Source of the DNA: a virus
Virus record (IMG/VR): IMGVR_UViG_3300025082_000057
Coordinates: 1 to 26,922 of that record
DNA length: 26,922 bases
Strand: one strand, 5' to 3'
In this document: positions 1 to 26,922 of the stretch, in pieces
Layout: each line of letters begins with the position of its first letter
Position numbering within the stretch: the first letter of the stretch is position 1
The notes under the pieces: generated by a model
What the model was told of the DNA's origin: nothing
What the model saw: the letters and a program-made list of their open reading frames with translations, nothing else
The model's database searches: none
Program-made: the position numbers and the translations under genes

Positions 1-1121
1 TCGGCTCGCACATCGGCGCCTTCTTCAACTTCTCGCTCGGCACCGCGCTGGACGCCGAGGGCTTCCAGCAGACAATTGGCAGCGATCAAGTCAACACGAT
101 CATGCACTTGGTATCCTCGCGCCATCTGCAAATATTCACCAATGAGGCCGAGTTTTACATCCCGACCACCGAGGCCGTGCCGTTCACTCCGAACAATATT
201 GCCTTCAAAGAGCAAACTAGTTTCGGTATGGGAGACACGCCACCGCGAAAAATGGATGGCGTCACGCTGTTTCCAGATCGTACCAACAAGCATTTGCGCG
301 AGTTCCTTTTCTCCGATATCGAGCAAGCCTATTCGTCGGAATCGCTCTCGAAATTGGTGCCAGGGATCACCGGCACTCCCAAGGATTGCGAAGCCTTGTC
401 GGGGTCGAGCGATCACCCCGAACAATATCTCTACATCATCAACACCGATGGCGAGATGGCGCAGCTCAACACGATGCGCTCCGAAAACATTGCGGGCTGG
501 ACGAAGTGGATCACGCGCTCAGGCGACAAGTTCATCTCAATCGTCGAGATCAAAGATCAGATGTTCCTTTGCGTCGAGCGAAGCATCAATTCCACGACCG
601 TCTATTATCTGGAAAAAATTGACTACACCAGTACGCTCGATTGCAATGTCAATCTGACCTCCGCGGCGACAACCGCTTGGTCTGGTCTGTCGCATCTTGA
701 AGGTGAGAGCGTCGATGTGCTGGACAATACCGCCACCACGCATGGCGGAACCTATACCGTCGCGTCCGCTGCCATCACCACCACTCAGGCGCATACAGAT
801 ATCGACGTCGGCTTCGACTATGCTCCGGTCCTGAAAGACCTGCCGGCAGAGTTCTCCCTGTCGTCCGGTACGATCATGGGTGAAATGAAACGTGTCTCGC
901 GGATCAATTTCAATGTCTTGGATTCCTACACATGGACAGTCGGCACCGAGATCGTTCCGCTCTACAGCACCACCGATGATTTGAGCGCAGCCCCGCCGGC
1001 CAAAACCGGTATTTACGAGTTCTTCCAGCTCGGCTTTGACAAACTCGGGCAAGTGACTATTACCCAGGACGCACCGCTGCCGCTCACAATTCTTGGTATG
1101 GAAAAAGAGGTCGTATTCTAA
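1..1121 (+). CDS. Tail tubular/nozzle-like protein, 3' part (5' end outside window)
   Basis: The frame is open from base 3 with no start codon needed, so the gene begins upstream of the window and only about 372 C-terminal residues are visible. The stretch QIFTNEAEFYIP, followed by PFTPNNIAFKEQTSFG and then a polar segment ending REFLFSDIEQAY, has the pattern I know from podoviral tail tube/nozzle proteins of the T7 gp12 type and related tail proteins: a TxxxEF strand, a 'TP.n' loop, a Q-T-S/R-Y/F-G motif, then 'v.df.Y.fe.e.Y'. Such proteins form the tapered tail tube below the portal. The stop TAA shares its last base with the ATG of the next gene (TAATG), so the two are translationally coupled. 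The position directly before three internal virion protein genes fits podovirus gene order. The family call rests on motif memory and order, not on a search. Confidence 0.65.
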   Translation, partial: GSHIGAFFNFSLGTALDAEGFQQTIGSDQVNTIMHLVSSRHLQIFTNEAEFYIPTTEAVPFTPNNIAFKEQTSFGMGDTPPRKMDGVTLFPDRTNKHLREFLFSDIEQAYSSESLSKLVPGITGTPKDCEALSGSSDHPEQYLYIINTDGEMAQLNTMRSENIAGWTKWITRSGDKFISIVEIKDQMFLCVERSINSTTVYYLEKIDYTSTLDCNVNLTSAATTAWSGLSHLEGESVDVLDNTATTHGGTYTVASAAITTTQAHTDIDVGFDYAPVLKDLPAEFSLSSGTIMGEMKRVSRINFNVLDSYTWTVGTEIVPLYSTTDDLSAAPPAKTGIYEFFQLGFDKLGQVTITQDAPLPLTILGMEKEVVF

Positions 1122-1576
1122 TGGGTGCCGCTGCAATTCCTATCATCATCGCTGCAGTCGGTATTGCCATGCAAGCCGCCTCCGCAAAATCCGCTTCCGA
1201 TGAGGCCAAATTCCAGCGTAAACAGGAGGAGCAAAAAGCCAATGCAATTCGTGCCGAGGCCGCCAATCAAGAGGCTGCGCGGCGCCGGGCGTTCCATCGC
1301 GCCATTCAGGCTGATCTCGCACTGAATGCCGCCAGTGGAGTTCGCAATTTCCTGGGCGGCACACCGGCGGCATTGAAGAAAGATCAGGAGGCCAATCTGG
1401 AACGCGACATTTTGACCATTCGCGCAAACGCTGCTGCAGGCATCAGAACCACTGGATTGTCAGCGGCTTCCGCCAGCAATCGCGCTCGCGGCGCACAGTT
1501 ACAGGCGTTCGGCACGGCGGCGCAAATTGGCCTTAAAGCCGCTCAATCGGCACGCACGCAGAGGACGACAGGATGA
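1121..1576 (+). CDS. Internal virion protein B-like (T7 gp14-like) ejection protein
   Basis: This is a 151-residue protein with a hydrophobic N-terminus (about residues 4-20, AAIPIIIAAVGIAMQAA). A charged, alanine-rich coiled-coil segment follows (about 25-60) and then an Ala/Arg/Gln-rich helical tail. T7 gp14-like proteins of short-tailed phages have this architecture: small, one N-terminal membrane-seeking helix, the rest helical. They are ejected from the capsid and insert into the outer membrane at the start of infection. The position between the tail nozzle gene and two very large helical proteins is where gp14 homologues sit. The start overlaps the upstream stop by one base. The end overlaps the next start as ATGA. 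Sequence identity to T7 gp14 is not visible to me, so the call is from architecture and synteny. Confidence 0.6.
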   Translation: MGAAAIPIIIAAVGIAMQAASAKSASDEAKFQRKQEEQKANAIRAEAANQEAARRRAFHRAIQADLALNAASGVRNFLGGTPAALKKDQEANLERDILTIRANAAAGIRTTGLSAASASNRARGAQLQAFGTAAQIGLKAAQSARTQRTTG

Positions 1577-4398
1577 GCCGGCGTGATCGAGTAGAGAGCA
1601 AGATATCTCTCAACATCCCCGGCGTGGTTGCTCCCGCTAACACCAGTGCGGCCATATCCAATCTTGGAGTATCGCTCTCAAATATCAGTCAAGATTTGTT
1701 TGCGCAAAATGCAGAAAGGCTGAAACGCAAAGGCGCCGCTGCTGGCGAGATAGCTGGCAATGATCCTGATCTCAAGCTTCGCCCAGCCGACAGCGATCAG
1801 ATATTTAATATCCATTTTAACGCCACGGCGAAGCAGCAGTATCTCGCGAACCTTCGTATTCGTGCCGGTGATCAATTGCAGCAGATCGAGCAAGACAATT
1901 TCAACGACACCGAAAAATATTTGGACGAGGCACAGGTTTTTAGAGATGCGACAGTCGGCAATGTCGATCCACAAATAGCGGCGGCGGCTGAACTTTTGAT
2001 CGATCAGCAAATTGCTGGCGGGCGCGCCCGAGTCGCTCAAAATCAGTTCAATATCTCGCGCAATCAACGTGTCACCGATATCACAATCGATCATAATATT
2101 CGTATCGATCAACATTATCGAAATGTTGAAAATGGTATAGCGAGCCTTGAAACCTTGCCCGACGATATAGAGGGTATGGATTTGTCCGAGTTCGCCAGGG
2201 CCACGGGCCTCGGCAGCGCGCCTTCGGATAATCTCGGCGAAGGCGTCATTGCTCAAATCATTTTCGAGCATAAGCAAGGTCAGGCCGAAGGGCTCTATAC
2301 GACAGCCCAGAGCGTTGCCTTTTACGACAACCTCAAATATCGGGCGCTCCAAGCGGAAGGCGGAAGTCAGTTGCGCCAGATGATTAATGCTGGGAAAACC
2401 CAGGCCGAAGTTATCGAATTTCTTCAGACCGTAGCAAACGGCAGCGCGCCTTTCATGAGAAATCAAGATCAGCTTATGCGCGCTCGCGTCAACGATCATC
2501 TGGTAATGATGCACCAGCGGATGACGCAATCTGATGTGGCCGAGGCCACGGCCCGCAAGGCCCAACGTGCCCAAAAGCGCACTGAAGATGTGGCGACGAT
2601 GAATTTGCAGTTGGCGAGAGCCATGCCGCTAATTGAAGCCGCTGTTGCCGCTAACGATCAGGAGTTTCTGTCAAAATATTTGACTGAAGTTGCGGATGAT
2701 TTGGCTCGCGCTGTTTCTGCTGATCCCCTGTTTTTTGCAGCAGCGCAAAACATCATGCGTAAAATAGTTGACGCTATTAACAATGCCACCGACAAAACGA
2801 ATGAGCTCGCCGAAGCACAGCTTGTCATTGCTGAAGCATTGATTAATCCGTCACCCAGTCCCGCCCCGCCGACACCGAAACTTATAGCCGCTCGCGAAAC
2901 AGTTTTTGATAATCAAATAGCAGAAGGCAAGCTGCGAACAAAAGATGATCCAGAGCTCGGGATTGTCATGTATGGCACAGAACAAGACGCCCTCGAAATT
3001 AGGAAGGAAATAAATCGTCTCGGTGTGCCGAAAGCTTTTGCCGCGCAATTAGCCTCAAGAAACAAAACTGCCGAGGAATTAATTTGGCTGGGTAAAGTCA
3101 TTGGCCCTCTTTGGATTGACAATCCCAACGCCAATGAAATCAAAGCGCAGTTTCCATCGGAAAATATTGGGTTCTATGAAGTTGTCGCGCGCCAAGTGAT
3201 GAGCGGTTCTTCTAACCCAGACGATTTCCGTCATCTCGTTAATGACCCTGCCGGCAAATCCTTTGAAGAACGAGTGCTTGATCGATTGACTGCGCTCGAC
3301 ATTCAAATTCCAGAAGGTGTTGATCCGGCTCTCGGCATTTACGCCTGGATCGATTCTGAAGGTCTATTCGACACCAATGAAGCCGACGGCGGATTGAGTT
3401 TTCCCGACCAAGCGGCTCTTGTCAGTATTCAAGAAGAAAGCGGCTTTTTAGGTGCCTTTAGCGATGTCATCGATTCCACATTCAATTTCTTTGATGCCAT
3501 GCTTGACGGCAATCGTATCGATAAAACTTTGCCGCCGGGCTATCGCGAAACGATAATGTCCATCGCTCTACAAGAAATGATGGGAGCATCGGCAAACAGG
3601 GAATCGCTGGAACTCGCGCTCGAAAGAGTGCCTGACCGAATGAAACAGCTTGGCCTGTATGGTGTCACATGGACGAATGGCATGGGCCGGATTGTCAAAA
3701 ATCCTGGCGAGCTTACAAACCATGCCGACTTCACTGTTGTCGAGGGAATGAAATACGCGCGGACCATCGTGTTCGAATCCGGTGTCATGCGGGCGCTTGC
3801 GCCTTTTAAGACGGCGAATAACATCTGGGATGGCGAACATTTCCAGCCCTATGAATTTCTCCGAGATGGTCGGCTTGAAGTCGTTTCTGTAAACAATGGC
3901 AACTATGTTTTTAAGATACATAATAAGGAAACGGGCCGTTGGAAATGGCTGACGGAAGGACCGCCCGGCGAGCAGAAAAACTTCATTTTTAATTACGCTA
4001 AATTTGTTGCCAGCGAAGGCCAATTTATTGCCGGCGCTGATGAGCCATTGAATGTTGAAGATATAGCGAAGGGCAAAGGCCCCGATCTGACCATCCAAAA
4101 CATGATCAGAGAATCCGCTGATGCTGCAAAAGCGGCGACCTCTATACCTATCATTCAGGACCTCATATTCCAGCAGGAATATTTCAACCGGCTCAGAGAG
4201 CATGGTTTCTCATTCATGTCCGAGCAAGTTGGCTTCTTCACCGCTCTCAGCAATGAGGCAACCCAGCTCTGGGCAATGCTGAAAACAGAGGCCGCGCAAC
4301 TCGGCTATGAATTGCCGTCGCCGCAGGATGTATTCCCACCGCTCGAACCGGGCATCGATGACGTAAGCAATGCCGATCTCGTAGGACCGAAGAATTAA
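1573..4398 (+). CDS. Internal virion protein C-like (T7 gp15-like) ejection protein
   Basis: This is a 941-residue, mostly helical, soluble protein with no signal peptide and no clear membrane span. Near residues 78-90 it has FNIHFNATAKQQYLANL, resembling the conserved N-terminal helical part of podoviral internal core proteins. Long Ala/Gln/Glu-rich helices follow, with an N-rich linker around 430-450 (SPSPAPPTP). In T7 the equivalent protein (about 750 residues) is ejected with gp14 and gp16 to form a trans-periplasmic conduit for DNA. The ATG lies inside the stop of the preceding gene (ATGA overlap) and the next gene starts on the base after its stop, so this is one operon. A 298-codon open frame lies antisense to its first third but has no coding character. 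Function is inferred from order, size and composition. Confidence 0.55.
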   Translation: MSRRDRVESKISLNIPGVVAPANTSAAISNLGVSLSNISQDLFAQNAERLKRKGAAAGEIAGNDPDLKLRPADSDQIFNIHFNATAKQQYLANLRIRAGDQLQQIEQDNFNDTEKYLDEAQVFRDATVGNVDPQIAAAAELLIDQQIAGGRARVAQNQFNISRNQRVTDITIDHNIRIDQHYRNVENGIASLETLPDDIEGMDLSEFARATGLGSAPSDNLGEGVIAQIIFEHKQGQAEGLYTTAQSVAFYDNLKYRALQAEGGSQLRQMINAGKTQAEVIEFLQTVANGSAPFMRNQDQLMRARVNDHLVMMHQRMTQSDVAEATARKAQRAQKRTEDVATMNLQLARAMPLIEAAVAANDQEFLSKYLTEVADDLARAVSADPLFFAAAQNIMRKIVDAINNATDKTNELAEAQLVIAEALINPSPSPAPPTPKLIAARETVFDNQIAEGKLRTKDDPELGIVMYGTEQDALEIRKEINRLGVPKAFAAQLASRNKTAEELIWLGKVIGPLWIDNPNANEIKAQFPSENIGFYEVVARQVMSGSSNPDDFRHLVNDPAGKSFEERVLDRLTALDIQIPEGVDPALGIYAWIDSEGLFDTNEADGGLSFPDQAALVSIQEESGFLGAFSDVIDSTFNFFDAMLDGNRIDKTLPPGYRETIMSIALQEMMGASANRESLELALERVPDRMKQLGLYGVTWTNGMGRIVKNPGELTNHADFTVVEGMKYARTIVFESGVMRALAPFKTANNIWDGEHFQPYEFLRDGRLEVVSVNNGNYVFKIHNKETGRWKWLTEGPPGEQKNFIFNYAKFVASEGQFIAGADEPLNVEDIAKGKGPDLTIQNMIRESADAAKAATSIPIIQDLIFQQEYFNRLREHGFSFMSEQVGFFTALSNEATQLWAMLKTEAAQLGYELPSPQDVFPPLEPGIDDVSNADLVGPKN

Positions 4399-7300
4399 AT
4401 GGCCGGTGTCCCTCCCATCGAGCAAGAGGAACTTGGCGACAGCTTTGATCCAAAGTCTGTTCCGGCGCCGACGCCGCGCCCGGCTCGCTTTGAGGACTTG
4501 CTGCTCAATCCGAACCTGTCTCCGCGAATGCGACCCGTTCCGCAATCTACGATCTCTATTCGCGATCCCGAATTTAATCCGGTCCTGGCATTCAAAGCGG
4601 CGCTCCACCAGAACAATATGTTCTCGTCGGCCATTCGGGATTTCGCTTTCTCGAAAGCCATTGAGAATGCAGAGCAAACCCGCGTAGGCCCGCCGGTCGA
4701 TCCCTGGCAAGTTAGCCAATATGCCAATGCGTATCCGGTCGTATATGCCGGGCTGACATCGCTTACTGCCATCCAGATCGCCGACAGGCAGATCGAGGGC
4801 GAGCTGCTTGATGCGGAGATTATCGCGTCGAACGGCTGGGCGGCGGCTCTCGGCATGGTCGGCGCCGCCTTCGTCGATCCCCTGCAATTCCTGTTTCCCC
4901 TTGGCCGACTGAAAACCGGCATTGGCTTTCTGCAAGGCGCCTCACGCGCGGCGCTCCCCGCTTTCACCTCAAACATCATCGATGAGATCATCATCTCAGG
5001 AGGACAGGTGACGCGCCCGCTGGACGAATCCGCGCTGAATGTCCTGATGGCCGGCGGTATCGTCGGTATCTTTGGTGGCGCAGCGGGGCATTTCGGCCAC
5101 GATTACACCAATCGCCTTGTCCTGAAGCACATGAAGAACATGGAGGAATTTCAGGCCAACGGTGGCCCGAAAGGATACAAGGAAGCCCCGACCGGCCGAA
5201 ATGTCGTGAAAGTCGATGACGATGCCGATTTTTTTGATGAAACCCGGCCCCGGTTCAAAAGTGCTGGCGCTGCCGCGGTAGACGAGAATATGGCGGCAAA
5301 GACCGATCAGGAAATCCGTGACGGCGAAGGGCTTGCCTCGGCGTTTGGCCTCGAAAAGCTGCCCGATATTCCTTACAAGCGCCTGATGTATTCTCCCCTC
5401 ATCATAACGAGGGAGTTCACATCAATGCTGGTGGAATCCCCCGGCACCCTCCAAAAGAAAAACTTCGCGCTTGAGGCAACGCCTCATGCCGTCGAGACAT
5501 TAATCGCGCCCTGGAACTTCAAGCTTTTTGATGGGCTGCGAAAGATCAATGAACTATATGCCGAGTATCGCGATCTGAAATTGGGCGCCAGCACCAGTTC
5601 TCAAATTCTCGGCCTCGCTAAACTCGCGGCCAAAGATTTGGTCGGAGGACGTGACGGCAAATTGTCACCCAGCGAATTTCGCCAAGAAATTTCACGGGCG
5701 CTTGGCGACAAGGAGCAGCACGAAAATCCGTTTGTCCAGAAGGGGGCGGTTGAGATGCGCCTGGTGCTCAACGAACTGCGCGATCAGGGAATTGAACACG
5801 ACATCTTTACGGCGGCGCAACGATCCAAATCAGCCGCCAAGTCCAAGGCACTTGTCATTGATGAGGCCGCGTACAAAAAAACGGTCGATGAAATCATCGT
5901 CCTGCAAAAAACATTGCGGCAAAAAGAGATCAAGGCCACAGCCACGCACGGTCCCCGCTCTGACGATAATGCCCAAGGTTGGGCTGGTGTCGACAAGCTG
6001 GCTAAACGCATCAAGAAAATGCGCGCTCGCGCTTCTCAGATGAAAAAGAATATCCGTTCTACAAAGACATCGATCCAATCGCTTCAAGATGAAATCAAAG
6101 CCATCCGTGAAGAAGGCCCGACTGTCTTTGATGACGAAGGCTATTTTCCGCGCATCTGGCGTATTGATAAGATCGAAGCCAACATGGATGTCTACCGCAG
6201 GGTCATTGGTGATTGGCTGACAAGCAAAGGCGTTCCGGCGAAGGAACTCGAAAATGAACTCGCACGTTTTCTTGAGCTCATCCGCCGCGATCACAATTAC
6301 ATCAAGCCGATAGATCACGATCCCGGCATCGCTCGCTCGGCTCGCGCTCGCGTGGTCGATCTTCCCAATAGTGCGGTATGGGAACTTATCGAAACCGATA
6401 TTGATGCGATCATGCGGAGCCACGTTCGATCTTTTGCCACCGATCTTGAGTTGGTCAAGAAGTTCGGCACAGTCGATCTATTTGAGCAGACTGAATTGAT
6501 CCGTGCAGGCTGGGCGGAAAAGATAGCGGAGGCGCCGGCCAAAGATCGCCCGGCCCTGGCGAAGAAAGCAAAGAAGGAAATCGACGATTGGCTCGCGATG
6601 CGCGACAGGCTTCGTGGAACATATGGCCTTCCCGAGGACCCGTATCGTTTGCAATCCCGGTTCTACCGGGTGATGAAGCAATGGAATTATCTGACGTTCC
6701 TGGGCGGGGTGGTGCTTTCAGCGTTGCCCGATGCCGCGCGCCCGATAATGACCGAAGGTTTGGAACGGACATTCGGAACGTCCTATGCCCTCCTCAAAGC
6801 TAGCCCGGAGTTCCGGCGTCTTGTTGCCAAGGAAAATAATATGTCGGGTGTTGCGCTCGATATGATTATGAACACTCGCGCAATGCAGATGGCCGATATG
6901 GGCGATGTTTTTGGCCGGCAGAGCGGCCTTGAAAGAACCCTTCATGCCACCGCCGAAGCGTTCTCAATGTTCAATCTCCTCAATCCCTGGAACACATTTG
7001 TTAAGGAATGGGCCGGTGCTATTGTCGCCTCCCGAATATTCGAAGCGGCTGATCTCTTTATTGACTTTGCACTTGTGAAGGGTAAAAAAATTCCCTTTGA
7101 TTTTGTTAAACTTGCTCGCAGCGGTATAGATAAGCCGATGGCAAAACGAATAATGAAGGAATTTTATCTTCACGGTGATATCGCTTTTCTTGACGGAAAG
7201 ATGATGAGCGATTTGCTCGAAGGTTTGAGCGGTAAAGAACGACAGGCGGCTGTCAAAAAAGCTATAGCACGGGCGCGAAAACAAGGCGCGGCATTCCTCG

Positions 7301-7941
7301 CCAACACCGATGCCTGGACCGACCTCGATGCCATCACCGCATTCCGCGCCGCGATCAAACAGGACGTCGATAAAACCATCGTTACGCCCGGCGCCGCTGA
7401 CCGGCCTCTCTGGATGTCAACCGAGATGGGCTCGGTTATTGGTCAGTTCAAAGGCTTTGCCGTTGCCTCCGCGCAGCGCGTCTTGCTGTCGGCCCTTCAA
7501 GAGAAGCAAGCTTATAATATTCATGGCTTCGCGATGATGGTTGCCATGGGCATTGTCGTGAACGAACTGAAAAACAATCTCTCTGGATATGATTCCGGTC
7601 CGGAAAGCACGGCACAGACGATCCTGGGCGGGATTGATCGGTCTGGTGTTCTCGGCTACTTCAATGATATTGATCGTGCCATTGAGGCGCTGACGGGCGG
7701 CGGTCTGAGCGTGAACGGCGCCTTGGGCGGCAGGCGCGGCGAACAGCCGGCCAGACATGTAGCGGGATCGCTTCTCGGGCCGAGCGCTTCAAAGCTTTTG
7801 GACATTCGGCGATTGCTCGCGGATGGATCACAGGGAACATTCGATGAGGGAACTGCCGGCGCCGCGATCCGTATTATTCCGTTCCAGTCGCATTTTGCGC
7901 TGACCGCCCTTTTTGACAAAGCGCAACAGCAGTTCCGATAG
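4399..7941 (+). CDS. Large internal virion protein D-like (T7 gp16-like) ejection protein
   Basis: This 1180-residue protein is the longest in the window. Two hydrophobic glycine/alanine-rich segments lie near residues 148-170 and 213-235. A long charged coiled coil lies near 495-570, followed by the DDEGYFPRIW motif that I recognise from large podoviral virion proteins. The C-terminal region contains GQFKGFAVASAQRVLLSALQ, close to the 'QFk.Fa.as..R.l' element common near the C-terminus of gp16-type proteins. I see no convincing N-terminal lytic transglycosylase Glu motif, unlike T7 gp16. The wall-opening activity may therefore lie elsewhere, for example in the endolysin at 11530-12009. The gene abuts the previous stop with no gap and is followed after 9 bases by the tail fibre gene. 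Assignment to ejection proteins is inferred from size, motifs and order. Confidence 0.6.
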   Translation: MAGVPPIEQEELGDSFDPKSVPAPTPRPARFEDLLLNPNLSPRMRPVPQSTISIRDPEFNPVLAFKAALHQNNMFSSAIRDFAFSKAIENAEQTRVGPPVDPWQVSQYANAYPVVYAGLTSLTAIQIADRQIEGELLDAEIIASNGWAAALGMVGAAFVDPLQFLFPLGRLKTGIGFLQGASRAALPAFTSNIIDEIIISGGQVTRPLDESALNVLMAGGIVGIFGGAAGHFGHDYTNRLVLKHMKNMEEFQANGGPKGYKEAPTGRNVVKVDDDADFFDETRPRFKSAGAAAVDENMAAKTDQEIRDGEGLASAFGLEKLPDIPYKRLMYSPLIITREFTSMLVESPGTLQKKNFALEATPHAVETLIAPWNFKLFDGLRKINELYAEYRDLKLGASTSSQILGLAKLAAKDLVGGRDGKLSPSEFRQEISRALGDKEQHENPFVQKGAVEMRLVLNELRDQGIEHDIFTAAQRSKSAAKSKALVIDEAAYKKTVDEIIVLQKTLRQKEIKATATHGPRSDDNAQGWAGVDKLAKRIKKMRARASQMKKNIRSTKTSIQSLQDEIKAIREEGPTVFDDEGYFPRIWRIDKIEANMDVYRRVIGDWLTSKGVPAKELENELARFLELIRRDHNYIKPIDHDPGIARSARARVVDLPNSAVWELIETDIDAIMRSHVRSFATDLELVKKFGTVDLFEQTELIRAGWAEKIAEAPAKDRPALAKKAKKEIDDWLAMRDRLRGTYGLPEDPYRLQSRFYRVMKQWNYLTFLGGVVLSALPDAARPIMTEGLERTFGTSYALLKASPEFRRLVAKENNMSGVALDMIMNTRAMQMADMGDVFGRQSGLERTLHATAEAFSMFNLLNPWNTFVKEWAGAIVASRIFEAADLFIDFALVKGKKIPFDFVKLARSGIDKPMAKRIMKEFYLHGDIAFLDGKMMSDLLEGLSGKERQAAVKKAIARARKQGAAFLANTDAWTDLDAITAFRAAIKQDVDKTIVTPGAADRPLWMSTEMGSVIGQFKGFAVASAQRVLLSALQEKQAYNIHGFAMMVAMGIVVNELKNNLSGYDSGPESTAQTILGGIDRSGVLGYFNDIDRAIEALTGGGLSVNGALGGRRGEQPARHVAGSLLGPSASKLLDIRRLLADGSQGTFDEGTAGAAIRIIPFQSHFALTALFDKAQQQFR

Positions 7942-7950
7942 GAGAACGAC

Positions 7951-9606
7951 ATGCCAATCACCATTTCCGACAACACTCCCCGCGTCGTCGATGTCGTCGG
8001 CGGCACCCCGCAAACCGTTTTCACTGTCGGTTTTGAATGGTTCGCTGATGCCGATCTGAAAGTCTATAAAGATGGCGTACTGCAAACTCTGACGACGCAT
8101 TACACATGCACAGGCGCGGGCGTATCTGGCGGCGGCACCGTCGATTTCGTAAGCGCGGTCAGCAATGCCACCGTCACGATTATACGGGATATGGCGATTG
8201 CCAGAACCAGCGATTTTCCGATTTCGGGCACGTTCAAGATTGACACTCTCAATAACGATCTCGATAAGATCACCGCCATGATGCAGCAGCTTGAGCGCGA
8301 TATCCAAGCCCTCATGTTCAAAGCCGATCCGTTTGATACCGTGAACGATTGGAGTATGCCGCTTAAAGCGGCGCGGCTCGGCGCTATCTTTGGCTTCGAT
8401 TCCACGAACGGCGATCCCGAGATGGTGGCGGTATCCGGCTTTGGCGCATTGCCGGCGCCGGGAACACTCGCCGCCTTGGATATGGTCCGCGTCAATGCCG
8501 CCACGGATGCCTATGAAGCGCAGACAGCAACGGAAGTGGCTGCATCGGTTGCCGCCGTTTTTGCCAATGACGCGATCTCCGGTGACAAGGTTGAAGGCGG
8601 AACCATTGGTTCGATTACGATCCAGAACCCTCAGATCACCCAGATTCAGTTGGGTCACGCAAGCGACACGACCATCGCTCGCCATTCGTCTGGTGTGGTT
8701 ACTATCGAAGGGGCCGTTATCTACAGAGTGGGCGGCCAGACCGTTTCTGTGGCTGACGGTGGCACGGGTACCTCGTCGATGGTTGACGGCGCGATTCTTC
8801 TCGGAAATGGCGCCGGCGCCATCGCCAGCATGTCAGTTTTGGGGGACGGTGAAATCCCGGTCGGCGACGGCGCGGCTGATCCGGTGGCTTTGGCGGCATT
8901 CACCAGTTCGACCGGTACCCTCAAACACGAATCCGGTGGCATTGAGTTCGATGCCTCTGCCGTGGCGGATGGCGATTTTATCGTCGGTACCGGCGCCGGC
9001 TCAATGGGCCTTGAGAGCGGCGCGACGGCGCGGACAACGATGGGCGTTGGCACGGGGGATAATGTCCAATTTACCAACATCACAGCAACCGGCGCCTTCA
9101 CCTCGCTCGGCATCGATGACAATGCGACCAGCAATGCCATCACGATTTCTTCGGATGAGGAAGTCACGATGCCGTCGCAGCCTTCATTTCGTGTCACCCT
9201 CGCGGCACAGGCGGCTAATGTGACGGGTAACGGGACTGTCTACACTGTGGTCTGGAACACCGAGACTTGGGACATCGGTGGCAATTTCAACAATAGTACT
9301 GGTGTATTCACTGCTCCGATTACTGGAAAATATTTTTTCACAACGCACTGCTACATGTCTGGTGCCGGATCAGCGCCAACATACGGCGACATTCAATTCG
9401 TTACTTCCAATCGAACCCACACCCACAGGATGTGGGATGTGGGCAACAGTGGTGGCCCCGGAGGAATGACTTTTTCAATACTCGCCGACCTGGATGCGAG
9501 CGACACCTGTTATGTTACTGTAGCGGTCGGTGGCATCGGTGCCGACACCATTGACATTGAGGGTGGCGACACGCTCTCGTGGTTCTCGGGCAGCCTACAA
9601 CATTAA
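7951..9606 (+). CDS. Tail fibre protein: T7-fibre-like N-terminus, C1q-like C-terminal head
   Basis: This is a 551-residue protein. Residues 1-130 match the layout of the T7 tail fibre N-terminal domain that anchors the fibre to the tail: a 'FTVGFEWFADADLKVYKDG' strand pair, a TVTIIRDM strand, and FKIDTLNNDLDKI followed by a short coiled coil. The middle (about 255-400) carries degenerate glycine-rich repeats such as GGTGTSSMVDGAILLGNG, typical of trimeric fibre shafts. Residues about 411-551 look like a C1q/TNF-like jelly roll, with the hallmark segment FNNSTGVFTAPITGKYFF, later aromatic strands and the C-terminal GGDTLSWFSGSL. That domain is the likely receptor-binding head. The Shine-Dalgarno AGGAGA sits just before the ATG. 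The fibre follows the internal virion genes, as in T7-like and other podophages. The head-domain call is strong by motif, while the ligand is unknown. Confidence 0.8.
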   Translation: MPITISDNTPRVVDVVGGTPQTVFTVGFEWFADADLKVYKDGVLQTLTTHYTCTGAGVSGGGTVDFVSAVSNATVTIIRDMAIARTSDFPISGTFKIDTLNNDLDKITAMMQQLERDIQALMFKADPFDTVNDWSMPLKAARLGAIFGFDSTNGDPEMVAVSGFGALPAPGTLAALDMVRVNAATDAYEAQTATEVAASVAAVFANDAISGDKVEGGTIGSITIQNPQITQIQLGHASDTTIARHSSGVVTIEGAVIYRVGGQTVSVADGGTGTSSMVDGAILLGNGAGAIASMSVLGDGEIPVGDGAADPVALAAFTSSTGTLKHESGGIEFDASAVADGDFIVGTGAGSMGLESGATARTTMGVGTGDNVQFTNITATGAFTSLGIDDNATSNAITISSDEEVTMPSQPSFRVTLAAQAANVTGNGTVYTVVWNTETWDIGGNFNNSTGVFTAPITGKYFFTTHCYMSGAGSAPTYGDIQFVTSNRTHTHRMWDVGNSGGPGGMTFSILADLDASDTCYVTVAVGGIGADTIDIEGGDTLSWFSGSLQH

Positions 9607-9618
9607 AGGAGATAAAAC

Positions 9619-9906
9619 ATGCCGAATTTTACTGTTATCGTTACGGATGAGCAAATGGCTTGTCTCGCTCACGATATTCCTAGCGCGGAGGTTGTAGCCG
9701 ACATCCAGCGGCGTCTTGATCACGTGATCTCGAATAAAATTGATGCCTGCAAGGAACGAATTATCAAGGAGGGCATGGTAGACATTTACCAAGACCCCGA
9801 CATCACAGCAGTACCCGCCGATAGGGACGCGCTGATAACGACGATCCTTGGGCGGCCCAGCTATAAAGATCGCGATGCGCGGGATGCTGCTATTGCCGTG
9901 TCGTGA
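9619..9906 (+). CDS. Small phage protein of unknown function
   Basis: This is a 95-residue acidic protein with no membrane span or signal peptide. The first 60 residues look like a beta strand (FTVIVTDEQMACLAH) followed by a long amphipathic helix with Arg/Lys pairs. The C-terminus is rich in Asp and Arg. AAAGGAGA lies 5 bases before the ATG, a strong ribosome binding site. It lies directly after the tail fibre gene, a usual place for fibre chaperones or small virion-associated proteins, but I do not recognise a family. Confidence 0.7.
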   Translation: MPNFTVIVTDEQMACLAHDIPSAEVVADIQRRLDHVISNKIDACKERIIKEGMVDIYQDPDITAVPADRDALITTILGRPSYKDRDARDAAIAVS

Positions 9907-9922
9907 ACCGGAAGGTTAAGCC

Positions 9923-10186
9923 ATGACTGTTATCGAAGACCCTGTTGCACGCGCCCAAATCGCGGCTCACATCAAGACATGCGAAACTCATGATGGCGAG
10001 TTTCGGGCGGCGCTTAAACGCATCGAGTTCGGGCAAGATAATCTATGGAAGGCGATCACGCGGGGGCGTGAGACGCGGTTCCGAATGGTTATGTCTGTCG
10101 TTGGGTTTATGGCATTAATTTTGCTGGGGTTAATCGCATATATTTGGACAACCTCACTTTCAGGAGCTATTTCAGGAGCTATGTGA
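9923..10186 (+). CDS. Small single-span membrane protein, holin-like candidate
   Basis: This is an 87-residue protein. Residues 1-50 are polar, with a short helix (FRAALKRIEFGQDNLWKAI) and basic residues RGRETRFR just before one strong membrane span (about 53-76, MVMSVVGFMALILLGLIAYIWT). A short outside tail follows. The layout (soluble N-terminal coil, basic patch, one C-terminal span) resembles XhlA-type lysis proteins and some small class III holins. GGAAGG precedes the ATG by 8 bases. It stands just before a secreted protease gene, and a 3TM holin gene follows 1.8 kb on, so a role in lysis is reasonable but not shown. Its last codons carry a 12-base tandem repeat. Confidence 0.6.
   Translation: MTVIEDPVARAQIAAHIKTCETHDGEFRAALKRIEFGQDNLWKAITRGRETRFRMVMSVVGFMALILLGLIAYIWTTSLSGAISGAM
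10159..10182 (+). repeat. Tandem 12-base repeat carrying two AGGAG boxes
   Basis: TTCAGGAGCTAT occurs twice back to back at the 3' end of the small membrane protein gene, encoding a repeated Ser-Gly-Ala at the C-terminus. Each copy carries AGGAG. The second lies 14 bases before the ATG of the protease gene at 10193, so the repeat duplicates the likely ribosome binding site of the downstream gene. Confidence 0.7.
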
Positions 10187-10192
10187 ACCGAA

Positions 10193-11029
10193 ATGTTTAA
10201 AAAATTTATTCTTGTAATTTTCATAGCAGCGGCGTTTCTTATCGCGCCTACCGCACGAGCGGAGGAGAAAACCGACGCGCCTGTCCAGCGGATTGCCCAG
10301 ATGCTTTATCCCAGCGTCATGGTTGATGTTGGTAGAGGTCAAGGGTCAGGCACAATAATCTACTCTGAACGGCGCGATGACGAAGCATGGACAATGGTAT
10401 TAACAAATCATCACGTTGTAAAAAGTGCATTACAAATTCTCACAGAATTTGACCCCAAACAAGGGGAGGAGGTCAAGCGGGAGCACAGGCGTCCCGTAAA
10501 GATTCGATTTTGGTCTTACAATCAGTTTTCCTCTGCCATTGGGACAAGCGGGAGGACCGCGCATATTGTTGCATGGGACAGACACAGAGATTTGGCGCTT
10601 CTTCGAGTAGATGATAAGGAAAAAATCTATGATAATGTAGCTATTTTATGGCCCGAGGATGCCGAGGGACCTTACGTTTTTCAGAAATCATGGGCTGTAG
10701 GGTCTGGGCTAGGAAACCCCCCGTATCCGACTGAAGGATTGCTCAGCAACACCACCGCAAAAGATAAAGAGGGTTATTCCCTGTATCAAGCATCCGCGCC
10801 CATAATTTTTGGGAACAGCGGCGGTTCTTTATATGTTTACAGTGACTTACGAGAAAATTATGAATTAATAGGAGTGCCAAGCATGGTGAGTGCTGTGGGG
10901 TTTGGTTCGATAGTCAGTTTTGTCGCTTGGAGCAGACCAATTACAGAAATTCGCAGTTTTCTTAGGCAATCTAATTTTGGCTGGGTTATTGGGGACGCGC
11001 CGGAGGTGGAGGATGCTAGCGCGAACTGA
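10193..11029 (+). CDS. Secreted trypsin-like (HtrA/DegP-class) serine protease
   Basis: This is a 278-residue protein. Residues 1-23 are a Sec signal peptide: Lys-Lys, a hydrophobic core to about residue 19, then ARA before EE, so cleavage is expected after Ala23. The mature part is a chymotrypsin-fold protease. It has TNHHVV with catalytic His74, HRDLALLRV with Asp133, and FGNSGGS with nucleophile Ser209 in the GNSGG context. No PDZ domain follows, because the protein ends about 70 residues after the serine. The product should act in the periplasm or outside the cell. The gene sits seven bases after the membrane protein gene and before the endolysin-holin pair, so it may help lysis, process an envelope protein or block superinfection. 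Base composition looks more AT-rich than its neighbours, which suggests a later acquisition. The triad is seen directly; substrate and role are unknown. Confidence 0.85.
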   Translation: MFKKFILVIFIAAAFLIAPTARAEEKTDAPVQRIAQMLYPSVMVDVGRGQGSGTIIYSERRDDEAWTMVLTNHHVVKSALQILTEFDPKQGEEVKREHRRPVKIRFWSYNQFSSAIGTSGRTAHIVAWDRHRDLALLRVDDKEKIYDNVAILWPEDAEGPYVFQKSWAVGSGLGNPPYPTEGLLSNTTAKDKEGYSLYQASAPIIFGNSGGSLYVYSDLRENYELIGVPSMVSAVGFGSIVSFVAWSRPITEIRSFLRQSNFGWVIGDAPEVEDASAN

Positions 11030-11192
11030 CTGCTGCGAGAATTTGTGTGTACGGTTCTGAGGGCTGAGCGATGCGCGGGTTCGGGACCCAGATCGAGGAC
11101 CCCAATAAAGTGGACGACTACTCCATTACGGTAAAGGTGTGAAAGGGAAACATATAAATATTGTCGAAACCAAATCTCTGTAGGAGCGAAAA

Positions 11193-11528
11193 ATGTCAAC
11201 CAATAGCCAAAACGAAATCGAACCGCGGCAAGATCACTATCAGACCTATACGCACTCCACGACAGCCACGGGCGCGGCGAGTGCCGTTGCTGTTGCCGCC
11301 AATGTCAATCGTCGATATCTTCTAATCCAGAACGACGACGTTACCGATCCCGCATATATCAAGGTCGGCGCCGCGGCTGTTGCGAATGAGGGCATCAAAA
11401 TTGTTGCCGGCGGAAGCTTTGAGATGTCAAAGCAAAACGGAAATCTCTCGACTGTGGCCGTGAACTGCATTCAGGGGAACTCCGCCGAATTGCTGTTGAT
11501 CACCGAAGGCGTCAATCGCGTATCATGA
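11193..11528 (+). CDS. Small beta-rich phage protein, possible decoration or fibre-associated protein
   Basis: This is a 111-residue protein. After a polar N-terminal 25 residues comes a predicted beta sandwich: RRYLLIQNDD, AYIKVGAAAV, GIKIVAGGSFEM, then hydrophobic strands. Many phages carry a similar small protein with a 'rryLliqN.s....yv..g..a....gi.l.pGgs.e' pattern, near tail or lysis genes and without assigned function. TAGGAGCG precedes the ATG by 6 bases. The 163 bases upstream hold no clear gene. The stop is one base before the endolysin start, so the two are probably cotranslated. Confidence 0.65.
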   Translation: MSTNSQNEIEPRQDHYQTYTHSTTATGAASAVAVAANVNRRYLLIQNDDVTDPAYIKVGAAAVANEGIKIVAGGSFEMSKQNGNLSTVAVNCIQGNSAELLLITEGVNRVS

Positions 11529-11529
11529 T

Positions 11530-12009
11530 ATGTCCTTTGGCATTCAAGTTGGCGATCTCCGCGAAATCATTATTCGTCCGGCTCTTATGCACATCGAGGC
11601 GTGGTCGGAAGCGGCGGAAGAAATAGTTCTCGGAACGGCACTCACCGAGAATTATAGCAATGGCTCTCTTAGCCTGGATCAAGACGGTGGTGGTCCGGCT
11701 CTTGGCCTCTGGCAAATGGAGCGGGCCACTATGAAAGATATCGAGCAAAACTATCTCCGGTTCCGGCCCGATATTAAAGGTCGTGTCGATATGATGTATG
11801 CGGTCTGGCCAATCCCGGAAATTCAATTGTCGGGCAATCTCTATCTCGGTGCGGCAATGTGCCGATTGCATTATCTCCGACAGCCTGGCGTTTTACCCGA
11901 GGCCGGTGACTATGCCGGCCAAGGCGCCTATTACAAAAAATTTTACAACACGCTCTTGGGCGCCGGTACAACCGAGCGCTATATTGAGGCGATGGAAAGG
12001 AACTTCTGA
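11530..12009 (+). CDS. Endolysin: small lysozyme/SLT-fold transglycosylase-like protein
   Basis: This is a 159-residue protein without signal peptide or anchor. The segment LGTALTENYS followed by GPALGLWQMERAT matches the 'ES...S..GA.GLMQ' layout of soluble lytic transglycosylases. Glu40 stands at the catalytic position and GLWQM is at 59-63. Further on, LYLGAAMCRLHYLR fits the helix that follows in the fold, and an aromatic segment near 130-140 could line the sugar cleft. It is shorter than bacterial SLT proteins and amounts to a bare catalytic domain. The product would cleave peptidoglycan glycan strands once released through the holin. It begins 2 bases after the preceding stop, and its TGA shares a base with the holin ATG (TGATG). 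That endolysin-holin coupling supports the call. An alternative is a non-lytic virion-associated protein of the same fold. Confidence 0.65.
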   Translation: MSFGIQVGDLREIIIRPALMHIEAWSEAAEEIVLGTALTENYSNGSLSLDQDGGGPALGLWQMERATMKDIEQNYLRFRPDIKGRVDMMYAVWPIPEIQLSGNLYLGAAMCRLHYLRQPGVLPEAGDYAGQGAYYKKFYNTLLGAGTTERYIEAMERNF

Positions 12010-12527
12010 TGGTTTTGCCCCTGCTTCTCGGTCTTGGGATTTCACTCGCCAAGGAATTTGTGCCTGACATCATTGGCTCCATCGCCGGCAAAGAAGGCGA
12101 GGCAATTGCCGAGCGCGTAGTCGGCCTGGCGGAAGGCATCACGGGCGAGAAAGAACCGGCTTCAGTTATGAAGGCGTTGCGCGAAAATCCTGATATGGTG
12201 CTGAAACTTCAAATGGAACTCGCCGAGGAACGCCGTGAAGCCTTGAAATACGAATATCTTGATCGAGCAAGCGCGCGGCGCATGTCGATGAAAAGCGATC
12301 TTCACGCATGGGCGCAGATCATCGTCTCGATCCTTGTCACCGCCGGCTTTGGTATGATGCTCTGGGCGGTTGTCACCAAGCCGATCCCAGAAGCGTCTAG
12401 CGATATCGCGCTGATCATGCTCGGCACGTTGGCGACCGGCTTTGCCCAGGTGCTTAATTTCTGGCTTGGTTCCTCGCGAGGAAGTCAGGAGAAAGGTGAT
12501 CAGTTGGCTGCGGCAGCAAGAAAATGA
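12009..12527 (+). CDS. Holin, 3TM gene-transfer-agent type
   Basis: This is a 172-residue protein. It has a hydrophobic N-terminus (VLPLLLGLGISLA), a charged middle with NPDMVLKLQMELAEERREALKYEY and RASARRMSMKSD, then two clear membrane spans (about 101-124 and 131-155). It ends in FWLGSSRGSQEKGD. This is the layout of the 'holin of 3TMs, for gene-transfer release' family found in alphaproteobacterial gene transfer agents and related phages, including the NP-rich helix and the 'fWfGSS.gS..K' tail. It should form lesions in the inner membrane that release the endolysin encoded just upstream. The start overlaps the endolysin stop by one base. It is the last confident gene of the rightward block. 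Confidence 0.8.
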   Translation: MVLPLLLGLGISLAKEFVPDIIGSIAGKEGEAIAERVVGLAEGITGEKEPASVMKALRENPDMVLKLQMELAEERREALKYEYLDRASARRMSMKSDLHAWAQIIVSILVTAGFGMMLWAVVTKPIPEASSDIALIMLGTLATGFAQVLNFWLGSSRGSQEKGDQLAAAARK

Positions 12528-12661
12528 GCTACCGGTTCACCAAATATGTTCACTCATATATTTCGATTGCGGTTGAAACGCAACGGCGTGTGACGTTGTC
12601 GAAGTGCGGGACAGTGAAGGTGATCAAATCAAGTTGTCGATTTTGTTGCCGATATTGTTGA
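12524..12661 (+). CDS. Possible short ORF at the convergent junction
   Basis: An ATG inside the holin stop (ATGA overlap) opens a 45-codon frame, beginning MSYRFTKYVHSY and ending in a cysteine-rich stretch (SSCRFCCRYC). The coupling is like other junctions in this block. Its last 38 bases, however, overlap the 3' end of the oppositely oriented DnaA-like gene, and the Cys-rich tail looks like antisense reading of that gene. It may be a real gene truncated by the junction, or chance. Confidence 0.3.
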   Translation: MSYRFTKYVHSYISIAVETQRRVTLSKCGTVKVIKSSCRFCCRYC

Positions 12662-13037
12662 GCGAAAAGATCGTTGATGTATCGACCTCATCGACGCGTT
12701 TTTGTATCGCGAGGCAAGCATGATGAACCGACGTTGGGTCGCGGTCGATCATATGCCCTATCTGTGCCAGTGATCTGGTAGTTCTTGTCCTCGCCAAATA
12801 GCAAAATATATGTCGCGGTTCCGTGTGCGCTTTCGTCTTTCTCTTGGATCGCATTGCATTCGGAAAGATTTCAAAATAATTGCAAGTCGCATGGAAAATT
12901 TTGCCAAGGGTTTGATCGGTAGTTTTCCAGCCCGAAAGATTGGCCGACGCTCGATGGGGATCGTTGCCAACAATGATCTCTGGAAGATCGCGACGGAAAG
13001 CCAAGATCATTTGTCGGTGATGATTTGAGATGATCAA
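12624..13037 (-). CDS. Stand-alone DnaA domain IV-like DNA-binding protein
   Basis: This is a 137-residue protein. Residues about 45-115 follow the DnaA C-terminal helix-turn-helix closely: IFHATCNYFEI, RSKRKTKAHTEPRHIFCYLAR, SLAQIGHMI, then DRDPTSVHHACLAIQKR. Compare bacterial DnaA 'va.yf.i....l.s.kR.r.iv.pRqiamYLar', 'sl.eIG..fggRDHsTVlHA..ki'. There is no AAA+ ATPase domain. It would therefore bind DnaA boxes or related sites without ATP-driven assembly, perhaps marking a phage origin, competing with host DnaA or repressing transcription. The residue equal to the base-contacting His of the RDHTTV motif is Pro here, so box preference may differ. The start chosen is TTG at 13037, which overlaps the upstream TGA and has AAAGGA nine bases before it. 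An ATG at 13010 has no such site. Confidence 0.75.
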   Translation of the reverse strand: MIISNHHRQMILAFRRDLPEIIVGNDPHRASANLSGWKTTDQTLGKIFHATCNYFEIFPNAMRSKRKTKAHTEPRHIFCYLARTRTTRSLAQIGHMIDRDPTSVHHACLAIQKRVDEVDTSTIFSLNNIGNKIDNLI

Positions 13038-13462
13038 CTTATCAATCCTTTGTTTTTTAGATCAAGATGATATAGGAGAACAACGCACATTGCGGATGCC
13101 GCACTGAATGTCGGCATGATGGTCGAGCAGAGTGGTCCTCTGCCTTTCCGGCCTTCCATGCCGGCGGTGTATTTCTTAGACGACTGAGCAACGAATGTGA
13201 TCTTTTTGGTGATCTCCTCTGGCACCAGCCGTATAGCGTCTTTGAGATTGATCAAGGGGTTTGGCAAGACCATGAAAATATTTTCGTTGGGGTCAAGCCA
13301 ATATGCCATTTGCGTGCTTGATGTTCGTTTTGGCACCCAGCCGAATGCGTAATGGATGGCGGCGTTGATCTGGTAATCCGGTGCTTTCAGCTTGTAGATT
13401 TCACTGATCAGGGTTGGCAGATCGGCGGCTAGTTCTTGAGCTGATGGATAATCATTATTCAT
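13034..13462 (-). CDS. Phage ABA-sandwich-domain-like protein, unknown function
   Basis: This is a 142-residue protein. The pattern 'aaih.afgW.....w.dp.......lP.pl..l.dAi.LvPe......' ending in a PTFSAASAMCVVLLYHLDLK helix is that of the small phage protein family called the ABA sandwich domain. That family is widespread and uncharacterised. The start at 13462 is preferred over an in-frame ATG at 13555. It has GAAGG eight bases upstream, and the resulting 8-base overlap with the small membrane protein gene matches the packing of this block. The stop overlaps the TTG start of the DnaA-like gene. Confidence 0.65.
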   Translation of the reverse strand: MNNDYPSAQELAADLPTLISEIYKLKAPDYQINAAIHYAFGWVPKRTSSTQMAYWLDPNENIFMVLPNPLINLKDAIRLVPEEITKKITFVAQSSKKYTAGMEGRKGRGPLCSTIMPTFSAASAMCVVLLYHLDLKNKGLIS

Positions 13463-13634
13463 TGGAACGCCTTCTATCCATCCCACTTCGTTCGTCGACG
13501 CCTGACCTGCGTTTGCTCTCGTATTCCCATTTGCGGAACACGCGATGTTTGACATAGATCACTGCGCCGAAGATGCAGACGCCGATGCCTATTCCCAGGA
13601 AAACAAGAAAGCCGAAATTGATGGCAAAGCTCAT
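13455..13634 (-). CDS. Small single-span membrane protein (59 residues)
   Basis: This frame starts at 13634, preceded by AAGGGGAATTTTA, a good ribosome binding site. It encodes a membrane span at about residues 7-27 (FGFLVFLGIGIGVCIFGAVIY) and then a basic, polar tail with KHRVFRKW and several Arg/Lys/Asp. The N-terminus is probably outside and the charged tail cytoplasmic. It overlaps the next gene by 8 bases. No family is recognised. Its placement among accessory genes fits a host-membrane modifier. Confidence 0.6.
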   Translation of the reverse strand: MSFAINFGFLVFLGIGIGVCIFGAVIYVKHRVFRKWEYESKRRSGVDERSGMDRRRSNE

Positions 13635-13690
13635 TAAAATTCCCCTTCAAACATATTGTAATATAAATTATTTAAGTTCAAGGCCATCAT
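13634..13690 (-). CDS. Possible 18-codon ORF coupled to the membrane protein gene
   Basis: Two adjacent ATG codons follow AGGAGAGT and open an 18-residue frame (MMALNLNNLYYNMFEGEF). Its TAA shares a base with the ATG of the small membrane protein gene (TAATG). The ribosome binding site and the coupling favour translation, perhaps as a leader peptide, but the length allows no functional call. A second overlapping 15-codon frame (13668-13715) begins after AAAGGT. Confidence 0.25.
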   Translation of the reverse strand: MMALNLNNLYYNMFEGEF

Positions 13691-13719
13691 ACTCTCCTAA
13701 ACTTGGTTTTCTCATTTGA

Positions 13720-13914
13720 CTAACCTTTATCAGTTGTTGGCAATTCACTCTCTAGTTTATCGATGACATTGACAAAATCCTGCCATGAGAATTTATCACG
13801 CAATTCGAGAATATGGCGGCAGCGCCAGCACTCTGGCTCTAGAGCGATTTGATCAGCCGCGAAGGTCTTCAACATGTCAATCGCGAGGGACAACGTCTTT
13901 TGATCTATAGCCAT
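13720..13914 (-). CDS. Small acidic protein of unknown function
   Basis: This is a 64-residue protein beginning MAIDQKTLSLAIDML. The ATG at 13914 is preferred over one at 13965 because GGGGAATAGG directly precedes it. It is mostly helical, with CWRCRHILELRDKFSWQDF in the middle. That single CxxC pair is too little for a zinc site call. It follows a 27-codon ORF by one base. Codon use in 13.7-14.5 kb looks more AT-rich than in the replication genes, as is usual for accessory genes. Confidence 0.55.
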   Translation of the reverse strand: MAIDQKTLSLAIDMLKTFAADQIALEPECWRCRHILELRDKFSWQDFVNVIDKLESELPTTDKG

Positions 13915-13915
13915 C

Positions 13916-13999
13916 CTATTCCCCATACTTTGCGATACTCTTGTTGAGCTTGGTGTTGGTTCCAAGTTGCAGTAGGTGTCCCTGCTTTCTATATTTCAT
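13916..13999 (-). CDS. Very small basic ORF (27 residues)
   Basis: The ATG overlaps the stop of the upstream 146-residue gene (ATGA). The frame runs 27 codons (MKYRKQGHLLQLGTNTKLNK onward) and stops one base before the ATG of the next gene, whose ribosome binding site lies in its last codons. The exact fit between two genes is the evidence. The peptide is basic, with no span or domain. Confidence 0.45.
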   Translation of the reverse strand: MKYRKQGHLLQLGTNTKLNKSIAKYGE

Positions 14000-14436
14000 G
14001 CCGTCTCTTCCTCGATAGACATCACATCACACGCAATTCTTGGGTCTTCATCAATGAATTGTTGAACCACGACACAACGTTGGTCTGGTTGGAAATACCA
14101 TTTCCCACTCTGTCTAGATGTAAACTCCTTAATCTTGTCTGCATCTTCCTTCTGGTATTTCCCCAACCAGTGAGTGCATGAGGACAACTTCACCAGTTCG
14201 TGTGCAAGTCCGTTCTCATCTTCGTCCTTGAACCCAACTGTCATAATTGCGTTTTCCAGAATTGATTTCTCAATGTCTAGAGGTGTTGCACCCTTCTTGT
14301 GAATTGCAAGAACGTTGAAAACCTCTTGTTCGTGTTCTTGATAGGTTGCAATGAAGTCAGAAATGGTCTTGAAATTACCATCCCCATAATAGAACTCTTC
14401 ATTCTCCCAAGAACTAATTTCACTAATATTTCCCAT
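13996..14436 (-). CDS. Hypothetical protein, 146 residues
   Basis: The ATG at 14436 is chosen over an upstream frame extension because GAAAGGAGAAACAATT precedes it. The product (MGNISEISSWENEEFYYGDG onward) is acidic and soluble, mixed helix and strand. The C-terminal half contains THWLGKYQKEDADKIKEF and KWYFQPDQRCVVVQQF. I do not recognise the fold. Its start overlaps the end of the preceding gene by 14 bases. Confidence 0.65.
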   Translation of the reverse strand: MGNISEISSWENEEFYYGDGNFKTISDFIATYQEHEQEVFNVLAIHKKGATPLDIEKSILENAIMTVGFKDEDENGLAHELVKLSSCTHWLGKYQKEDADKIKEFTSRQSGKWYFQPDQRCVVVQQFIDEDPRIACDVMSIEEETA

Positions 14437-14626
14437 AATTGTTTCTCCTTTCGGGAGGGTTATCGGCCCCACGCAGACGAACGCCTTTAGGTGTATGGTG
14501 TTCAACAGGGTAACGATTCAAGATGGTTTTGACTCCGACGGTAATCTCATAATCCCCGTCAAAAGTTGTAATCACTTGATCCTCAAACCGATACCTGTAT
14601 TCTACCGGTACTGTGATCAGCACCAT
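14423..14626 (-). CDS. Small beta-rich hypothetical protein downstream of SSB
   Basis: This is a 67-residue protein. The ATG shares one base with the SSB stop (TGATG), so translation is coupled. The first half reads as alternating strands (VLITVPVEYRYRFEDQVITT, then DYEITVGVKTILN). The tail is basic and proline-containing. It may assist SSB or be an independent small accessory protein. No family recognised. Confidence 0.6.
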   Translation of the reverse strand: MVLITVPVEYRYRFEDQVITTFDGDYEITVGVKTILNRYPVEHHTPKGVRLRGADNPPERRNNYGKY

Positions 14627-15051
14627 CAGAACGGGACATCTTCGTCGATGCCGGCGCCGCCATCGGAAGGAGCGGGATCATCGTCGGTCGTTCGTTGGCT
14701 GTCCAAAGATTCGGAGCCCTTCGAATCGAGCATTTTCATGACACCGTTATATCCTGAGCAGATTACTTCCGTCGAATATTTATCGGTGCCGTCTTGCGCC
14801 GTCCACTTGCGGGTTTGCAGCTTGCCCTCGATATAGACGAGCGATCCCTTGTGGAGATATTGATTGGCGATCTCGGCCAGCTTGCCGAACATGACGATGC
14901 GGTGCCATTCCGTCTTTTCCTTCGTCTGACCATCCTTCTTCCATTTCTCGGAAGTGGCCATCGACAGGTTAGCGACGGAATCGCCGCTTTGAAGTTGGCG
15001 CAATTCGACATCTCTGCCGAGGCGCCCGATGAGTTGGACTTTATTTAGCAT
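14626..15051 (-). CDS. ssb: Single-stranded DNA-binding protein
   Basis: This is a 141-residue protein with a complete bacterial-type OB fold. It begins [18 protein letters not shown], followed by [35 protein letters not shown] and [14 protein letters not shown] Ser/Asp/Gly-rich linker then leads to the acidic tip DEDVPF that recruits SSB partner proteins. It coats single-stranded DNA in replication and recombination and would cooperate with the Rad52-like protein encoded 270 bases upstream. Length is near the usual for phage SSBs. The start at 15051 overlaps the small upstream gene by 11 bases. Confidence 0.95.
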
Positions 15052-15289
15052 TGGCTTTCTCTATTTCATTGACATTGGCGGTTGGCATGGGTTGCCATTC
15101 AAATCGTTGCCAGTCAAAAGCTCGGAATCTCACCGTGTCGGCGGAAGCAATATCGATATCGATGCTATGAACATCGTTCATCTTAAGCAGAGTATCCTGC
15201 AAGGCTTCCGTCTGCGTTTTGGCAAACACGCCAAAGCTTTTCACGACAACGTCGTGAACTTCTACATCGTAGTATTTAAACACACTCAT
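15041..15289 (-). CDS. Small protein, paralogue of the gene at 16000-16335
   Basis: This is an 82-residue protein. The N-terminus [23 protein letters not shown] and the next 25 residues ([19 protein letters not shown]) align with the gene at 16000-16335 (MSNFKYYDVKIKEVVV..., GALQEVFEEMSKVRDLDF). The two are paralogues sharing a strand-strand-helix core of about 45 residues. The C-terminal part ([16 protein letters not shown]) is unrelated. The start region lies in a 55-base duplicated segment that includes the ribosome binding site. It stands between the Rad52-like and SSB genes, so a recombination-linked role is possible. Confidence 0.6.
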
Positions 15290-15341
15290 TCTTCCCTCTT
15301 TCAGAAAGGTTTGAAGTTATGCGGTGTCACGTCCTTTCAGC
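15287..15341 (-). repeat. 55-base direct repeat, copy 1 (Rad52 3' end and leader of small gene)
   Basis: This segment matches 16333-16387 at 51 of 55 positions, including a 28-base exact core. It covers the start codon and ribosome binding site of the small gene at 15041-15289 and the last codons of the Rad52-like gene (LKGRDTA and stop). Confidence 0.9.
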
Positions 15342-16000
15342 CTTTCTATCATTGATGCGGTTCGCTCCTGTATGACATCCGTGAGATGTTGGGCCATATC
15401 AGGCTCACGGCTCCTTACGAATCTGAAAGTCTCTTTGATCTCGGCCTTCCATGCTTTGAACGAGGTGTCGTCCCAATCCGTGTCATTGCAGATTCGAATG
15501 TTTTCGTCGGTCCATGTTTGATCTATACCGCGTTGCTCCGCGGCTTGCTTTGCTTCGGCCTCCGCTATATCGGCCGATGTTCCGACATCGCGCTGGTCTT
15601 TGTCGTAAAGCGCCAGGCCAAACGGATTGCCGAACGTCATAAACGCCCGCTTCATCGCATCGGTTTCGGCTTCCTTTGATGCCGATTCGTGGTTGTTGCC
15701 GGCGTTCTTCATCACGCCGTGGCCCGTGCCGGTTCCTTCCCGAATGAGGGAGTAGCCGCCTTCACCGTGAATGGTAATGCGAACGCGAGCGAGATAGGTG
15801 CATTTGACACCATCTTGATTCACGCATTCCATACTGATCGTCTCGCGTGACCATTTGCCAAATCCGAATATGCGATTGGCTTCGGCGATGGCGTGCCAGC
15901 CTTCGATGTACGAGACTTGCCCGTCGCCCTGTTTGCGCTGTCGGACCTTCGACTTGTCGAGCTTGTCCGACAGGCTGGCCTTTTGTTCCTCACTGAACAT
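15317..16000 (-). CDS. Rad52-family single-strand annealing protein
   Basis: This is a 227-residue protein. Residues about 15-140 have the Rad52/Rad22 signature in order: LDKSKVRQRKQGDGQVSYIEGW, ANRIFGFGKWSRE, ARVRITIHGEGGYS, REGTGTGHG (88-96), HESASKEAETDAMKRAFMTFG and FGLALYDKDQR. The C-terminal 85 residues are charged, helical and probably carry partner contacts. The protein should bind single-stranded DNA as a ring and anneal complementary strands. In phages it pairs with an exonuclease and SSB, and here a PD-(D/E)XK nuclease and SSB are in the same block. The ATG overlaps the upstream stop by one base (TGATG). The last codons belong to a duplicated segment. Confidence 0.9.
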   Translation of the reverse strand: MFSEEQKASLSDKLDKSKVRQRKQGDGQVSYIEGWHAIAEANRIFGFGKWSRETISMECVNQDGVKCTYLARVRITIHGEGGYSLIREGTGTGHGVMKNAGNNHESASKEAETDAMKRAFMTFGNPFGLALYDKDQRDVGTSADIAEAEAKQAAEQRGIDQTWTDENIRICNDTDWDDTSFKAWKAEIKETFRFVRSREPDMAQHLTDVIQERTASMIERLKGRDTA

Positions 16001-16335
16001 CAGGCTTTCTCGCCGACGCCATCATTGGCAATGCCATCGAGGGTCGCTTCATGCGCTTCCTCGCGCGCATCGCTTTCGGCGTCTTTGGCCGCTTCTTCTC
16101 GACGGCGAGCTGCCGCGGTTTGTTTGTTCTTCTCGAACTCGGCGGTCTTTTTCTCGTTCACGATTACGTCATAGAGGATCATCGTCCCGTTGCGGGTTGT
16201 GAAGTCGAGATCACGCACCTTCGACATTTCTTCGAAGACTTCCTGCAGTGCGCCGAACGGGCTGGTTGCAAAAATTTCGTTCTTGTTGACGACGACTTCT
16301 TTGATTTTCACATCGTAATATTTGAAATTCGACAT
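16000..16335 (-). CDS. Small protein, paralogue of the gene at 15041-15289, with charged tail
   Basis: This is a 111-residue protein with the MSNFKYYDVKIKEVVV core shared with the gene at 15041-15289. The second half is a highly charged helix (EFEKNKQTAAARRREEAAKD and on), likely a coiled coil, which the paralogue lacks. GAAGGAGGAAAGA precedes the ATG. The stop overlaps the Rad52-like start. The conserved pairing with a Rad52-type gene on both sides suggests a partner or regulator of annealing, but this is inference. Confidence 0.65.
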   Translation of the reverse strand: MSNFKYYDVKIKEVVVNKNEIFATSPFGALQEVFEEMSKVRDLDFTTRNGTMILYDVIVNEKKTAEFEKNKQTAAARRREEAAKDAESDAREEAHEATLDGIANDGVGEKA

Positions 16336-16387
16336 TCTTTCCTCCTTCGGAAAGGTTTGAAGTTATGCGGTGTCACGCCCTTTCAGC
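16333..16387 (-). repeat. 55-base direct repeat, copy 2 (orphan Rad52 tail and leader of small gene)
   Basis: This is the partner of 15287-15341. The bases at 16363-16386 still read LKGRDTA and stop in the leftward direction, identical at protein level to the end of the Rad52-like gene, but no gene body precedes them. It therefore looks like the scar of a tandem duplication. Confidence 0.85.
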
Positions 16388-16394
16388 GAGATTA

Positions 16395-16422
16395 CTGTCG
16401 GCCCGCAAACCAAAACCGACAG
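16395..16422 (-). promoter_or_regulatory. Hairpin in the 215-base gap upstream of the small paralogue
   Basis: CTGTCGG at 16395-16401 pairs with CCGACAG at 16416-16422 (7 base pairs, 14-base loop). No T run follows in the leftward direction, so it is not a standard terminator. It could be an attenuator, processing site or operator. The rest of 16336-16550 holds the duplicated tail at 16363-16386 and no gene that I can support. Confidence 0.5.
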
Positions 16423-16550
16423 CCGGGGGAGCTGAATCAAGGGAGCTTAGGGAAGGACAATCTTTTCACCGGCCTAGATCGCGAAACCGATTTATAGATG
16501 CCGCAAGCGGCCACCGCGAATGCCCTCAAAAGGTGTGCCCCGTTAGTCAA

Positions 16551-17600
16551 TCACGCGGCCATGGTGGTTTCCTGCCATGCCGACTTGGGTAATTCGATGA
16601 TCGTTCCACCCAATGTTTCGAGCTCCGATGCTCGGTCATAGGATTCGAAATCTTGCGATGCCCGGGTGATTGCATTCGACATGCCGAAGGCGGAAAGATC
16701 GGCGCCTTCGATCAGGTGCTTCAACACTGATTGGCCTTCGCCCTTGCTCAGCCAACCTTTCTTTTCGACCAGTTCAACGGCATCAATCGGATCACCGATC
16801 GAGATCGTTTTCGCATTGCGAAATTTATCCAGCGACCTGTTGAAATGCACTTTGCTGATGGATGCCGAAAGAACATCGCGCAATTTCAGCAGTAAAGCTT
16901 TGTCGTCCGCTTCATGTGCTTCGTCGGTCATGACCTCGCGAACGTCGTCGCCGGTTTCACTGCCTCTGCCGATATGATATCTGGACAGACCCTTCCCCGT
17001 GGTACAGCCATTCAGGCACCACAGGAAATAAGCCATCGGTTTGACCGAAACGCTGCCGAGGCCGACTTCTGAATTGGTGATGGTCACGCCGGCTTGAACT
17101 TCCTGGCCGATCACGACTTCGCCTTTGATACGCGGCGTCACCGCCTTGATATAGAGGCGGCGATCCGTGACCTCGCACGAGATCACATTCATGTTGGGAA
17201 TTGACATCAGCACCGGCAAGACCATTTCTGCGATATCGTCGTTGTCGATCACGCGATATTTGTCGGACAGGAAAGCCCGAACGCCATGTTCATCGGTTCT
17301 TAGAAGCCGTGTCGATGGCATCTGTTGAAACCAGTGGTTTATATTGGTTGCCAGTAATTGCGGCGAATGTTCGAGCATGTGATCGACATACTTGGCCGGA
17401 ATGTTTTGATGCGTGCCGATCTGGCGTAGGGCGTGATGGTTGATGGTCGGATTGTTCAACGGCAAGCCGCCCATCGACATCGTATTGTCGGTGGCGGCGA
17501 AGATACTGAGCTTATTCGTTGGCGCTTTGAAATCCTTGTGGTGAGAGGCGCGGCGCTCCAATTCTTGCGCCAGGCCATTGATTGTTCGTCCTTGTTTCAT
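16551..17600 (-). CDS. DUF932-like phage protein
   Basis: This is a 349-residue protein with no signal or span. The section LRQIGTHQNIPAKYVDHML, then LATNINHWFQQ, then TRLLRTDEHGVRAFLSDKYRVIDNDDIAE is the pattern of DUF932-type phage and plasmid proteins ('iR...g.vRAflSdrYr.lDn.di'). These are often found beside recombination genes. A glycine-rich central segment (TITNSEVGLGSVSVKP) and a helical C-terminus follow. Function is unknown, though a DNA-related role is suggested by neighbours such as Rad52 and the nuclease. The ATG overlaps the stop of the preceding gene (ATGA). The family assignment is from motif memory. Confidence 0.6.
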   Translation of the reverse strand: MKQGRTINGLAQELERRASHHKDFKAPTNKLSIFAATDNTMSMGGLPLNNPTINHHALRQIGTHQNIPAKYVDHMLEHSPQLLATNINHWFQQMPSTRLLRTDEHGVRAFLSDKYRVIDNDDIAEMVLPVLMSIPNMNVISCEVTDRRLYIKAVTPRIKGEVVIGQEVQAGVTITNSEVGLGSVSVKPMAYFLWCLNGCTTGKGLSRYHIGRGSETGDDVREVMTDEAHEADDKALLLKLRDVLSASISKVHFNRSLDKFRNAKTISIGDPIDAVELVEKKGWLSKGEGQSVLKHLIEGADLSAFGMSNAITRASQDFESYDRASELETLGGTIIELPKSAWQETTMAA

Positions 17601-18043
17601 CTTTCATTTCCTTCTTCGTCGGAGTACTCTGTCGGCATATCCGCCAGCGGCCCCGAGTAGATTTCGTAATTGCATTTGTTGCCGTCAAAGACAGTGACCA
17701 ATAACGGGCGTTCTTCGAAATAGACTTTACCTCCCTTCGATACCGGCGCCGCGTGAAGGATGTAGATATATTCTTCGCCATGTTCACGGGAGCCAGGTTT
17801 TAGAAGATAAATGCCTCCGATATCGAGCTTTTGACTGGCAACGATTTGAGCTGCCAGACAAGACATTCCATTGGCATGGGTTGCCATGGTTTGATCGTAA
17901 CCAATTCCATTGACGATTTTGTGATTGCCAAAGGTTTGTTTCAATGCTTGGCCAAGGCCGGATGGATATCCGTCCATTTGGCGATACATCGTCATGACCT
18001 CGATTTGATCGTCCATCACGATAACAAGCGCACGTGTTCCCAT
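17597..18043 (-). CDS. Conserved phage protein of unknown function (MGTRALV family)
   Basis: This is a 148-residue protein. The opening MGTRALVIVMDD, then MYRQMDGYPSGLG, and later [26 protein letters not shown], form a pattern shared by a family seen in many phages and some bacteria ('MGtRaLi.v.d......yRq.DGYPsg.g'). No activity is known to me. The DGYPSG turn is the family hallmark. GGAGCAATAA precedes the ATG. Confidence 0.65.
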   Translation of the reverse strand: MGTRALVIVMDDQIEVMTMYRQMDGYPSGLGQALKQTFGNHKIVNGIGYDQTMATHANGMSCLAAQIVASQKLDIGGIYLLKPGSREHGEEYIYILHAAPVSKGGKVYFEERPLLVTVFDGNKCNYEIYSGPLADMPTEYSDEEGNER

Positions 18044-18054
18044 TTATTGCTCCT

Positions 18055-18135
18055 TCAATTCAGGGACATCAGAAAGGCTCCGATCAGGAAGAACAGGAAC
18101 CAACCAAAGCCTTTGGCTACGTCCCTTTTTCTCAT
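18055..18135 (-). CDS. Very small membrane peptide (26 residues)
   Basis: The ATG follows the upstream stop by two bases and the frame ends 12 bases before the next ATG, supplying its ribosome binding site. The peptide starts MRKRDVAKG and then forms one hydrophobic helix (FGWFLFFLIGAFLMSLN). Basic N-terminus plus a single span is typical of small phage membrane peptides. There is no strong Shine-Dalgarno of its own, so coupling is assumed. Confidence 0.5.
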   Translation of the reverse strand: MRKRDVAKGFGWFLFFLIGAFLMSLN

Positions 18136-18137
18136 GA

Positions 18138-18410
18138 TCAGCGGTCGACCGAGATAATATATCCGGCGGCTTTGACAGCCGATTCGATTTCGTCGAGCGG
18201 CCCGTCGATCAAGGCATCGACCTTATCGCTGTGAATGTTGATAGCCCCCATCTCCCCGCAATTAGGACATTGCATTTCGTCGCCCTTTTCGGGCATGGCT
18301 TTTTGATCCTTCTCGTTCAAACTGATTTGGATCGTGATCTCCTGAAATATGTTCTGTTCCGGCAAGCGTTCCGTTCCATTGATCCAGACAGGGATTTTTT
18401 GGATGCTCAT
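18138..18410 (-). CDS. Small protein with a CPNCGE knuckle
   Basis: This is a 90-residue protein. The first 40 residues form a strand-rich part (IPVWINGTERLPEQNIFQEI). A MQCPNCGE knuckle at about 46-53 follows, then an acidic helix (ALIDGPLDEIESAVKAAGY). Only one CxxC is present, so metal binding would need a second pair, perhaps in a dimer. The DNA encoding the knuckle is identical over 22 bases to the start of the gene at 22368-22643. The stop of the nuclease gene encoded downstream lies elsewhere; this start overlaps the end of the nuclease frame by four bases. Confidence 0.6.
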   Translation of the reverse strand: MSIQKIPVWINGTERLPEQNIFQEITIQISLNEKDQKAMPEKGDEMQCPNCGEMGAINIHSDKVDALIDGPLDEIESAVKAAGYIISVDR

Positions 18411-19489
18411 TGCTTTTCCTTATTTTGTGTCGATTTAGTCGGGATTGACATCGCGTTTTTGCTGGGATCGGCCGGAAGCGTTTCTTCGATGACTTTATCC
18501 GGCATCGCTGCTTTTTTCGCCGCCACTTCAATGTCGATCAGTTGATTGCAGTAGTAAGCGACATCGCAATAGTCGTTGCAGCGGCGATTCTCGCCGAGCC
18601 TGACATCGACCGAATAGGGAGGCGGCAGGATCATATTTGCCGGTGCAATACTTTCAGGGTCATCGCCAGGGATCAGCCAGCCTTTATCGAGGGCGTGTTT
18701 TTTCAACTCCTCGAGATTTTCGGCGACCTTGATGGCCGATTTGCGGCCTTCTTTCATCAGCGCGAACTTGGTCGACGACGCCCACCGTTCATCGTCGCTG
18801 CACGGCGCCAGCTTTTGGATGTGCTTGTTCTCGACGCACAGCCGAGCAGCTTGATGCAGCGTGACGCGCTCCTGAACGAATTTCTGTTGATCAGGAAATC
18901 CCCATCGTGTGACCGGGATTATCCCGACCTGATTTTTGGGATATGTTTCGTCGCCGCTCTTGGCGCGCCGACCGGCTTCCGGCTTCGACCAGTCGCGGAA
19001 GATGGCGACGATTTCCAGCCGATCAATCGGCGGATAGGTCTTGGCCTCGTCATGGCTCATCGTGAACAGCCAATCTAGCATATTCAACTGCTGTGTTTTT
19101 TCCTCGCGCAGGCCGAAGATCACTTCCCAGATGGACATCTGCTTGTAATCTTGCAGCACCCATTTTTCGTCCTCGTCTTGCGCTAGGCAGATCGAATCGA
19201 AGGTGCCGCCGATGAGCCAACCGTCGACCTCCGCATAGAGCCGTTTTTCAGTGATGCCGGTGATATTGGCGCGCTCCAAGACGACATGCATGGCCTTGCC
19301 CATAAGGGCATAGATGCGGTCGGAGATGTCCTCGACCAGCTCTTCCTTGAAATACCGGCGCAAAGCGACCTGTTGCGGTGGCGAAATCAACTGTGTTACC
19401 GTGATATCGGATTCGCCGGCGTCGTAGGGATCGTTTTTCACCGCCTCGCAGACGGCCTCGGGTAGATGAAGATTATTCGTGAATTTCAC
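18407..19489 (-). CDS. PD-(D/E)XK nuclease with probable Fe-S cysteines (Cas4/AddB-like exonuclease)
   Basis: This is a 360-residue protein. GKAMHVVLE (His68) is the conserved helix of the family. GGTFDSI gives Asp98, VLQDYK gives Asp114 and Lys116, and the following QQLNML gives the QxxxY-like helix. These are the catalytic elements of the PD-(D/E)XK phosphodiesterase fold. Cys230 and the C-terminal cluster Cys304, Cys308, Cys314 could hold a 4Fe-4S cluster, as in Cas4 and AddB nucleases. It probably resects double-strand ends to make single-stranded DNA for the Rad52-like protein. The last 40 residues are a polar Pro/Ser/Lys tail. The start is GTG at 19489, overlapping the preceding stop (GTGA). 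Confidence 0.8.
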   Translation of the reverse strand: MKFTNNLHLPEAVCEAVKNDPYDAGESDITVTQLISPPQQVALRRYFKEELVEDISDRIYALMGKAMHVVLERANITGITEKRLYAEVDGWLIGGTFDSICLAQDEDEKWVLQDYKQMSIWEVIFGLREEKTQQLNMLDWLFTMSHDEAKTYPPIDRLEIVAIFRDWSKPEAGRRAKSGDETYPKNQVGIIPVTRWGFPDQQKFVQERVTLHQAARLCVENKHIQKLAPCSDDERWASSTKFALMKEGRKSAIKVAENLEELKKHALDKGWLIPGDDPESIAPANMILPPPYSVDVRLGENRRCNDYCDVAYYCNQLIDIEVAAKKAAMPDKVIEETLPADPSKNAMSIPTKSTQNKEKQ

Positions 19490-19863
19490 TGGTTTTGCTC
19501 CTTCAAGCGTTTCAGGTAAGCCTTTTGGTTCTTCATGATCTCAATTCGATGTCGGATCACGCGGCGATCAATCATTTCCTCCATAATTTGTTCATGAAAA
19601 TGCGCTGGTTTTGGCGGTGTCGGGTATACATAGGTCCGCATCACGCCGTTTGCGGCCTCCCAGATGAGATCCGATGGGATCGAGGAGAGGGCTTCAAGGT
19701 ATCCTTGAGCGGCCAGCGGCGACAGCGGCTTGAGGGAAAGGGTTTCCCAGACCTGATCTATCGCCTGGGCGAGAACGTCGTCTGGTGACGGTTCCAGGGC
19801 GATTTCGGCGCATATGAGCATATGATCGAGATCATCGGGGTCAAAATCGGCCTTATACGGCAT
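19486..19863 (-). CDS. Helicase-loader-like replication protein (lambda P-like)
   Basis: This is a 125-residue protein from ATG 19863. The same frame is open further upstream, with an ATG at 19944 that would overlap the preceding gene by 62 bases. Neither start has a strong ribosome binding site. The segment AQGYLEALSSIPSDLIWEAANGVMRTYVY followed by PTPPKPAHFHEQI matches the 'Y..aL..lP...l..A....lr.....P.PaelR' pattern of phage proteins that resemble the N-terminal helicase-binding part of P/DnaC-type loaders. The C-terminus is a basic helix. The AAA+ part of a DnaC-type loader is absent. It sits directly after a DnaT/O-like gene, as P follows O. Probably recruits host DnaB. Confidence 0.45.
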   Translation of the reverse strand: MPYKADFDPDDLDHMLICAEIALEPSPDDVLAQAIDQVWETLSLKPLSPLAAQGYLEALSSIPSDLIWEAANGVMRTYVYPTPPKPAHFHEQIMEEMIDRRVIRHRIEIMKNQKAYLKRLKEQNQ

Positions 19864-19882
19864 AATCCAGCCGGTGCCGGAT

Positions 19883-20188
19883 TCACTTGGGGCGTCGGCG
19901 AGCAAGGACGGCCTCAGTGAGATTAGAGCGTCGTTCTTGAGCATTGCTTGTGCCCGAAGCTCCGGTCCCACCAGATCGAGGAGTTTGGAACTCGACTGCC
20001 TTGAGAAGCCAATTTCGCCATGCTTGATCCCATCGGACGAATTTCTTGGCGTTGGCTCGGTAGTAGGCGCAAAATTTGTCCGTCTCATTATCGAGGTCAA
20101 GTCCCCCAACTTTTTCATTGGCCCAAGTCCTCATTTCGTCGGTGATGCCAAAATCGTCTGGTATTTCGTGAGCGCATTTTTTGGTCAT
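19883..20188 (-). CDS. DnaT/O-like replication protein, C-terminal module only
   Basis: This is a 101-residue protein. GITDEMRTWANEK, then ETDKFCAYYRANAKKFVRWDQAWRNWLLKAV match the common C-terminal element of phage replication initiators and DnaT-like proteins ('e.ekFr.yw.a......dWd.tWrnWi'). That element binds single-stranded DNA or the loader. The N-terminal winged helix usual in such proteins is missing here. It may be supplied separately by the winged-helix protein at 20604-20909. The ATG overlaps the RusA stop (ATGA). The tail is basic (VLARRRPK). Confidence 0.65.
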   Translation of the reverse strand: MTKKCAHEIPDDFGITDEMRTWANEKVGGLDLDNETDKFCAYYRANAKKFVRWDQAWRNWLLKAVEFQTPRSGGTGASGTSNAQERRSNLTEAVLARRRPK

Positions 20189-20622
20189 ATTTCCAGCTCC
20201 TTGATAGCAACGTACATCTGCGGTGCCCTGGAATATTTTTTGTAGGCCATAATCCGTTGCACTTGAGAATCGTCGTCGTAAACCACGCCATTCAGAGCAT
20301 CGAGGACGATTTTGACGTAATTATCGAGATCGGGCTTGCCCGGTGATATCCGGTTTTTCAGTGCCCAATCGCGCTTCTCAGCAGACCAAGATTTTGGAAC
20401 AGCTACATGCGCTTCGACATAGACTTGGAGACGTCCTGTCCACTTACCGCCACCGAGTTTATTCATGCATGAGAGTGCGGTCATGCCCAAAGCGTTCTCA
20501 TATGATTTTGTTGCTTTGGGTGTATGAAAATGAGGCTTTCCATCTTTGCCGATGGAACCGCGAGGCCGGCCTTTGGCTATTGGAGCGCCATCGAGCGAGA
20601 TGATTAAAGTCGTGCGCGCCAT
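20185..20622 (-). CDS. rusA: RusA-like Holliday junction resolvase
   Basis: This is a 145-residue protein with the RusA core. GAPIAKGRPR is near the N-terminus. KPDLDNYVKIVLDALNGVV then gives the catalytic Asp98, Asp100 and Asp108, and YDDDSQV is the acidic loop that closes the family signature. A conserved K follows at the RIMAYKKY helix. The enzyme cuts four-way junctions symmetrically as a homodimer with Mg2+. It would resolve recombination intermediates before packaging. Length is near the 120 residues of E. coli RusA plus a short N-terminal extension. GGGAGGAA precedes the ATG, inside the end of the upstream gene (19-base overlap). Confidence 0.93.
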   Translation of the reverse strand: MARTTLIISLDGAPIAKGRPRGSIGKDGKPHFHTPKATKSYENALGMTALSCMNKLGGGKWTGRLQVYVEAHVAVPKSWSAEKRDWALKNRISPGKPDLDNYVKIVLDALNGVVYDDDSQVQRIMAYKKYSRAPQMYVAIKELEI

Positions 20623-20909
20623 ACGATTGCGTTCCTCCCGCTTGAGTTCTTCCGGCGTTTGCCGGTGTCTACCAGCATGTCGGTCTTGACCAGCTCTGTT
20701 ACACGAGGGCGAACCGATAGAATGCCGAGTCCGTCTTTGCCGAGTTCGATAGCAATTTCATCGGCGGTACGTCCGTCTGGGTAACATTCGAACGTCCAAT
20801 AGACCTTTTCCTTTAGTGTCATCGGCTTGTGAAGTTGCTCCGCGGCGTCATCGCTGGTGTCGGTTTTGCCGCGTGCCGGCAAATAGGGATAACCGAAAAG
20901 ATCGCTCAT
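20604..20909 (-). CDS. Winged-helix DNA-binding protein
   Basis: This is a 101-residue protein from ATG 20909, which shares a base with the preceding stop (TGATG). MTLKEKVYWTFECYPDGRTADEIAIELGKD gives helices 1-2. LSVRPRVTELVKTDMLVDTGKRRKNSSGRNAIVW gives the recognition helix and wing, the usual pattern of small phage winged-helix proteins ('.taeei...lg....svrpRvseL...g.i.dsG.rr.t.sGr...vw'). It stands just before RusA and the DnaT/O-like gene, so it may supply the DNA-binding part of the replication initiator or regulate the block. Function is inferred. Confidence 0.75.
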   Translation of the reverse strand: MSDLFGYPYLPARGKTDTSDDAAEQLHKPMTLKEKVYWTFECYPDGRTADEIAIELGKDGLGILSVRPRVTELVKTDMLVDTGKRRKNSSGRNAIVWRARL

Positions 20910-21757
20910 CAGATGTGGCAGTCGACGACGGTGATAATATGATGGCCTGGTGCCGACTTGAGCAGCTTGTTGAATTGATAATCCCATTCTACGGGCGTTA
21001 CTTCGTCGGACGATATTCCCCACCAGCCCATTTCGCCGCGTTGATGCCATTTGCCATCGGTCAATACGGCGTAGGCACTTAACGCAACGGCGCTGTCGAT
21101 ATATTTCTGGCGATCAGCGTATTCGAGAATTTCTGCGGCCCACATGAAATAAAAGTCTCCGCATAGATCGTGAAGCAAGGCAAGTTCGGGATCGTGAGGC
21201 TTGAGCTTGTTACAGCCGTCGCGATAGGTGACAAGCGCTGCGATTGGATCGCGGACCGTCTTTTCTTTATCGCAATTCTCAAGGAATTTTTTCTCCCATG
21301 CGTCCCAATGTCTTTCATTGCTCGCGCGTTGTGCGGTCAGCATGGCGTCAAAGTTGAGATCATCGACACGACATTGGTCGAAGGTATCGGGCTCGGATTC
21401 ATTTTTGAATACTCCGGGCACGCCTTCGGTACCGTTGCCGCTTTTGGTTCTCAACATGCCTTTCCATCGGCCACCGATTACCCACCAATCCCATTTCGCG
21501 TTCGGGTTGGTCATGCGGCCCCAAAAGCCGTCGTCGTTTTTCATGTAGCCGTAATATTTCTCTATGAAGGTATCGGGCGAATCATAATCGTCCTGATTTT
21601 TCTCGAAGGTGTCGTACATTTCCTTCTGGGTTTCGGTCGCCGGTACGAACTCGATATACCGATCGATGTCGGTGCATTCGTATTCGTGGAAGGGTAGCAT
21701 CGCTTCGTCCAGCGCGGCGGCGGTTTCGGTGAATACGATGACTGGAAAATGGCTCAT
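20909..21757 (-). CDS. Conserved phage protein, MSHFPVIV family, unknown function
   Basis: This is a 282-residue protein. It begins MSHFPVIVFTETAAALDEAM and has LPFHEYECTDIDRYIEFVPAT, then NAKWDWWVIGGRWKGML. These three blocks mark a family found in many phages and some bacteria ('MshftvlVi......l.pF.e....dkw..dw..GGRw'). The remainder is helical and acidic, with conserved Trp in MGWWGIS and a C-terminal PGHHIITVVDCHI strand. No catalytic motif is recognised. The TGA overlaps the winged-helix ATG. Confidence 0.7.
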   Translation of the reverse strand: MSHFPVIVFTETAAALDEAMLPFHEYECTDIDRYIEFVPATETQKEMYDTFEKNQDDYDSPDTFIEKYYGYMKNDDGFWGRMTNPNAKWDWWVIGGRWKGMLRTKSGNGTEGVPGVFKNESEPDTFDQCRVDDLNFDAMLTAQRASNERHWDAWEKKFLENCDKEKTVRDPIAALVTYRDGCNKLKPHDPELALLHDLCGDFYFMWAAEILEYADRQKYIDSAVALSAYAVLTDGKWHQRGEMGWWGISSDEVTPVEWDYQFNKLLKSAPGHHIITVVDCHI

Positions 21758-21990
21758 GTGATCCTCTGTTTGTGGATGGTTTCAAGGTGGTCGTGTTCTT
21801 TGGAGGAAAGCAGGGCGCTACGCTGTTTGGCCGTCGCTGCTTTTCTCTCCTGAGTGAGCAATTCATCTGCTTCGAGTGCGAGCATGAAGTGCTCATCGGC
21901 CTTCAACTGATCGGCCGAGATTTCCGCTGTTATTGCCATCTTGAGATGGGCGTCGATGTAGTTTATTTGGGAGCCGTTAATTTTCGGCAT
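21754..21990 (-). CDS. Small helical protein of unknown function
   Basis: This is a 78-residue protein, one long alpha-helical run (ITAEISADQLKADEHFMLAL and ALEADELLTQERKAATAKQR), probably a coiled coil. AAGGAATGGTGA precedes the ATG. The stop overlaps the next ATG (ATGA). No family recognised. Confidence 0.6.
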   Translation of the reverse strand: MPKINGSQINYIDAHLKMAITAEISADQLKADEHFMLALEADELLTQERKAATAKQRSALLSSKEHDHLETIHKQRIT

Positions 21991-22023
21991 AATAAATCAC
22001 CATTCCTTGAATTAATGTCATTT

Positions 22024-22203
22024 TCATACTTTGCGTATCCTTTTATTGCTGGGAACCTTCAAAATGATGTTGCACGCTTGCAAGCGTTCCCATTCTTCGT
22101 CGGTGTTATTCCACCAATGAAGTTCGAGCGCGAACCACATATTAATAACAGCCGAGCTGTTTTGATTGCCTATGATTTTCTTTGCTTCGAACATGGACAT
22201 CAT
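22024..22203 (-). CDS. Small protein (59 residues) of unknown function
   Basis: The frame opens with ATGATGTCCATG after GGGAGC at a suitable distance. It encodes MMSMFEAKKIIGNQNSSAVI, then MWFALELHWWNNTDEEWERL and a basic C-terminus ending KRIRKV. Composition is compatible with a small soluble protein, with no span. It lies 33 bases upstream of the ATG at 21990. An oppositely oriented open frame of 174 codons covers it but lacks a ribosome binding site. Upstream, 22204-22367 holds no supported gene. A weak AGGACA/TAATAT pair with 17-base spacing is the only promoter-like element. Confidence 0.5.
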   Translation of the reverse strand: MMSMFEAKKIIGNQNSSAVINMWFALELHWWNNTDEEWERLQACNIILKVPSNKRIRKV

Positions 22204-22367
22204 ATTCTGAAAAGCTCCCGCAATATGACAATATTATTAAATGGACTATGCTTTGTCCTTTTGGCGGAAATTAATCCGTCTAGTTTGTTGGTTTAAAGCC
22301 ATCACAATTTTCGAGCCATTTGAACCAGCCGCATTTTAAACTGACAGGATTTGCTGCGATATTCAAT

Positions 22368-22643
22368 TTATTTGATGCTTTTATATCTATGGAGCCGCCA
22401 CGGGACGATCCAAAGGAATATCGCAATCGCGATGCACAGATAAAGCGCGATCATCAGATCGCGTCCTACACTACCAAATATAGCGAATATTTTGGCCAGT
22501 GGATCGGTGTCACAGATATCCGGGTGTCGGCAGCGTGAATGTGCATCGCCCGGCACGATATCGTGATGCTGAAATTTATAGCAATCCGGTTTGATGACGC
22601 AATCGCCGGTATGCTTTAACTCTCCGCAATTAGGACATTGCAT
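22368..22643 (-). CDS. Zinc-ribbon-like protein with C-terminal membrane span
   Basis: This is a 91-residue protein from ATG 22643, with GAGGAAAG upstream; a TTG at 22661 is less likely. The N-terminal half has seven cysteines, including CPNCGE, DCVIKPDC and SRCRHPDIC with His residues, enough for one or two zinc sites. Residues 65-82 form a membrane span (DLMIALYLCIAIAIFLWIV), followed by a basic tail. The metal domain would face the cytoplasm or periplasm depending on orientation. The first codons share a 22-base exact match with 18256-18277. Confidence 0.6.
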   Translation of the reverse strand: MQCPNCGELKHTGDCVIKPDCYKFQHHDIVPGDAHSRCRHPDICDTDPLAKIFAIFGSVGRDLMIALYLCIAIAIFLWIVPWRLHRYKSIK

Positions 22644-22657
22644 TTTTTGGTCTTTCC

Positions 22658-22906
22658 TCAACTTGCGTAGGGCAAATCAATCTCGAATCCTGGGTAAAAC
22701 AAAGTTATCGCGATGGCCTTAGCGACGGTTTCATTTTGTTTATCACCTTTGGCAGCGACCTGATGCCATTCATGTTTATGGCTGATGCCCGGCACGCCAC
22801 CAACATAGACGCACCAACTATCTTCGCGGCGGCTCAAGACGGCGAGCGTGTTGCTGGCCAATTGTGTGAATGTTTTTTGACCCGGCTCTAATTCTGAAAG
22901 TTTCAT
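22658..22906 (-). CDS. Hypothetical protein, 82 residues
   Basis: This is a soluble protein beginning MKLSELEPGQKTFTQLASNT, strand-rich in the first half (LAVLSRREDSWCVYVGGVPG). A helix (ETVAKAIAITLFYPGF) follows. AAGGAACC lies 7 bases before the ATG. No family recognised. The stop is 15 bases before the next ATG. Confidence 0.6.
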   Translation of the reverse strand: MKLSELEPGQKTFTQLASNTLAVLSRREDSWCVYVGGVPGISHKHEWHQVAAKGDKQNETVAKAIAITLFYPGFEIDLPYAS

Positions 22907-23004
22907 GATCGAGGTTCCTTGGTTGTCAGGGCGTATGAGGGCGATTTAGTCTGGCTCGCGAGCGCCCCCCGGTGCGAGCCAGCGATCATCTTGTGGATCG
23001 CCAT
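22903..23004 (-). CDS. Possible 33-codon ORF overlapping a hairpin
   Basis: The frame (MAIHKMIAGSHRGALASQTK onward) ends in an ATGA overlap with the next gene, like other junctions here, but no ribosome binding site is seen and it spans the hairpin at 22951-22982. It may be chance. Confidence 0.25.
   Translation of the reverse strand: MAIHKMIAGSHRGALASQTKSPSYALTTKEPRS
22951..22982 (-). promoter_or_regulatory. Perfect 9-bp hairpin between leftward genes
   Basis: CTGGCTCGC at 22951-22959 pairs with GCGAGCCAG at 22974-22982, leaving a 14-base GC-rich loop. No T run follows, so it is not a classic terminator. It lies 45 bases before the ATG at 22906 and could protect or process the mRNA. Confidence 0.55.
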
Positions 23005-23030
23005 TATATGTATTGCAACGCAATTCATTT

Positions 23031-23270
23031 TTAATCACGAGAGAAATTATAGGGTAGAGAGAAGTCCTCCTCGCGCAAGACGGGAAATTTAAAAGCCTCC
23101 TGCATCCTTTCGTAAGTTTTGCGCAGGTCGTCAACGCTATCACCCAACAAAAAAGACTGCCCGGGCCGCGTCCTGTGGCCTATGGCCTTGCCATTCTCGT
23201 AGTGGACTTCGCGCACTTGAAAAACACCGTCATAAAAAACGATGCGATTGTTCCAACTGAAGCTACTCAT
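23031..23270 (-). CDS. Small conserved-looking hypothetical protein, 79 residues
   Basis: MSSFSWNNRIVFYDGVFQVREVHYENGKAIG is the pattern of a small family widespread in bacteria and phages ('..WnnRvv......fqv.EVyYd..Gk.ig'). It is followed by the helix SVDDLRKTYERMQEAFKFPVL. Function is unknown. It is the first gene after an intrinsic terminator, so it may have its own promoter, but I see no strong one. AGGTGACGT precedes the ATG. Confidence 0.65.
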   Translation of the reverse strand: MSSFSWNNRIVFYDGVFQVREVHYENGKAIGHRTRPGQSFLLGDSVDDLRKTYERMQEAFKFPVLREEDFSLPYNFSRD

Positions 23271-23309
23271 ACGTCACCTAAAAAATTAAAGCTCGAATGC
23301 GCGCCAAAG

Positions 23310-23344
23310 AAAAAGCCCGCCGCCGGCGTGATGCCGACGACGGG
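23310..23344 (-). terminator. Rho-independent terminator after the 266-residue gene
   Basis: In the leftward direction, right arm 23344-23333 and left arm 23327-23316 form a 12-pair stem with two G-U pairs and a 5-base loop. TTTTT follows at 23314-23310. It lies 13 bases past the stop of the gene at 23358-24158. Confidence 0.85.
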
Positions 23345-23357
23345 AGGTTGGAAGGAA

Positions 23358-24158
23358 TCAGTCGCGAGACAGGACGTCGATCTGGCGTCGTAAGCGCTCG
23401 ATCTCATCCTTGTCCGCAATTTTCTCGTTCTCGGCAATTTCGCCCTCGCTCGATTCGTCGAGATGACGCGAAGCAAACTTACGCGCTTCCATCGCCGCAG
23501 CAGTTACGGGCGCATTCGGATTGCCGGCGGTTTCGCCCTTCGCCCAATCGAATCCGACCAGCACCAGATGCTGTTCGAGGCAGGCTTCATGGAAGCACTC
23601 CCAAAGTTCGAGCTGCATTTCCACGCCGCGTGCGAACACTTGCACGTTTTGCAGCTTTTCATCGAACAGATCGGAGCCGTCATGGCGATTGGCCATTTGC
23701 GTGAGCTGCTTGGATTTCGTAACCGCCATCGTCTTGTTGTAATCGACGGCGCGCTTCGAGAGATAGCAGAGATCGCGGAGCAGCGATTTCTGCGCGTACT
23801 TGACCGGGATCGCGCCCGGGTCGACCTGCTCGATGTCGATATCGAACTCCAAGGCCAAATTGTGAACGAGATTGCTCAAGCCGGCGATGAACACTTCGTT
23901 CGCCGGGTGCTCGATCGCGTAGAACGGATCGGACGCAGCGTCCTGCGCGGTGGCGGCCATCTGCACGGCCACACCCTCGGCGACCAGCCGGTTAATGCGA
24001 TCCGTCTCGCTCTCATTATTCAGGAACGCGGTGAGTGCTTCGTCGGCCTGCTTCGCCACCGCAGACGGGTTCTTGTCGTCGCCGGCTTTCACCAAAACGG
24101 GATTGGCCATCGTATCGGCCGGATTCTTAGTGTTGATCTTGTTGGCTTTCTTTGGCAT
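23358..24158 (-). CDS. Hypothetical early protein, 266 residues
   Basis: This is a soluble, helical protein. The N-terminal 45 residues are polar and lysine-rich (MPKKANKINTKNPADTMANP). The central part holds FYAIEHPANEVFIAGLSNLVHNLALEFDIDIEQ, and the C-terminus is a charged coiled coil (EGEIAENEKIADKDEIERLRR). The ATG at 24158 has GAGGTGA five bases upstream and is preferred to the GTG at 24167. Genes flanking it on both sides are separated by terminator-like structures, so it may form its own transcript, and one coding for a fairly abundant protein. No family recognised. Confidence 0.7.
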   Translation of the reverse strand: MPKKANKINTKNPADTMANPVLVKAGDDKNPSAVAKQADEALTAFLNNESETDRINRLVAEGVAVQMAATAQDAASDPFYAIEHPANEVFIAGLSNLVHNLALEFDIDIEQVDPGAIPVKYAQKSLLRDLCYLSKRAVDYNKTMAVTKSKQLTQMANRHDGSDLFDEKLQNVQVFARGVEMQLELWECFHEACLEQHLVLVGFDWAKGETAGNPNAPVTAAAMEARKFASRHLDESSEGEIAENEKIADKDEIERLRRQIDVLSRD

Positions 24159-24187
24159 GGTAATCACCTCTTGGGTTTAGGTTGAAG

Positions 24188-24230
24188 AAAAACATCGGAG
24201 CGCGAATGCGCTATGTCTTTTGATCCGATG
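24188..24230 (-). terminator. Probable intrinsic terminator with compound stem
   Basis: Leftward, CATCGG (24230-24225) pairs with CCGATG (24198-24193). Just inside the 3' arm, a 5-bp stem AGCGC/GCGCT with loop ATTC is stacked (24212-24199). TTTTT follows at 24192-24188. A 12-base bulge makes it imperfect. It lies between the 44-residue membrane protein gene and the 266-residue gene. Confidence 0.6.
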
Positions 24231-24250
24231 ATCTTTAGTTGATCCTCGCG

Positions 24251-24385
24251 TCAGAACAACGCGATTACTCGCGACGCTCCCACCGCTGCCACGAACAGCA
24301 CAGCGATGATTCCCATCGCTGCCGTGAACAGCAGAGCAATCGCATTCCATTTGTTCATGTCGTGCTTCGGGGTTACATTGTTCAT
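24251..24385 (-). CDS. Small single-span membrane protein (44 residues)
   Basis: The ATG at 24385 follows GGAAGGAACTGTG, a strong ribosome binding site. After a polar start (MNNVTPKHDMNKWN) comes one span (AIALLFTAAMGIIAVLFVAA) and a short tail with Arg. It is followed by the compound terminator. Function is unknown. It is one of several small membrane proteins at the front of the early block. Confidence 0.65.
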   Translation of the reverse strand: MNNVTPKHDMNKWNAIALLFTAAMGIIAVLFVAAVGASRVIALF

Positions 24386-24413
24386 CACAGTTCCTTCCAA
24401 TGTTAGGGATGCA

Positions 24414-24433
24414 GCCCCGCCACCCGGCGGGGC
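24414..24433 (-). promoter_or_regulatory. Perfect 8-bp GC hairpin upstream of the 44-residue gene
   Basis: GCCCCGCC at 24414-24421 and GGCGGGGC at 24426-24433 enclose a 4-base loop. No T run follows leftward. It lies between the DUF4326 stop and the ribosome binding site of the next gene. Confidence 0.6.
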
Positions 24434-24449
24434 CATCCCGGTTCAAACG

Positions 24450-24710
24450 CTATTTCTTGCCGGCGAGCGCCCGCAAGATCAGGTCGCCGTGGCACATCTG
24501 CGGCGAACACCAGCAGACCAAGCTCTTGCCGACTAGCGGTGCCAGGTCGAGCCGTGGCAGAACGTGCTTCGCAAATTTGCGCAATACATCCTTGCGCGAG
24601 CCATGCTCGCCAATGACGTAAGGGTTTCCCCATTTCGAGCCACGCCCGATATAAATCGCGTCATCAGGGATATGGTGAAATTGGCTTCTCAAGTTAAATA
24701 CTCGTGGCAT
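24450..24710 (-). CDS. DUF4326 protein
   Basis: This is an 86-residue protein. DDAIYIGRGSKWGNPYVIGE, SRKDVLRKFAKHVLP and the C-terminal LVGKSLVCWCSPQMCHGDLI carry the full DUF4326 signature ('yiGRgs.wGNPy.ig..gsr...i..y...l........l.GK.L.CwC.P..CHgdvL'). The conserved Cys and His residues at the end suggest metal or nucleotide chemistry, but no activity is established to my knowledge. It is common in phages. The ATG at 24710 (with GGAAAG upstream) shares a base with the stop of the preceding ORF. A truncated second copy of its C-terminus lies at 25116-25154. Confidence 0.85.
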   Translation of the reverse strand: MPRVFNLRSQFHHIPDDAIYIGRGSKWGNPYVIGEHGSRKDVLRKFAKHVLPRLDLAPLVGKSLVCWCSPQMCHGDLILRALAGKK

Positions 24711-24823
24711 CAAAACTTTCCTTTCAGTCGGTTGAGAAACCTCGGGATCGCCCCGATCAAGGTCGGGAGCGAGACGATCCAGAGCATGAACGCTATCGCG
24801 AGGCAGACCCCTAGTGCTACCAT
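24710..24823 (-). CDS. Very small membrane protein (37 residues)
   Basis: This frame begins MVALGVCLAIAFMLWIVSLP and ends with basic residues (RFLNRLKGKF). One span is predicted over residues 2-27. The start overlaps the previous gene by 7 bases and the TGA shares a base with the DUF4326 ATG (TGATG), so it is embedded in a coupled set. Confidence 0.6.
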   Translation of the reverse strand: MVALGVCLAIAFMLWIVSLPTLIGAIPRFLNRLKGKF

Positions 24824-25062
24824 GTACGACGCCCGCCGAAGGTCGGCATTCTCCATGCTTCCGAGCGGAAAGCGGGATGGTTAGCCAGCGACCATTTCAT
24901 CAAAGGGAACGCCTCGTTTCTATACCAGTTCCACATTTTGCGGCCGGCGTGCTTTGAAACCGTCGCGATCAAGAGCGACAACACGATGATAATCGCCCAG
25001 AACACGACGGCGAGGGGCAGGGTAACGGTCACAAGAATCGCGAAGTAAAGCAGTCCAGACAT
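24817..25062 (-). CDS. Small membrane protein (81 residues)
   Basis: The ATG at 25062 has GAAGGAGACTGAAA upstream. Residues 3-35 are a long hydrophobic stretch (LLYFAILVTVTLPLAVVFWA and on), either one extended span or a tight hairpin. A basic helix (KHAGRKMWNWYRNEAF) and a polar end with WRMPTFGG follow. Function is unknown. Position at the front of the early block suggests a host-envelope or superinfection role. Confidence 0.65.
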   Translation of the reverse strand: MSGLLYFAILVTVTLPLAVVFWAIIIVLSLLIATVSKHAGRKMWNWYRNEAFPLMKWSLANHPAFRSEAWRMPTFGGRRTW

Positions 25063-25083
25063 TTTCAGTCTCCTTCGGTTGGT

Positions 25084-25108
25084 GGGCGCCAGCCCCATGC
25101 CGGCGCCC
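25084..25108 (-). promoter_or_regulatory. GC hairpin between the DUF4326 remnant and the next gene
   Basis: GGGCGCC at 25084-25090 pairs with GGCGCCC at 25102-25108, with two further pairs inside after one mismatch. The rightward reading continues CCTTTATTT, so it could end rightward transcripts weakly. Leftward no T run follows. Confidence 0.5.
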
Positions 25109-25115
25109 CTTTATT

Positions 25116-25154
25116 TCAGTCGGCCAGTGCGGCCAAGATCAGATCGCCGTGGCA
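25116..25154 (-). pseudogene. Remnant of a second DUF4326 gene (C-terminal 12 codons)
   Basis: Leftward these bases read CHGDLILAALAD and stop, matching CHGDLILRALAGKK at the end of the intact DUF4326 gene, with the DNA core TGCCACGGCGAYCTGATCTT shared. The rest of the gene is gone. The 57-residue zinc-finger-like gene now ends four bases before it. Confidence 0.7.
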
Positions 25155-25158
25155 AGAT

Positions 25159-25332
25159 TCAAAACGGGATGTCGTCATCGATGTTCGGCAACAACAAGGG
25201 GATGATGTATGAATCGACCGTCTCCATCCCAATCGTATCACGGATGTCGTTGTCGCAAAGCAGACAGACGCTGCCCAGGTCGCGGACATCAGCCGCATTC
25301 ATAACGTCGCCACAGAATGAACAAATGGTCAT
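25159..25332 (-). CDS. 57-residue zinc-finger-like protein with an SSB-type C-terminal tip
   Basis: The ATG at 25332 follows AAAGGATTGAGCG. The N-terminus MTICSFCGDVM and the later VCLLCDND give two CxxC pairs 15 residues apart, a plausible zinc ribbon. The C-terminus is PNIDDDIPF. The last six residues equal the acidic tip of E. coli SSB, and the SSB of this phage ends DEDVPF. That tip docks proteins of replication and repair, so this product may mimic SSB to capture a host partner. It is the first gene of the leftward block. Two CxxC pairs and the tip are seen in the sequence; the function is inferred. Confidence 0.65.
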   Translation of the reverse strand: MTICSFCGDVMNAADVRDLGSVCLLCDNDIRDTIGMETVDSYIIPLLLPNIDDDIPF

Positions 25333-25455
25333 CGCTCAATCCTTTCAAGGAAGTTTCAGGGAAGTGGGTGGGTGTGTCTTGGTAAGGGAACGACTAGGAA
25401 ATCGCCTCAAGCCCGCTCAAGGGGGAAACTACGTTTAGGCCGCTGCAGCGAAGCT

Positions 25456-25543
25456 AGAAAACCTTCCGTTTCGGCCTTGCTTTGCAGATGTACTCGATGT
25501 TCAACCGGCAAGAAGAACCCGAAACGGATGTTTAGGTTTTCTT
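25456..25543. repeat. Interrupted inverted repeat
   Basis: Bases 25456-25474 (AGAAAACCTTCCGTTTCGG) match the reverse complement of 25520-25543, except that the right arm carries TGTTTA in place of a single A. The arms are separated by 45 bases. Confidence 0.8.
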
Positions 25544-25614
25544 ACTAAGCGAAGCGCGCCGACCCCTTGAACTGGCGTAAGCCCGAACTGAAAAAAGCAA
25601 CCCTACCAATAAGT

Positions 25615-25633
25615 GCGGCGAAGCCGCTCTCCT
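25615..25633 (+). repeat. 19-base direct repeat, copy 1
   Basis: GCGGCGAAGCCGCTCTCCT, identical to 25975-25993. The first 13 bases form a 5-bp stem with a GAA loop. Confidence 0.9.
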
Positions 25634-25859
25634 TGAATAACGGGTTCTTCCTTACGGGCGTGAGGGGCTTCCCCCCAAAACATTCTGTCATTCAATAAAA
25701 AAGCGAAGCGCGACAACGGAGCGATTCTCTTCTGCCTTAAAAATGACATTTGTTTTGGGTCGGCCCCGTCCAAGTCACACACACACACTGTACACTCCCA
25801 AGGCAGCGACGCGCCTCGATGCGGAGTTCGGTTTCGGGGAGCGCGAGTACGAGCATCAA

Positions 25860-25881
25860 GCACGAAACCCTCGATTCGTGC
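25860..25881. repeat. 7-bp inverted repeat
   Basis: GCACGAA at 25860-25866 and TTCGTGC at 25875-25881 enclose 8 bases. A hairpin or operator is possible. Confidence 0.5.
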
Positions 25882-25974
25882 GGCTGCGAGAGTGCGCTAA
25901 TCGAAGCCGGTACGACGCACAGGCGCAGAGTGGAATCGATCATGCGACCAATTAGCTCCCGAAATTGAAAAAGC

Positions 25975-25993
25975 GCGGCGAAGCCGCTCTCCT
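25975..25993 (+). repeat. 19-base direct repeat, copy 2
   Basis: Exact partner of 25615-25633, 360 bases downstream, preceded by an A-rich stretch as copy 1 is preceded by AT-rich sequence. Confidence 0.9.
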
Positions 25994-26002
25994 ATCGGGC
26001 GT

Positions 26003-26040
26003 TGTCGCCATCGCGAAAGCGATTGGAGCGCATAGCGACA
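26003..26040. other. Nested stem-loop with GAAA loop
   Basis: TGTCGC (26003-26008) pairs with GCGACA (26035-26040). Inside, ATCGC and GCGAT (26010-26023) close a GAAA loop of GNRA type. It could act as RNA or DNA structure in the control region. Confidence 0.5.
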
Positions 26041-26056
26041 TCGAACAGCGTTCGAT
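26040..26056. promoter_or_regulatory. Palindrome ATCGAAC-AGC-GTTCGAT, operator candidate
   Basis: Perfect 7-base arms around AGC, 207 bases upstream of the terminase promoter candidate. The GAAC/GTTC arms recall LexA-type operators, but the 3-base centre does not match known LexA spacing. Confidence 0.45.
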
Positions 26057-26069
26057 AATCTAGGGCCAT

Positions 26070-26087
26070 GAACCGGCCCGTCGGTTC
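26070..26087. repeat. 6-bp inverted repeat GAACCG/CGGTTC
   Basis: Arms at 26070-26075 and 26082-26087 with a 6-base centre, next in a row of palindromes leading to the terminase gene. Confidence 0.45.
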
Positions 26088-26094
26088 TCGGGGT

Positions 26095-26114
26095 CAAGGG
26101 AAAGATTTCCCTTG
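26095..26114. promoter_or_regulatory. 20-base palindrome CAAGGGAAAGATTTCCCTTG
   Basis: Perfect 9-base arms around GA. The length and symmetry suggest a dimeric protein-binding site or, given the nearby terminase gene, part of a packaging site. Confidence 0.6.
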
Positions 26115-26120
26115 CGGGGC

Positions 26121-26138
26121 GTCGGGGCAGAGCCCGAC
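26121..26138. repeat. 6-bp inverted repeat GTCGGG/CCCGAC
   Basis: Arms at 26121-26126 and 26133-26138 with loop GCAGAG. Only 6 bases separate it from the 20-base palindrome. Confidence 0.45.
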
Positions 26139-26262
26139 ATCTTGGTTCTATCCTTTCTTCCTTTGTCCATGATCCTCTCTTTGCCGGCGTGTAAATCACT
26201 ATTCCAGCATCTTTCGGTGTGAAATCGCAACGCGCTGCAACTACGTCCCTTTTACCCTGGGG

Positions 26263-26292
26263 TTGACATGATCCGACGAGATCGGCTTCTAT
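26263..26292 (+). promoter_or_regulatory. Sigma70-like promoter candidate for the terminase genes
   Basis: A perfect TTGACA at 26263-26268 is followed after 18 bases by TTCTAT, a weak -10 match. Transcription would begin near 26299 and give a leader of about 30 bases before the ATG at 26330. This also argues against the upstream ATG at 26291. Confidence 0.4.
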
Positions 26293-26329
26293 GGCTTACC
26301 CCCCTCGGTCCCTCAGCAAGGAGCAACAG

Positions 26330-26770
26330 ATGACCACGCGAAAACGGTCCAAAAGCTCCATCAAACATCCCGTTCCAGGCCTCCCCGACATCCATCTCAC
26401 ACGTAGACAGAAGAACCTCGCCGATATCTTTGTCCATGGCGTCCCAAACGAGGAAGGCGTGATGGAACGCGTGACCATAACAAAAGCAGGCCCTCTCGCA
26501 GGATATGCCCAAGGACAGAGCGGTAGAGCAGTCGCGTCAAAGACCTTGCGACTACCTCATGTCCAGGCGTACATCTTCCAACAGGTGGCTGAGAAGGTGG
26601 GTATGAGCGCGGTCGGCGCTGTCCATGCAGTGGCTCATCTGTCTGAGAGTGCGCAGTCCGAGTATGTCAGGCTCGAAGCCAGCAAGGACATTCTCGATCG
26701 CGCGGGCTTCAAAGCACCGGACAAAAAGATCATTCAGCAGGACGTAGCAATTACGATTGACCTCGGCTGA
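26330..26770 (+). CDS. terS: Terminase small subunit
   Basis: This is a 146-residue protein from ATG 26330, which has AAGGAGCAACAG directly before it; an upstream in-frame ATG at 26291 has no ribosome binding site. After a basic N-terminus (TTRKRSKSS), LTRRQKNLADIFVHG and ITKAGPLAGYAQGQSGRAVAS form the helix-turn-helix region typical of phage small terminases ('lt.kq..Fa..y...g..t.AA..AGy...sa...as.lL..p.V...i'). LRLPHVQAYIFQQVAEK follows as part of the same domain, then an oligomerisation helix (EYVRLEASKDILDRAGFKAP) and a short acidic end. It binds the packaging site and directs the large subunit, expected just beyond the window. The inverted repeats upstream are candidate targets. Confidence 0.85.
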   Translation: MTTRKRSKSSIKHPVPGLPDIHLTRRQKNLADIFVHGVPNEEGVMERVTITKAGPLAGYAQGQSGRAVASKTLRLPHVQAYIFQQVAEKVGMSAVGAVHAVAHLSESAQSEYVRLEASKDILDRAGFKAPDKKIIQQDVAITIDLG

Positions 26771-26922
26771 GCGATGGTCCGATGGGGTAAAGAGACCCCC
26801 CCCCTCCGAAAGCCGGGTTCTCCCCTACCCCATAAGGTACACCGCAGCTATAAATCTTCTGAAAGGCTCTGAGATTATTTTGAACCCGCTATTACTTTCG
26901 GTTTGTGTCGTTCTTTGCATTT
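26771..26922. other. Window end, no supported gene
   Basis: This stretch has a C-rich run and an inverted pair TGGGGTA/TACCCCA around it. No open frame with a ribosome binding site is completed. The large terminase gene is expected further on. Confidence 0.5.

Follow-up and report, generated by a model that had tools for sequence, protein, structure and literature searches.

A PDZ-less, HtrA-like serine protease gene that appears to move singly between phages and may assist late envelope breakdown

Introduction

What does an exported trypsin-like protease do between the tail fibre and the lysis genes of a phage, and from where did its gene reach this position? These questions are raised by an ORF in virus record IMGVR_UViG_3300025082_000057, the entire IMG/VR record of which (26,922 bases) was analysed here and is referred to as the window. 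The reading that we favour, tentatively and at somewhat less than an even chance, is that a PDZ-less, HtrA-like protease, acquired as one-gene cargo from another phage lineage, would be made late and would help in the breakdown of the cell envelope. The matter has a wider bearing: in PMC6139136, 91 of 677 surveyed phages have no identifiable spanin and their way of breaking the outer membrane is described as open, and an exported protease that recurs in lysis cassettes would be a concrete candidate for this step in spanin-less phages.

The protease and its family

The ORF opens with an ATG at 10193 and closes with a stop codon at 11027–11029 (Table 1). Its product matches Pfam Trypsin_2 (PF13365) with 45.2 bits against a curated cut-off of 27.6 (E 2.1e-11) and Trypsin (PF00089) with 23.2 against 20.6, and the catalytic residues lie in the motifs TNHHVVK (H74), RHRDLAL (D133) and FGNSGGS (S209), the His–Asp–Ser triad being kept in 14 of 14 aligned homologue sequences. 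The N-terminus carries a single hydrophobic stretch from residue 5, typical of the Sec type in its hydropathy and by eye, with a signal peptidase I site of the ARA type that was likewise judged by eye. A preliminary description of this DNA had recognised the signal peptide and the three catalytic residues and had considered an active periplasmic or extracellular protease likely; the family match above cut-off, the invariant triad and the exported-type N-terminus agree with this, and the protein is likely an active, exported trypsin-like enzyme. As judged from its conservation, the ORF is more than a chance ORF, since 71–89% protein identity is kept in nine IMG/VR contigs and dN/dS between the window copy and that of contig L001 is about 0.1 (0.07/0.64).

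Profile searches matched DegQ/HtrA chains (best E 5.7e-12), and with the HtrA/Do family (DegP, DegQ, DegS) the window protein shares the protease domain and the periplasmic address. It differs from that family in that no PDZ domain follows the protease domain, Pfam having returned Trypsin families only and 69 residues being left beyond S209, and in that the NCBIfam Do profile (TIGR02037; E 2.6e-11) gave 43.1 bits, far under its cut-off of 416.2. Structure prediction gave a first model with pLDDT 31 and a second with pLDDT 43 and pTM 0.50; among the fold matches to this low-confidence model, that to DegS stripped of its PDZ domain is the best, and the agreement with DegS/DegP is taken at fold level only, TM-scores of about 0.2–0.4 having been set aside. 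Entries of a viral structure library include a 'periplasmic serine protease' of podovirus ct9P15 and an 'HtrA' of Rhizobium phage AF3. The best reading of these predicted features is a PDZ-less, HtrA-like periplasmic serine protease, and its gene is a real, intact and mobile phage gene of an already known enzyme kind.

Trypsin-like peptidases are required for lysis in Caulobacter, as reported in PMC13236601, the activity of LypA/LypC of Caulobacter crescentus being needed for the lysis that frees phage-like particles. However, LypA/LypC are host CARD-NLR-like multi-domain proteins and not exported phage proteins; neither a CARD nor ATPase domains nor partner genes of the LypA type were recognised at the window protease, whose 278 residues hold one protease domain.

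Table 1. Features of the window around the protease gene (aa, amino acids)
Feature	Position	Strand	Remark
Tail fibre, C1q-like tip	7951–9606	+	phrog_1640 tail
95-aa ORF after fibre gene	9619–9906	+	no family found (Pfam, PHROGs)
87-aa ORF, one hydrophobic segment near C-terminus, XhlA-looking	9923–10186	+	hydropathy, alignment
Likely exported trypsin-like serine protease gene (Trypsin_2, HtrA-like without PDZ)	10193–11029	+	278 aa
Signal-peptide-like segment, residues 1–23	10193–10261	+	hydropathy; predicted cut after ARA, by eye
Stretch of DNA similar to contigs from an unrelated lineage of phages	10193–11013	+	full extent in closest copies, shorter in more distant ones
111-aa ORF, right-hand edge of variable slot	11193–11528	+	78% identity in relative G001
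phrog_3108 protein, candidate peptidoglycan hydrolase	11530–12009	+	by position; G001 homologue truncated, then M15 endolysin
phrog_1544 protein, several hydrophobic segments, candidate holin	12009–12527	+	by position

Genomic context and the variable slot

On its + strand the window carries genes for a podovirus tail-tube protein, internal virion proteins and the fibre, on its − strand the recombination and replication genes SSB, RusA and exonuclease, and close to its right end the terminase small subunit gene; no large terminase, portal or capsid gene was among the ORFs given to PHROGs (20 of the 138 listed). Amid the virion proteins, a 941-aa ORF (1573–4398) has no significant family match and shows 24% identity to a protein of the relative G001. 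The protease gene lies on the same strand as the fibre and lysis-like genes, and scans for sigma-70 promoters and terminators gave scores for this gene at or below those of shuffled sequences, with no + strand sigma-70 promoter.

The placement between fibre and lysis genes, as first described, holds: the fibre gene upstream is followed by two small ORFs, and the downstream block is lysis-like by position. The second small ORF reaches 36% to Sulfitobacter SUFP_012 in a MAFFT alignment, a likeness to XhlA that finds support neither in a Pfam profile nor in tblastn. At the left junction, shortly before the start codon of the protease, TTTCAGGAGCTA occurs twice as a short tandem direct repeat (10158–10181). 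Downstream, no library names a lysis function for ORFs 11530–12009 and 12009–12527, which are read as lysis genes because an M15 endolysin and a holin-like ORF occupy that position in G001; ORF 11530–12009 is probably the peptidoglycan hydrolase of the window phage.

Three relatives (G001, G002 and G003) share the tail-tube protein at 71–78% identity, and neither the protease nor any Trypsin_2 match was found in their records, of which only that of G001 covers the site, those of G002 and G003 not reaching it. The preliminary description had suggested comparing presence and absence at this site, and in G001, the sole close relative that spans it, the protease is absent. Between the fibre genes and the homologue of ORF 11193–11528, the slot of G001 is taken by two other ORFs, a hydrophobic one of 58 aa and one of 160 aa whose N-terminus is hydrophobic; beyond the slot, only a 5' fragment of the 11530–12009 homologue is present, with the M15 endolysin and holin-like ORF in its stead. 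The replacement marks the block as an exchange place of lysis genes. The fragment (L033 7166–7320, in record G001) lies next to the M15 endolysin, an arrangement resembling the outcome of a lysis-gene swap. In the same record, four fibre-like ORFs follow one another (L033 808–6001), each of the last three with a small ORF behind it; the window has one fibre gene.

With its absence from this site in G001 and its deviant base composition, the protease gene shows two marks by which a moron is recognised, a promoter and terminator of its own being a further one. A Trypsin_2 gene was found in none of five more distant podovirus records, among them ctHz2215, in which an annotated XhlA gene comes directly after the fibre, and in neither of the two other phages sharing ORF 11530–12009. 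Searches via the 1180-aa virion protein and via ORF 12009–12527 yielded no relatives.

Origin of the protease gene

The nine contigs that carry the closest relatives of the protease belong to an unrelated phage lineage. In the closest full-length copies, DNA similarity extends from the start codon to a point 13 bases short of the stop codon, and the window copy differs in DNA from every known copy by 14–31%. When 23 window proteins were compared with the nine loci, the protease was the sole match. Judged from these comparisons, the gene appears to move between phages as one-gene cargo and would be a clean case of such movement between phages sharing no other gene found.

The surroundings of the gene in these contigs are those of replication. 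A PD-(D/E)XK-like ORF, whose Pfam match (E 3e-4) stays under the family cut-off, precedes the protease in 7 of the 9 loci and in the full record of L011, the ninth locus, L005, beginning inside the protease. Among the genes upstream of the protease are DNA polymerase A, in 6 of the 9 loci, and a UvrD-type helicase, in L001 and L006; the neighbourhood is not that of a lysis block. The C-terminal tail of the protease, acidic and variable in length, is overlapped in the contigs by an ORF in another frame (8168–8593 in L002, with equivalents in L003, L004, L005, L009, L010 and L011), an overlap that the window copy lacks. In L011/L035 (record G005) the reading frame of the protease is interrupted close to residue 47, at about 10712, through decay or a sequencing error. 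L035 also contains, at 6139–6681 on the − strand and about 3.3 kb from the protease, a Hydrolase_2 (SleB-like) endolysin ORF with a signal-peptide-like N-terminus, of which L009 has a look-alike, by eye only. The preliminary description had named two findings that would speak against its account, conservation of the gene in relatives far from lysis genes and loss of the triad in most homologues; the close relatives do lie apart from lysis genes, in the vicinity of DNA polymerase A, and the triad is not lost.

In phylogenetic trees the window copy groups with L001–L005 and is split from L006, L009, L010 and L011 at 100/100 (codons) and 100/99 (protein); holding L001–L005 together without the window copy gave an AU p of 0.078, and the trees do not pin down its nearest neighbour. 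Within the donor lineage, identities of the PD-(D/E)XK ORF track those of the protease (r 0.79, 28 pairs) whereas those of polymerase A do not (r −0.14, 15 pairs), so that this lineage is itself mosaic. Since members of it fall to either side of the split and the PD-(D/E)XK ORF has diverged roughly in step with the protease, the simplest history would be a transfer from this lineage, or from an unsampled relative, into the window phage. The trees being unrooted, it is a matter of likelihood and not of proof that phage-to-phage transfer explains the window copy better than bacterial capture.

Capture from a bacterium was what the preliminary description had proposed, in line with a composition more AT-rich than that of the neighbouring genes. 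The composition was correctly seen, as the protease ORF has the lowest GC (0.470) and third-position GC (0.437) among 17 hand-picked window ORFs; it is not a simple donor signature, however, because the nine other copies have a GC of 46.6–52.8%. Scans of bacterial genomes confirmed no relative, either with the window protease family, by a method that reaches close relatives only, or with the Sulfitobacter protease described below, and of two plasmid searches one gave a single weak match and the other none. A bacterium as the immediate source was rejected, given that the closest relatives reside in another phage lineage and the bacterial scans, within their reach, were without relatives; a distant bacterial origin of the protease fold is possible.

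Exported proteases in other phages

The earlier statement that phage lysis blocks do not usually include such a protease requires a qualifier, as two other phage lineages have an exported-looking Trypsin_2 protease inside the lysis cassette. In Sulfitobacter phage NYA-2014a the order is endolysin, membrane ORF, XhlA and Trypsin_2 protease (GH108 and XhlA confirmed by Pfam), pCB2047-A has the same order plus one more ORF after the endolysin, and pCB2047-C is also among the matches listed. This protease (phrog_9683), like that of the window, looks exported and, in its case, directly follows an XhlA-type membrane gene; it differs in sequence, with 29% identity over 94 residues only, and in having a GH108 endolysin upstream and a phrog_704 gene next. 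In Microcystis phage Mae-JY35 an amidase comes first, then a pair of small membrane ORFs, an ORF for a lipoprotein, a further membrane ORF and the protease (XAI96534.1), which ends the lysis cassette and is linked to the window family by hhalign at 99.1%, although identity is 25% and a lipoprotein (o-spanin-like) ORF stands two genes upstream. Scans with the Mae-JY35 protease found no relative, and those with the Sulfitobacter protease gave one match, to the same protein.

Trypsin_2 proteases with the triad are also present in Sinorhizobium phage phiM9 and Rhizobium phage P10VF, both T4-like phages of Rhizobiaceae, in which, unlike in the window, the gene lies between head and helicase genes on the strand opposite to most neighbours; the Sulfitobacter XhlA and the phiM9/P10VF protease are mentioned in PMC10783043. 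Altogether, the protease is in the lysis block in 3 of the 5 phage lineages examined and elsewhere in 2, these five having been gathered via similarity and one paper and not forming an unbiased sample. Among the papers listed by full-text searches on phage trypsin-like proteases, none speaks in its title or the beginning of its abstract of an exported protease at work within the lysis cassette of a phage.

Proposed role and alternative explanations

The sequence comparisons are consistent with the following course of events. The protease gene would have entered the podovirus from another phage lineage, into the variable slot between fibre and lysis block, and, given the direction shared with virion and lysis genes, would be expressed late. 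Its product would be exported by Sec, freed in the periplasm and built up there before lysis, where it may cut envelope proteins and so assist the holin and the peptidoglycan hydrolase in breaching the envelope. In the donor lineage, among replication genes, the protease may serve an earlier envelope function. A lysis role is plausible because of the two other lineages with the gene in the lysis cassette; against it count the closest orthologues, near DNA polymerase A and not lysis genes, and the two Rhizobiaceae phages with the gene between head and helicase genes.

A bolder version, which we consider improbable, is that some Gram-negative phages finish lysis by an exported trypsin-like protease and a small XhlA-type membrane protein, cutting the proteins that tie the outer membrane to the cell wall instead of or beside spanins, with the gene as a swappable lysis module moving between unrelated phages. 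The window protease itself has neither a lipobox nor an inner-membrane anchor of the kind expected of spanins, its N-terminus resembling a cleaved signal peptide. In a simple lipobox scan, neither the window nor the examined parts of G001, which has no protease, yielded a convincing lipoprotein; the presence of the protease thus does not go with the absence of spanins, which counts against simple replacement. Moreover, Mae-JY35 has both a lipoprotein ORF and the protease, and the Sulfitobacter record, when scanned more loosely, shows a lipoprotein-like ORF beyond the lysis cassette. Spanin substitution was demoted as the main reading on these three grounds, and for the window protease it is weak.

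Two other functions are unlikely, although less so than spanin substitution. The protease could trim or remove outer-membrane receptors and in this way keep out superinfecting phages or release progeny from receptor debris, as might befit an exported protease near a fibre gene that behaves as one-gene cargo and lies in the replication region of the other lineage; its placement in the lysis cassette in two other lineages and among the late genes of the window argues otherwise, superinfection exclusion being usually less useful at that stage. With much the same low probability, it could degrade misfolded or abundant periplasmic proteins in the manner of DegP/DegQ, as housekeeping or nutrient cargo with no direct lysis role, in which case the finding would be ordinary. 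DegQ, Do and DegS are indeed its nearest solved relatives and its location varies between phages, but the missing PDZ domain and the score far under the Do-family cut-off tell against this function.

Cleavage of an envelope-located host defence protein is very unlikely: PADLOC gave weak matches only (best E 1.9e-4), through the shared protease fold, no partner gene was recognised, and the protease is exported whereas most known defence proteins are cytoplasmic. Membership of a defence system was rejected on account of the same weak, fold-driven matches. Least probable of all is that the gene owes its placement to a chimera, two phages that occur together having been joined in assembly. In favour of this, the window stands as one virus record, without reads to check, and no second phage with its arrangement was found; yet the divergence of the window copy from every known copy speaks against such a join, and the similarity spans the gene from its start codon to next to its stop codon with no common flank seen.

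Follow-up and report, generated by a model that had tools for sequence, protein, structure and literature searches.

A stand-alone DnaA domain IV protein encoded within a recombination and replication gene block of viral DNA

ORF 12624-13037 (minus strand) of the window, the 26,922-nucleotide stretch of viral DNA analysed here (IMG/VR record IMGVR_UViG_3300025082_000057), encodes a 137 amino acid protein with a TTG start that contains DnaA domain IV and nothing else, and is a stand-alone DnaA domain IV protein (solo). DnaA is the protein that starts bacterial chromosome copying. With a probability of roughly 40%, the solo is a DNA-binding accessory that lacks an ATPase and interferes at sites under DnaA control elsewhere than in the phage genome; this reading is favoured over that of an origin marker. 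This kind of protein is already known and its function is unexplained; the ORF adds another member, and the novelty implied by the first-pass annotation of the sequence was overstated, as solo DnaA C-terminal proteins are common and annotated in phages (PMC6811365).

Domain content, predicted fold and gene setting

Bac_DnaA_C (PF08299) was the sole Pfam domain in the product (residues 46-110; 62.6 bits against a curated cut-off of 31.5; E 3.6e-17), and a six-frame profile search of the whole record gave a single match (E 6.7e-19; Table 1). No AAA+ (ATPase) match was found in the product by Pfam search. The full-length DnaA model TIGR00362 aligned over its last 93 positions only, the domain IV region, with 59 bits against a cut-off of 343.9, and by both score and AAA+ content the solo is not a member of this initiator family. 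Translation and profile searches thus bear out the first-pass annotation in its coordinates, strand, DnaA helix-turn-helix (HTH) motifs and lack of an ATPase domain. The PRK06030 solo models (NCBIfam NF004686-NF004688) scored below threshold (17.8-21.7 bits against cut-offs of 136-181). There was no match to phage replication initiation families, and the sole PHROG matched was phrog_16091, the HTVC010P-type solo DnaA, for which the match was weak (E 2.8e-4, 22 bits) and which the tree does not group with the window protein.

An AlphaFold model of the solo, built with 45 aligned phage proteins, has a pLDDT of about 97 across residues 41-137 and low confidence across residues 1-38, with helices at residues 34-55, 59-62, 69-85, 90-96, 101-116 and 120-136. 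Superposition on 3pvp_B (M. tuberculosis DnaA with box DNA) matched 95 residues at 1.1 Å with a Z score of 17.5, and superposition on 1j1v_A (E. coli domain IV) gave Z 17.1, against Z 6.3 for the best unrelated fold, so that the six-helix domain IV fold is recovered. The two outcomes named beforehand as speaking against a domain IV protein, a missing profile match and a different fold, were not seen.

The solo's TTGA, starting at 13037, overlaps the TGA stop of the upstream gene, and this overlap suggests translational coupling of the two genes; codon usage is best in the solo's frame. As the first-pass annotation had described, the leftward block ends with the solo; a convergent gene faces it. 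The accompanying proposal that it is made at the end of the transcript is plausible: its position at the block end agrees with this, but no promoter or terminator signals around the solo stand out over shuffles.

Several further observations concern the same DNA. ORFs 19486-20118 and 19883-20188 (both minus strand) overlap by 236 bases in different frames, and the former probably starts further downstream because the initiator-like match sits in the latter. Two 102-base copies (15240-15341 and 16286-16387, 79% identical) flank the Rad52-type gene and span the starts of two paralogous small genes, one protein beginning MSNFKYYDVKI. The rightward block carries a trypsin-like serine protease with a signal-peptide-like start (10193-11029, plus strand; Trypsin_2 E 2.1e-11), and the early block a DUF4326 protein (24450-24713, minus strand; E 4.7e-21).

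Table 1 Features of the window referred to in the text
Feature	Coordinates	Strand	Basis
Convergent gene, last of rightward block	12009..12527	+	PHROG match, phrog_1544
Stand-alone DnaA domain IV protein, 137 aa	12624..13037	-	Pfam E 3.6e-17; AlphaFold and PDB match; translation
Recognition helix, residues 101-116, begins PTSVHHA	12690..12737	-	Helix in model; alignment
Bac_DnaA_C profile positions 3-68	12708..12902	-	Six-frame search
Codon CCA, Pro101 (His434 equivalent)	12735..12737	-	Alignment; sole Pro among 58 phage solos
Basic loop RSKRKTKAHTE, residues 63-73, minor-groove element; Lys67 is the Arg399 equivalent	12819..12851	-	Alignment; loop role PMC5043019
Upstream gene, overlaps TTG start	13034..13555	-	No Pfam or PHROG match
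Probable Shine-Dalgarno site (AAAGGA), 8 bases upstream of TTG	13046..13051	-	Sequence
Single-strand binding protein, leftward block	14626..15051	-	Pfam SSB E 3.4e-37
Rad52-type single-strand annealing protein, leftward block	15317..16000	-	Pfam Rad52_Rad22 E 1.6e-36
Exonuclease, leftward block	18407..19489	-	phrog_2139 E 2e-32; relatives in Pelagibacter phage Baldr and others
Initiator-like element, C-terminal part of phage replication initiation/primosomal proteins	19883..20188	-	phrog_1408 E 3.5e-9, positions 191-276 of 302
RusA Holliday junction resolvase, leftward block	20185..20622	-	Pfam RusA E 2.4e-29

Base-reading residues of the solo proteins

Base-specific contacts in E. coli DnaA are made from positions 399 (basic loop), 423 (helix 4), and 432-435 and 438-439 (helix 5) (PMC5043019, PMC7561715). 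Alignment to E. coli DnaA gives the window protein Lys399, Ala423, Arg432, Asp433, Pro434, Thr435, His438 and His439, corresponding to the substitutions Arg399 to Lys, Pro423 to Ala, His434 to Pro and Leu438 to His, with Arg407, Asp433, Thr435, His439 and the basic loop kept. The alignment sets Pro101 at His434, as the first-pass annotation had read the residue after the Arg-Asp pair, and a single-base sequencing error is ruled out since its CCA codon is two base changes from a His codon. The canonical DnaA-box reader signature, Asp-His at 433-434 plus Arg399, is therefore incomplete, with Asp kept and both His and Arg399 replaced; this signature bears on DnaA-box recognition and is not required by the Pfam definition of Bac_DnaA_C. 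The recognition helix of the AlphaFold model opens with Pro101. Proline is well tolerated at the first position of a helix, and the fold can thus persist despite the lost histidine contact. The replaced reading residues suggest altered specificity; a canonical box is TTATCCACA.

Position 434 is His in 55 of 58 non-redundant phage solos and Tyr, Arg and Pro in one each, the last being the window protein; the search patterns omitted this position, and the similarity-based confirmation may still favour His. Arg399 is kept in 52/58 and Asp433 in 51/58, and ten of the solos, the window protein among them, differ at 399, 433 or 434. As the base-reading residues are kept, most phage solos should read canonical boxes.

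Recurrence and genomic context of solo proteins in phages

In IMG/VR, 57 loci came out of a profile-guided scan, mostly short ORFs without an ATPase, and a second pattern scan gave 15, some of them new. Dozens of viral proteins in BFVD are named 'Chromosomal replication initiator, DnaA C-terminal', alongside Cellulophaga phage DnaA proteins. Named phages with a solo include Octadecabacter virus DB2, Olleya phage Harreka_1, phages of Rhizobium, Bradyrhizobium and Aurantimonas, and the pelagiphages HTVC010P and Skadi; DnaA is reported in all HTVC010P-related genomes (PMC6811365). Single-sequence searches of viral contigs, genome contigs and plasmids found no close relatives of the window protein and distant ones in phages, and a second genome-contig scan with a cysteine-type alignment found no close relatives. 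The window protein lies on a long branch (2.37 changes per column) in a domain-only tree that is too short to place it. Two matches from an RDPT[ST]V pattern scan of viral contigs were rejected as false (28-aa frames). MT835859 (H1 / L002) was rejected as a phage relative; in MT835859.1, filed as 'Bacteriophage sp.', a full-length dnaA stands together with a dnaN-like gene, and the record resembles a fragment of bacterial chromosome. Literature searches found no experimentally tested phage solo DnaA.

DNA polymerase A was found in 0/41 solo-bearing records and DnaB in 2/43, both counted without a matched background and the latter including L062 and L063, which were taken in for their exonuclease. 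There was no DnaB match in the five named solo phages or in the window, where the record is a linear fragment and the absence is thus not conclusive. Since both genes are nearly always absent, solo-bearing phages probably use the host replisome; Skadi is described as relying on host RNA and DNA polymerases and as encoding neither a helicase nor a primase (PMC10504331).

Across 54 solo loci (703 kb), 28 TTWTNCACA sites were observed against 40.7 expected under a dinucleotide model, for loci rather than all whole genomes, and no pair of sites lay closer together than 300 bases. A seeming surplus of boxes around solos was rejected, as a scrambled motif gave the same result. The window holds two exact-consensus boxes against 1.55 expected and 65 two-mismatch boxes against 58 +/- 8 expected, which is no excess, and its GC skew indicates no clear origin. 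In alphaproteobacterial phages, DnaA sites show no positional asymmetry (PMC9437464).

GcrA matches were found in nine non-redundant solo records, two of them weak, and in 7/9 the gene shares the solo's strand and is no more than 1.2 kb away (uniform-placement p 1.7e-8, a value that overstates the case because genes of one functional block cluster anyway); the association was read from solo to GcrA, the reverse approach having lacked hits. In L007, L013, L014, L027, L031, L047 and L052 the GcrA gene adjoins the solo or lies up to 1.2 kb from it, in some cases with DNA methylases near. N6/N4 methylases occur in 15/48 solo records, and Caulobacter gcrA is DnaA-dependent (PMC8203912). The proximity of GcrA suggests cell-cycle interference in some carriers, and GcrA and the solo, with or without methylases, are possibly a phage set of alphaproteobacterial cell-cycle regulators. 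The window has neither GcrA nor N6/N4 methylase genes, and this context is therefore borrowed from relatives.

Candidate roles and comparison with known systems

In the favoured reading, the solo would be made from a phage recombination/replication operon and would bind particular double-stranded DNA sites; in E. coli, DnaA domain IV alone suffices for sequence-specific binding (PMC5835720). Having neither the ATPase nor the helicase-recruiting domains, it would form no DnaA filament, melt no DNA and load no helicase. It would most likely occupy the host origin and DnaA-controlled promoters and displace or counteract host DnaA, and would thereby turn the host replisome, which the phage needs, to the service of the phage. 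DNA binding, the place of binding and the effect on host initiation are what we infer here. Targets more likely lie outside the phage because most solos should read boxes, yet solo loci hold few. The near absence of polymerase A and DnaB genes, the separate initiator-like genes, the Mu-type carriers, and the GcrA and methylase genes of some carriers also favour an accessory of this kind over an origin marker. A prophage precedent is YfdR, which binds DnaA and whose gene cluster, when overexpressed, inhibits initiation (PMC4776307). The preference for an accessory over an origin role would hold for the family and is weaker for the window protein: its replaced residues probably shift or loosen the target sequence, the case for competition at host boxes is weaker because His434 is lost and Arg399 changed, and the absence of canonical boxes may be compatible with non-canonical sites in the phage genome.

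The main rival is a phage-specific transcription regulator, whose domain would have drifted to its own operator and would switch early or late phage promoters, for example shutting off its own early block. This is possible although on the unlikely side. The replaced reading residues of the window protein would fit it, as would the ten solos differing at Arg399, Asp433 or His434, the location of solos within early blocks, some beside other regulators, and the double role of DnaA itself as activator and repressor (PMC8203912). Mu-like phages, in which the solo lies downstream of transposase and MuB-like genes and an origin role makes little sense, point the same way. However, most solos have canonical reading residues, contrary to drift towards an own operator, and motif enumeration and a repeat search found no repeated or convincing candidate operator in the window, a weak test as it covers one genome.

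A more speculative proposal, which is rather unlikely, is that host-replisome phages repeatedly captured the bare DnaA tip, often beside GcrA and adenine methylases, as a dominant-negative or re-targeting cell-cycle tool, and that the recognition helix of the window member evolved to read a new box.

It is unlikely that the solo is an origin-binding initiator subunit like lambda O, binding the phage origin and recruiting host DnaB helicase with another phage protein. The recurrence of solos in phages without polymerase and helicase genes and their conservation in HTVC010P-type phages (PMC6811365) are in its favour, as is the position of the solo within the replication/recombination block of the window, Skadi and HTVC010P; the solo is missing from Baldr, which has the exonuclease relative and whose annotation includes a helicase and a primase of its own. 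Against it, no box clusters lie near solos or in the window, and the match to phage replication initiation families falls at 19883-20188 and not in the solo. DUF1376 genes occur in 11/48 solo records, Skadi has an O-like initiator gene separate from its solo, and eight solo loci carry Mu-type transposase genes, so that carriers often have another origin binder or no need of one; Mu-like solo phages should need no origin because they transpose. In these eight loci (L011, L015, L017, L019, L027, L032, L039 and L053) the solo is downstream of the transposase, with MuB-like genes in most. The first-pass suggestion that the protein marks a phage origin is weakened by the same absence of box excess and clusters, the separate initiator-like genes and the Mu-type carriers; its two other suggestions, titration or displacement of host DnaA and action as a repressor, are both compatible with the sequence.

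It is very improbable that the solo is a decayed copy of a captured dnaA without any function today, as the long branch, the lost His434 and the lack of a close relative in the collections searched might suggest: the ORF is intact and its start overlaps the upstream gene, the predicted fold is coherent, Arg407, Asp433, Thr435, His439 and the basic loop are conserved, and the slot is shared with abundant marine phages.

HTVC010P-type pelagiphages, which are abundant and widespread in the sea, have solos as conserved genes. Should solos act at host DnaA sites, as in the favoured accessory reading, they would represent a common and simple means of phage takeover of host replication. How the DnaA recognition helix can change specificity is a question for which the His-to-Pro member offers a natural test.

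The six-helix fold, basic loop and HTH are common to the solo and to DnaA domain IV of E. coli (1J1V) and M. tuberculosis (3PVP), at 28% identity and 1.1-1.2 Å; those proteins are four-domain ATPase initiators, whereas the window protein has Lys, Ala, Pro and His at 399, 423, 434 and 438. PRK06030 proteins are likewise small and match the DnaA C-terminal HTH, but the window protein scores far under their cut-offs. Octadecabacter Antarctic DB virus 2 gp52 and the DnaA of Olleya phage Harreka_1 are, like the window protein, stand-alone domain IV proteins in a recombination-gene block, and all three share a helix-3 cysteine variant (IFCYL in the window, VYCFL and IYCVV); the two relatives keep His434 and Arg399 and have about 30% identity to the window protein. 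HTVC010P gp46 and Skadi-1 gp28 (phrog_16091) are domain IV proteins without an ATPase from the one PHROG weakly matched by the window protein. Their longer N-terminal part (170-177 aa) and retained Asp-His-Thr set them apart, and a clade with the window protein is not supported. Each is the last gene of its block and faces a convergent block running towards lysis and structural genes, which is the slot of the window's solo, where the genes at the facing end of the rightward block carry no functional assignment; the annotation of the Skadi-1 block lists a nuclease and an annealing protein, as in the window.

Follow-up and report, generated by a model that had tools for sequence, protein, structure and literature searches.

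Why does a small cysteine-rich protein at the head of a phage early block end in the same six residues as the SSB of E. coli? The DNA analysed here is a viral stretch of 26,922 nucleotides (IMG/VR record IMGVR_UViG_3300025082_000057, positions 1 to 26,922), which we call the window. We followed the C-terminal tip of this protein through ORF statistics, related phages and the surrounding sequence.

The tipped protein and its gene

The gene comprises the following features, all encoded on the minus strand:

25159..25332, minus strand: gene of a 57-aa Cys-rich protein ending in DDDIPF, recognised by ORF reading and homologue comparison
25162..25179, minus strand: tip codons GAT GAC GAC ATC CCG TTT for DDDIPF, then TGA, recognised from the sequence and the end statistics
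25255..25323, minus strand: CxxC...CxxC module with C4, C7, C23 and C26, a presumed zinc site whose Cys are invariant in alignment A1
25340..25346, minus strand: ribosome-binding site GAAAGGA, recognised from the sequence

The first-pass annotation had described a 57-residue protein with two CxxC pairs and the end DDDIPF, leaving the strand unstated. The ORF is real and reads on the minus strand from 25332 to 25159 as MTICSFCGDVMNAADVRDLGSVCLLCDNDIRDTIGMETVDSYIIPLLLPNIDDDIPF, with CxxC pairs at residues 4/7 and 23/26. AAAGGA lies about 8 nt ahead of the ATG, and the frame is presumably translated. The identity of the last six residues with the E. coli SSB end, also claimed there, is exact: DDDIPF, an SSB-type acidic end with I/V/L-Pro-Phe, stands at the very C-terminus and is followed by TGA.

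All four Cys of the two CxxC pairs are invariant across the four sequences of alignment A1, and this four-Cys module probably binds zinc. The window protein matched no Pfam or PHROG family and no described zinc-finger family at curated cut-offs; sub-threshold matches to zinc-finger Pfam entries were obtained for its homologue in the related phage L080. A comparison of the window protein with the PADLOC anti-phage defence models gave no match. Structure prediction returned a mean pLDDT of 51 and no usable fold. Model confidence was lowest for residues 36-54, which presumably form a flexible linker ahead of the tip.

The early block and its neighbours

The start of the gene at 25332 adjoins a non-coding gap of about 960 bp, with the plus-strand terminase small subunit (TerS) on its far side. 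From 25332 the minus-strand early block runs down to about 13034, which agrees with the earlier designation of the tipped gene as the first of this block. Further features of the early block and the divergent late block are:

24817..25062, minus strand: gene 2 of the early block, a small membrane-type protein with a relative in L080 and absent from L078
19883..20188, minus strand: C-terminal half of a replication initiation protein
18407..19489, minus strand: phage exonuclease family protein, a possible phage partner
15317..16000, minus strand: Rad52-type annealing protein, a possible phage partner
14626..15051, minus strand: phage SSB with OB-fold, ending in DEDVPF (PF00436, E=3e-37)
26291..26770, plus strand: terminase small subunit, with which the divergent late block opens; anchor to the relatives

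A RusA nuclease is also encoded in the early block, whose longest minus-strand ORF measures 360 aa. The scan of early-block proteins, which included the small ORFs in part, revealed no replicative polymerase or helicase. Because the phage SSB ends in DEDVPF and the codons differ, the tip is no recent copy of the phage SSB end, in agreement with the first-pass annotation.

The short form of the replication initiation protein (19883-20188) is also found in L078; in L084 the initiation protein has 208 aa with an N-terminal winged-helix-like part. A candidate dual-coding overlap at 19883-20118 was dropped, because the other frame explains why the ATG and first codons are conserved. For the region 26291-26922, TerS of contig L076 is identical and TerL of L079 is identical to that of L076. 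Judged by these sequences, L076 and L079 are other pieces of this phage or of a nearly identical one, and the window is an incomplete genome.

Directly past the stop of the tipped gene, the sequence at 25112-25154 (minus strand) matches the 3' end of the DUF4326 gene (24451-24494, minus strand; SCHGDLILAALAD) with 80% identity. This fragment is in another frame, lies in the +1 frame of the tipped gene, and is likely a relic of a second DUF4326 copy. An intact DUF4326-like gene is present in L186 shortly downstream of the leader RNA described below. We rejected a +1 frameshift at TTT TGA into the fragment, since the stop of the L080 gene is not followed by a comparable fragment and the tip would be buried in the frameshift product.

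A conserved structured leader RNA

The non-coding gap contains a structured element ahead of the first gene:

25400..25597, minus strand: conserved structured leader RNA, recognised by fold, covariation and model matches

The leader RNA of about 195 nt was found in eight contigs, among them L080 (546-739, minus strand), L083 (4963-5157, minus strand), L084 (7222-7415, minus strand), L106 (5190-5429, plus strand) and L186 (1093-1330, plus strand). It consists of a closing stem (UUCAAGGGG/CCCCUUGAG), a hairpin (AAACGUAGUUU) and a long variable stem. Its fold has a z of -5.0, and both sides have changed in 18 of 48 pairs, a value reached by 0 of 500 shuffles. Model R1 scored 117-121 bits in L106, L107, L109 and L186; these matches are not independent, as L106 contributed to the model and L107, L109 and L186 closely resemble L106 in sequence. 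The early genes of these four contigs are otherwise different. The opposite strand scored much lower in the model search, which supports the minus strand for the leader RNA. A search against Rfam gave no match for it. The leader RNA may control or process the early transcript.

A hairpin (GCGGCTTCGCCGC) with its flanks occurs twice in the non-coding gap, at 25603-25633 and 25968-25993, with 92% identity over 26 bases; both copies are terminator-like on the minus strand.

The tip is far more frequent than composition predicts

A set of 15,948 distinct ORFs (25 aa or longer), taken from loci not chosen for the tip, contains 37 that end in [DE][DE][IVLM]PF, compared with 0.056 expected from composition. 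Placed in any of the 59 other orders, these residue classes gave 0 or 1 ORF per order in this set. About 32 of the 37 carriers are SSBs, a count that is uninformative because many loci were fetched by an SSB query; the order control and the non-SSB carriers are informative. Carriers lacking an SSB-type start are the window protein, the proteins of L080, L084 and L098 discussed below, and a 316-aa protein of L043. The latter (7131-8081, minus strand) ends in LDDIPF and belongs to no Pfam or PHROG family. A separate count over greedily chosen ORFs was set aside, as that choice loses the tipped gene itself.

The tip recurs at the same operon position

A search of phage records and viral contigs with the window protein found no homologue. 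Relatives were reached only through TerS, TerL and the leader RNA pattern, and the corresponding region was examined in four related phages.

The first early gene of L080 (TerL 81% identical) encodes a homologue, MDGQCLSCGDIINAADIKEAHHNVCGSCERDFAETAADPMLSGPALAPVYGHGDDDDIPF, in which 21 of 57 aligned residues match the window protein (37%) and the last six are identical. If the 21 matches were placed at random, the probability that all of the last six match would be 0.0015. The tip codons are GAC GAC GAC ATC CCC TTT TAG in L080 and GAT GAC GAC ATC CCG TTT TGA in the window; the tip is thus conserved at the protein level between the two.

L078 (TerL 77% identical) encodes a 46-aa homologue, MDKVCAMCGDIRNAADTEASEHHQLCNPCLIDIEETIDPNAYACFS, with both CxxC pairs and no tip. 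A homologue that keeps the CxxC pairs and lacks the acidic-Pro-Phe end had been named beforehand as refuting the annotation, and this is the one case found. In L078 the stop of the homologue and the start of the next small membrane gene overlap, and the gene found after the tipped gene in the window and in L080 is missing. Gene order suggests that a single deletion could have taken the tail and the neighbouring gene of L078 together.

In L084 (TerL 75% identical) the first gene encodes MSNCDNCKVCSDCLRDEAPTISELAEEQTRANLNAPDTDDIPF, a different 43-aa Cys protein with a DDIPF end, and the second gene is a true homologue of the window protein that has no tip. In L098 (TerL about 44%) the gene nearest to the TerS-like gene, and divergent from it, encodes a 71-aa protein without CxxC that ends in LDDEIPF. 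In the TerL tree (supports 98-100), L084 branches outside L078, which in turn lies outside the window, L080 and L081.

Four readable lineages (window, L080, L084 and L098) therefore have a tip on the first early gene, divergent from TerS; L078, the L106 group and L103 lack it. The L106-type phages share the leader RNA and have an untipped first gene. No tipped ORF was seen in L091 and L094, where the gene order differs. The recurring unit is the tip and not the pair of zinc finger and tip, and the tip is not present in every relative. The suggested check, conservation of the last six residues, thus gave a mixed picture: they are kept in L080 and missing from L078, with L084 and L098 carrying the tip on other bodies. 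The original interpretation is partly supported: the tip is genuine, recurs at the same operon position and differs from the end of the phage SSB, but the body varies and the L078 protein is untipped. Since three related phages also tip their first early gene, on partly unrelated bodies, the tip is probably a working docking tag and not a product of chance.

It is improbable that the tip is a functionless accident or relic on a fast-evolving small early gene: the gene is short, diverges fast and lacks the tip in L078, and the DUF4326-like fragment directly after the stop marks a rearranged spot, but only 0.056 such ends are expected per 15,948 ORFs, L080 keeps the tip through synonymous changes, and the first early genes of L084 and L098 are tipped as well.

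Small tipped proteins in other metagenomic phages

Further small tipped non-SSB proteins were seen in L131/L134, L156, L128 and L098. They resemble the window protein in their short body, SSB-type tip and, often, CxxC, but have no detectable sequence relation to it. Those fetched by the tip pattern were selected for the tip and give no statistical support; only L098 is unselected. Searches of phage records by tblastn with three pattern-fetched tipped proteins and the L098 protein revealed no relative.

A 60-aa CxxC ORF ending in YEEVPF is present in L131 (853-1032, plus strand) and L134 (4211-4393, minus strand), directly after a larger protein ending in KEEVPF; in L134 a 265-aa protein ending in DDIPF adjoins this pair. 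L156 has two tandem small Cys-rich ORFs (8750-9007 and 9049-9255, plus strand), both ending in DDDLPF, and L128 a 38-aa protein with a DDIPF end. Proteins of 91-96 aa end in EDSIPF in L059 (9206-9481, plus strand) and in EDDLPF in L177 (Methylophilales phage MEP301; 2410-2700, plus strand). The L177 protein is annotated as ssDNA-binding; the L059 protein has no annotation.

Comparison with known systems

The window protein shares its last six residues with E. coli SSB and, like bacterial and phage SSBs (PF00436), presumably has a flexible linker. In contrast to these it has 57 residues and neither an OB-fold nor a PF00436 match, and the four-Cys module replaces the DNA-binding core. By sequence it is not an SSB, and it fits the definition of an SSB-Ct. 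Small zinc-ribbon or treble-clef phage proteins have a similar CxxC...CxxC spacing, and the L080 homologue gave sub-threshold zinc-finger matches; however, the window protein has no family match, and an SSB tip on such proteins was not described in the literature searched.

Lambda Orf and Red-beta type proteins are likewise phage proteins that act on the SSB-tail interaction. They bind SSB tails and supply the pocket, whereas the window protein carries the tip. A non-SSB phage protein with an SSB tip was not described in the open-licence literature searched, which was covered in part. A weak plasmid match (Rhodococcus, annotated CoA ligase gene) was judged irrelevant.

A proposed role in docking on SSB partners

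SSB-Ct recognition requires the carboxylate of the terminal Phe and the Asp side chains, and deletion of the terminal Phe from SSB is lethal in E. coli (PMC3594151). Several SSB interactions can be blocked simultaneously by a small Pro-Phe mimetic (PMC3594151), and the SSB-Ct recruits about 20 proteins in E. coli (PMC10164576).

We propose that the window protein is a small early protein built of a four-Cys module, a flexible linker and an SSB-Ct peptide. The free DDDIPF end would fit into the basic, Phe-accepting pocket with which SSB-partner proteins bind SSB. Docking on any SSB-Ct pocket is, on balance, probable. Given docking, a host partner is fairly probable, since the scan of the early block revealed an initiator and no replicative polymerase or helicase. 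We give about an even chance to the combined reading, in which the protein mimics the SSB-Ct and docks on SSB partners, more likely those of the host. Candidate host partners would be of the RecQ, RecO, RecG, exonuclease I, PriA, primase and polymerase III chi types, which would either be competed off SSB or be redirected to phage DNA. The capture or masking of host SSB partners suggested by the first-pass annotation is plausible, and decoy and recruiter appear about equally probable. Against a mimic stand the untipped L078 homologue, the untipped first gene of L106-type phages, the lack of a tipped gene in L103, and the fact that the phage already encodes a tipped SSB of its own. Next to an SSB tetramer, a single tip is a weak binder; competition would therefore need high expression or oligomers.

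One sub-case of the mimic reading has the Cys module bind phage DNA, RNA or the initiator, while the tip recruits host PriA, primase or polymerase III to the phage origin. It draws on the presence of a replication initiation protein in an early block with no recognised replicative polymerase, and the adjoining conserved structured leader could be the landing site. Nucleic-acid binding by the Cys module would be a supposition, however, and L098 has the tip without this module; we regard this specific form as rather unlikely.

Unlikely, and somewhat more so, is docking on the phage's own recombination or replication machinery (the Rad52-type protein, exonuclease or initiator), where the tipped protein would act alongside the phage SSB in loading or regulation. 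A Rad52-type protein, an SSB and an exonuclease are encoded in the same block, Red-beta type recombinases contact SSB tails, and the unrelated phages L131 and L134 show tips clustering within one phage module. Yet the tipped gene opens the early block, several kb ahead of these genes, and the phage SSB end DEDVPF differs from the tip in two positions.

Returning to the mimic that docks on SSB partners, the SSB-Ct serves about 20 genome-maintenance proteins of E. coli as a shared docking peptide and is also a drug target. If the reading is true, phages would attack or borrow this hub by motif mimicry, via a natural non-SSB carrier that may serve as a tool for blocking it, and the motif would offer a handle on otherwise unannotated early genes. 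More tentatively, there may be a class of early phage proteins that share the SSB-Ct tip and not a fold, in which unrelated small bodies, repeatedly first in the early block, would seize or redirect the host SSB-partner network at the start of infection.
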